From Planctomycetota bacterium (GTDB taxonomy: Bacteria > Planctomycetota > UBA1135 > GCA-002748355), in NCBI GenBank assembly GCA_024278315.1, contig JAJRTL010000043.1, forward strand, positions 1-46,656: 46,656 nt of DNA, given 5' to 3'. The position numbers and the translations under genes are program-made. The notes beneath the pieces are model-generated. The model had not been told where the DNA came from. It made no database searches and saw only the letters and a program-made list of their open reading frames with translations. Shown one piece after another: positions 1-46,656 of this stretch; position 1 is the first letter of the stretch, and the number at the start of each line of letters is the position of its first letter.

Positions 1-1188
1 GAGCACCTGCTGGATCCCGAGGCTCCGACGGGACGTCCCTATCGGTCCAACTTCCTGGACATCGAGAGTGTCGAGGCCAAGGGTGAGTACCAGCTCGTCT
101 TCCACATGCGTCAGCCTTCGGTCGTCCTCGTCAAGAACCTGACCATGTTCTGTTCTTCCATCGTATCTCCCTCGGCTCTCCGTAAGCATGGCAAACACTT
201 CGCATCCAACCCTGTCGGAACCGGTCCGTTCAGCTTCAAACGTTGGAAGAAGGGGCAGGTCGTCGTGTTGGAACGTTTCGATGATTGGTGGGGAGAAAAG
301 CAGGGCAATATCCAGACGCTGGTCTTCCGCCAGATCAAGGATTGGGCCAGCCGTCGGCAGCAGTTGCTCTCGCGAGAGATCGACATGACAGATGACATCG
401 TCTTCCAGGATGTCGAAGATCTCCGCAAGGCCGAGCATGTAGAGGTCCAGATCCGCGACGGAATCAACGTCTGTTATCTGTCCTTGAACACCACGAAGGC
501 TCCCTTCGATGACCCACGGGTGCGTCGTGCGGCGGCGATGGCCGTGGACCGTCAACGCATCATCAAGATGGGCTACTATGGGCAGGCGGTGGCTGGTAGG
601 GACTTGATCCCGGCCAACATCCAGGCCCATGCGGATGTAGCTCCAGCCCATTCGCAGGAAGGGGCCAAGAAGCTCCTGGAGCAGGCGGGCAAGGTCGGCA
701 TCGAGATCGAGTTCTGGGTCATGAACAACCCGCGGCCCTACCTCATGCAACCCGACCAGGTGGCCCTGATCATCAAGGAGTCGCTCATCAAGAGTGGATT
801 CAAGGTCCGCATCAGAAAGCTGGACTGGGCGACCTATCTCGACGAGCTGTCCCAAGGATCCCACCAATTGGCCATCATCGGTTGGAGCACGGACAATGCT
901 GACCCGGACAACTTCTACTCCCCTCTGCTGTCCAAGGCGGCCATCGGAGGAACGAACTACTCACGCTTCGCGGACAAGGAGTTCAACGCGCTGCTTCAGG
1001 AGTCGAAGCGGATCTCCGACCAGGACGAGCGTGGACGAGTATTTGCGAAGATGCAGGACATTCTCCGCAGGGAATGTCCGAGCGTGCCCCTCGTCTACAC
1101 CAGGATCGGCTCTGCCTATCTCAAGCGTGTGACCGGATACGTGCGGCATCCCATCAAGATCTATCTCGGCGACACGAGCGTCGACTGA
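1..1188 (+). CDS. Peptide ABC transporter substrate-binding protein, 5' truncated
   Basis: The frame is open from base 1, so the gene starts outside the window; the ORF track begins at an internal Met. The visible 395 residues are the C-terminal part of a family 5 extracellular solute-binding protein (SBP_bac_5, DppA/OppA type). Recognisable stretches are the GTGPF segment near residue 78, DDPRVRRAAAMAVDR near 170, and the late region with NADPDNFYSPLL. Such proteins capture oligopeptides or similar solutes outside the cytoplasmic membrane and deliver them to an ABC permease. The permease and ATPase genes are not seen here, so they lie upstream or elsewhere. The next gene, ychF, starts 23 bases after the stop. 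Substrate cannot be read from the sequence. Confidence 0.88.
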   Translation, partial: EHLLDPEAPTGRPYRSNFLDIESVEAKGEYQLVFHMRQPSVVLVKNLTMFCSSIVSPSALRKHGKHFASNPVGTGPFSFKRWKKGQVVVLERFDDWWGEKQGNIQTLVFRQIKDWASRRQQLLSREIDMTDDIVFQDVEDLRKAEHVEVQIRDGINVCYLSLNTTKAPFDDPRVRRAAAMAVDRQRIIKMGYYGQAVAGRDLIPANIQAHADVAPAHSQEGAKKLLEQAGKVGIEIEFWVMNNPRPYLMQPDQVALIIKESLIKSGFKVRIRKLDWATYLDELSQGSHQLAIIGWSTDNADPDNFYSPLLSKAAIGGTNYSRFADKEFNALLQESKRISDQDERGRVFAKMQDILRRECPSVPLVYTRIGSAYLKRVTGYVRHPIKIYLGDTSVD

Positions 1189-1211
1189 AACAGGCGAAAG
1201 GAAGAGACACA

Positions 1212-2309
1212 ATGGTTCTACGTTGCGGCATCGTTGGGCTTCCCAATGCGGGGAAGTCGATGATCTTCAATGCACTCACATCGGCAGGCGCTGACACGGC
1301 TGCCTTTCCGTTCAGTACGGTCACTCCCAACGTGGGGCTGGTGCCGGTGCCGGACAAGCGACTGGAGGAGATCCACGGTTACGTGGAGACCGATCGGGTC
1401 CTGCCCGCCGAACTCCAGATCGTGGATATCGCTGGCCTGCCCAAGGGGGCGAGTCGCGGTGAGGGCATGGGAAACAAGTTCCTGGGCCACATCAAGGAAT
1501 GTGATGCCCTCCTCCACGTGGGACGTTTCTTCAAGAATGGCGACTTGGGAGAGGGCTACGACCGGATTGACCCGGTGGGTGAGATCGAGATCGTCGAGAT
1601 GGAGTTGGCCTTCGCCGACCTCGATACCGTGGAACGTAATCTGGATCGAGTCTCGAAGAGGGCCAAGTCCGGCGACAAGGAGTCCGTCGAGCAGAGAGAT
1701 CTCTTCGCCAGGCTCAAGGAGTGTCTACTCGAGGGCGGGCAGGCGAGGCATCTGGAACTGACGGATCATGAGCGGCTCCTGATGAAACCGCTTTTCCTGC
1801 TCACGGCCAAGAAGGTCCTCTACGTGGCCAACGTGACGGACTATCAACTGGACGAGGAGGGGCGTCGCGAACTCGAGAGACTGGAGACCTTTGCTGTCGA
1901 TCGTGGCAGTGAGGTGGTCGTCCTGGCAGGGCAGTTCGAGGCCGAGTTGACGGAGTTGGGCGACGAGGATCGTGAGATCTTCCTTTCGGATGCCGGAATG
2001 GAGGAGCCGGGCCTCGTGCGTCTCATCCAGAAGGCCTACCACCTCTTGGGACTTCGAACCTACTTCACGGCAGGAGAGATCGAGATTCGAGCCTGGACCT
2101 TCCATGAAGGGGACCGGGCACCTGTCGCTGCTGCCGTCATCCACACCGACTTCGAGAAGAAGTTCATCCGTGCGCAGATCTACGGCTTGGACGACCTGCG
2201 AGAGTACAAGAGCGAGGCCGGCATCAAGGATGCAGGTAAGCTCCGCGTCGAGGGCAAGGACTATCTCATGCAAGACGGAGACATCGCCCACTTCTTGATC
2301 GGCAACTAG
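1212..2309 (+). CDS. ychF: Ribosome-binding ATPase YchF (OLA1/Obg-related)
   Basis: 365 residues, the usual YchF length. The start is the ATG at 1212, preceded by AAAGGAAGAG; the longer ORF in the track overlaps the upstream gene and has no support. The N-terminal P-loop is GLPNAGKS with the G3 motif DIAGLPKGAS, as in YchF. The G4 position reads NVTD instead of NKxD, which fits the family's preference for ATP. The C-terminal TGS domain (about residues 280-365) ends with GKDYLMQDGDIAHFLIGN, close to the family C-terminus. YchF binds ribosomes and is linked to translation under stress and to oxidative stress responses. It follows the transporter gene by 23 bases and may be co-transcribed with it. 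Confidence 0.97.
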   Translation: MVLRCGIVGLPNAGKSMIFNALTSAGADTAAFPFSTVTPNVGLVPVPDKRLEEIHGYVETDRVLPAELQIVDIAGLPKGASRGEGMGNKFLGHIKECDALLHVGRFFKNGDLGEGYDRIDPVGEIEIVEMELAFADLDTVERNLDRVSKRAKSGDKESVEQRDLFARLKECLLEGGQARHLELTDHERLLMKPLFLLTAKKVLYVANVTDYQLDEEGRRELERLETFAVDRGSEVVVLAGQFEAELTELGDEDREIFLSDAGMEEPGLVRLIQKAYHLLGLRTYFTAGEIEIRAWTFHEGDRAPVAAAVIHTDFEKKFIRAQIYGLDDLREYKSEAGIKDAGKLRVEGKDYLMQDGDIAHFLIGN

Positions 2310-2403
2310 CCAGCTAGAGATGCGTTGCCGTGAGGCGGGCGATGCGCTAGGTTTCCTGTGCGAGGATCGTGGGGGACGCCCCTTGGACCAAGGCCGCTGA
2401 GGG

Positions 2404-3591
2404 ATGCGGAAATTACTGCTCAAGAGTTTCGAGGAATGCATCCAGGCCTTGGAGCCTGAGTTTCTTGGGCAGGAGCGCATCTACCTGCGCAGGCTTCAGT
2501 TCGTGGACCTGGAGAAGTCCGAGCTCGTGCTCCTCTCCGAGGGGGATGCCCCTTCGGCCGCTTGCTCGCAGAAGGCGAGTCGCATGATCGCCGATCGGAT
2601 GTCCCAGAAGGTCGGGACGCGGCTTCTGGTGCGGATCCGTGCCAAGAGGCGGGGGGGGCCAGAGCGTGCGCCTGCCGACGTCTCCAAGGTTCCCATCCTG
2701 GATGATTCCAATCGCACCGCCCATCTCCTGCTGCAGGCCCTGGCCGAGCGAAAGGCCCCAGATCTCAACCCGGTGTTCATCTATGGAGCTGCCGGAGTGG
2801 GCAAATCCCATCTCGTGCGGTGGTTCCTGTCGAAGAACGATGTCGAAGCCTCGTACTGGGAAGGCCTTGAATTCTACAAGGTGGTGGCGGGTACGCTCCG
2901 AGCTGGCGAGTTCGCGGAGTTGCGCAAGTCCCTCGTCAAGGTCAAGCTCTTCGTGCTCGACGAGGTGCACCGGCTCAGAGGCAAGCGGCGCACCCAGGAA
3001 GAACTCTGCCTGCTCATGGACGAGTGGATGGCGATGGGGACGCAGGTCCTGTTTCTCGGTCGTCATCATCCCAATGAGATCCGGGATCTGGGCCAGGGTC
3101 TGGCCTCTCGGTTCCTGGGAGGTTTCACCGTGGAGATGGGGGCCCCTGGTCCGGCTGCACGCGAGGAGTTCCTGCGGCGAGCCGGTTTCTCGCCCTTGCG
3201 CGCCGCGAAGGAACTCCCCGAGACCGAGAGGCAGCGGCTCAGCTATCGCGATCTCGAGCGTATTCTGACCCTGCATCGGACAGGCGTTCCGCTGGAGCAG
3301 CGAGTCGGCCAGGGAGGCCCGATCAGGCTCGACACCTGTCTCGAGCGCGTGGCCCAGGCCTTTGGTCTGGAGGTGGCCGAGCTCCATTCCCGCAGCAGCT
3401 GCCGCAAGGTGAGCCTTCCGCGTCAGGTATCGGTCTACCTCCTTCGTCGGGAGGGGCGCAGCCACAGTGAGTTGGCCCGGACCTTCGGTTGGAAGTCGGC
3501 CTCCTCGGTCCACTATGCCATCCAGCGCATCGAGGAGCGGATGTCCAGGGACCGACGATTCCGGGAGATCGTCGAGGGGCTTTCGCGGTGA
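2404..3591 (+). CDS. Divergent DnaA-like replication initiator ATPase
   Basis: 395 residues. An in-frame TGA lies two codons upstream of the ATG at 2404, so the ORF cannot extend further. Residues 1-80 could be a short DnaA domain I. The AAA+ core has Walker A GAAGVGKS (128-135), Walker B FVLDEV (173-178), GKRRTQEE just after it (DnaA: GKxRTQEE) and LASRF in box VII with the arginine finger at 236. The C-terminal helix-turn-helix region (about 320-385) aligns with DnaA domain IV, with VSLPRQVSVYLLRRE in place of the usual SLARQVAMYLARE. The DnaA-box signature GGRDHTTVxHA is replaced by FGWKSASSVHYA, so the Asp-His-Thr-Thr that contacts DnaA boxes is lost. It may be this lineage's DnaA or a paralogue. 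It overlaps tmk by four bases (GTGA). Confidence 0.85.
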   Translation: MRKLLLKSFEECIQALEPEFLGQERIYLRRLQFVDLEKSELVLLSEGDAPSAACSQKASRMIADRMSQKVGTRLLVRIRAKRRGGPERAPADVSKVPILDDSNRTAHLLLQALAERKAPDLNPVFIYGAAGVGKSHLVRWFLSKNDVEASYWEGLEFYKVVAGTLRAGEFAELRKSLVKVKLFVLDEVHRLRGKRRTQEELCLLMDEWMAMGTQVLFLGRHHPNEIRDLGQGLASRFLGGFTVEMGAPGPAAREEFLRRAGFSPLRAAKELPETERQRLSYRDLERILTLHRTGVPLEQRVGQGGPIRLDTCLERVAQAFGLEVAELHSRSSCRKVSLPRQVSVYLLRREGRSHSELARTFGWKSASSVHYAIQRIEERMSRDRRFREIVEGLSR

Positions 3592-4226
3592 CCTCCGGTC
3601 TTCTCTTGGCATTCGAAGGGGCCGATGGTGTGGGGAAGAGTCTCCAGGCCCTGGCGCTTGCGGAATGGTTGCAGGCTCGTGGTCATGTGGTCACGCTGCT
3701 CCGCGAGCCGGGTGGAACCGAGTTCGGGGAGAAGCTCCGTAGTCTGGTCCTGGATGCCAGCGTGACCGGACACGATGCCTGTCTCGAGGCTCTGCTCTTC
3801 TCTGCGAGTCGTCGTCGTCTGGTCCTCGAGAAGATCGAGCCAGCTCTGGGGCGGGGAGAGATCGTCCTGCTGGATCGCTCCTTCCTGAGCACCTGGGTCT
3901 ATCAAGGCTGTGTGGGTGGGCTCTCACTGGATTTCCTGGACGAGGTCTCGCGGTTGGTTCACGGCAAGGCCTGGCCTCAGCGCATTCTCCTCCTGGATCT
4001 ACCGGAGGAAGAACGGCAGCGGCGTCGTGAGGTTCGGGAGGAGGAAGAGGATGGCTTCGAGTCCCGGGGAGCCGCCTACCTCGAGTCGATCGCTGAGGCC
4101 TTCCGGCAGCTGCAGGCGGCACGAGAGGACCTGGTCCATCGGATCGACGCCTCCGGCAGCCCCGAGGTGGTTCTGGAGCGGATTCTCACGGACCTGGCGG
4201 ATCTGATCTTCGAGGTCGACGCATGA
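3588..4226 (+). CDS. tmk: Thymidylate kinase
   Basis: 212 residues, normal for bacterial TMPK. I place the start at the GTG at 3588: it overlaps the stop of the DnaA-like gene (GTGA), a GAGGGG Shine-Dalgarno lies about nine bases upstream, and the protein then begins right at the first strand before the P-loop. The track's TTG start at 3489 is inside the previous gene. P-loop EGADGVGKS (10-18), LLREPGG for dTMP binding, and DRSFLSTWVYQG in place of the usual DRYxxSxxAYQG. The LID region is rich in Arg and Glu (EEERQRRREVREEEE). It phosphorylates dTMP to dTDP for DNA synthesis. The stop overlaps the holB start (ATGA), so the three genes look translationally coupled. Confidence 0.95.
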   Translation: MTSGLLLAFEGADGVGKSLQALALAEWLQARGHVVTLLREPGGTEFGEKLRSLVLDASVTGHDACLEALLFSASRRRLVLEKIEPALGRGEIVLLDRSFLSTWVYQGCVGGLSLDFLDEVSRLVHGKAWPQRILLLDLPEEERQRRREVREEEEDGFESRGAAYLESIAEAFRQLQAAREDLVHRIDASGSPEVVLERILTDLADLIFEVDA

Positions 4227-5140
4227 TCTGGCTGGGGCCCCATATCCAGAGGGTCGAGGCTGGGCTCGATCCCTTGCTTGCGGAGGGGCGACTCCCGCAT
4301 GCGATCCTGATCCAAGGGCCCAAGGGGGTGGGCAAGCGCAGTCTGGCGCACCGGCTGGCCCGCGGGCTGCTCTGTTCCTCGGCCTCCATCAGCGGAGGTT
4401 GTGGGAGCTGTGGTTCCTGCCGCAGGATGGAGCTTGCCGAGCACCCGGATCTGCACCTGCTCGCGCGACCCACGGGAAAGACCAGGATCCCTGTTGCGCA
4501 GGTCAGGGAGCTGCTCGAAGCGCTCAGTCGATCTTCCCTCGAGGGACGTGGACGTGTGGCACTGCTTTGCGGCGTCGAGGATCTGGGGATCGAGGGGCAG
4601 AATGCCCTCCTCAAGACTCTCGAGGAGCCCTTCCCCGGCACCTGGATTCTGTTGACGACGAGTCGCCCGGAGGCATTGCTGGACACGGTTCGTTCGAGGG
4701 TCCATCGCCTGGGGCTCCCCCCTCTGAGTGCTGAGGAGATGCGGGACTTCCTGGCCACCAGCGGATCGGGAGCGCTTGGCGTCGAGGACCTCGAGGCCGT
4801 GGCTGGCGGCAGTCCCGGTCGGTCTCTGGAGCTCAGCGAAGGGGACGGTCTGGCGACCCTGGCGCTCGCGACCCAACTCTTCGGGCAGGGCGCGACCGGA
4901 CAGGACTGGGCCCGCTCCGTCTTCGAGGGGATCACCTCGGGGGAGGAGGGAATGCGGCAAGCCAAGAAGATGAGAGCGCAAGAGGTCCTCGCTCTCTGCC
5001 TGCGGCTGGTGCGCGTGAGAGGGCTCGAAGGGGAGATCGCGGCCTGGAACCAGGTCGAGGCCCTCCTCCAGTCCCAGCGGGATCTGGATCTCGGCCTCGC
5101 TCCGGATCAGGTCTTGCAGGCCTTGCATCGTCAAATCTGA
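4223..5140 (+). CDS. holB: DNA polymerase III delta' (clamp-loader) subunit
   Basis: 305 residues starting in an ATGA overlap with tmk; the tmk-holB pair is common in bacteria. The N-terminal AAA+ region has PHAILIQGPKGVGKRS, in which Arg takes the place of the Ser/Thr after the P-loop lysine, so ATP hydrolysis is doubtful. Delta' is typically a non-hydrolysing member of the clamp loader. A zinc-binding cluster CGSCGSCRRM follows near residue 60, then the family hallmark NALLKTLEEP, ILLTTSRPEALLDTVRSR and a C-terminal collar region. In the SRC motif the Cys is Val (RSRV). It forms the clamp-loader complex with tau/gamma and delta at the replication fork. Confidence 0.93.
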   Translation: MIWLGPHIQRVEAGLDPLLAEGRLPHAILIQGPKGVGKRSLAHRLARGLLCSSASISGGCGSCGSCRRMELAEHPDLHLLARPTGKTRIPVAQVRELLEALSRSSLEGRGRVALLCGVEDLGIEGQNALLKTLEEPFPGTWILLTTSRPEALLDTVRSRVHRLGLPPLSAEEMRDFLATSGSGALGVEDLEAVAGGSPGRSLELSEGDGLATLALATQLFGQGATGQDWARSVFEGITSGEEGMRQAKKMRAQEVLALCLRLVRVRGLEGEIAAWNQVEALLQSQRDLDLGLAPDQVLQALHRQI

Positions 5141-5265
5141 TGTCACCGGATGAAATGTCCGCCAAGGGGGCTTCCCGTGCGCCCTGAAAGGGTTTGGAAT
5201 ATGGCACTTAAGTCCGCTTCTCATGGGGACGATAAGGACATGGGAATGCGAGGACGCGAGGAACG

Positions 5266-5670
5266 ATGAGCGAGAGTCTGGAAGCAAGAATCCTGGAGTT
5301 GAGGACGCGGGACGCCCGGTACTCGAAGAATGCCTATTTTTTCGTGCTGGATGCCCTGGATCACACCCAGAGCCTGCTGAGTTCGAGCGGACAGCTGGAT
5401 CGGCACATCGGCGGCAAGGAGCTGCTCGAAGGAATCCGGAATCTCGCCACAGACCGATTCGGCGCTCTCGCCAAGGAGGTCTTCAACCAGTGGGGCATCC
5501 TCTCCACCGAGGACTTCGGGCAGGTCGTCTTCAACCTGGTCCACGAAGGGTTGCTCCAGCGCCGTGCGCAGGACAGTCTGCTCGACTTCGCCAATGGCTA
5601 TGACTTCACCCGGGAGTTCGAGGCGGACTACGATTTCCGCGCCGCCTGGGAGAAGCTCAGTCAGGCTTGA
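5266..5670 (+). CDS. Minf_1886-type conserved hypothetical protein (PVC-restricted family)
   Basis: 134 residues, start ATG 5266 after GAGGAACG. I recognise the family from its conserved stretches: AYFFVLDALDHT, ELLEGIRNLA, FGALAKEVFNQWGI, TEDFGQVVFNLVHEGLL and DFANGYDF. To my knowledge this Minf_1886-like family is found mainly in Planctomycetes and Verrucomicrobia; its function is unknown. It has no signal peptide or membrane segment, so it is probably cytosolic. It follows holB by 125 bases, in which I see no clear promoter or terminator, and faces the converging gene at 5697. It is the best single phylogenetic marker in the window. Confidence 0.85.
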   Translation: MSESLEARILELRTRDARYSKNAYFFVLDALDHTQSLLSSSGQLDRHIGGKELLEGIRNLATDRFGALAKEVFNQWGILSTEDFGQVVFNLVHEGLLQRRAQDSLLDFANGYDFTREFEADYDFRAAWEKLSQA

Positions 5671-5696
5671 GAGAGCCCGTCCCGAGCGGACCTTCC

Positions 5697-8600
5697 CTAC
5701 TTGTAGATCAGACCAGGAATCGGTAGGGACTGGAGATCGGTGAAGCGGGCGAAGAGCTGGCCCTTCTCATCTGTTTGCCTGAGCTCGATCAAGAGACGGT
5801 TGGTCCCTTCCTGGAGCTTCACCAGAACTTCGTCCTGGTCGGCTTGGGCGACACGCTCTTCGGTATTTTCGTGGACGAGTTTGCCGTTGAGCCACACACG
5901 GATGGCGCCGCTGCTTCCCAAGCGGAGGGTGCATTCGCGTTTCTGATCGCTTTGGATCAGGCTGGTTGCCAGGATCGTGGTCTTCCCCTGTGATTTGGGC
6001 AATGCCAGCGAAAGGCGAAGCAGGCGCGCATCCTCCATCTTGTAGACCGAGTTCCGCGCCTTCGTGAAGTTCTGAGGCAGAATGAGTTCGGCAATCTTGT
6101 TGGCGTCTCGAAGCGCTTGGGAGAGTCCCCATGTCCGGATGAAGGTGGGTGTGATCACCTTGCCGCCGGCAGCCTCGAACTTGACAGCGGCGTCCTTGAG
6201 GGAGGGATCGCTCCAGAACGCAGCACCTTTCTGGGTGGCGTTGCTGAGCTCTCGGGCACCGACATCGAAGAGCAGGGTCTTCACCGTGGGTTGGGCAAGG
6301 ATCGCTTGGGCCAGCTGTGCGGGAAGGTAGGGGAGACCGATATCGATCAGGTAGGAGCCGTCGGGACGGGAGCCGCCCAGCGTCGAGGTGATCACCAGGC
6401 TGGTTGTATCGGTTGGGACCTCGATGGCTGCCCCCTTGTAGGGGCCAAGCCCGCCGGTCTCGCGGAGGAACTTCTCCTTGTCGGTAGGCCACATGCCAGT
6501 CTCATTGACTTCCTTCTCGACGGATGGATACCGGACGTAGACCTCCTCTCCGACATTGATGGCGGTGTCCACGAACTTGGAGCCCTCGAGTCCGAGATCC
6601 TCGTTCACAACCACGTAGCGCAGACGGAAACGCATCTTGCGCACGGGCTTGCCGCTCTTGTCGATGTCCACATCCTTGACGAAGCGCTCGTCCATGAAGA
6701 TGTGGAACTGGTGCCCGTCGTGCTTGAGGTTCTTCATCGAGAGCCAACGCGACTTCGTAGGCAGTCTGAGCTTGAAGCGCTGGTCCTTCTTGGACCAGCC
6801 TGGTGATACTGCGTAACGGATGCCGTTGAGCGAGAAGGCGATGGCATCCAGGTTGATGCCCGCCTCGAAGGGGCCCATACGAGCCGGATACGCGCTGTTG
6901 TCGGGATCCACAGGCCTGCCCCGAGGATCATAGAATTCTGCCCAGCCTGCCGATGAGGTCGCCAGCTGCAGCAGTTCGTCGAGGCAGTCTCCGCGATTCT
7001 GATCATCCATGTCGGCCAGCGAATAGAGCAGGTAGCCCTGCAGGTGTCCCGGCGTATAGCCAACGGTCGGTGTCATGCCGACGCGGGTCCTGTTCTGCCA
7101 GAGCTCCGCCAGGGAGTTCCGCAGATTGTCCCGGTTGTGTTCTCCCAGGGCGTACGTGTATCCCACCCACTGGAGGCGCAGGTTGACCGGCGCGTAGGGA
7201 GCACGGTGGGGAAGGCCCGTGATCGGGGACAGGAACGGGGCAAACCGGTTCTCCTCGTTCAACCAGAAGGACTCTTCCATCTTCTGCAGGAAATCCAGAT
7301 GGGCACTCTCGTACTTGTTCTTGTTCTTGCTCTTCCAGTCCTTCTTGCCACTGTCAGATGCCTCTACCTGTCGGTCGCGGTCCTCACCCATTTCGCTCAT
7401 GGCGTTGAGCCCCATGAGATAGAGAACCGAATTGTCGAAGGAACGAGAATGTCGCGCTGGGCTCTCGGCAGGAAGGAAGTTGAGCTCCTTCGTCCTCCGT
7501 GCGAGACGGAACCAGCGATCCTGCATGTAGGGCTCCTTGCCACTGACCGGCATGGATGAACGACCATCTGGCTTCATGCTCTCCATGAGATGCACGAAGA
7601 AGGGCCAGCGCTCGGTGAGGATCTTCTTGTCCCATGTAGCGCGGTAGTACCATTCGTGCTGCAGCAGGATCCAGGCTGCCATCTCGTTGTTGGGGACCTG
7701 GATCTTCGTCCACTCTTCTGGGGTCGTCGGGAGAACGACCTTGGAGAGATCCATACCAGGAGCCAGATCATCTTCCAATCTGCCGCTCTGTATGGCTGCT
7801 TTGACGTGGTAGTCGAGGACCTGTTTCGCCTCTTTGAACAATCCGTAGCGCAACAAAGCCAGCAGTGGCCCGTTGTTCTCGGTGATGCGGCTGCGGCGAT
7901 GGCCGACCATGGGGACGATAGCTCCGGAAACCGCGGATCGCTGGACGAGCATGAGGACCTTCCAGTCCTCCATGAGGTCCATGAGGTCCTGCCGATCGCT
8001 GCTGAGAGTGGTGGTGCCCGCCAGACGCGCCGACCAGGAATCCATGCTCCCCTGGAGGGCATCGATGCAGTCCTGCTCGCCCGCTTCGGGGCCGGCAAAT
8101 CCCTCGTTCTTCTCCGCCATTCGCAAGTGCAGGACCAGGCTCTTGCCCTTCTTGGCTTCGATACTCCCCATGTCCAGGAGCCACTGGCCAGGTGTGGCCT
8201 TGCCAGTGAGGCTGGAACTCAGTTCGGCGCGGCGACCTTCTCCTGCGTTCACGACCTGGAGCCGTCCCTGGTCCGTGACCACGGCACCGGCCCAGTCGAC
8301 GCGGAGGACGAGATTCCTTGCGTCGTCCCCGAGATTCTGCACTTCGATCCAGCGATAGATGGTCTTGCTTCCCGGGCGCGCAAAGGTGACCGTGCGGATC
8401 GAGACTCTCCCCCGCGCCTTGTCTTCGCTCACCACCACATTGCATCCGCGCAGTCGCCAGAGGTGCAGGGATTCGAGTTTGATGGACTCACCGTCGGCCA
8501 GTACGTCGAGACTCAGTTCGCCGAACTGTCCTTTCTGCGCTGGAACCGCGCGTGTGGCGTATCCGGGTCCCGTGATTCCACGCAGCGTATTGGCGCGGCG

Positions 8601-8873
8601 TCCCAGACCCAGGGTCCCGAAGACCTCTCCATCGCCCACCGGATAGGCCGCGCGTCTTTTGAGATCCACAGCCGCACCTTCTTTCGCCGTGAGGTGCATC
8701 TGCCAGGTCGAAACCTCCTCGAAGGCGTCCTCGAAGTCCTCGGTCTTCTGGATCAGGCTCAACTGGGGGAGCCCGTTCTGCGGCGCAGGGCTCTGAGCCA
8801 GGCAGGGGGAGGGCTGAGAAAGGGCAATGAGACCGAGGCCGAGCAGGCTCGAGATCGCAGGGAGGAAGGACAT
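5697..8873 (-). CDS. Large exported six-hairpin-glycosidase-like protein
   Basis: 1058 residues from the Met at 8873. I prefer this to the longer ORF start because it gives a clean signal peptide (MSFLPAISSLLGLGLIAL, likely cleaved near CLAQS). Residues about 30-300 look like a beta-sandwich with many aromatic/Gly turns. The middle (about 320-680) resembles an alpha/alpha six-hairpin fold: GAIVPMVGHRRSRITENNGPLLA, ATWDKKILTERWPF, WAEFYDPRGRP. The C-terminal ~120 residues carry LRLGSSGAIRVWLNGKLVHEN and LQEGTNRLLIEL, a beta-sandwich seen at the ends of carbohydrate-active proteins. Catalytic acids cannot be assigned with confidence, so polysaccharide or glycan processing is inference. It is the last gene of the leftward TPR operon, 168 bases after the previous stop. 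Confidence 0.6.
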   Translation of the reverse strand: MSFLPAISSLLGLGLIALSQPSPCLAQSPAPQNGLPQLSLIQKTEDFEDAFEEVSTWQMHLTAKEGAAVDLKRRAAYPVGDGEVFGTLGLGRRANTLRGITGPGYATRAVPAQKGQFGELSLDVLADGESIKLESLHLWRLRGCNVVVSEDKARGRVSIRTVTFARPGSKTIYRWIEVQNLGDDARNLVLRVDWAGAVVTDQGRLQVVNAGEGRRAELSSSLTGKATPGQWLLDMGSIEAKKGKSLVLHLRMAEKNEGFAGPEAGEQDCIDALQGSMDSWSARLAGTTTLSSDRQDLMDLMEDWKVLMLVQRSAVSGAIVPMVGHRRSRITENNGPLLALLRYGLFKEAKQVLDYHVKAAIQSGRLEDDLAPGMDLSKVVLPTTPEEWTKIQVPNNEMAAWILLQHEWYYRATWDKKILTERWPFFVHLMESMKPDGRSSMPVSGKEPYMQDRWFRLARRTKELNFLPAESPARHSRSFDNSVLYLMGLNAMSEMGEDRDRQVEASDSGKKDWKSKNKNKYESAHLDFLQKMEESFWLNEENRFAPFLSPITGLPHRAPYAPVNLRLQWVGYTYALGEHNRDNLRNSLAELWQNRTRVGMTPTVGYTPGHLQGYLLYSLADMDDQNRGDCLDELLQLATSSAGWAEFYDPRGRPVDPDNSAYPARMGPFEAGINLDAIAFSLNGIRYAVSPGWSKKDQRFKLRLPTKSRWLSMKNLKHDGHQFHIFMDERFVKDVDIDKSGKPVRKMRFRLRYVVVNEDLGLEGSKFVDTAINVGEEVYVRYPSVEKEVNETGMWPTDKEKFLRETGGLGPYKGAAIEVPTDTTSLVITSTLGGSRPDGSYLIDIGLPYLPAQLAQAILAQPTVKTLLFDVGARELSNATQKGAAFWSDPSLKDAAVKFEAAGGKVITPTFIRTWGLSQALRDANKIAELILPQNFTKARNSVYKMEDARLLRLSLALPKSQGKTTILATSLIQSDQKRECTLRLGSSGAIRVWLNGKLVHENTEERVAQADQDEVLVKLQEGTNRLLIELRQTDEKGQLFARFTDLQSLPIPGLIYK

Positions 8874-9041
8874 GTAGGATCCGGGAAGGAAGAGGTTTCG
8901 AGTCAGTGCATCCGGTTTGGAGCCCACCATGAAAGCAGGGGGGGCAGCCTTTGGCCAGGATGAGAATGGGCAAGGACGGCAGAGGGGAGAGAACGGGGCA
9001 TCAACGGAGCAGCGACTCCATTGCTCCCGGCCGGTAGATGC

Positions 9042-10679
9042 CTACTTCTTGGGCTTCTTGGGCGGTCCCTTCTTGAGGACCCTCAAGTTGCCCTTGGCAT
9101 CGCTGATGGCCTGTCGTGCGTCCTTTTTACGGACCTTGTCCGAGGATCGGTCACGCAGGATCCTCTTGGCCTGCAGAATCGCCTCCTCGTACATCTTGCG
9201 GGCCTTGTCCAGATCCCGGTGCAGATGGTACTGGAGGATCACGGCCGTGTCGTTCAGGAGGCGCGGATCCGTCGGGGCCTTCTCCAAGGCCTTCTGATAG
9301 GCGCGGTAGGATTCCTCGAAGGATCGCGTCTCTCTGCAGAGAAACGCGTAGTTGTTCCAGGACTCGGAGTCATCGAGGTAGTCGGCGAGTGCCCGGTTCA
9401 TGGCTCGGGATGCTTGGAATTGGCCCTTGCGATAGGCCTTGTCGGCCAGGATGACCAGCTTGTCGGTCAGATCGCGACTCTGCTCCCGGGTTCCGGCCCG
9501 CAGCCTGGCATCCAGCCACTTGGGTGCCTCGACGGCGTAGAGCCCCATGGCTGTCATGGCTCCGTCCTTGTCGGAGAGATTGAAGCTGGAGATGGCGAAG
9601 CTGTAGAGCCCATCCTTCCAGGACGGGTCCATCTTGTAGGCCTCTTGCGCGAGGCTCTTGCAGAGCTTCCAGTTCTGGACCTCAAAAGCGGCCACAGCCG
9701 CCTTCTGCAGCAGCAATGCCCGATCCCGAACCGGCTTCGTGGACAGCTCGGCGTATCGCTTGGCGGCCTTGATGTAGAGGTCCATGCGCTTGAAGGGATC
9801 GAGTTCCTTGTCGATCCAGCCAATGGGAGCTCCTTGGCGCGGATCGCGAGCCAGGCCTTCGACGAACCACTTGAGACTCTGGACCTGCTTCTTCCGGAGC
9901 CAGGAAATGACTCCCAGCATGCGATAGGGCTGGGCCTTCTCCGGAGCCCGTCGGATGGCTTCCATGTATGCCTGTCGGGCTTCGCCCAGGAACCCGAAGA
10001 TCTCCTTGGGTTCGCCTTGGTCCCTCTTGGCAATTTTGTAGAGGCGGAACGCGATGTCCCCCAGGAGGACCGGGCCGCTGTAATGCCCCGCGTGTTCCTT
10101 GCTGAGTGTCTTGGCGGTCTCCCTGGCATCTTCATTGCGCCCGAGTCGGAACTGGGCCATGGCCAGCACGGCCAGAGCCTCTCGCTTTCTTGGCGCGGCC
10201 TCCAAGGCACTCTCCGCCTGGAACTCGGCCTCTTCGAGGATGGTGCGCAGATCCCGATCCACATCCAGTCCTGCGGCAATGAGTTCGGCCAACCGCATGT
10301 GCGCGGTCGCCATGCCCATCATGAGGGGCAGGTCCTTCGGGAAAAGCTCCTGACCCTTCTCAGCGAACTGGATGCCGAGGAGTGGCTTCTGCTGCAGCAG
10401 CGAGAGACGGAGGACCTCGCGGTAGGGCAGTGGATCTCGAGGTTTCAGCCGGGCCCAGGTCCGCCAGGCCTCGATGGCCGCATCCAGATGGCCCTCTTGC
10501 TCGAAGTGACGCGGGTTGACCAGCTTCTCCGTACTGGCCTGTGTCCTTGGAGTGCCCTGCCGGGTCGGTGTGGGCGGCGAGTCGGCCGGCTTGGATGCGG
10601 GACGCCCCGACTGTAGGGACATTGCGGGCAGGAGCGAGCCGATCAGGCAGAGCCAGAGCGTGGGGAGCTGGTGCAGCAT
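9042..10679 (-). CDS. Exported TPR-repeat protein
   Basis: 545 residues. The ATG at 10679-10677 shares its A with the stop of the upstream gene (TGATG), indicating translational coupling; the track adds one GTG codon. The N-terminus is a signal peptide (LPTLWLCLIGSLLPAMSLQ), so it acts in the periplasm or at the surface. The rest is alpha-helical TPR-like repeats with the usual Ala/Gly/Tyr pattern, for example WNNYAFLCRETRSFEESYRAYQKALEKAP near residue 450, and it ends in a Lys/Pro-rich tail (KKGPPKKPKK). Late stretches (LLNDTAVILQYHLHRDLDKA) closely match ones in the neighbouring 1200-residue protein, so the two are probably related by duplication. Partner and function are unknown; TPRs usually hold protein complexes together. 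Confidence 0.75.
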   Translation of the reverse strand: MLHQLPTLWLCLIGSLLPAMSLQSGRPASKPADSPPTPTRQGTPRTQASTEKLVNPRHFEQEGHLDAAIEAWRTWARLKPRDPLPYREVLRLSLLQQKPLLGIQFAEKGQELFPKDLPLMMGMATAHMRLAELIAAGLDVDRDLRTILEEAEFQAESALEAAPRKREALAVLAMAQFRLGRNEDARETAKTLSKEHAGHYSGPVLLGDIAFRLYKIAKRDQGEPKEIFGFLGEARQAYMEAIRRAPEKAQPYRMLGVISWLRKKQVQSLKWFVEGLARDPRQGAPIGWIDKELDPFKRMDLYIKAAKRYAELSTKPVRDRALLLQKAAVAAFEVQNWKLCKSLAQEAYKMDPSWKDGLYSFAISSFNLSDKDGAMTAMGLYAVEAPKWLDARLRAGTREQSRDLTDKLVILADKAYRKGQFQASRAMNRALADYLDDSESWNNYAFLCRETRSFEESYRAYQKALEKAPTDPRLLNDTAVILQYHLHRDLDKARKMYEEAILQAKRILRDRSSDKVRKKDARQAISDAKGNLRVLKKGPPKKPKK

Positions 10680-13600
10680 CACTTCTTGACGGGCTCCTTC
10701 TTCCCGGACTCCTCTGCATCCTTGGCTTTCCCCTGCACCTTTCTCTTCTGCTCCACGCGTTGCAGGAGGCGTCGGATGTCCTGTTGGCTGGGGCGTCTGT
10801 AGCCAAGACCTTGCTTGAGGACGCGTTCGGCTCCCTCTAGATCCTCGAAGTGCTCCAGGAGGAGCTTGCCGAGGTTCATACAGGCGTCACCGGTGGCTTC
10901 GCTGACGAAGGCAGCGTCGAAGCCATTCCTGCCCTTGCTGGTCGTGAGCAGCCGGGCGCCGATCTGGATGGCACGCTCCAGCAGTCGTCGGTTGGCGTCG
11001 GGTTCGGTGTGCAGGTAGAAGACATCGATGAGTGCGGCATCGTTCATCAGCCGGACGTCGTTGCGCGACTTCTTCAATGCGAGCTTGTAGGCAGCATAGC
11101 TCTGCTCGAAGAGCGCCTTGCCCTTCTTGGGATCACGGCGCGAGACGATGTTGCCCCAATCGCGGAGCATCAGACCCTTGTTGCTGAGGATCTTGGGGTC
11201 ACCCTGCAGGTGCTCGAGTGCGGCGTCGAAGAGGGCCACGGCATCGCCATAGCGTCGTGCGCCATAGTATTTGCCGCCCACGGCTTCGAGGTAGGTCCGC
11301 GTGGTCCATCCGGAGTAGTCCGAGGCATCGGCTGCCGAGGCAGATGCGGCCAGGCTCTCGACCAGGCCTTTGCCTGCGGCATCCCAATCCTGTTTCGCGT
11401 ACTCCAAGGCGGCTTCGGCAAGCCAGGTGTAGGCCAACCAGATGGCGGTGGAGGCCTTGAATCCGGCATTCTTCCGAACGCTCCTCTCAAAGTCGCTCCG
11501 CGACTTCCTGACCTGGGTCAGGGCCTTGTCTTCCTTACGTTCCTTGCGCAGTTCGATGGTTCTCAAGAAGTGGGTCCGTCCTCGATACCACAGCAGCGTG
11601 GCATCACCCTTGCTTGCGTCGACCAGACGATCCATCACACGGAGCGCCGCTTCGGCATTGCCACGCTTGGCAACCATCTCGACCATCTGGTTGGCCAGTG
11701 CCAGCCGCGCGGGCCCGCCCAGGAGCTCCGCCCCCTTGCCGAGTGCCAGGATCGCTGCCGCGGGCTTGCCCCGCCAGAGTTCGATGTCCTTCCACACGAG
11801 GTACAGCTTCTGTGGATCCCAGTCTTTGCCCGCGCCCTGCTGGATCTTTGGCAGAAGCGCGCCCTTGGCCTTCGCCACTGTCTCCAGGCTCTTGTGGGCT
11901 TCGACCATGTGGGCCTTGGCCTCTTCGAGCACCGGTATCCGTTCTTTCTCAGGCATCGGAGTGGCCGTCCTGAGAGCGGCTTCACCGAGCGTGGCCCGGA
12001 AGCGAGCCATCAGTGCGCGGTCGAAATCGAGTGTGACTCCCATGAGATGCGTGCGGTGCGTCTGGCCAGCGTCCATGGCCGCGCGAGGCTCGCGCTGCGC
12101 AATCCTCGCTTCCATCAGATAGAGGACCGGCAGGATGTGGATCGAGTTTCCGAAGTGGGGGCTGCCCTTGGTGAGCTTGCGAGTCGCCTGATCTGCTGCG
12201 CTGAATCGAGAGACGGCATCGATGAGGGTGCTCTCCCCGCCACGTCGTCCTGCCCGCATGGCCGACTGCGCGAAGAGGAGGCTTCCGCGACCCGCGAGGT
12301 AGAGGAGCTCGACGTTCTCGTCATCCTCGTCGAGTCTCCTCTCGTACAGATCGAGGGCTGCTTCGGCCTTGCCTGCGGCCAGGAGGGAGAGGATCTTCTC
12401 TACATCATCCTCGAAGACCGATGAGGGTGGCACCAGGACCACGGGGGCGGTGAGCGGGAGGATTCGGTCCCAGGTCTTGTCGGTTGCCGTCTTGCGGAGC
12501 ATGGCGCGGATCTGCATGCGCAGGCTGGGTGACCAGAACTGCGTGGCCTTCTCGTAGGCTTGTCGGGAGTCGGCGTCCTTCTCGAGCCTCTTGTAGAGAA
12601 CTCCCAGGTTCTGCCAGGCATCGCCTACGGCTTCTTCGACATCCCGGCGGGGGGTGCGGACGTTGTCCTTGATGTCGGGTTCGTCGTCCTCCATCTCGTC
12701 GAGTTTGGCTTGTCCGAGTTGGATGGCCTTGTGGAACAGCTGCTCTGCACGTTCATAGTCCCGCTTGAGGTGGTAGACCAACATCAGACCCGCGTCGTTG
12801 ACGATGCGCTCGTCCTCGGGGGCGAATCGGATGGCTTGCGTGTATGCCTTCCAGCTCTCTTCCCACTCGGCCATGGCACTCTTCGCATCTCCGTTCTTGG
12901 CAAGGAGGCTCCCATGATCGCGCAGGGCAAAGCCCAGGTTGTTCCAGGCCGGGCCCCAGGTGGCATGACGTCCGGTCAAAGCGCGCCAGAACCGGACGGC
13001 TTCGGCGAGCCGCCCTTCCATGAATCGTGCTCCCAACTTGTAGCAAAGACCACGGTAGGACTGTTTGAACGCGTCGAAGTAGCGGTCATAGCCACGCTCG
13101 TCGATCTCTGCGACGCGTGAACTCGTGTTCCAGGCCTGCGTCAGTTCCTCCCAGGCGCGGTCCTCTTCGCCGTCCTCGAGCGACATGGCTGCCTTGGAGA
13201 CATCGCAGATGGCGCGATTCAGATCACAGTTGCTCTTGAAGGAGGCGTTGTGTCCCGCCGAGCTCTGGAAGGCGGCTTGCGCTGAATCGTAGCTTTCGTT
13301 CGCCTTCTCGTTGTCGCCGAGTTTGCGCGCGGCGTCAGCCTTCATCTGATAGGCCAGGCCCAGGTAGTAGTCGAAGTAGTCCTTGGCCGTCCGGGAGGCA
13401 GCGGTCATTTTTTTGTAGACACTGACCAATTCGGAGAGGCGATTGTATCGGCGGTACAGGGACTGCAGTCGCTGGTGGTGGGCATCGTTGTGCGGGTTGT
13501 TCCTGACGCTGATCTCCAGGACGGTGATGGCCTCCAGGGGGCGGTTGATCCACTCATAGCAGTTGGCCATCCAGTAGTAGGCCAGCACCTGTTCTGGGTC

Positions 13601-14281
13601 CAGTTGGATGGATCGGCGAAACCGCTGGAGGGCCTCCGAGCTGTAGGAGTAGACATTCTCTCCGATCTTGGCCTTGGGATCGTCTTCGAGTTCGGCCTCT
13701 CGTTCTGCCGTGCACTCTCTCAGGTAGGCGTATCCTTCGTACCCGATCACGCTGGCGAGCAACCTGGTGTCGTCGGGCCCCAGATCGTCTCCATGGGAAG
13801 AGAGCAACTCGCCGGCCTTCTCTGCCGCCGTCCTCATCTCATCCCACTTCCCTGTCTTGTAGAGGGCCTTGGCCAGGATCGCCCAGGGACGGGCGTCATC
13901 GGGCATCAGTTGCGCGGCGTCTCTCAGTCGGTTCACCGAATCGGTGTAGCTGCCACTGATGATGGCGGCTCCCCGGCCCTGTTGTTCCGCCTCCTCGGCG
14001 AACTGGAGGTTGGCCTCGCCAGCCAACAGGTGCACCTTGCCCTTCTGCTCCCTGCTGAGTCCGTCCATGAGATCGAATGTCTGATCCAGCAGGGTCAATG
14101 CCTCTTCTGCATTCCCCGAGCTGTACCGGATCTCGGCTCGCATGTAGAGGTCCCAGGCTTGCAGGCTCTTGGGGTCCTGGCTCTGCGTCTGGGGGTCCGG
14201 GCCGCTACTGCAGGCGACGAGGAACAGGGCTGAGGTGGCGAGGAGTGAGCTCTGGAGGAGGCTGCGGGACTCCTGGTTCAT
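10679..14281 (-). CDS. Giant TPR-repeat lipoprotein
   Basis: 1200 residues. The start at 14281 is chosen because GGAG lies six bases upstream and it exposes a lipoprotein signal (LLATSALFLVAC|SSG) with a good lipobox; the track's earlier start adds 54 unsupported residues. The mature protein is almost all helical repeats of TPR type. Clear blocks include AWNNLGFALRDHGS, DERIVNDAGLMLVYHLKRDYERAEQLF and, near the C-terminus, DVRLMNDAALIDVFYLHTEPD. The repeated (M/V)NDA-x-(M/I) pattern points to an internal duplication of the whole module. The C-terminal tail is Lys/Glu-rich. It is probably a membrane-anchored scaffold and is the first gene of the leftward operon. No enzymatic motif is visible. 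Confidence 0.75.
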   Translation of the reverse strand: MNQESRSLLQSSLLATSALFLVACSSGPDPQTQSQDPKSLQAWDLYMRAEIRYSSGNAEEALTLLDQTFDLMDGLSREQKGKVHLLAGEANLQFAEEAEQQGRGAAIISGSYTDSVNRLRDAAQLMPDDARPWAILAKALYKTGKWDEMRTAAEKAGELLSSHGDDLGPDDTRLLASVIGYEGYAYLRECTAEREAELEDDPKAKIGENVYSYSSEALQRFRRSIQLDPEQVLAYYWMANCYEWINRPLEAITVLEISVRNNPHNDAHHQRLQSLYRRYNRLSELVSVYKKMTAASRTAKDYFDYYLGLAYQMKADAARKLGDNEKANESYDSAQAAFQSSAGHNASFKSNCDLNRAICDVSKAAMSLEDGEEDRAWEELTQAWNTSSRVAEIDERGYDRYFDAFKQSYRGLCYKLGARFMEGRLAEAVRFWRALTGRHATWGPAWNNLGFALRDHGSLLAKNGDAKSAMAEWEESWKAYTQAIRFAPEDERIVNDAGLMLVYHLKRDYERAEQLFHKAIQLGQAKLDEMEDDEPDIKDNVRTPRRDVEEAVGDAWQNLGVLYKRLEKDADSRQAYEKATQFWSPSLRMQIRAMLRKTATDKTWDRILPLTAPVVLVPPSSVFEDDVEKILSLLAAGKAEAALDLYERRLDEDDENVELLYLAGRGSLLFAQSAMRAGRRGGESTLIDAVSRFSAADQATRKLTKGSPHFGNSIHILPVLYLMEARIAQREPRAAMDAGQTHRTHLMGVTLDFDRALMARFRATLGEAALRTATPMPEKERIPVLEEAKAHMVEAHKSLETVAKAKGALLPKIQQGAGKDWDPQKLYLVWKDIELWRGKPAAAILALGKGAELLGGPARLALANQMVEMVAKRGNAEAALRVMDRLVDASKGDATLLWYRGRTHFLRTIELRKERKEDKALTQVRKSRSDFERSVRKNAGFKASTAIWLAYTWLAEAALEYAKQDWDAAGKGLVESLAASASAADASDYSGWTTRTYLEAVGGKYYGARRYGDAVALFDAALEHLQGDPKILSNKGLMLRDWGNIVSRRDPKKGKALFEQSYAAYKLALKKSRNDVRLMNDAALIDVFYLHTEPDANRRLLERAIQIGARLLTTSKGRNGFDAAFVSEATGDACMNLGKLLLEHFEDLEGAERVLKQGLGYRRPSQQDIRRLLQRVEQKRKVQGKAKDAEESGKKEPVKK

Positions 14282-14428
14282 ATCGTGCTCCGAGACTGTT
14301 TCCTGGAATGGGGGGTGCCGGGGCGAAGGCGACCGTGAGGCTTGGCGGAGGCTGGCCCAGCCATGAGGGCTGCAAATCCCGATCCGACAGGGCCGCCCGG
14401 GGATGTAGTTATGAACCCGCGAGGCTGG

Positions 14429-14458
14429 TGAGGCAAGTAGCACTCGCAGAGTGCCTCA
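14429..14458. promoter_or_regulatory. Inverted repeat in the divergent TPR/mla promoter region
   Basis: The 244-base gap between the leftward TPR operon and the rightward Mla operon must hold promoters for both. It contains a perfect 7-bp inverted repeat, TGAGGCA...TGCCTCA, around a smaller one (GCACT...AGTGC). It could be an operator or an RNA hairpin in the mla leader. No clear -35/-10 boxes can be assigned. Confidence 0.3.
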
Positions 14459-14525
14459 AGCCAGCGTCGGGAAGCGCCGATCAGACCAGGAACCGGGCTC
14501 CCCCCAGGGCTCGACAGGAGTCCCG

Positions 14526-15623
14526 ATGTCCCCCAGTGCCACCGAGTCTGTAGCGATCCTCATGCCCTCCCGTTTCGATCGGGAAACGGTCCCGGCTCTC
14601 CTGCAGGAGGTGCGGAGGGGGATCCATGAGGGGCAACACCGTATCTGCCTGGACCTGAGAGAGGTCGAGAGTTTCGACAGCGCAGGCATGGCGCTCGTCG
14701 TGGGAGCCCTCCGGGCGGCCAGGGAGGCTGGCCTGCAGATCGAGATCCAGGGTGTCCAGGATTCGGTCTACGACTTCTTCAGCCTGGTCTCGGTCGAGCG
14801 TCTCCTGGAGGAGCCACAGGCCCTGCCTCGACCGGGCTTCATCGAGGGACTCGGAGGCCTGGCCCTGCCTCTTGCCGAGGGGAGTCAGAAAGGCGCCATC
14901 CTGATCGGGCGTTCGATGTGGGGATGGGTGCTGTCGCCTTTCCGAGGGCAGAAGCTCCGTCTGGGCAAGATTGCCGAGGAAATCTTCCAGGCTGGCAATG
15001 GAGCCATGTTCATCGTGGCATTGATCGGGTTCTTGCTGGGCCTGATCCTCGCGATGCAAGCATGGGTCCAGCTCAAGATCTTTGGCGCCGACATCTTCGT
15101 GGCCGACATGGTCGCCGTCGGGGTCACCCGGGAGATCGGTCCCCTCATGACTGGAGTGCTCGTGGCTGCGCGTTCAGGATCGTCGATCGCCGCGCGATTG
15201 GGGACCATGGTCATCAACGAGGAGGTGGACGCGCTGGAGCAGATGGGCATCCATCCCAACCGGTACCTCGTGGCCCCCAAGGTCTTGGGACTCGCCATGG
15301 CGACACCTTGTCTGACGCTGGTGTTCTGCACGATGGCCATCCTAGGTGGATGGCTCTTCGGCGTGACCACGGTGGGTTTGGATGCCATGGCCTACATAGA
15401 ACAGACGCATCAGGCTCTGCGAACGGCGGACATCCTCGCTGCCGTTATCAAGGGAGCGACCTTCGGAGCGCTCATCGCTGCGGTCGCCTGTTCCTTGGGA
15501 CTGGGGGTCCGTGGTGGTCCCGAGGGCGTGGGACGGGCGACGACCCGGGCCGTGGTGACCTCCATCTTCCTGATCATCCTCGTGGATGCCTTCTTCGTCC
15601 TCTTCGTGAAGCTGGGTGCCTGA
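14526..15623 (+). CDS. mlaE: STAS-MlaE fusion: lipid ABC transporter permease
   Basis: 365 residues, about 100 more than E. coli MlaE. The ATG at 14526 has AGGAG seven bases upstream; the track's TTG start is in the divergent promoter region. Residues 1-105 form a STAS domain like MlaB (RICLDLREVESFDSAGMALV). Residues ~110-365 are the MlaE permease, with the family signature VGVTREIGPLMTGVLVAARSGSSIAARLG followed by EVDALEQMGI and four or five hydrophobic segments. Fusion puts the MlaB-like regulator and the permease in one chain, so no separate mlaB is expected. It works with the next genes to move phospholipids or related lipids between the two membranes. The stop overlaps the ATPase start (TGATG). 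Confidence 0.93.
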   Translation: MSPSATESVAILMPSRFDRETVPALLQEVRRGIHEGQHRICLDLREVESFDSAGMALVVGALRAAREAGLQIEIQGVQDSVYDFFSLVSVERLLEEPQALPRPGFIEGLGGLALPLAEGSQKGAILIGRSMWGWVLSPFRGQKLRLGKIAEEIFQAGNGAMFIVALIGFLLGLILAMQAWVQLKIFGADIFVADMVAVGVTREIGPLMTGVLVAARSGSSIAARLGTMVINEEVDALEQMGIHPNRYLVAPKVLGLAMATPCLTLVFCTMAILGGWLFGVTTVGLDAMAYIEQTHQALRTADILAAVIKGATFGALIAAVACSLGLGVRGGPEGVGRATTRAVVTSIFLIILVDAFFVLFVKLGA

Positions 15624-16501
15624 TGTTTTTTCGCAGGACCAGGAGTATCCCCGAGGAATACCTCCAGAACATCGGTGCCCACGATGACCTGCTCCGTGCG
15701 CTCTTTGTGATGACCCAGTTCGATGGGCGTACGGTCCTGGATGGTGTGGATCTGGCAATTCGCCGAGGGGAGATCTTCGTGATCCTGGGCCCTTCGGGAT
15801 GCGGCAAGACGACCCTTCTGCATCACATGGCTGGCATGCTGCCCCCGACCATGGGGTCGATCCAGATCGATGGGAAGGACATCTATGGCATACCCCCTGC
15901 CGAACTGGATGAGCTTCGTACCCATATGGGGTTCTCCTTCCAACATGGTGCCCTCCTCAACTCCATGTCGGTCCTGGATAATATCTGCCTGCCCTTGCGG
16001 GAAGCCACACAGCTACCCGAGATGCTGATTCGTGACATTGGCCGCATCAAGCTGGACATGGTTGGTCTGATCCACGCCCAGGATCTGGAACCTTCCGATC
16101 TCTCCGGTGGCATGAGGAAGAGAGCTGCGATCGCCCGAGCCATTGCAATGGATCCTGACCTCGTCTTCTTCGATGAGCCCTCTGCGGGTCTCGATCCGAT
16201 CACGGCCGCCGAGATCGACAACCTCATCTTGAAGCTCAAGACGGTTTTCGGCATCACGATGGTCGTAGTGACGCACGATATCCCCTCGGCGTTCACGATT
16301 GCTGACCACATGATTCTGCTTCTGGATGGACAACAGCTTGCCAAGGGATCTCCGGAGGAGATCCTCTCCAGCAAGGATCCTCGAGTCGTGAATTTCATAG
16401 GAAGAACGATGCCGCTGGCGGATCCTGCCAAGGTGGACATCCTGAACTACGTGGCAGGTGTCGATTCCAGGCTCCCAGAGCCTCGAGGTGCGAATTCATG
16501 A
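15623..16501 (+). CDS. mlaF: MlaF-like ABC transporter ATPase
   Basis: 292 residues starting at the ATG in the TGATG overlap with the permease gene; the 527-residue ORF in the track is an artefact of an open frame upstream. Walker A GPSGCGKTT, Q-loop near MGFSFQHGALLNSM (typical of MlaF/Ttg2A), signature LSGGM, Walker B DLVFFDEPSAGLDP, and the H-loop in VVVTHD are all present. The N-terminal ~30 residues before the ATPase core are extra, and the C-terminal ~35 residues are a short tail. It powers the MlaE/MlaD lipid transporter. Its stop overlaps the MCE gene (ATGA), so stoichiometry is probably kept by translational coupling. Confidence 0.95.
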   Translation: MFFRRTRSIPEEYLQNIGAHDDLLRALFVMTQFDGRTVLDGVDLAIRRGEIFVILGPSGCGKTTLLHHMAGMLPPTMGSIQIDGKDIYGIPPAELDELRTHMGFSFQHGALLNSMSVLDNICLPLREATQLPEMLIRDIGRIKLDMVGLIHAQDLEPSDLSGGMRKRAAIARAIAMDPDLVFFDEPSAGLDPITAAEIDNLILKLKTVFGITMVVVTHDIPSAFTIADHMILLLDGQQLAKGSPEEILSSKDPRVVNFIGRTMPLADPAKVDILNYVAGVDSRLPEPRGANS

Positions 16502-17451
16502 ACGGTAGTTCCACACAGTTCAAGGTTGGGCTCTTTCTGCTGGTTTCGGCCGGACTCCTCCTGGCATTGATGGCCTTGGCGCTGGGGCCCGGTCTCCTCC
16601 AAGAGAGCATCCACTACCGAATCCGCTATGAGGAGACGGTGAAGGGCATGGTGGTTGGGTCCCAGGTCAACTTCCGCGGAGTCAAGATCGGCAAGGTCAG
16701 TGACATGCGGTTCGTCGATGGGCAGACCGAAGTCTGGATCCAGGTGGACCCGGAACGTTCACCCATCCAGGCCACCACATGGGCCAGCTTGGATCGAGCC
16801 TGGGTCACGGGCCAGGTCACCGTCGAACTGGAAGGCTGGGAACCAGGGGGTGAGGCCTTGGCGACGGGTGAAGTGATTCCCACACGGTCCTCGATGGTGG
16901 CCTCCATGGCAGGTTCCATGCCTGAGCTGATGAAGAGTTCGGGGAGACTCATGGAGGAATACCGATTGTTGGCCCAGAACCTGAATCTCGTCCTGGACGA
17001 GGAGGGGAGGGGACGTTTGCGACATCTGCTAGCCTCTTTGGATGCGCATCTGCCCTCAATCCTCACCCAGCTGGATCAGACCTTGATTCCCGAAATCCGG
17101 GGCAGCCTGAGTGACCTCCGGGAGCTCAGACCCCAATTGCAGGAGTCCCTTGTGATGGGAAAGGACCTGCTGGCCCGGTGGTACGAACTCTCCAACCATC
17201 CCGCGATCGAAGGCATCCTGACGAAAGGCGAAGCCCTGACCGCGGAAGCTCGCGACGCCAGCGCCGAACTCAAGACCCTGCTCCGCGGCAACCGGCGGAG
17301 CCTCACCCAGACCTTCGTGGCCCTGAGCGAAGCTCTCCGTGAGATCAAGGGACTCTCTCGCATGCTCCGGTCCACACCCAGTGCCCTCGTGTTCGGGCGC
17401 CCTGTCCCGGAGCGCACCCTTCCCGCCAGCCCTTCAGGAGGCAGAGAATGA
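16498..17451 (+). CDS. mlaD: MlaD-like MCE-domain lipid transport protein
   Basis: 317 residues, start in an ATGA overlap. One N-terminal membrane helix (about residues 11-34) anchors a periplasmic MCE domain, seen in GMVVGSQVNFRGVKIGKVSDM and the following strands to about residue 130. Residues ~140-300 are predicted helical and heptad-like (for example LMEEYRLLAQNLNLVLDEEGRGRLRHLL), longer than E. coli MlaD and closer to the longer MCE proteins that build a tunnel or needle. The C-terminus is Pro/Arg-rich. It is the substrate-binding and oligomer-forming part of the lipid transporter and overlaps the next gene (ATGA). Confidence 0.92.
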   Translation: MNGSSTQFKVGLFLLVSAGLLLALMALALGPGLLQESIHYRIRYEETVKGMVVGSQVNFRGVKIGKVSDMRFVDGQTEVWIQVDPERSPIQATTWASLDRAWVTGQVTVELEGWEPGGEALATGEVIPTRSSMVASMAGSMPELMKSSGRLMEEYRLLAQNLNLVLDEEGRGRLRHLLASLDAHLPSILTQLDQTLIPEIRGSLSDLRELRPQLQESLVMGKDLLARWYELSNHPAIEGILTKGEALTAEARDASAELKTLLRGNRRSLTQTFVALSEALREIKGLSRMLRSTPSALVFGRPVPERTLPASPSGGRE

Positions 17452-18086
17452 GGCTCCCCATGAACGATGGTCCTTTCGTGGGCCTCAGCCTGGCCTTTCT
17501 GATCTTCTGCGGGGCCTGTGGCTCGGTGGAGGTTGGCCAAGACCACTACTACCGTCTTGGTCAGGCTTCCTTGAAGGATCCGCAGATCGCAAGTCGGGGA
17601 CACCTGAGGATTGAGGACTTCACGCTCTCTCCACATCTCGGCGGGGATCAGCTGCTGGTACAACAGGGCGAGTCCGAAATCTACCCCTATCGATATCACT
17701 ACTGGGCGGCCCCTCTGGATCGGATGGTCACGGATAGTGTGTATCGTGCATTCTTGGACTCGAATCGCTTCGAGACGGTTCTCGATGCTACCGATCCTGG
17801 TAAGGCCAATTGGGTGCTGAGTGGCCGCATCCTCGAGTTCCAGGAAGTGCGTGGGAGTCAGGCTGCGCGGGGACGCGTGCGTCTGGCCTGTACGCTCCGG
17901 TCGGAGCCTGGAGGCCTCACCCTGTGGCAGGGCGAGGTCGAGGAGGAGGTCCTCTCCAAGGGGGATACGGCCGTGGCTGTGGTCCAGGCATTGGACAAGG
18001 CTCTCGGAAAAGCGCTGGAGAGGATCGCGTTGCGTGCCGAAGAGAGGATGCAAGTGGGCGCATCCACAGCCAGTCCGCCGCGATAG
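17448..18086 (+). CDS. ABC-type transport auxiliary lipoprotein (PqiC/YmbA-like)
   Basis: 212 residues starting at the ATGA overlap with mlaD. The N-terminal hydrophobic stretch (LSLAFLIFCGACGS) ends in two Cys residues and is probably a lipoprotein signal, though the lipobox is imperfect. The mature part starts with YYRLG and contains LRIEDFTLSPHLGGDQLLVQ, YRYHYWAAPLDRMVTDSV and NWVLSGRILEFQEV, the pattern of the ABC_trans_aux family found with MCE transporters. In PqiABC the equivalent protein binds the MCE needle at the outer membrane. Its place right after mlaD supports the same role here. Confidence 0.85.
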   Translation: MRLPMNDGPFVGLSLAFLIFCGACGSVEVGQDHYYRLGQASLKDPQIASRGHLRIEDFTLSPHLGGDQLLVQQGESEIYPYRYHYWAAPLDRMVTDSVYRAFLDSNRFETVLDATDPGKANWVLSGRILEFQEVRGSQAARGRVRLACTLRSEPGGLTLWQGEVEEEVLSKGDTAVAVVQALDKALGKALERIALRAEERMQVGASTASPPR

Positions 18087-18120
18087 TTGCCCGCTCGATG
18101 GGCAGGGAGTACAGCGCAAG

Positions 18121-18486
18121 ATGACCACAGGATTGACAGTTCCGGATCCCGAGGCACTCGAGGATATCTTCGATTTCGACGATCCGGACGACTGTGAGAT
18201 GCTCAAGGAACTCTACGAGCACTTCTTGGTGGAGGGCATTCTCCAGCTCCGCAGACTCTCGGCGATGATGGAGCTCGGAAGACTCGATGAGGTCGATGAG
18301 ATCGCTCACAGCCTGAAGTCGTCCTTCGGCAACGTTGGCCTCGGGGCCAGCAGTGAAATCTGCAACGAGATCATGGTCCAGGCCCGGGCCGGGGAGTCCT
18401 CCGCCACCCGTGAAGTTGTGCGGCAACTGAGCTCATTGACCGATGACATGGAAGCTGGCATTCGCAGCTTCATGCAACGCCTCTAG
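18121..18486 (+). CDS. Histidine phosphotransfer (Hpt) domain protein
   Basis: 121 residues; start ATG 18121 with AGGGAG about 12 bases upstream. It is almost entirely one Hpt domain: DDCEMLKELYEHFLVEGILQL, then AHSLKSSFGNVG with the phospho-accepting His at residue 63, and a second helix pair to the C-terminus. Hpt proteins pass phosphate between response-regulator receivers in phosphorelays. No kinase or receiver gene is adjacent. It lies 34 bases after the Mla operon and may be read with it, but a functional link is not shown by sequence. Confidence 0.85.
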   Translation: MTTGLTVPDPEALEDIFDFDDPDDCEMLKELYEHFLVEGILQLRRLSAMMELGRLDEVDEIAHSLKSSFGNVGLGASSEICNEIMVQARAGESSATREVVRQLSSLTDDMEAGIRSFMQRL

Positions 18487-18637
18487 CCGGTATCCGGCAA
18501 AGACCCCAGGATCGGGGATTTGTCATCCCTATCCCGGTAGACTACAGGGACATCGAAAATCCTCGCAGGGATGAGGCCTCAGGCTCGTCCCAGTCCGGCA
18601 GGACCGCTCGATCCTTCAACCTGGCCCTGAAGTCAAC

Positions 18638-21607
18638 ATGGTGACACGATCTCTCCTTTCCTCGCGACGCAGCGTGGCTCTGCGCAGCTGTAGCCTTCTC
18701 CTGCTCGCTTCCGGTCCAGGGATGCTGGCCCTGTCTTGTGGCGACAACGTCGGCCGCCTCTTCGACCGGGGTTATGGCAAGGGTGGTGGAACCGCAAGCT
18801 CCTCCATCCAAGCTCCGGCACCCAAGGCGGTCGTCTTGGCGAATCGTCCCCTGGTCCAACGCGTGGCACCGACTGGTGGTGGCGCCCAGGCCACGACTGC
18901 GGTGTACGTGCTCTTCAACGAAGCGATGAATCTCGAGAGTCTCAAGGCCTCGACGACGCAGGAGCCCGCACATCTCTACCTGAGGCGTAAAGGCAGTTCT
19001 GGTGGATCGGCTGGCGGATCGAACGGTATTCCCGGTGGTACGACCACCAACACCCCTCTCCCTGGTACCTACGATCTGCTCCTTGGAGGGCGTCTGCTCG
19101 TCTTCCGGCCGAGCCCGGCCCTGGCGCCCAACCAGACCTATGAGATCTTTGCAGGAAACAACGTCAGGGACCTCGACAGGTCAACGCTGCAGAAGCAGGG
19201 TGTGCTGGGTGAGTTCAAGACGGATGGCAACGTGCAGAGCGGCCCCAGTGTCGTGTTCGAGTATCCTGCTCTCAACGACCAGGGGACGCCACGGGATGCT
19301 CCGGTGCTGATCGGATTCTCCCAGCCGATCGATCCGACGACCGTCAAGAGTTCTACGTTCTTCATGAGTCTCTCGACCGACAAGAGCGCTGTCCCCGGCA
19401 CGATCGACTACCCGCTCATGGTGGGACCGGCTCCAGATACCCGGTTGGCGAGGTTCGTGCCCACCGACCCACTAGGGGCAGTGGCTGGATATGACTTCAC
19501 CTACACCGATGGCATCCAGACCGGAACCATCAAGCTTGCGGTAGGGACGCGGAAACCGCCGATCCAGTTCACGACGATGGCCCCATTGGCTCCCATCAGC
19601 ATCAGGGTCGGGAACCCGACGACAGATGCAGGAGTGACCTTCGAGAACAAGATCAACCTGCGGAATCTGGACAACCTGACGCTCGAAGTGGATCTGCCTG
19701 CGGGAACCCTGGTGGGGGACAAGGTGCTCCTACGGATCTACGGGCAGGACGCTTCGGTCACGACTGCAGACAGCCTGCTGTTCACGGAGCTCACGACCCA
19801 GGTCACGATCGCAGGCGCCCATCAGGAGGTCTTCCCGGTCCCCGGTAAGGTCGGCACGGTGGCCAAGAAGCTCTTCAAGGACGGGAAGCTCTCCTTTGCC
19901 GCTGCCGTCTTGCGCGGCACGAGCCAGACCGGCCTTACCCTGGCCCTGAATCCCGAACAGGATACGGTCCGTCCCACGGTGGACAGTCTCGGGCCACCTT
20001 TGGCCATCGGGACGACCAACGTCTTCCTGACGGATCTCAACGCTGCCGCTATCCACGGTACGGCCAGTGAAGCGCTGGGTGCTCTCGAGCTGACGGTGGC
20101 CTCGCAGACATACGGCCTTTTTGCGTCCACCGAGGACGGTCGATTCTTTTCCTTACCGTTCTTCCTGGGGCGCAACAGCGCGGACCTGCCTTTCGCCATG
20201 AATGCGATCGACGGGGCAGGTAACCGGAGCCTGAACAGCTTCAATGGCTTCTTTCGGCAGCGTGGATTCCTGACCGGTAGTGTGGCCGGTGGCAGTCTCC
20301 GTGTCCTGGCCTATGACGATGCGACCCTGCAACCCATCTCGGGGGTGCAAGTGATCATCGAGCCGGGATTCCCTCAAAAGCCAGCTGTGGGGCAGATCTC
20401 GGCCCAGACACTTGCCGATGGCTCAGTGACCTTCACAGGCCTGGCTTCGGCCCGATACAGCATCACCTTGGTCCGCGCGGGCTACCATTTATATTCGTTG
20501 TTGAACACGGGCGCGGCCCAGCTGTCCCTGCCCATGCGGCCCTTGGCCCAGGCGACGGCCACGGTCTCCGGAACCTTGGCCTTCGGGGTCATACCCGGCA
20601 TGTCTGCCAAGGCCGGCCTCAATCTTCTCGATGATGATTCCAACGATGGAGGCGTCAACACGAACAGCACGAATGCGAACACTCTGGATGCCGTTGCCGT
20701 TCGTCCCAACCGCCCTCTCATGGCTACGGGATTCGCAGGGATTCTTCCACCCACTGGCAAGCCTGCCTTCTTGTTCACCTCGGCAGAACTTGCTTCCACC
20801 AACGGTGGCAAGGGGGTCAACCTGCCTCCCCAATCCGTCAAGGGGGGAGGCCAGGCCTACACGGTAGCGATGGCGATGGCGGCTCCTGCTGTGACGGGCA
20901 AATACCTGGTTCCTTACACCGTGGATCTCAGCAAGGCCCTGGGGCTCGATACGACCAAGTTGGATGGCGATCTCCAGGTACACTTGTTGGCAAGTCTCGG
21001 CGGTTTTTCCGGAACGAGCCTCATGGGATTGGGTTTCACCACGGGGACGGGATCGATCCGGAGCGTGGATGGGAACTACGACACGGGAACTCTCTTGAGT
21101 TTCGCTGGGCTGGGACCCTTGCTCTGGTCCTCGGTCCAGGCCAAAGACCAGGCGGGCAACATCAGCCGTAGTCGCGCCGTGTTCACGGATACGAGCTTCG
21201 GGCTGGTTCTGGTGCTCGGAGACATGCCGGGCGTGCCTGTCCTGGATGCGCCTGCGGGCAACTTCACCGGGTCTCCTGCCGTCACCTTCGCGGATCGCAT
21301 GGATACCGCTAGCCTCGCCAACTCGGTGGCTCCACGTCGGATTCGCGCAGTGGACAGCAAGGATCGTCGTTGGGACCTGTATTCCTTCGATGAGGATGGA
21401 ACCTCGGCGTCGGCCAAAGATACGATCCAGTTTCCGGTCCTGCCGAGCGGCACCGTGGGGCTCAGCACGGGGGCCTGGAAGATCACGGTCGAAGACTGGT
21501 TCGTCCTCGCACCCGGCTCGAATGCCAGCGAAATCAACTTCGAGGATTTCTCACGGTTGCACCTGGGGTGGGCCCGGTCCAAGGCCGAGAACCACACGAT
21601 CCAATAG
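18638..21607 (+). CDS. Large secreted protein with Ig-like (SbsA/Big_5-type) domains
   Basis: 989 residues. The signal region (SLLLLASGPGMLALSC|GD) may be a lipoprotein signal, with a weak lipobox. After a Gly-rich linker come two domains that look like SbsA-type Ig domains (Big_5): VYVLFNEAMNLESLKAS and APVLIGFSQPIDPTTVKSSTF. About residues 540-640 resemble a carboxypeptidase-regulatory-like beta-sandwich: VLAYDDATLQPISGVQVIIEPG, SVTFTGLASARYSITLVRAGY. The C-terminal third again has Ig-like strands. No enzyme motif is visible, so an adhesive or structural surface role is likely. It stands alone with 151 bases upstream and a weak Shine-Dalgarno. Confidence 0.65.
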   Translation: MVTRSLLSSRRSVALRSCSLLLLASGPGMLALSCGDNVGRLFDRGYGKGGGTASSSIQAPAPKAVVLANRPLVQRVAPTGGGAQATTAVYVLFNEAMNLESLKASTTQEPAHLYLRRKGSSGGSAGGSNGIPGGTTTNTPLPGTYDLLLGGRLLVFRPSPALAPNQTYEIFAGNNVRDLDRSTLQKQGVLGEFKTDGNVQSGPSVVFEYPALNDQGTPRDAPVLIGFSQPIDPTTVKSSTFFMSLSTDKSAVPGTIDYPLMVGPAPDTRLARFVPTDPLGAVAGYDFTYTDGIQTGTIKLAVGTRKPPIQFTTMAPLAPISIRVGNPTTDAGVTFENKINLRNLDNLTLEVDLPAGTLVGDKVLLRIYGQDASVTTADSLLFTELTTQVTIAGAHQEVFPVPGKVGTVAKKLFKDGKLSFAAAVLRGTSQTGLTLALNPEQDTVRPTVDSLGPPLAIGTTNVFLTDLNAAAIHGTASEALGALELTVASQTYGLFASTEDGRFFSLPFFLGRNSADLPFAMNAIDGAGNRSLNSFNGFFRQRGFLTGSVAGGSLRVLAYDDATLQPISGVQVIIEPGFPQKPAVGQISAQTLADGSVTFTGLASARYSITLVRAGYHLYSLLNTGAAQLSLPMRPLAQATATVSGTLAFGVIPGMSAKAGLNLLDDDSNDGGVNTNSTNANTLDAVAVRPNRPLMATGFAGILPPTGKPAFLFTSAELASTNGGKGVNLPPQSVKGGGQAYTVAMAMAAPAVTGKYLVPYTVDLSKALGLDTTKLDGDLQVHLLASLGGFSGTSLMGLGFTTGTGSIRSVDGNYDTGTLLSFAGLGPLLWSSVQAKDQAGNISRSRAVFTDTSFGLVLVLGDMPGVPVLDAPAGNFTGSPAVTFADRMDTASLANSVAPRRIRAVDSKDRRWDLYSFDEDGTSASAKDTIQFPVLPSGTVGLSTGAWKITVEDWFVLAPGSNASEINFEDFSRLHLGWARSKAENHTIQ

Positions 21608-21761
21608 ACAGTATGAATCGTTCGGGTGAGGAGGCGGATCCGCCCATCGGGGTGGATCGCTTCGGGAATCGCGACCAGGGAAAGCAAAGGAGCCTGTAGA
21701 TGCCTGGGGGGCAGCGGGTATGCTGCCCGCTTGGTCCATGCTACGAGTTGCAGCGATCCAC

Positions 21762-22385
21762 ATGCAGATGAGTTCCTCCTACCTTCGGCTCTCCTTCCTT
21801 CGACATCCTGGTCTGGCCTTTGGGGGCCTTGCTCTGGGACTCTGCCTTCTCCAGGGTTGTGAGGCTCCCAAGCGGGATGTCTTCACTTTGGATTCGATCA
21901 AAGTCCTGGAACCTCGCGGAGAGGTCCGCGAGGTCATGGCCTGGCCTCTGGTGGCCGTGGGACCTGTCAACGACCAGCTGAAGCCGGATGCTCGAAAGAT
22001 CATCCAGGAGCGCCTCCAGGAGGGGTTGATCCAGAAGCAGTTCTCGGCTCTCGCCCTCGAGCGTGTGAGGACCTACGTCCGTCAATACGGCGCCGCCGAA
22101 GGGCATGCCCTCCAAGCTGTGGTCGCCGCCAAGGCGGATGCGGTGCTGATCCTGAGCATCGGCGAGTGGGATGAATCGGCCCTCTACACCCTGGGCAAGA
22201 TCCGCTGCAAGGGTGAGATCAAGCTTGTCGATCGCCAGGGGCGCATCCGCTGGGGGGGCAACCTGAAAGTCGATGCCGAGCTGGTGCCTTCGACAGCGAG
22301 GAACGCCTCACTGGACGAGAAGCGCCGGTTGGCCGTGGAGAGCTTCGCACGGCAGCTGGCCAGACGCCTGCCCAAGCAGTTCTGA
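21762..22385 (+). CDS. Small lipoprotein of unknown function
   Basis: About 207 residues from the ATG at 21762; 21738 and 21768 are also possible because none has a good ribosome site. The signal (FGGLALGLCLLQGC|EAP) has a clear lipobox LQGC. The mature domain is alpha/beta: VMAWPLVAVGPVND, ADAVLILSIGEWDES, RCKGEIKLVDRQGRIRWGGNLKV. This layout recalls small envelope lipoproteins of the CsgG/LpoB/GNA1162 kind, but I cannot place it in a family. It lies 154 bases after the Ig-like protein and before the structured rpsO leader. Confidence 0.6.
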   Translation: MQMSSSYLRLSFLRHPGLAFGGLALGLCLLQGCEAPKRDVFTLDSIKVLEPRGEVREVMAWPLVAVGPVNDQLKPDARKIIQERLQEGLIQKQFSALALERVRTYVRQYGAAEGHALQAVVAAKADAVLILSIGEWDESALYTLGKIRCKGEIKLVDRQGRIRWGGNLKVDAELVPSTARNASLDEKRRLAVESFARQLARRLPKQF

Positions 22386-22435
22386 GGCCGATTTCCGGGA
22401 GCTGCTCTTTCAACCAGGCCTTTGGGTCTCTGCGG

Positions 22436-22497
22436 GAAAATCAGAGATTCCTTGCCCACGGACCCAGACCCAGGCAGACTGCTGCGCTGATTTTTCA
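22436..22497 (+). terminator. Long stem-loop between the lipoprotein gene and rpsO
   Basis: GGAAAATCAG at 22436-22445 pairs with CTGATTTTTC at 22488-22497 (10 bp with one G-U), enclosing a 42-base loop that has its own GCAG/CTGC hairpin. The T-rich right arm could act as a terminator for the upstream gene, or the element may be part of the rpsO leader. There is no separate T tract after the stem, so a terminator role is uncertain. Confidence 0.35.
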
Positions 22498-22546
22498 GAC
22501 TCAGCCCTTTGTTCCAGAGGTGTTTGGGTCGATACGCTTGGCTAGA

Positions 22547-22580
22547 CCTGCTGGTCGGATCCCTATTTTGGATCGGCAGG
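22547..22580 (+). promoter_or_regulatory. Bipartite leader hairpin upstream of rpsO, possible S15 autoregulatory site
   Basis: CCTGC pairs with GCAGG, and inside it GATCC pairs with GGATC around the loop CTATTTT; the two stems are separated by an asymmetric internal loop (TGGTCG opposite G). It ends 14 bases before the AAGGAAG ribosome site of rpsO. Ribosomal protein S15 is known to control its own mRNA through structured leaders in several phyla. Whether S15 binds here is inference from position and shape. Confidence 0.45.
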
Positions 22581-22605
22581 CCGTGAACAAAGGAAGAATA
22601 GGGCC

Positions 22606-22878
22606 ATGGCACTGACCAAGGAAGAGCGTCAAAAGCTCGTCGAGGAGTATCGCGACCACGAGAAGGACACTGGCAGCACTGCCGTCCAGGTGGCCATCCT
22701 CTCCACCGACATCAAGGCGCTGACCGAGCACCTCAAGAAGCACAAGAAGGATTATCACACTCAGCGGGGCCTCATGAAGAAGGTGGGTCGCAGGAATCGA
22801 CTCCTGCGTTACCTCCACCGCAAGAGCCCCGAGATCCACCGCGAGGTGGTCCAGAAGCTGGGTCTTCGCGCCAAGTAG
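22606..22878 (+). CDS. rpsO: 30S ribosomal protein S15
   Basis: 90 residues, the standard S15 length, start ATG 22606 with AAGGAAG upstream. Conserved S15 features: residues 21-27 DTGSTAVQVAIL with helix 2, HLKKHKKDYHTQRGLMKKVGRRN and the C-terminal LLRYLHRKSPE. It binds 16S rRNA early in small-subunit assembly at the helix 20/21/22 junction. It is followed by pnp, the arrangement known from E. coli and many other bacteria. The 287-base spacer to pnp has a small hairpin (CTCGTC/GACGAG at 23003-23017) but no clear terminator. Confidence 0.98.
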   Translation: MALTKEERQKLVEEYRDHEKDTGSTAVQVAILSTDIKALTEHLKKHKKDYHTQRGLMKKVGRRNRLLRYLHRKSPEIHREVVQKLGLRAK

Positions 22879-23165
22879 ATAGCAAAGCCGGGATCTGCAG
22901 GATGCAGGTCTGCGGTGATTGGCAGCAAGACCCTCCCCCCGTCTCTGGCGCTCCCGATGAGCTCCGTGGGAATCGATTTTCCCAGCCAGGGCATGTCGTC
23001 CACTCGTCGTGGACGAGATCCGGGTTGCCCACCACCCTGGTGTGGCGGTCCAGTCAGACCGATCTCCGGCCCCCCTCGCGAAAGAGGGCTGTCGGGGAAG
23101 ACTCCCAGGTTTCGAATCCGGGAAGGCGTGCACACCCGCCAGTGGTCTTGCGAAGCGGTAGGAAA

Positions 23166-26100
23166 ATGGTGTGGGAGCAGGAGCTCCAGGAGAAAGAGCA
23201 CGTGACGCATGTCAACGTCAAGGGGAAGATCGCAGGACGCGAACTCATCCTCGAAACCGGGAACTGGGCGAAGCAGTCCGATGGTTCCATCATCGCCACC
23301 TATGGTGGCACCAAAGTCATGGCCATGGCCAACAGGGCCAAAGCACGAGAAGGCCTCGACTTCTTTCCGCTCACCGTGGACTATCGGGAGCGGACCTATG
23401 CTGCGGGCAAATACCCCGGCGGTTTCTTCAAGCGTGAGGCGAGGCCCACCAACAAGGAAACCCTCACCTGCCGTCTGATCGATCGGCCGATCCGTCCCTT
23501 GTTTCCGGATGGATACAAGGAGGAGGTCCAGGTCCTGATCACGGTGATCCAGGTCGACCAAGAGGTCGATCCCGACATCGTGGGCATGGTCGCGGGCTTT
23601 GCCGCGCTGCGCACGAGTTCGATCCCCTTCACGGAGAATCTCGGTGCCGTTCGGGTCGCCTACATCGACGACAAGATCGTCGTGAACCCCTCGATCGAGG
23701 AGACCGAGTCCGAGCAGAACAAGCTCAACTTCATCATGGCGGCGACGAAGGATGCCGTGCAGATGGTCGAGGCTGGTGCCGAGCAGGTCTCCGAAGAAGT
23801 CATCCTCGATGTCCTCGAGCAGGGCCAGAAGGTCTGTGGTGACATTGGTGCGCTGATCGAGAAGCTCGCCAAGAAGGTCAAGAAGGCCAAGCTCGAGTTC
23901 CAGGCTCCTGAGGTTCGTAGCGAGATCGAGACGAAGGTGGAGCGCAAGTTCTACAAGAAGCTCTTTGCCGCCGTGACGTCCCAGGGCAACAAGCATGAAC
24001 GTGGCGATGCCATCAATGAGGTGGCCACGGCGATCAAGGAGTGGGGCGAGATCGAGTTCGCAGGCTCCGAGACGGTCGAGGCCGACACTAAGTACCTCAA
24101 GAACTTCATCTACGAGCTCAAGAAGAGAGCCGAGCGCGAGACCATCCTGGATGGGACCCGCACCGACGGCCGCGGGCCTGCGGATATCCGTCCGATCTCC
24201 TGCGAGATCGGTCCCCTGAGTCGTTTGCACGGTTCGGCCATCTTCACTCGCGGTGAGACACAGGCTCTGGTGACCACAACGCTGGGAACGGTAGACGATG
24301 AGCAGATCGTCGAAGGTCTGGGTGATGGGATCCGCAAGAAGTTCTACCTGCACTACAACTTCCCACCCTTCTGCGTGGGCGAGGTCCGTCCTCAGCGTGG
24401 TCCCGGTCGCCGTGAAATCGGACATGGCATGCTGGCCGAGCGGGCCCTGGTCTCGGTGCTCCCGGATCCCTCGGTCTTCCCCTACACGATCCGCCTCGTG
24501 AGCGAGATCCTCGAGTCCAATGGATCCAGCTCCATGGCCTCGGTCTGTGGTGGTTGTCTGGCCCTCATGGACGCAGGAGTCCCGATCCAGCAGCCCGTCG
24601 CGGGCATTGCCATGGGGCTCATCAAGGAAGGCCGCAAGACCGCCATCCTGTCCGACATCCTCGGTAGCGAGGATCACTGTGGCGACATGGACTTCAAGGT
24701 GACCGGCACGCAGTTCGGCATCACGGCCCTGCAGATGGACATCAAGTGCTCGGGGCTCACCCGTGCCATCATGAAGAAGGCGCTCGAGCAGGCCAAGCAA
24801 GGCCGCATCCACATCCTGAAGGAGATGCTCAAGGCCATCGACAAGCCGCGGACCGCGATCAGCAAGAACGCGCCGCGCCTCGAGCGGTTGAAGATCAACC
24901 CCGAGAAGATCGGCCTCATCATCGGGCCGGGTGGAAAGAACATCCGGGCCTTGCAGGAGGAGACCAAGACCAAGCTCAACGTCGATGATGACGGCACGAT
25001 CACGATTGCTGGAGCGATCAGCGAACTCGTGGACGAGGCCGTGCGAAGGATCGAGGCCATGACGGCCGAGGTCGAGATCGGCAAGACCTACCAAGGTCGC
25101 GTCGTTTCGATCAAGGAGTTTGGTGCCTTCATCGAGGTCCTCCCGGGTCAGGAAGGACTTTGTCACGTCTCCGAGCTCTCCAACGACTTCGTGAGGTCTG
25201 TCAATGAAGTCATGGACATTGGGTACATCGTCGCCGTCAAGGTCCTGGACGTAGACGCCTTGGGCAAGATCAAGCTGTCCCGCAAGGTCCTGCTGGAGGG
25301 CGGAGATGCGGAGGGGCAAGAGGGTGGCCAGGAAAGGCCTCGGCGTTCCTCCCGGCGCGAGGAGGGAGATGCTCCCGCTCGCGGTCGAGACCGGGATCGC
25401 GGTCGAGATCGGGATCGTAGTCGAGACCGGGATCGGTCGGAGCGACCCGATGAGGACCACCCCCGCCGCTCGCGAGGTGGAGATGACGATGAGGCTCCTC
25501 GCCGAGGTCGCGCCAGTCGTGATGCGGAGGGTGAGGCACCTCGACGGAGTCGGGATGCGCGAACCGACGAGGATCGTCCTCGCAGAGGTGGACGCAGTCG
25601 AGACGACGAGGATCGCCCCCGCCGTGGACGCGGGAGGGACGAGGAAGATCGCCCCCGCCGCAGTCATCGCGATGATGAGGATCGTCCGCGCCGCAGCAGC
25701 AGCCGAGACGACGAGGATCGCCCCCGCCGTGGTCGCGGGAGGGACGAGGAAGATCGTCCGCGCCGCAGCAGCAGCCGAGACGACGAGGATCGCCCCCGCC
25801 GTGGACGCGGGAGGGACGAGGAAGATCGCCCGCGCCGCAGCAGCAGCAAGCGTGACGATGAGGATCGCCCCCGCCGCAGCAGCAACCGCGACGACGAGGA
25901 TCGCCCGCGTCGTCGCAGCAACCGCGACGACGAGGATCGTCCGCGTCGTCGCAGTAACCGCGACGACGAGGATCGTCCGCGTCGGGGTGCCCGGGGTAGC
26001 GAGGAGGGCGAAGAGCGCCCTTCCCGTGGTCGTGGCAGGGACCGGGATCGCGATGACGAGTGGGAATCCGAGGGGCGTGGCAGGACGGACCCAAAAGACG

Positions 26101-26240
26101 ATCGACCAGACCTCGATGCAGATGTAGATGAGATTCCCCGGGGACGCGGGCGCTCATCAGGCCGAGGTCGCTCCTCGTCCGATCGTGGCGGGCGTCATTC
26201 TTCCGGCTCACGGTCGAGTGGAGGGCGAACCAGGCGATAG
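23166..26240 (+). CDS. pnp: Polynucleotide phosphorylase with a ~310-residue charged repeat tail
   Basis: 1024 residues from the ATG at 23166 (TAGGA just upstream); the track's longer ORF runs into the rpsO spacer. Residues 1-570 are the two RNase PH-like domains: FFPLTVDYRERTYAAGK, LHYNFPPFCVGE, GRREIGHGMLAERAL and EDHCGDMDFKVTGT with the catalytic Asp residues. KH domain with GPGG at about 575-630, then S1 (GRVVSIKEFGAFIEVLPG) to about 708. PNPase degrades RNA 3' to 5' with phosphate and can add tails. Usual length is about 700, so roughly 310 extra residues follow. They are Arg/Asp/Glu/Ser repeats and end in a GR/SR-rich segment. The enzyme looks intact. Confidence 0.97.
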   Translation: MVWEQELQEKEHVTHVNVKGKIAGRELILETGNWAKQSDGSIIATYGGTKVMAMANRAKAREGLDFFPLTVDYRERTYAAGKYPGGFFKREARPTNKETLTCRLIDRPIRPLFPDGYKEEVQVLITVIQVDQEVDPDIVGMVAGFAALRTSSIPFTENLGAVRVAYIDDKIVVNPSIEETESEQNKLNFIMAATKDAVQMVEAGAEQVSEEVILDVLEQGQKVCGDIGALIEKLAKKVKKAKLEFQAPEVRSEIETKVERKFYKKLFAAVTSQGNKHERGDAINEVATAIKEWGEIEFAGSETVEADTKYLKNFIYELKKRAERETILDGTRTDGRGPADIRPISCEIGPLSRLHGSAIFTRGETQALVTTTLGTVDDEQIVEGLGDGIRKKFYLHYNFPPFCVGEVRPQRGPGRREIGHGMLAERALVSVLPDPSVFPYTIRLVSEILESNGSSSMASVCGGCLALMDAGVPIQQPVAGIAMGLIKEGRKTAILSDILGSEDHCGDMDFKVTGTQFGITALQMDIKCSGLTRAIMKKALEQAKQGRIHILKEMLKAIDKPRTAISKNAPRLERLKINPEKIGLIIGPGGKNIRALQEETKTKLNVDDDGTITIAGAISELVDEAVRRIEAMTAEVEIGKTYQGRVVSIKEFGAFIEVLPGQEGLCHVSELSNDFVRSVNEVMDIGYIVAVKVLDVDALGKIKLSRKVLLEGGDAEGQEGGQERPRRSSRREEGDAPARGRDRDRGRDRDRSRDRDRSERPDEDHPRRSRGGDDDEAPRRGRASRDAEGEAPRRSRDARTDEDRPRRGGRSRDDEDRPRRGRGRDEEDRPRRSHRDDEDRPRRSSSRDDEDRPRRGRGRDEEDRPRRSSSRDDEDRPRRGRGRDEEDRPRRSSSKRDDEDRPRRSSNRDDEDRPRRRSNRDDEDRPRRRSNRDDEDRPRRGARGSEEGEERPSRGRGRDRDRDDEWESEGRGRTDPKDDRPDLDADVDEIPRGRGRSSGRGRSSSDRGGRHSSGSRSSGGRTRR
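25560..25996 (+). repeat. In-frame repeat encoding RDDEDRPRR-type units in the pnp tail
   Basis: About 12 imperfect copies of a 36-39 base unit encode R-D-(D/E)-E-D-R-P-R-R followed by 2-4 variable Gly/Ser/Arg residues. Three variants alternate (…RRGRG, …RRSSS, …RRRSN), including a higher-order GRG/SSS pair repeated three times. All other frames stay open across it because of the low-complexity codons, which produces several false ORFs. Copy number is likely to vary between strains. Confidence 0.85.
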
Positions 26241-26513
26241 CCTGGGATTCCATCCCCAACAGTGAGCTGCCCGGGCTCTCACCCGGCCGTCACCCAGACC
26301 GATCCCGTATCGGACAAGGCTGCGGCGGGGTGCGAGCCCGGTTCGCGTACCTCGCATCTGCCCTCGATTACAGCGCTCTGGGTTGAGACCGGGAAGAGCC
26401 CATGCCTTGGGCCAGTGGCGGCCATTTTCTCAAGTCCTCCGTCGTACATGCCGACAGAGGGTGTGGCTCCGACGTGGGGTCCCGGCTCATGGCGGCAGGG
26501 ACGCGTACGGATG

Positions 26514-26570
26514 CTGCCACAGGCCCTCAGGGTCGTGGCAGTCGGGTCAGGCCCGACTTGGTTCTTTATT
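26514..26570 (+). promoter_or_regulatory. Tandem hairpins with terminator-like end in the cold-shock gene leader
   Basis: CTGCCAC (26514-26520) pairs with GTGGCAG (26535-26541), with an inner CCC-TCA-GGG. Immediately after, AGTCGGG (26540-26546) pairs with CCCGACT (26552-26558), followed by TGGTTCTTTATT. The second hairpin has the form of an intrinsic terminator and ends at the ribosome site GGAG of the cold-shock gene, so no promoter fits between them. CTGCC can also pair with an upstream GGCAG near 26493, giving an alternative fold. The whole 340-base stretch from 26241 to 26581 has no convincing gene. Confidence 0.5.
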
Positions 26571-26581
26571 GGAGTAGATTG

Positions 26582-26848
26582 ATGAACGTAACCGGCACCG
26601 TCAAGTGGTTCGACAACCGCAAGGGCTTTGGGTTTCTCCTGACCGATGGGATCGAAGAGGACATCTTCGTTCACTACAGCCAGGTCCAGGGTGAGGGCTT
26701 CAAGTGTCTTCATGATGGCGAGAAGGTCGATTTCGACCTGGTGAGGGGAGACAAGGGATATCACGCTCATCAGGTGACCAAGCACGTGCCCTGTGCTGGT
26801 GGCGCGCACAGTGAGGCTCTGGTCGAGCCCACTCTCAGCAGAGTCTGA
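26582..26848 (+). CDS. Cold-shock domain protein (CspA family)
   Basis: 88 residues starting at ATG 26582 with GGAG eight bases upstream; the track's 148-residue ORF includes the leader. Residues 1-68 are a complete cold-shock domain with RNP1 KGFGFL and RNP2 DIFVHY, plus VKWFDNRKG at the start. About 20 extra C-terminal residues (VPCAGGAHSEALVEPTL) are unusual for the family. It binds single-stranded RNA or DNA and melts secondary structure. The long leader fits the known pattern of cold-regulated csp mRNAs. Being next to pnp and rpsO, it belongs to an RNA-metabolism neighbourhood. Confidence 0.95.
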   Translation: MNVTGTVKWFDNRKGFGFLLTDGIEEDIFVHYSQVQGEGFKCLHDGEKVDFDLVRGDKGYHAHQVTKHVPCAGGAHSEALVEPTLSRV

Positions 26849-26861
26849 GACTGCTCCTTAC

Positions 26862-26886
26862 CGGAAGGGTTCCAAGAGCCCTTCCG
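26862..26886 (+). terminator. Hairpin after the cold-shock gene, terminator-like
   Basis: CGGAAGGG pairs perfectly with CCCTTCCG around TTCCAAGAG, starting 13 bases after the stop codon. There is no T tract after it, so it may end or protect the mRNA rather than act as a classical intrinsic terminator. Confidence 0.45.
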
Positions 26887-26926
26887 AACGGATGTTCCAG
26901 CACACCGGGAAGCCCATACGCAGCGC

Positions 26927-26955
26927 GGCTCAATTCTATTGGGTGGAATTGAGCC
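26927..26955. promoter_or_regulatory. Perfect 10-bp inverted repeat upstream of the sigma-54 activator gene
   Basis: GGCTCAATTC and GAATTGAGCC form a perfect 10-bp inverted repeat with a 9-base centre (TATTGGGTG), ending 41 bases before the start codon. Arms and spacing suit a dimeric repressor/activator site, or a hairpin if transcribed. No U tract follows. Confidence 0.45.
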
Positions 26956-26996
26956 AAAGTCCTGCCCATACTGCGCTTTCTGCCTAGAATGTCTCG

Positions 26997-29900
26997 ATGC
27001 TGAGTTTGTGCAGAAAGAGACAGAGCCGATTTCCTGTTGGCGCAATAGCCGCAAATACCCCGGTTTCTCATGCGCCACTCCGCCGATTCCTCGCCAAGCT
27101 CGGGGTTCTGCCCTGGGTTCTCCCCTGGATCCTGGTCCTCTGTTTCGGGCTTTCTAGCAGTCGCCTGAAGGCACAGGGAGAGAGCCGTCAGGCCTCTCAG
27201 GTCAAGGTCCAAGTCCCGTACGCGACTCGTTTCATACGCATCGACGGTGTGGGACAAGAATACGAGCATGCGGCGATTCTCCATCTGAATCGCCGCAGCC
27301 AGCTGGTCTCGACAGCGGAGATTGCCTGGAAGGGGGATCGGGATGCCTCGGCGGAGATCCGCATACTGTACGACGAGGGGCATCTGTATCTCTTCGCCCG
27401 TGTCAAGGACGACGAGTTCCTGGCCCCTGGGGGAGAGGACGTCTGGAATTCAGGAGATGTCCTGGAGCTGTTCTTCAATACGGACCCCCTGGATGATGAA
27501 CAGGGCAGTTCCCGGTTCAACGAGGACGACTTCCAGATCTTGTTGCCCTTGCATGGACCGGACTGGCCTTGGGTGGCTGTGGCAGCCAAGAAGCAGGAGG
27601 GTGGCGAAAGGACCCGTCTTCAGAGTATCGAGAGTGGCATCGGCGGGATTGAAACTGCCCGCAGGGTCGTTGGGGACGAGGTTCACCTCGAAGCCAGGAT
27701 CCCCTTGCATATCCTGCCAGGGATTCGAAAGGGGCAGTCTGAACTGGGGTTCAACCTGGCGCTGGGAGACCGGGATCAGGGAGGGCAGATCTATAACTAT
27801 CTGGTTTGGGCGGGGGGGCTTCCTCCGTTCAACGATACCAGGCACTTCGGTTCTCTCCATTTTCGTGGACCGCCCATTCTGGTGGCCCCTGATTCGTCTG
27901 GGCTCGGAATGGGCGCTTTCCTGCTCACCGGCCTGGTCTATCTCCTTCCCTGTCTTCTGCTCTTCCTCCTGCTCTGGATGGCCCGCCGTGTGGACCAAGG
28001 ACCCTTGGCCTCCCGTCCGCGACTCCGGCTGGGGCTGGGCATCAGTTCGGGAGTTCTCTTTCTTCTGGCGATCTACATTCCGGACGTCATGGGCGACTTG
28101 GATGAGTTCAACCGGAGGGTGAGGGCCGAGGAGATTGCAGATACCGTACAGGCCGCTCTTCCTGAGATCGAGGAGGGCTTGTTGAGGAGGTTCCCGGGTC
28201 CCAGTCGGGACGAGCCTTTCATCGAGTTTCTGTCAGGCGCATCCGTTCGTCGGCGTCTCGAACGGGACTACTATCCGTTGCTCCCTGGACAGAAGGCCAA
28301 GCTGGGATGGCAGGCGAAGGCCTACGAGGACGAGGGGCTCTCGATCTATGAGTATGGTGTGCCTCTTGGAACGAATGGTGAGGAGATCCGATTCCAGGAT
28401 CTCGAGGAGGGGGATCGCATCGCGATTCTCGTGTCCCGGGAGACCTCAGACTGGATCAAGGCGACACCGAGACTCGAGATCTACGAGCAGGTGCAGGGGG
28501 GGACCGTCAGGCGCATCGTGAATGCCGACCGGAAGCTCTCCTCGCTCACGGATGGCAGGGTTGGTTTCTACGGAATCCTCGATATGAAAGCGGGTTCCTC
28601 CATCCTGCAGATCCGACCCGCAGAAGAGGACGGGCTTCGCCTGGAGGGGATCAGCAGGTTGCCAGCCGGTGAAGCGAAGCAGGCTTCGAAGCCCCTGGCC
28701 ATCGGGAGCGTCTCCCTGGCTGGCGTCCCCACGAGCTTGCGCGGTCCCTATCCTTGGAGGATCGGCGCAGAGATCCTGCCCGGCCGGAAGTTGGAGCTCG
28801 AGTTGCCTCGGTCGGACCTCGATGAGGTTTGGTTCTTCCTCGAAGCCAAGGAGGGACCTGTTTTTCTTGAAACGCCGGACAAGGCGAGTGTCTGTAGGCT
28901 TGAATTCTCTTCGAAGCGCAGCGAGAGAGGCTCCCAACGGGAGGTCCGGGAGCTACGTCATCAGGCCGAGATCTTCGCCAGCAAAGCCGTCGACAACGAA
29001 GAGCTTGCGCGATTGGAGAAGGGAGCTGGCACAGAGATCGGGTATGAGTGGGAGGATCGCAAGGGGGGCCGGAGGTTGACGCCGGTCATTCGTATCGATC
29101 TGAATCGCGCGATCCCCTACGGTCGGGTGACCATCTCCAACATTGGGCCCTACGCGCTGCGGCTTCGTTCGGTCGTGGGGGCGAGAGTCACGCAGGACCC
29201 ATCCTCGCCCATCGATCTGTCGAGCCTGATCAAGGGGAGAAACCGGACAGAAGTGCAGCTTTCGCCGAAGCTCAAATCGAAGCTGGCGGATGCCGAGTTC
29301 ACCATCTTTCGTGGAGGAAGTCTCCGGGCCACTTCGTCGGCATTGGGGCTGTACGTTATGCGTACGCGTCTTTCTGAGGACATCACGCGTGGTCTGCAAG
29401 GGGGGGCTGTCTACGGGGACGGATTGATCAGTATGGGGCCAGGTGCCCGCGATCTCCTCTTCAGGTTGCATGGCGAGGGCTGGGAGCAAGCCGTCCTGGC
29501 CATTTCCCTGTTCGATTACGATCGGCTTGCATTTGCGACGTTCACCCGTTTCCTTCGATTGATCTTCATGGGCTTGAGTCTGCCCTGGTTCCTGGTGTTC
29601 CTCCTGCACGTCTTGGCTCCGGTTGGAAGCATCCGATGGCAATTGGCCGGAGTCGTGGCTTTCGGAACCCTGGTTCCCCTCTTCTTCCTGTCGATCTTCC
29701 TCGTCAGCTTTCTGGAGCGAAGCCAACGCGACGCAGATGGGAGGAGAATGCAAGAGGAGTTCGAACTCGTCCTTGCCAACATGGAGAAGGAGCAGGCCCG
29801 AATGGCGGAAGGCGCGACCAAGAACGTCCAGGCCTTCATGACCGAGATTGCAAGGCTACCGGAGCTGGACCCTGAAAAACGAGAGGAGCTGTATCGCAGC

Positions 29901-32744
29901 ACGGAACGGGCGTTGAAGTTGCTTCGGCCCGATGACTGGTCTCGCGATAGTTTCGTCACGCTTCGTTTTCCTGATCCGGAGTCTGCCGACCGCATGCTCA
30001 CTCTCCGGGACGGAGAAGGGACAGGTCGGTTCGCAACGGTCGCATTGAGTGAGGGGAGTGGAATCTACTCCGCTTTCGGGAAGGTCTTCTTGGCCGTCCG
30101 TGCCGAGCTCCCCATGAAGGATGCGAAGGGGAAGCTGCGATTCTCCTGGGGCCGCGTCTTGGATCCCACTCTCTTGAGCGAACTCTCTTCGCAGGGAATC
30201 CTGGGGCTCTATGACCTCTCGGGATACCCCATCGCCCTCGGGGCTACGTCACAGTGGTCCCATCGATTGCTGGAATGGAAGGAGAGGGAACAGAGGCCAG
30301 ACGCGATCGAAGAGAAGCAGGCGCTGAGTCTGGAACTCGACGAAAGCACCGTCCCTGTGCGAGTCTCGCTGACCAAAGGGGGGCCGGAAAGGCGTGCCGT
30401 GATGGCCATGTTGCGAGGTTCTTCCAATAACGGACTAGCCATCCTGGCGAGCTTCGAAGAGCGGAAGCCTGCATCGTTGCTCTTTTTCTGGGGTCCCTTG
30501 GCGATCAAGAACTTCTTCATCGTGGTCGTCGGTCTGCTCTCGGTGTTCGCCATCTACCTTGTTTGGATCGTGACTGACCGCATCGCAGTCCCCATCGAAC
30601 GTCTGGAAGAGCATGCCAACCGCATCAGTCAGGGTGATCTTGAGATCCAAGTGATCGACACGGAAGGCGCCGGGGAGGTGTCCAGCCTCAATCGCGCTTT
30701 TGGTGAGATGGCTGAGGAACTGAGGGTCCGGATCCGCCAACAAGAGTTGAGGAATGCTGCCGTTGCGAGGCTCTCGTCCCGGTTGGATCTGGATGCCGTC
30801 GGTGATGAGGCCGTCGCAATCCTCCGTGAGGCTTGCGGTTGTCAATCCGTGGTTCTCCTGCTCCAGGACCGCGAGCGCAGACGCGTTCTTGTATTCAGCA
30901 AAGATGAAGAAAGGGAGGATGTCGATTCGCACGGAGAATTCCAGGATCTGGTTTTCGAGGCCGAAGGCTCGTTCTGCTTGCGTCTTCCCGTGAAGGCCCT
31001 GGAAGAGGAGCTTCGGATTTTCAGCCAGGAGGGCGCCTGTCTGGTCTTCCCGCTTCGCATCCAGGGGCGTAGATGGGGGTCTGTCCTGCTTCAGTTCCAG
31101 GATCCGAACGACATCGACCTGGATCTGGAGTTCCTCGAGGGCTTGCTGGGGCAGATCGTGTCCACGATGGAGACGGCTCGCCTGTACCGGCTCGCGATCG
31201 AAGATGCGCCGACCGGCCTCTATGTGGCGCGATACTTCGAGAGGCAGGTGGCCCAGGAGTTGGACAGGGTCCGGCGAAGTGGAGGCCTTCTCTCGTGGCT
31301 GCGGTTCGCTTTTCCAGGGCCGGATCGCCTCCGCAGGCATTGGGGTGACGCTGGCTTCGACCAGGTCCTGGGGAGGATCGGGGACGAGCTTCTCCATGAG
31401 ATGCCCAGTCACGGCATCGCAGGTCGCGCTGGCCTGGCTAGCTTCGACCTCCTGCTGCCAGAAACCGATCCTGAGCAGGCGCGAAAGGTGGGGCACAGGA
31501 TGAGGGGGAGCCTGATGGGGCTGTTCGAACGCCAGGGCCTGAGTCTAGAGATCCAGGTAGCCATGGTGGCTGCGCCTGTCGACGGAAGCTCGACGGCCAT
31601 GCTCAAGGATGAGCTTGCCCGACGTCTCAGGCAGCTGGATTCTGGAGTAAACAGGGGGCGGAATACGTCGATCAAGGTCGAACGTCGTGGAGGTGCGGTC
31701 TTTGCCTCGGTGGCGATGCACAAGCTCCTCGAGGATTTGGATCGAGTGGCGGCAACGGATCTCCCCCTCCTGATCCAGGGAGAAACAGGAACGGGCAAGG
31801 AGGTCCTGGTAGATCTCTGCCACGAGGAGAGTCGCAGGTCCAAAGGGCCCCTGGTCAAGCTCAACTGTGCAGCCATCCCCGCGAGCCTCATGGAGTCGAC
31901 CCTGTTCGGGCATGAGAAGGGCGCTTTCACGGGCGCGGATGAGCGAAAGCGGGGAGTCTTCGAGCAGGCACATGGGGGCACGCTGTTCCTGGATGAGATC
32001 GGGGACCTGCCCCTCGAGCTCCAGGCCAAGCTGCTTCGGGTCCTGCAAGCCAAGGAGGTCCAGCGCTTGGGTGGTGAGACCCCCATCCAGGTGGATGTGC
32101 GGGTCTTGGCGGCGACTCACCGGGACCTGGAGAAGTTGATCCAGGAGGAGGGGTTCCGCGAGGATCTGTTCTATCGGCTGCAGGGCTTTCGGCTCCAGGT
32201 GCCCCCCCTTCGGGACCGGCGGGAGGAGATTCCTTATCTGGTGGAGTCTCTGCGCCAGGAGTTCGGGGATGCTGCCAAGGAGTTTTCTGCGGAGGCCTTG
32301 GATCTCCTCTATCGGAATGCCTGGCCAGGCAATATCCGGGAGCTCAGCAACGTGGTTCAGCGGGCGCTGGTCCTGGCGCGTGGGGCCTTCGTGGAGGCCG
32401 AGGATCTGGACCTCGCCGAGCAACAGGGGGACTCGACTCTTCTCAACGTCTCGGGTCTGCCACCGGAGCTGGATGACGAAGAAGAGGGATTCTTGATTCC
32501 GCAGCCGCCGGAGACGCTCCGCATCGAGGATAGATGGGCGCTCCTCGAGGGATACCTGGAGGCTCGCCAGGCGGTAGATGCCTTCATCACGCCTCGCGTC
32601 TACCGTGCCCTGGTCAAGGTCAGTCGTCGAACTGCCAGTCGCGATTTGAGCCAGTGGCTTGAAGAGGGGCAGCTGGAGAGCAGTGGGCGCAAGCGGAGCC
32701 TGCAATACCGTCTGATGAGTCGCGAGAATACGTCGCAACCGTAG
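26997..32744 (+). CDS. Giant membrane-bound sigma-54 activator with CBM9-like, HAMP, GAF, GGDEF-like and AAA+ domains
   Basis: 1915 residues. An N-terminal hydrophobic segment (VLPWVLPWILVLCFGL) is followed by a CBM9-like beta-sandwich (~74-290: LYDEGHLYLFARVKDDEF, VWNSGDVLELFF). Two membrane helices at ~303-365, a long extracytoplasmic region, more helices at ~843-910, another extracytoplasmic stretch and a last helix at ~1172-1195 follow. Then HAMP (PIERLEEHANRISQGDLEI), GAF (~1250-1395), and a GGDEF-like domain (~1400-1550) whose signature is replaced by GLASF. The AAA+ domain (~1565-1800) has GETGTGKE, GAFTGA and GGTLFLDEIGDLP. The C-terminus (ITPRVYRALVKVSRRTASRDL) looks like a winged helix, not the usual Fis-type HTH. 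It should couple an envelope signal directly to sigma-54 transcription. Confidence 0.88.
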   Translation: MLSLCRKRQSRFPVGAIAANTPVSHAPLRRFLAKLGVLPWVLPWILVLCFGLSSSRLKAQGESRQASQVKVQVPYATRFIRIDGVGQEYEHAAILHLNRRSQLVSTAEIAWKGDRDASAEIRILYDEGHLYLFARVKDDEFLAPGGEDVWNSGDVLELFFNTDPLDDEQGSSRFNEDDFQILLPLHGPDWPWVAVAAKKQEGGERTRLQSIESGIGGIETARRVVGDEVHLEARIPLHILPGIRKGQSELGFNLALGDRDQGGQIYNYLVWAGGLPPFNDTRHFGSLHFRGPPILVAPDSSGLGMGAFLLTGLVYLLPCLLLFLLLWMARRVDQGPLASRPRLRLGLGISSGVLFLLAIYIPDVMGDLDEFNRRVRAEEIADTVQAALPEIEEGLLRRFPGPSRDEPFIEFLSGASVRRRLERDYYPLLPGQKAKLGWQAKAYEDEGLSIYEYGVPLGTNGEEIRFQDLEEGDRIAILVSRETSDWIKATPRLEIYEQVQGGTVRRIVNADRKLSSLTDGRVGFYGILDMKAGSSILQIRPAEEDGLRLEGISRLPAGEAKQASKPLAIGSVSLAGVPTSLRGPYPWRIGAEILPGRKLELELPRSDLDEVWFFLEAKEGPVFLETPDKASVCRLEFSSKRSERGSQREVRELRHQAEIFASKAVDNEELARLEKGAGTEIGYEWEDRKGGRRLTPVIRIDLNRAIPYGRVTISNIGPYALRLRSVVGARVTQDPSSPIDLSSLIKGRNRTEVQLSPKLKSKLADAEFTIFRGGSLRATSSALGLYVMRTRLSEDITRGLQGGAVYGDGLISMGPGARDLLFRLHGEGWEQAVLAISLFDYDRLAFATFTRFLRLIFMGLSLPWFLVFLLHVLAPVGSIRWQLAGVVAFGTLVPLFFLSIFLVSFLERSQRDADGRRMQEEFELVLANMEKEQARMAEGATKNVQAFMTEIARLPELDPEKREELYRSTERALKLLRPDDWSRDSFVTLRFPDPESADRMLTLRDGEGTGRFATVALSEGSGIYSAFGKVFLAVRAELPMKDAKGKLRFSWGRVLDPTLLSELSSQGILGLYDLSGYPIALGATSQWSHRLLEWKEREQRPDAIEEKQALSLELDESTVPVRVSLTKGGPERRAVMAMLRGSSNNGLAILASFEERKPASLLFFWGPLAIKNFFIVVVGLLSVFAIYLVWIVTDRIAVPIERLEEHANRISQGDLEIQVIDTEGAGEVSSLNRAFGEMAEELRVRIRQQELRNAAVARLSSRLDLDAVGDEAVAILREACGCQSVVLLLQDRERRRVLVFSKDEEREDVDSHGEFQDLVFEAEGSFCLRLPVKALEEELRIFSQEGACLVFPLRIQGRRWGSVLLQFQDPNDIDLDLEFLEGLLGQIVSTMETARLYRLAIEDAPTGLYVARYFERQVAQELDRVRRSGGLLSWLRFAFPGPDRLRRHWGDAGFDQVLGRIGDELLHEMPSHGIAGRAGLASFDLLLPETDPEQARKVGHRMRGSLMGLFERQGLSLEIQVAMVAAPVDGSSTAMLKDELARRLRQLDSGVNRGRNTSIKVERRGGAVFASVAMHKLLEDLDRVAATDLPLLIQGETGTGKEVLVDLCHEESRRSKGPLVKLNCAAIPASLMESTLFGHEKGAFTGADERKRGVFEQAHGGTLFLDEIGDLPLELQAKLLRVLQAKEVQRLGGETPIQVDVRVLAATHRDLEKLIQEEGFREDLFYRLQGFRLQVPPLRDRREEIPYLVESLRQEFGDAAKEFSAEALDLLYRNAWPGNIRELSNVVQRALVLARGAFVEAEDLDLAEQQGDSTLLNVSGLPPELDDEEEGFLIPQPPETLRIEDRWALLEGYLEARQAVDAFITPRVYRALVKVSRRTASRDLSQWLEEGQLESSGRKRSLQYRLMSRENTSQP

Positions 32745-32779
32745 CATTGTTGGGTTAAAGACCCGGGTGGCCGCCTTCT

Positions 32780-32812
32780 TGGCGCATAAATGGCGCGAAA
32801 GTGGCGCGCAAA
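32780..32812. repeat. Three tandem 11-bp TGGCGC repeats, possible activator sites
   Basis: TGGCGCATAAA, TGGCGCGAAAG and TGGCGCGCAAA follow one another without a gap, so the TGGCGC cores sit one helical turn apart. They lie 36 bases after the sigma-54 activator gene and about 146-178 bases upstream of the sigma-54 promoter at 32958, a normal distance for upstream activator sites. The last copy with its flank (TGGCGCGCAAACTGCG) also has GG and GC at the -24/-12 spacing. Confidence 0.5.
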
Positions 32813-32850
32813 CTGCGGCATGCCCCCTTTGAGGAGCTGGGGATCCGCAA

Positions 32851-32909
32851 TTGGGCATAGGACACTCTGGATATCTCCCGTCATCAGAGGCTCTAAGGCT
32901 AGTGCCCAA
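32851..32909 (+). other. Nested inverted repeats in the sigma-54 intergenic region
   Basis: TTGGGCA (32851-32857) and TGCCCAA (32903-32909) are perfect 7-bp arms enclosing a smaller CTCTG/CAGAG pair. The 329-base gap from 32745 to 33073 holds no gene. If transcribed from a promoter at 32802, this would be a leader stem-loop; otherwise it may be a looping or binding site. Confidence 0.3.
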
Positions 32910-32957
32910 AAGAGGTTGAAGTTTCTGTTGGCAAAATATTCACCGCGACATTGTATT

Positions 32958-32973
32958 TGGCTCGGAGCTTGCT
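32958..32973 (+). promoter_or_regulatory. Sigma-54 (-24/-12) promoter
   Basis: TGGCTCGGAGCTTGCT matches the sigma-54 consensus TGGCAC-N5-TTGCW with a single mismatch in the upstream box, and GG and GC are at the required spacing. The predicted start is near 32984, about 90 bases before the OmpH-like gene. A sigma-54 activator gene ends 213 bases upstream. Confidence 0.65.
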
Positions 32974-33073
32974 GGGAGAATCCGATCGTATTCCCAGGGG
33001 GCAGAGCCAAGCAGCTGTTTCCGGGGGCGGTCGACAGCTTCCGTCGCACACAGCTTTGCTATACACCGAGATC

Positions 33074-33601
33074 ATGTCACACAAGCACTCGATTCAATGG
33101 CTCACCGGCACCCGCCCTGGGCTGCCTTCACTCAGGGGGAACCTGCTCCTGGCCCCTGTGTTGGTGTTGACTCTGCTCCTCCTCTCTGGGCCAGCGATGT
33201 CGCAGGCGAGCGTCCGTAATGCGGGCATGGGGGCGGCAGCCTCAGATACCTCGGCGCTAGATGGCCATGGCATCAAGGTTCGGAACGCACGAAAGAATGT
33301 GCTGTTCGGGAACTGCAAGCGAAGCAAGACGCCATCCATCGTGGATTACAAGAAGGCCTTGGCGGCGACCCCCGAAGCGAGAAAGTGTCGGGAGGATGGC
33401 ATCGACAAGAACTCGGCAGAATATGCCATTCTCAAACAGAAGGCCGTGAAGCGACTCAAGAAGGTCCTTCGTTCCATTGCCGTGGAAGAGGGGCGGGATT
33501 GTGTCGTCAAGAAGGGCGCCATCCGTTCCAAGGGTGGTGCCGATGTTGTGGATCTTACGGACAAGATCGTCAGCGCCCTGGAATCGGCGGACCTCGATTA
33601 G
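33074..33601 (+). CDS. Small exported OmpH/Skp-like protein
   Basis: 175 residues, start ATG 33074, chosen because it begins a signal peptide (LLLAPVLVLTLLLLSGPAMSQA); the track's upstream start is a TTG in the promoter region. The mature part has AEYAILKQKAVKRLKKVLRSIAVEEGRDCVVKKGAI and ends VVDLTDKIVSALE, which aligns with the C-terminal strand-helix part of OmpH/Skp chaperones (…AKEKGYDLVVEKGAI…DITDKVI..L). The long coiled-coil hairpin of true Skp is mostly missing, and two Cys residues (NCKRSK, KCRED) are present. Probably periplasmic. It appears to be the sigma-54 target behind the promoter at 32958. Family assignment is tentative. Confidence 0.55.
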   Translation: MSHKHSIQWLTGTRPGLPSLRGNLLLAPVLVLTLLLLSGPAMSQASVRNAGMGAAASDTSALDGHGIKVRNARKNVLFGNCKRSKTPSIVDYKKALAATPEARKCREDGIDKNSAEYAILKQKAVKRLKKVLRSIAVEEGRDCVVKKGAIRSKGGADVVDLTDKIVSALESADLD

Positions 33602-34056
33602 TCCCTGATTCCGGAGTGGATGCGCTCCAGCATACCCAATCTCCAGAAGGTGCTTCTCCATGGACGTGGAGAGACACCCTCGGATCACCCTGTATTCGAT
33701 TCACCAGGCGGGAGAAATGCGTACTGAGAGGGGAGCCTATCTGGATGCGAATCCTATTTCGCTGTGTGCAAGCCTTGGACTGCCAGTAGGCTATGCGCAG
33801 GGCCTCGATGACAGATGCACCAGGCTTGGGCGATTGCTCGATCTGGTGCGGGTGGATCTTCATCGGGGTGGATCCTTCATGGCGAAGCACGCGCGATTCC
33901 TGGGAATCGCAGAAGCTGCCGTGAGGATGCAGGGTTGGACAAGCAAGGGAGGGATGCATGGGAGTGCTGCAGGAGCTCTCGAGATCCGAAGGTGCGAGGC
34001 GCCCCATGGCCCCTGAGCTGGATCAGACAGCACGGGTGAGTCGACTGCACCCCATC
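33602..34056. other. Intergenic region upstream of the secretin gene
   Basis: 455 bases without a gene I can support. A 118-codon ORF (33660-34016) exists, but it has mixed codon usage, no ribosome site and no recognisable motif. The stretch contains a near-perfect tandem direct repeat with a period of 16: GGGTGGATCTTCAT (33850) and GGGTGGATCCTTCAT (33866). It presumably holds the promoter of the secretin operon, but no clear boxes are visible. Confidence 0.4.
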
Positions 34057-35646
34057 ATGAGGCGCATTCATGGCCTGAAGCGGCCGCGCTGGCGCACCCT
34101 GTCGTGGGGGGTTGCTGCCTTGTGTATCCCGGCATGCGTGACTTCCGATCGACCTCTACCGGATTTTGAATCCTCCCATAGGTCCCAAACGGAAGTTTCG
34201 GTCTACGACCCGGCAGGAGAGAAGACCGATCAGAAGATCGTAGGGGCCGAGCCTACGTTGGTGGGCACGCCCCGTGCCCGCCCCTGGGATGCTGCCGCGA
34301 TGCCGCAGGGCTCCAAGGTTGCCTCGCAGGGCAAGCCCGGAACCGGGGGCAATGAGGCAGAGAAGACAGCAGGGGAGCCAGGAGCTGTGGCTCAGGATCC
34401 AGAAGAGGACTTTGCCGAGGAGGATCTCTACGCGCGGTTCGGTTCTCGCATCGTGATCCACCCGGATGGACGTATCTCCAAGACCTATTGGCTCAACCAG
34501 GACACTGGCACGGTCTTCGAGAATCTGCTCAAGATGAGTTCAGCGAAGGTGCCTGCGAAGGGAGCGACGCCCAAGTCGGGGCAGCAGCCAGCCAAGGTCG
34601 AGGCCTACAATCTCGCCTACAAGTTCGGCCCCAAGAAGGGCCAGGTCCCGTCGGTGTTGGACACGCTCCTCGAGGGCTATGAGTTTGTGATCCAGAGGGT
34701 GCCCAAGTTCGATACGTTCCGGACCCGGCAACTCAACCCGGATGCGTTCAATGGGTCGATGGGAGCGCCTTCGACTGCCGTCGAGAACGACCTGCTCCTG
34801 GTCACCAGCAGCGCGGATGGTCTCGAGGCTTTCGAGCAGGCGATGGATCTCTTCTACAAGTCCATCCCACAGATCCTGATCGAAGCGCGGGTCGTGGAAG
34901 TGGACTATGGGGATTCGCTGGATCTGGGTGTGCGTCCGGTCGATTCGAAGACGCCCACCGTGCGGACGCTCAACTCAGGCAACTTCATCAAGTCCATCAC
35001 TTCGGTCTTTCCCAATACGACCGGGCTCTCCAACTCCCCGACCCTGAGCGAAGGGCTCCTCTCCCTGGGGGGGATCCAGGACAACCTCGAAGTGAATGCC
35101 GTGCTGGAACTGCTGCAGCAGCGGGCCAAGGCGGACATCGTGAGCCATCCCCGCATTGCGGTGCGCAACGGGGGCATGGCGGCGATCGTGACCCAGCGGG
35201 AGATCCCCTATCCGCAGGCCCAGATCATCGGCGTCAACACGCGCACCTCCATCAAGTTCAAGAAGACCGGCATCACCATGGAGATCTACCCGACCGTGGC
35301 GCCCGGGGAGACCGTCCTGCTGCAGATCTACGCGAACATCAGCGAGGTCACGGGCTTCGTCGATACGCAACCCATCCCGACGCCACAGGTGGCCATCCGG
35401 AAGGCGGTCACCTCCGTTCTCGTCCCCAAGGGGAAGACCACGATCATTGGAGGACTCAAGACCCGGAGTCGGTTCGAGTCGGAATCCATGGTGCCCCTTC
35501 TGGGGGATATTCCCCTTCTGGGATATCTCTTCCGGTCTACCAACGTCCAGACGAGATACTCCGAGGTGCTCTTCATGATCACTCCCCGGATCATCTATGG
35601 ATTCGAGGGGGTCGAGGTGGAGGACGATCTCGGCAATGATGGTTAG
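34057..35646 (+). CDS. gspD: Outer-membrane secretin (type II secretion/type IV pilus family), lipoprotein
   Basis: 529 residues from ATG 34057, which gives a lipoprotein signal (LSWGVAALCIPAC|VTS). ATG 34006, with GAGG upstream, is an alternative that adds 17 residues. Residues 40-120 are a low-complexity linker. Residues ~150-280 look like N-domains (VENDLLLVTSSADGLEAFEQAMDLF; IPQILIEARVVEVDYGDSLDLG). The secretin domain (~340-515) has ADIVSHPRIAVRNGGMAAI, ITMEIYPTVAPGETV and the hallmark VPLLGDIPLLGYLFR. It forms the outer-membrane channel of a type II-like secretion or pilus machine. It is shorter than standard GspD (about 650) with fewer N-domains. A GspK-like gene follows 48 bases later; other Gsp genes are absent. 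Confidence 0.85.
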   Translation: MRRIHGLKRPRWRTLSWGVAALCIPACVTSDRPLPDFESSHRSQTEVSVYDPAGEKTDQKIVGAEPTLVGTPRARPWDAAAMPQGSKVASQGKPGTGGNEAEKTAGEPGAVAQDPEEDFAEEDLYARFGSRIVIHPDGRISKTYWLNQDTGTVFENLLKMSSAKVPAKGATPKSGQQPAKVEAYNLAYKFGPKKGQVPSVLDTLLEGYEFVIQRVPKFDTFRTRQLNPDAFNGSMGAPSTAVENDLLLVTSSADGLEAFEQAMDLFYKSIPQILIEARVVEVDYGDSLDLGVRPVDSKTPTVRTLNSGNFIKSITSVFPNTTGLSNSPTLSEGLLSLGGIQDNLEVNAVLELLQQRAKADIVSHPRIAVRNGGMAAIVTQREIPYPQAQIIGVNTRTSIKFKKTGITMEIYPTVAPGETVLLQIYANISEVTGFVDTQPIPTPQVAIRKAVTSVLVPKGKTTIIGGLKTRSRFESESMVPLLGDIPLLGYLFRSTNVQTRYSEVLFMITPRIIYGFEGVEVEDDLGNDG

Positions 35647-35694
35647 TGACGCGACTGGGTCGAAGGAAAGGCCGCGGTCGGACGTCGAAGGATC

Positions 35695-37341
35695 ATGACC
35701 CTATCGAATCCAGAGGAGTGGGCCTTGAAGGACAGGGCTGCGACAACCCCGGCGGTGCCGCCCCAAGCCATTCACCGGCAAGAGGGTGGATTCGCCTTGA
35801 TCCTCGTACTGCTGTGTGTGGTCCTGCTCTACATCCTGGTCGCCGAGACGGTCCTGCGGTCGGGCTTCGACCGGATGACCTCGGACAACCAGGCGGTTGA
35901 TATCCAGCTGCGGCAGTCGGCTCGCCTGGCTCTGACGATTGCCCTGCAGGAGCTGGTCGATGACCTGTCCGACGAGGCGGAAGAGGGTGGAGAAGGTGGT
36001 GGGGCCGGCGGCGGTCTGGGAGCCTTGGCCGGGGGCGCAGCGGGCTCTGGAGGAGGCTTGCCGGGTGGAGGTGGCGAGGAGGAGTCCTCGTCTCCCAAGG
36101 GAGATCACAGTCGTGATACCTGGTTCAAGCCCAAGAGCTACTACGACGACAACAACGTGAATGTGTATGGCTGGGTCGTCGACGAGAACCGGAAGCTGAA
36201 TCTCCTGTCCCTGCTGAGCAAGGATGAGGAATACGCCAAGGAGAGCCGGGAGCGCCTGGTGCGTGTTCTGGATGAGATATGGGAAGACACGGATGAAGAT
36301 CTTTCGGGTGCGGATGCCGAGGCGCTGGCACGTGGCATCCTCGACATGATGAAGGGCTATGGGCGCAACGAGGATCGGCCGAGACCGGCGCTCAAGACAG
36401 ACAAGGATGGCGTAGAAATCAGCATCCCACTCGCATTGGATGACATCATCCTGGCAGAGCAGTTCAAGCCCGAGTATCTGGACGATCGTTTCATTCAGGG
36501 CGGCGTATACCTGCCCGGTCTGCGATCGGTTCTGACGGTCTACACGGCATTGTCCAAGGTCGGTGGAGGCTCCGCGGGAGAGGGAGAAGGCGGGGGCAGT
36601 GGAACAGCAGGGGCTGGATCCACCGGAGCCGGCGGGGGAGAGTCCGGTCAGTCGGGCAGTGGGTCCTCTGAAGGCAGTGGCGGGAGTGAGGGTGAAATCC
36701 TGTCTCCCGGTGTCCGTATCAATATCAATACGGTGCCGCCGGCACTTCTGCGCTCCTTGATGAACCGTGCAGAGATTCCCGACACGGTCATCCAGGCGAT
36801 CCTCGAATACCGCAACAAGGTGGATGAGGAGGCGCGGGACGCCGCTGAGTCCGCGGCAGATGACTCGGGAGATCCCGGTCTCCTCGCCAACGATGGCAGC
36901 CAGACCGACATGCTCCAGATCTTCGAGACCTTGGATGATCTGGATGAAGTCGAGGAGTGGGACAGCCTCCCCAACTCGAAAGCCAAGAAGACTCTGAAGG
37001 CCCTGCTGACCACCCGATCCCATGTTTTCACGATCCATCTGGCGGTCGTGCACAAGCGCAATGAGGCTGGGACCGCTTTCTCGCTGCAGCGCTTTCGGGC
37101 TGTCTATGTCCGGGTGGAAGGCTCGGAGGAAGCACAGATGCAGGTTCTCGTTCCTCTGCATCGCGTGTCCGGTCTCCGGGTGGCCATGCCCGATTTTTCG
37201 GAAGAAGACGGCTTCTTGCCAGGAGACATCGATCTTTCCGGCGAGGCCGATCCCTATCGGGCGGAGGAGGAGGCGTGGAATCCTCTGCTCCTGGACTTCT
37301 ACGACCCGGCCCGACGGAATCGTTTTACCCAGGATCGTTGA
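35695..37341 (+). CDS. gspK: GspK-like minor pseudopilin with glycine-rich insertions
   Basis: 548 residues, ATG 35695 with AAGGA upstream. A 32-residue leader ends in a prepilin peptidase site GG|FALILVLLCVVLLYILVAE. Position +5 is Leu, not Glu, as in GspK tip pseudopilins. Typical GspK text follows: VYGWVVDENRKLNLLSL, and NINTVPPALLRSLMNRAEIPDTVIQAILEYR, the helix-hairpin-helix-like part. Two low-complexity Gly/Ser/Glu insertions (about residues 95-140 and 285-340) make it roughly 200 residues longer than E. coli GspK. It would cap the pseudopilus and act with the secretin next door. Confidence 0.8.
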   Translation: MTLSNPEEWALKDRAATTPAVPPQAIHRQEGGFALILVLLCVVLLYILVAETVLRSGFDRMTSDNQAVDIQLRQSARLALTIALQELVDDLSDEAEEGGEGGGAGGGLGALAGGAAGSGGGLPGGGGEEESSSPKGDHSRDTWFKPKSYYDDNNVNVYGWVVDENRKLNLLSLLSKDEEYAKESRERLVRVLDEIWEDTDEDLSGADAEALARGILDMMKGYGRNEDRPRPALKTDKDGVEISIPLALDDIILAEQFKPEYLDDRFIQGGVYLPGLRSVLTVYTALSKVGGGSAGEGEGGGSGTAGAGSTGAGGGESGQSGSGSSEGSGGSEGEILSPGVRININTVPPALLRSLMNRAEIPDTVIQAILEYRNKVDEEARDAAESAADDSGDPGLLANDGSQTDMLQIFETLDDLDEVEEWDSLPNSKAKKTLKALLTTRSHVFTIHLAVVHKRNEAGTAFSLQRFRAVYVRVEGSEEAQMQVLVPLHRVSGLRVAMPDFSEEDGFLPGDIDLSGEADPYRAEEEAWNPLLLDFYDPARRNRFTQDR

Positions 37342-37382
37342 AAGAGGACTGATCCTGCCCCAATCATGGGCTCGACGGGGCC

Positions 37383-37403
37383 AGCTCCGCCTCAGGGGCT
37401 TTT
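37383..37403 (+). terminator. Weak intrinsic terminator after gspK
   Basis: AGCTCC pairs with GGGGCT (6 bp, one G-U) around GCCTCA and is followed by TTTCTC, 41 bases past the stop. It lies in the 289-base gap before fusA, which must also hold the fusA promoter; no clear promoter boxes are seen. Confidence 0.4.
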
Positions 37404-37630
37404 CTCGATGCCCCGGTTGTGGCTGGGCACGGTATCGGTAAGATGCTTCGCCCAACTTGCTTGGGGAGGGGTCAGGCCTGTTTCACCTGCTCGTATCCAG
37501 CCGATCTCCCCATGGGGATGGGCAGGGATCTCAAGGCTGTCGTGGACGACTCCCTTTTCGGTTCCATTATTCAATTCCATTTCGACTTTCCCATAGACCC
37601 CCACGGGTTCGATCCCGTCGAGGCAATCCG

Positions 37631-39730
<2,100 letters not shown>

Positions 39731-39792
39731 TCCCTACCCAGAACCTGCTCTTGGGGCTTGATCGATGGCCCTCGGAAAGGCCGTTGGCATCC

Positions 39793-41655
39793 ATGAATCA
39801 GAACTTCTTCCAGATAGCCCTTCTCGTCGCCTTCAGCATGGTGGCCGGGAGGGCTTCTTCGATTCTGCCCCTGGGCCTCGAGGCAGCGGCCTCGGGCGAT
39901 GGCGGCTCCGCTGCCCAGGGCTCGAATCCCACGAAGGGCAGCCGGGCGAAGCTGACCTTGGTCCTCTCCGTGGATCAGTTCCGCGCGGACTACCTGGATC
40001 GTTTCGAGCCCTTCTTCGGCAAGGGCGGTTTTCGTCGCATCTTCCGCGAGGGTGTGTCCTGCAGGGACGCTTCGTACCGCTACGCCAAGACGGCCACGGG
40101 CCCCGGGCATTCCGTGATCGGGACCGGAGCCTATCCCCACCAGAGTGGCATCGTCGGCAACGCCTGGCGTGACAGGAAGACTCTCAAGAACGTCTACTGC
40201 GTTTCGGGGAGCCAGGGACCTTCGCCGGAGCGGCTGCTCGTGCCGACCCTGGCGGAGCTCTGGAAGGCTCGGTTCAAGGATCACTCGCGGGTGCTCTCGT
40301 TCTCGTTCAAGGACCGAGCTGCCATCCTGATGGCGGGAAACGGCGGGGATGGTGTCTATTGGTTCGATCCTGTCCGGGGTCGACTGGTTTCCTCCCCTTG
40401 GTTCGATCGCCGCAAGACGAGCCCGGCGAGAGAGGCATCCAAGCAATGGGCGACTGCCCTGGCCAAGGGAGGCCCAGAAGGTCGGTTCATCGATGCCTGG
40501 TTGGGCAAGACCTGGGAGGAATTGCCATGTCCGACCCAGGACCCGGCGCTCCGGAAGATCTGGGACAGCCTGCCGCCGGACGACCGCCAGGGGGAGAGTA
40601 CGCGCAATGGGTGGAAGCCCTGTTTTCCCAAGGTCTTCGCGAGAAGCCCCGGACCCCGCTACTACGCACAGGTCAAGGAGAGTCCCTTCGGCAACGAGTT
40701 CCTGATCCAGTGCTTCCTGTCCGCGATCGACTCCCATGCCCTCGAGCTGGGACGGCGCAAGGACAGCGTGGATCTCGTACTCCTGTCGCTTTCGTCGCTG
40801 GACTACGTCGGGCATGGGCATGGGCCAGATTCCCACGAGGTGAGGGACCTGTTTCTGCGGCTCGATCAACAGCTTGCGGCGCTCTTCCGTGCCCTGGACG
40901 AGAAGATTGGCAAGGGAGCGTGGACGCTGGCCCTCTCGGGTGACCATGGCGTGGGCAACACGATGGCCCGGTCGAAGAAGCTGGGGCGGATAGCCGGAGT
41001 GGTGGAGCAGCTCGTCGCTCCCAAGGGGGGTGGGAGGGTCCGTTCACGGCTTGGCGATTTCCTCCGACGGGACCTGAAGGGGAGCTTTCTCGAGGGTTTT
41101 CAGAAGCACGCCACCGAAGGGCTGGGGATGGGGCTCGTAGAGGGCCTTTGTCTGCTCAGTGACGGCGAGATCTATTTGCGGCCAGATCTGGAGAGCGTCT
41201 CAGGCATCCGGCCCGAGCAGTTGCTTCAATCCGTTGAGAAGTTCTTCGGGGCAGAACCCTATGTTCAGGCCATCTACCGCCCAGGACAGCTGAGGCATCC
41301 CAAAGAGGCCATGGCCCGCAGGGTGGCCCTCTCCTTCCATCCCGACCGATCGGGCGATCTCCTGATGATCCTGAGGCCGCATTGGCTTTGGCGGTGGCGA
41401 TCGTCGGGAGCCAGCCACGGCTCTCCCCATCCCTATGACCGGAATGTGCCCATCCTGTTTCTGGGGAGAGGCATCGCGCGAGGCGAGGCGATCTCGGGTG
41501 CGGGGATCGAGGATCTGGTTCCGACCCTTGGCAAGGCGAACGGGATTTCCAGGCAGGACACCTGGGAGGGACACGCCCTCGAGGAAGCCCTCGAACCGAC
41601 TCTTGGAGAGCCTCGTGAGGCGGCACCTGGCAAAGCCAGGAAATCGACCCGATGA
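39793..41655 (+). CDS. PafA-like alkaline phosphatase/phosphodiesterase, exported
   Basis: 620 residues from ATG 39793, which starts a signal peptide (QIALLVAFSMVAG). The alkaline phosphatase fold is clear and closest to the PafA type: LVLSVDQFRADYLDRF with the first metal Asp at 61, AKTATGPGHSVIGTGAYPHQSGIVGN with the nucleophile Thr near 102, DYVGHGHGPDS with metal ligands near 340, and LSGDHGVGN with the late Asp-His pair. The C-terminal half shows PYDRNVPILFLGRGI, also family-typical. It hydrolyses phosphate esters in the periplasm, probably with two zinc ions. It overlaps crcB by four bases (ATGA). The gene is 62 bases after fusA. Confidence 0.88.
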   Translation: MNQNFFQIALLVAFSMVAGRASSILPLGLEAAASGDGGSAAQGSNPTKGSRAKLTLVLSVDQFRADYLDRFEPFFGKGGFRRIFREGVSCRDASYRYAKTATGPGHSVIGTGAYPHQSGIVGNAWRDRKTLKNVYCVSGSQGPSPERLLVPTLAELWKARFKDHSRVLSFSFKDRAAILMAGNGGDGVYWFDPVRGRLVSSPWFDRRKTSPAREASKQWATALAKGGPEGRFIDAWLGKTWEELPCPTQDPALRKIWDSLPPDDRQGESTRNGWKPCFPKVFARSPGPRYYAQVKESPFGNEFLIQCFLSAIDSHALELGRRKDSVDLVLLSLSSLDYVGHGHGPDSHEVRDLFLRLDQQLAALFRALDEKIGKGAWTLALSGDHGVGNTMARSKKLGRIAGVVEQLVAPKGGGRVRSRLGDFLRRDLKGSFLEGFQKHATEGLGMGLVEGLCLLSDGEIYLRPDLESVSGIRPEQLLQSVEKFFGAEPYVQAIYRPGQLRHPKEAMARRVALSFHPDRSGDLLMILRPHWLWRWRSSGASHGSPHPYDRNVPILFLGRGIARGEAISGAGIEDLVPTLGKANGISRQDTWEGHALEEALEPTLGEPREAAPGKARKSTR

Positions 41656-42041
41656 CCCTGGCTCCCAGCTTGCTCTGGGTCTTCCTGGGCGGAGGCCTCG
41701 GGGCTGTGGCACGCTTCAGTCTCTCGGTCCTTCTGCGTCCCTCGACGCTGACCCAGATTCCTCTGCCGAACCTCGTGGCGAATCTTCTCGGCTGCTTCTT
41801 GATAGGTCTGCTGTCCAAGGTCTTCGAGATCCACGCCCCAGGTCGCCCGATCTGGCAGTTCTTCCTGATCATCGGATTCCTGGGAGGCTTTACGACCTTT
41901 TCCAGCTTTGGGATGGAGACCTTCCGGCTCCTGGAGAATCGGGCACAGGGGATTGCGCTGCTCTATGTCGCCCTAAGTGTCGTGGGCGGGATCCTCCTGC
42001 TCTGGGCGGGCTACGCGCTGGGGCCCAACCGCGACCTGTAG
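41652..42041 (+). CDS. crcB: CrcB/Fluc fluoride channel
   Basis: 129 residues with four membrane segments, a normal single Fluc length. Signatures: GGGLGAVARFSL at the N-terminus, NLVANLLGCFLIGLL, and the pore motif GFLGGFTTFSSFGMET. It exports fluoride and works as an antiparallel dimer. The start is in an ATGA overlap with the phosphatase gene, so translation is coupled. I see no fluoride riboswitch (no GGxGAUGG-type leader) in front of this pair. Confidence 0.95.
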   Translation: MTLAPSLLWVFLGGGLGAVARFSLSVLLRPSTLTQIPLPNLVANLLGCFLIGLLSKVFEIHAPGRPIWQFFLIIGFLGGFTTFSSFGMETFRLLENRAQGIALLYVALSVVGGILLLWAGYALGPNRDL

Positions 42042-42156
42042 CTCTGATCTACGCCTGGCAAGGGGCCTTAGCTGCGAAAGACCACATTTTCTACGGTAGG
42101 AGGGGAACATCGAACTGGGTTCCTTTCGTCCTAGTCACAGTGCTGTCGAGAAGGGC

Positions 42157-42201
42157 CGTGAAATGGCCCCCCCGCCCCCGGAAGGGGCCGGGCCCTTCAC
42201 G
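42157..42201 (+). other. Long multi-part hairpin with GGAA tetraloop downstream of crcB
   Basis: CGTGAA pairs with TTCACG, then GGCCC with GGGCC, and the apex is CCCC-GGAA-GGGG, a GNRA-type tetraloop. It begins 116 bases after crcB and could be a 3' end structure or part of a non-coding RNA. No T tract follows on either strand. The region 42202-42589 has no convincing gene; a - strand ORF is open across it but has no supporting features. A further near-perfect 8-bp hairpin (GGCTGGCC/GGCTAGCC, loop ATTC) lies at 42324-42343. Confidence 0.4.
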
Positions 42202-43130
42202 ACTCCGTTCTCCACAATCTGATATTCCTGCGTCGAGGTTTTCTTCCCCCTGGTCATCGTCCTGGTCGGTGCGCCGATCCGTGCGAGCCTCCTGGATCCC
42301 CTGATGTTCCTCGCTGTCCTCTAGGCTGGCCATTCGGCTAGCCGTTTCTGCGAAGCGTCTCAATCCTGGGAGTGGATCGACATCCTGATCCGCCAGACGG
42401 TCCGTTTCCGACATGATCTCATCGAGTCGGATCGGTCCAGTTGTTTCTGATACGGGGATCTCCTTCGAGTGCTTACGGCTAGTGGGCCACGTGTTGCCGA
42501 GTAGGCGGTTTGCAGTTCTTGCAAGTCGTTGTCTTAGTGAGCGCGTGTAGACGTAAGGCCTTGTCCGAGTTCCTGAGGCATTCCCGCGCCTTTCCTTCCT
42601 TCGCCCTCTCTCGGGCCTGTCGGAAGGGAGATGCGTGTTGCTTTGGGGTTCCCTCATTCGAATCGCCGCATTCAACCCTCCGGACTCCGTGTCTTCTCCT
42701 CACGGACCGGAACCTTCGCACGCGTTCTCCTGTGTGCACGGGGCCTCTCACCCCGCTGGTTGGATGAGTCGACCGAGTGGTCTCTTGTTTGGGCAAAGAA
42801 ACAATGGCATTTGCTTCAGGTACCGGCCTTCGTCAATGACTTCCTGTCCGGTGAAGGAAACCTCGGCTCTCTTCTCTCCTCTTTCGTGCGTTTTCCGACC
42901 GTGAGCGCTGACATCTGTCCGCGACTCGGGTGCAGAGGACCACGAAGAGGTCAGGTCTCCCGGACCCAGCCTCCCCACTCTCTCATGGGGGGCGTTCCTC
43001 CGGGACGATCGAATCTCGCGTCGCTGCAAAGGCGCGAGAGTGTTCCTGAGAGGTTTCCCGACCTCTCGCTCTTTCTCTCTGGTGCTCAGGCCTCTCCTCC
43101 TGGGCATCGCCTCTACACGCGAATGGCGAC

Positions 43131-43166
43131 CTCTGGTATTCCAGGCTCCTCTGGCTGTCCAGGCTC
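43131..43166 (+). repeat. Two tandem 18-nt mini-hairpin units
   Basis: CTCTGGTATTCCAGGCTC and CTCTGGCTGTCCAGGCTC lie head to tail and differ only in the loop. Each forms a CTGG/CCAG stem with a four-base loop, joined by GCTCCT linkers. The conserved stem and changed loop suggest duplication with the fold kept. They sit inside the candidate non-coding RNA. Confidence 0.55.
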
Positions 43167-43193
43167 CTCGTCTCCCATCCGCACTCCATGCGA

Positions 43194-43230
43194 AGGGAGG
43201 GGACCAACGGTCTCCTCCCTCTTCTCTTTT
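43194..43230 (+). terminator. Strong intrinsic terminator
   Basis: AGGGAGGGGACC pairs with GGTCTCCTCCCT (12 bp, one G-U) around the three-base loop AAC and is followed by CTTCTCTTTT. It is the clearest terminator in the window, lies 66 bases before the next start codon, and has no protein gene directly upstream. Confidence 0.75.
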
Positions 43231-43296
43231 AACCCGGACGGAGAGATACGTAGCTGTAGCCGTGCGCTGGTGAGATATGGGGGATAGATTCTGTGC

Positions 43297-44424
43297 ATGG
43301 AATCGTCGTGGGATCTGATCATCATTGGAGCTGGGCTGGCCGGCAGCTCAAGTGCATGGCACCTGTCGAAAGCCTCGGTGGGGCGGATCCTGCTGCTCGA
43401 ACAAGAGCGTCTGGCGGGCACACAGGCCACGGCGCAGAACGCAGCGATGATCCGTGCCCTCTCGGGTGAGCCTTCTCTAGCAAGCTTTGCCGAGGCTGGT
43501 CAGGCCTTCTGGAACGACCTTCCCCAGGAGCTGGAAATTCCCCATGCTTTCCGACCCGTCGGGTCGCTTCTGCTGGTTTCCGAGCCCGCTTCCCTGGCAA
43601 GGCTACAGGCCGAGGTGATCGGAGCTTCGGAGAGGGGGTTGGAGGTTTGTTGGATGCAGCCAGACGAACTCACAGAACGCTACCCGCTTCTTGGCGATTG
43701 CCCCGTCCTGGGCGCCGCCTGGACCGCGCGAGACGGCATTGCCGATCCCTCAGCCCTGAATGAAGCCTGGCTCTCTGGAGCGCGCGCGCGGGGCATTCGC
43801 ATGGACTTCTCCAAGGCCGTCAGGCGACTGGAGATCCAGGATGAGCGAGTTCGGGGCGTGTTCCTGCAGGACGGTGAGATCCTGCGGGCCAGATCCGTCC
43901 TGGTGGCCGCCGGTGCCTGGGCTGGTCAGCTTCTGGCCAAGAGTGGCCTGTCGGATCATGGGCTCAGGCCCCATCGCAGGCATCTCTTCTGCACGGTCGT
44001 GGACAGGAGGATTGCCGACGATCACCCCTTCGTCTGGCACCTGGATCGTAACGCCTATTTCCGGCCGGAGAGCGGGGGCTTCCTGTTCTCTGCTTGCGAC
44101 GAGACAGTCGTGTCCCCGGGGCCAGCCGAGACGGAACCCGGCATCGAGTCCTTTGCCCATGAACGTCTGCAATCCGTCTTTCCCTTCCTGTCCGAATTGC
44201 CTCTCAAGCGCTATTGGGCTGGCCTCCGGACCTTCGGACCACGGCCGGCGTTTCTACTGGGACCCGACGAGAGCACGCCGGGCCTTCTCCACGCCTCGGG
44301 TCTCGGAGGTCATGGGGTCACCTGTGCTCCCGAGGTGGGGCGTCGTCTGGCCCAATCCTGGGATGGGTCTTCCTGGAGCGGGGCTCGCTCGAACGGGGTG
44401 GGTGGGAGCGTTTCGACCGTCTGA
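43297..44424 (+). CDS. FAD-dependent oxidoreductase (DAO/glycine oxidase-like)
   Basis: 375 residues, start ATG 43297; the GGGGGA element is about 16 bases upstream, so the ribosome site is weak. N-terminal dinucleotide fold DLIIIGAGLAGSSSAWHL with an acidic residue at the second strand end (LLLEQE), then the DAO-family middle and ARSVLVAAGAWAGQL. The C-terminus has YWAGLRTFGPRPAFLLGPD and LLHASGLGGHGVTCAPEVG, the FAD-contacting end of D-amino-acid/glycine oxidases and sarcosine oxidases. Substrate is uncertain. It stands alone behind the strong terminator at 43194-43230, so it needs its own promoter in 66 bases or conditional read-through. Confidence 0.88.
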   Translation: MESSWDLIIIGAGLAGSSSAWHLSKASVGRILLLEQERLAGTQATAQNAAMIRALSGEPSLASFAEAGQAFWNDLPQELEIPHAFRPVGSLLLVSEPASLARLQAEVIGASERGLEVCWMQPDELTERYPLLGDCPVLGAAWTARDGIADPSALNEAWLSGARARGIRMDFSKAVRRLEIQDERVRGVFLQDGEILRARSVLVAAGAWAGQLLAKSGLSDHGLRPHRRHLFCTVVDRRIADDHPFVWHLDRNAYFRPESGGFLFSACDETVVSPGPAETEPGIESFAHERLQSVFPFLSELPLKRYWAGLRTFGPRPAFLLGPDESTPGLLHASGLGGHGVTCAPEVGRRLAQSWDGSSWSGARSNGVGGSVSTV

Positions 44425-44440
44425 CTTGAGTGCCCGAAAA

Positions 44441-44517
44441 TGGCACGCCCGGGAGGATTCGAACCCCCGACCTGCGGATTAGAAGTCCGCTGCTCTATCC
44501 AGCTGAGCTACGAGCGC
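44441..44517 (-). tRNA. tRNA-Arg (anticodon TCT)
   Basis: The reverse strand folds as a full 77-base cloverleaf: acceptor GCGCTCG/CGGGCGT (with G-U pairs), D arm GCTCAGCTGGATAGAGC, anticodon stem GCGGA/TCCGC with loop CTTCTAA (anticodon TCT at 44481-44483), T arm GGGGG-TTCGAAT-CCTCC, discriminator G and an encoded CCA. It reads AGA codons. It converges with the oxidoreductase gene, whose stop is 16 bases away. Several short + strand ORFs across it are false. Confidence 0.96.
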
Positions 44518-44690
44518 TTATTGGGTTGGATTCCCCGAGAGCCGCTAAATCCTACACGGAACCCCGATGGCGGAAAGAGGTCGGCAAAGAAAGTGGAGGG
44601 CATGGATCCACCTAAAAGTTCCCGAGCCTGCTGGGTGCATTCGTGCTAGGATCCCGACTTCTGCGGGAACTCCTTCACGGAGGGACCCCA

Positions 44691-44712
44691 CCGTGCGAGG
44701 CGGTTCGCACGG
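44691..44712 (+). promoter_or_regulatory. Perfect 8-bp hairpin upstream of the SH3-type gene
   Basis: CCGTGCGA pairs with TCGCACGG around GGCGGT, 109 bases before the start codon. A smaller CTCC/GGAG hairpin lies just before it. The 304-base gap from 44518 to 44821 has no gene and must hold promoters for the tRNA (leftward) and this gene (rightward). The element may be an operator or a leader RNA structure. Confidence 0.35.
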
Positions 44713-44821
44713 GGGTCATCCCAAGCCTTCATTCCCGGCAGTCACTCGAGCGGAGACCTTCGCTGGAAGTGGATGCCCCGGGGTTGAGCGCATGCAGAGT
44801 GGATGCTTGAAGGGAGTAAGC

Positions 44822-46156
44822 ATGGATCGCTTCAATCTGGATCGCTTGAATGTGATATCGAATTCTTGGGTCGCAAAGGCCTGCGCCACTATCTTGGCAA
44901 CGGGGATCTTGTCGGTCGGGGCATTGCCCTCGCAGCAGAATCCGCCCCAGAACCAGCAGCCGGAGACGCCCTCGGGAAGGGAGCCACGGACGAGTTCTTT
45001 TCCTGGGGTGAAGACCAAGGTGGCTCCGGTCGTGTCTGGACAGACCGCGGCCAGCAAGGTGGCGGTCGAGAAGGAGCCCGAACAGGCTCCAGAGGCCCTT
45101 CTCTACGAGACCCGGATGGAAGTCGGCTTGCGTAACATCCCCAATGTGGAGGTGGATCCGGTTGTGGAGGCTCGACTCCCCAAGGGTACCTTGCTCTGGA
45201 TGCTCGCCAAGGAAGACGGGACCGGGTTTTCACGTGTCTCGGTTCTCGGTGGCTTCCGAGGTTACGTGTTTGCCAAGTACTGCCGCCCCGATGGTGAGGG
45301 CAATGTCGAGGTGATCGGCGATCGCCTCGCGTTCCGGGCCAAGCCCTCGACCAAGGGATGGCCGATCGACAAGCTTCGCAGAGGGACGCGCCTGCCACTC
45401 CTCTCGAGGGAGGGAGACTGGTATCTGGTCCTTTCCAATCCGGAGGTGGGTGCCTTGGTCCCCGATTCGACGATCCAGAAGCTTGCGGCGATCAGGGTCA
45501 AGCCGGGTGGCGAACTCGCGAGCTTTGCTGCAGGTTCAGACCACCTGAAACGCGCCGAGAAGCAGTATGAGGTGAGGCAGGCTTCCTGGCGCGCCGTCCG
45601 GGAGAAGAGCATCGCCAGCGCCAAGCGTCAGCGTAGCATTGCTGGGGTCCAACAGGAGATCAGCGACCTGCGAGCCAGGATCCGCCAGGAGAAGGAGCGG
45701 GACGATCCGGCCAAGATGGACCTCGATTCGATCACACCCCTGTTGGATCTTGTCCGGGAGCACGCCAAGGCCATCGAGCCCGCCGACCCCGTTCTCGTGG
45801 GTAGCCTTGCGACGGTGGCAGCCGAGTTCAAGTGGCTCCATACGATCCTGGCAGGCTATCGAGCGATGCAGGTCGCACCGAAGACGCCACAGCCGGTCGC
45901 GGCCCGGCCGGCCTCCGCCAAGAAGCGCGGATTCGACCAGAGTGGTTGGGTGCGCTACCGTCCCGGCGGCTACTCCTCGTTCCAGCTCGTGAAGGGCGGG
46001 GAAGTCATGTGTTTCCTCGTCTGCAGCAGCTTGCGCTACAACCTCAAGGACTACGTGGGTTGCGAGTTGGGCGTCAAGGGCAAGGTGGGGCCCCGAAGTG
46101 GTGCGGACTTCAAGGTCTTGGATGTGGAGAGGATCCGGGTCTTGGCTTCTCGCTAG
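44822..46156 (+). CDS. Exported protein with SH3-like domains
   Basis: 444 residues from ATG 44822, which has AGGGAG seven bases upstream; the in-frame ATG at 44792 is weaker. A hydrophobic segment (VAKACATILATGILSVGAL) acts as signal or anchor, followed by a Pro/Gln linker. Residues ~95-230 carry two bacterial SH3-like domains (LPKGTLLWMLAKEDGTGFSRVSVLGGFRGYVFAKYC; AFRAKPSTKGWPIDKLRRGTRLPLLSREGDWYLVL), which often bind peptidoglycan or proteins in the envelope. A charged helical region follows (~250-300: RARIRQEKERDD). The C-terminal ~75 residues (SGWVRYRPGGYSSFQLVKGGEVMCFLVCS) form a small beta domain. Role unknown. Confidence 0.7.
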   Translation: MDRFNLDRLNVISNSWVAKACATILATGILSVGALPSQQNPPQNQQPETPSGREPRTSSFPGVKTKVAPVVSGQTAASKVAVEKEPEQAPEALLYETRMEVGLRNIPNVEVDPVVEARLPKGTLLWMLAKEDGTGFSRVSVLGGFRGYVFAKYCRPDGEGNVEVIGDRLAFRAKPSTKGWPIDKLRRGTRLPLLSREGDWYLVLSNPEVGALVPDSTIQKLAAIRVKPGGELASFAAGSDHLKRAEKQYEVRQASWRAVREKSIASAKRQRSIAGVQQEISDLRARIRQEKERDDPAKMDLDSITPLLDLVREHAKAIEPADPVLVGSLATVAAEFKWLHTILAGYRAMQVAPKTPQPVAARPASAKKRGFDQSGWVRYRPGGYSSFQLVKGGEVMCFLVCSSLRYNLKDYVGCELGVKGKVGPRSGADFKVLDVERIRVLASR

Positions 46157-46178
46157 GTCCAAGGGTGGCCATCAGGAC

Positions 46179-46331
46179 ATGAATCCGATCCGGCGTTTCC
46201 TGCAAGCCATCCGCTCCCTCCTGACCGGGGGAGCGCCTCTCTGCGACAAGTGCAAATACGACTACGGCAATGTCTGTACGCGGCCAGAGCGGCCGAATGC
46301 CAGATCCTGTCCCGACTACCGACGCAAGTAG
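46179..46331 (+). CDS. 50-residue four-cysteine protein, unknown function
   Basis: Starts at ATG 46179 after CAGGA, 22 bases after the SH3-type gene; the track lists a longer, less likely ORF. After an amphipathic N-terminal helix (MNPIRRFLQAIRSLLTG) comes CDKCKYDYGNVCTRPERPNARSCPDY, a C-x2-C-x8-C-x10-C pattern that could hold one zinc ion. The motif density and good ribosome site make it likely real despite its size. It may be co-transcribed with the SH3-type gene. I do not recognise the family. Confidence 0.6.
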   Translation: MNPIRRFLQAIRSLLTGGAPLCDKCKYDYGNVCTRPERPNARSCPDYRRK

Positions 46332-46370
46332 GAGAGCTTCCCGAGTGTCTCCTGCCGGCACGTGCCTGCG

Positions 46371-46656
46371 TCAACGCATGGGTGGGAAGGGAAGGATCGG
46401 CGGGCGATAGGATCGCACGGTCGAACGCTGCAGTTCGAGATCTCCTACCAGCATGGAAGGCGCGATGGTGGAGACAGGCACCGAGCCGGACTCGGCCACG
46501 CAGTAGCTGTTGTCCACCTCGTGCACGGCGCCGAAGGCCAGGATGCGTTGGATCACCGCCAAAGGAGTGCCGATGAACTCCAGATTGCGGACTCTTGTTT
46601 CGACGCCGGTCTCCGGATCCACGGTGTAGACGGCCGTCGGGTGTCCCTTGAAGGCC
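46371..46656 (-). CDS. TldD/PmbA-family metalloprotease, C-terminal part
   Basis: The frame is open to the window edge, so the N-terminal part is missing. The visible 94 residues read VYTVDPETGVETRVRNLEFIGTP, LAVIQRILAFGAVHEVDNSYC and SGSVPVSTIAPSMLVGDLEL, matching the C-terminal domain of TldD/PmbA proteins (modulators of gyrase, involved in peptide or RiPP maturation and antitoxin turnover). The metal site lies in the missing part. It converges with the four-Cys gene; the 39-base gap contains a palindrome GGCACGTGCC (46357-46366). Confidence 0.85.
   Translation of the reverse strand, partial: AFKGHPTAVYTVDPETGVETRVRNLEFIGTPLAVIQRILAFGAVHEVDNSYCVAESGSVPVSTIAPSMLVGDLELQRSTVRSYRPPILPFPPMR

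Follow-up and report, generated by a model that had tools for sequence, protein, structure and literature searches.

In a 46,656-nt stretch of DNA (the window), one of the 518 contigs of a genome that was assembled from a metagenome (85% complete) and belongs to an uncultured Planctomycetota bacterium, a GC-rich hairpin, a U-rich motif and the Shine-Dalgarno (SD) sequence follow one another in register directly upstream of csp, which encodes a cold-shock protein. The motif, GGYTCTTT, is conserved within the family of this genome, and its retention in relatives, together with its likeness to a sequence bound by Csp, suggests that the protein may control its own mRNA. We propose that a small regulatory unit occupies the final 45 nt of the csp leader, in which the hairpin is stacked on a pyrimidine motif (UGGUUCUUU) followed by the SD and the start codon. 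It is quite possible, if short of probable, that Csp binds this motif next to the ribosome landing site and thereby adjusts translation of the csp mRNA, with the hairpin presenting the motif in register. More tentatively, hairpin, GGYUCUUU and SD together might constitute a lineage-specific autogenous operator, located at a conserved pnp-csp locus, with which the single detected Csp of a Planctomycetota family would sense, on the mRNA that encodes it, either cold or how much Csp is present.

The csp gene and its leader

The csp product belongs to the cold-shock protein family, with PF00313 matched at 83.3 bits (cut-off 27; E 1.1e-23), and it retains KGFGF and FVH of the RNP1/RNP2 motifs. B. 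subtilis CspB is among its closest solved relatives; the csp relatives nearest to it carry the label Planctomycetota. The features of the region are collected in Table 1.

Table 1. Features of the pnp-csp region in the window and the motif region in the related genomes L019-L025
Feature	Position	Strand	Description
pnp (polynucleotide phosphorylase)	22902..26240	+	RNase_PH, KH and S1 domains; long repetitive Arg/Asp-rich tail
pnp-csp intergenic region	26241..26581	+	341 nt; holds the csp leader
Second hairpin, CTGCCAC/GTGGCAG	26514..26541	+	Arms 26514-26520 and 26535-26541; overlaps the first hairpin by 2 nt (26540-26541); no conservation seen
First hairpin, AGTCGGG-TCAGG-CCCGACT	26540..26558	+	Arms 26540-26546 and 26552-26558, loop TCAGG; 7 Watson-Crick pairs, -11.8 kcal/mol folded; abuts the motif; same register in L019 and L020
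U-rich motif TGGTTCTTT(ATT)	26559..26570	+	Proposed Csp-binding site; family-conserved as GGYTCTTT
Shine-Dalgarno GGAG	26571..26574	+	7 nt before the ATG (26582)
csp	26582..26848	+	Encodes a cold-shock domain protein of 88 aa; no other CSD match found in the genome
Motif region, L019/L020			TGGTTCTTTTCG
Motif region, L024			CGGTTCTTTCC
Motif region, L022			TGGCTCTTTTTTT
Motif region, L023			TGGCTCTTTTCTTTT
Motif region, L021			TGGTTCTGTG
Motif region, L025			TGATTTCTTC

The initial annotation had described the AGTCGGG/CCCGACT stem with a T-rich run reaching the SD, and had argued that no promoter can lie after it, so that it must sit within a long leader. All of this holds. Stem, tail and SD are contiguous, and nothing can start after the hairpin. 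A search of 25400-27400 gave no sigma70-like promoter, and the only TANNNT match in the intergenic region (at 26575) is too near the ATG. In one sister genus (L019 and L020), a csp leader of ~200 nt is held in common and is strongly conserved up to the ATG. That leader begins at a promoter-like TTGGGS-N17/18-TAAAGT, which in L019 lies behind a strong pnp terminator, and canonical terminators are present in the pnp-csp gap of L019, L022 and L023, so that in these relatives csp is probably transcribed from a promoter of its own, with a long leader. The window csp may be cotranscribed with pnp or have a non-consensus promoter of its own. An upstream ORF (26262-26582) that ends in TGATG over the csp ATG was taken as chance, because the relatives' sequences have no such overlap.

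The hairpin before csp is a real RNA hairpin. It is the sole Watson-Crick stem of at least 7 bp with a loop of 3-8 nt in the intergenic region; under criteria chosen after the feature had been seen, such a stem occurred anywhere in 16% of dinucleotide shuffles, in 1.0% it ended no more than 20 nt from the SD, and in 0.02% the 14 nt after it included 8 T or more. Taken over its full length, the leader is only mildly more structured than its shuffles (z -1.7), 6 of 100 of which fold equally well.

A conserved motif adjoins the ribosome-binding site

We compared eight genomes of the family (that of the window and L019-L025), which represent six genera and all contain csp. GGYTCTTT is placed 14-25 nt before the csp ATG and is exact in six of the eight genomes (four of the six genera), being degenerate in L021 and L025; TGGTTCTTT or a variant of it stands next to the SD in every family member, the window reading TGGTTCTTTATT over the whole tail. 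The part of the tail that is kept between genera is the motif GGYUCUUU, where the initial annotation had read only a T-rich run. An unbiased k-mer search using one leader per genus recovered TGGTTCTTT at 1 mismatch in five of six genera, whereas 200 shuffled sets reached at most three. Across genera, the interval from -200 to -40 holds no second motif conserved beyond chance, the one exception being a 26-nt similarity that L025 shares with L019/L020, and GGYTCTTT is thereby singled out. The similarity itself reads CCGATGAA..TCCC.TC.GACGGTGT (L019 2815-2840, L025 about 519-544; 0 of 200 shuffles); its window counterpart is weak (11/16 at about 26450-26465).

Within the class, GGYTCTTT precedes the csp start in 6 of 154 genomes, all six belonging to the family, and it is absent in five of five class genomes outside the family that have the same csp signature. 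Elsewhere in the family genomes the pattern of motif, SD and ATG has 29 scattered matches, most of them away from any recognisable gene start, compared with 17 for a control pattern. The motif is therefore, to judge from these comparisons, csp-specific and, as far as tested, family-specific; a wider regulon carrying GGYTCTTT was rejected, since the remaining matches lie scattered and mostly away from recognisable gene starts. Among plasmid records, matches are confined to the leader end and the csp coding region (69-76% identity).

Conservation of the hairpin is less complete. A stem of 7-8 bp ending exactly at the motif is found in the window, L019 and L020, that is, in two genera, and the L019 and L020 stems differ by one compensatory A-U/G-C pair. 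L021 has a longer-range stem ahead of the motif, and in the other four of the eight genomes (L022, L023, L024 and L025) no short-loop stem of at least 5 bp was found at the motif. With a stem that abuts the motif in some genomes and is missing in half of them, the hairpin is, in this comparison, a partly conserved accessory and the motif is the core.

Csp as the candidate ligand, and the alternatives

The leader carries a conserved candidate Csp site, GGYTCTTT, as an autogenous Csp-binding leader would. We infer Csp as the ligand, an effect of its binding on translation, and the sign of that effect. Feedback repression is slightly favoured because the site would lie within the usual 30S footprint; the other possible sign is activation in the cold, of which E. 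coli cspA is an example. The UUCUUU of the motif is similar both to the consensus d(GTCTTTG/C) of B. subtilis CspB and to GUCUUUA, the RNA of the co-crystal (PMC7825780). This likeness is weak evidence for a specific ligand, because cold-shock proteins bind pyrimidine-rich RNA loosely; moreover, the 5' G of the consensus is U in the window and the conserved GG before the motif core falls outside the consensus. Also against a Csp site are the degenerate motifs of L021 and L025 and the four genomes without the hairpin, and in folding models the window motif is not unusually open (z 0.4 to 1.3). There is precedent for the proposed action in E. coli CspA, which acts on its own mRNA (PMC9947658), and the affinity of a Thermotoga maritima Csp for U7 is far higher at low temperature (PMC7704496).

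The main rival of Csp autoregulation is a translation enhancer, in which the U-rich stretch would be a standby or ribosomal protein S1 site for strong csp translation, the hairpin would only keep the stretch open, and Csp would play no regulatory part. Typical S1 sites are U-rich stretches just upstream of the SD, which is where the motif lies, and csp genes are often highly expressed; the T content at -40 to -8 is 34%, against a mean of 17% at crude ORF starts in the window. A conserved GG and a fixed 8-mer are, however, more specific than S1 needs, and in the family genomes the motif is specific to csp. We regard the enhancer as unlikely, if still worth serious thought, and S1 as less likely than Csp to be the ligand. 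A transcription attenuator, one of the readings offered initially, is possible but weak, and we consider it improbable. Here the hairpin and U-rich tail would be a weak intrinsic terminator, with read-through into csp set by Csp or by temperature. As in such terminators, a hairpin with a GC-rich stem precedes a U-rich tract, a consensus scan scores the feature as terminator-like, and Csp belongs to a known antiterminator family: in the accounts of Bae et al. 2000 given in PMC11648934 and PMC9765468, E. coli CspA, CspC and CspE antiterminate, and B. subtilis CspB and CspD change read-through at terminators (PMC8307031). The window tail, however, has no uninterrupted U-run directly after the stem (TGGTTCTTT) and instead starts with UGG and runs straight into the SD. 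Its conserved GG and its poor tail score (3.1-3.7, compared with 4.4-4.9 for the pnp-side terminators of relatives) both weaken the attenuator reading, and four of the eight genomes have the motif without a compact stem.

We think it very improbable that the leader switches with temperature in the manner of E. coli cspA, through the alternative pairing of two hairpins that the initial annotation had envisaged. Overlapping hairpins with alternative partners do exist as letters, and the partner of CTGCC shifts with temperature in the folding model. The second hairpin is present, although it overlaps the first rather than abutting it, and the upstream GGCAG proposed as the other partner of CTGCC is found at 26494; the folding ensemble, however, leaves GGCAG unused, the competing partner lying at about 26415-26419. 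Predicted exposure of the SD and AUG falls in the cold instead of rising, and the cost of opening the ribosome site does not exceed that of shuffles. The thermosensor reading is weakened by this folding behaviour, the ribosome site being neither opened in the cold nor unusually closed. The relatives' leaders showed nothing that corresponds to the second hairpin, and Rfam returned nothing relevant for the leader, whether at the gathering threshold or with E allowed up to 5. The other initial suggestion, a translation-blocking fold, fails on the same energies, which are ordinary in all but L024. Least probable of all, in our judgement, is that GGYUCUUU is a seed site for a small RNA or another base-pairing partner: a fixed 8-mer beside the SD and a hairpin would fit such a target, but the partner RNA has no known candidate, and base pairing within the leader is inconsistent between genomes. 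A role for the motif as an anti-SD arm was rejected, the pairing being weak and likewise inconsistent.

Relation to known csp leaders

Self-regulation of csp and structured csp leaders are already known, and the element itself matches no Rfam family. The E. coli cspA leader combines a thermosensor with CspA acting on its own mRNA (PMC9947658). Like it, the window has a long structured csp leader, and its Csp plausibly acts close to the ribosome site of the mRNA that encodes it; unlike it, the window shares none of the sequence, its ribosome site is not predicted to open in the cold, and a compact motif plus hairpin stands in place of a rearrangement of the whole leader. The E. coli cold box was not found near the window csp. 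In S. aureus, a U-rich leader site and the processing of a long hairpin by RNase III are reportedly part of cspA control; the auto-regulation itself is the subject of Caballero et al. 2018 (cited in PMC7237705). The window would resemble this case in autoregulation and in a U-rich leader site, the window's part being our proposal; its hairpin, unlike the long one of S. aureus, is short and lies directly at the SD. The leaders of B. subtilis cspB and cspC carry cold-shock boxes, and point mutations in or near the box raise cspC expression (PMC8307031). Conserved short boxes in csp 5' UTRs are thus common to both, a likeness in kind with box sequences apart, and the window comes from a different phylum.

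In the literature searched we found no paper on a Planctomycetota csp leader and no description of a lineage-specific operator made of hairpin, GGYUCUUU and SD. What is known of csp control comes mainly from E. coli, B. subtilis and S. aureus. If the proposal is true, an element this compact and conserved, at the ribosome site of a Planctomycetota csp, would provide a short, testable RNA for Csp self-regulation, and one that adjoins pnp, another RNA-handling gene.

The pnp-csp neighbourhood

Upstream of csp, pnp is found in seven of the eight family genomes; in the eighth, L025, the locus is not long enough for the pnp core to be seen. The same arrangement, with pnp upstream on the same strand, was observed in the window, L019-L024 and eight loci outside the family (L029, L031, L035, L037, L038, L040, L042 and L044), mostly labelled Planctomycetota, with gaps across loci of 83 to 1025 nt. 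By gene order, pnp and csp are a conserved pair of RNA-handling genes.

The true pnp start is probably internal to its ORF. At the C-terminal end (about 25300-26240), the ORF encodes a long, low-complexity tail of repeated DDEDRPRR-type units, and L019 has a similar charged tail after the conserved pnp core. Just past the pnp stop, at 26271-26341, lies a large imperfect hairpin with 33-nt arms, 76% complementary and without a U-run, which is possibly the 3' end of the pnp mRNA. Downstream of csp, a 1915-aa ORF (26997-32744) has an unusual architecture, with CBM9-like, HAMP, GAF, GGDEF-like and sigma-54 activator domains in one protein.
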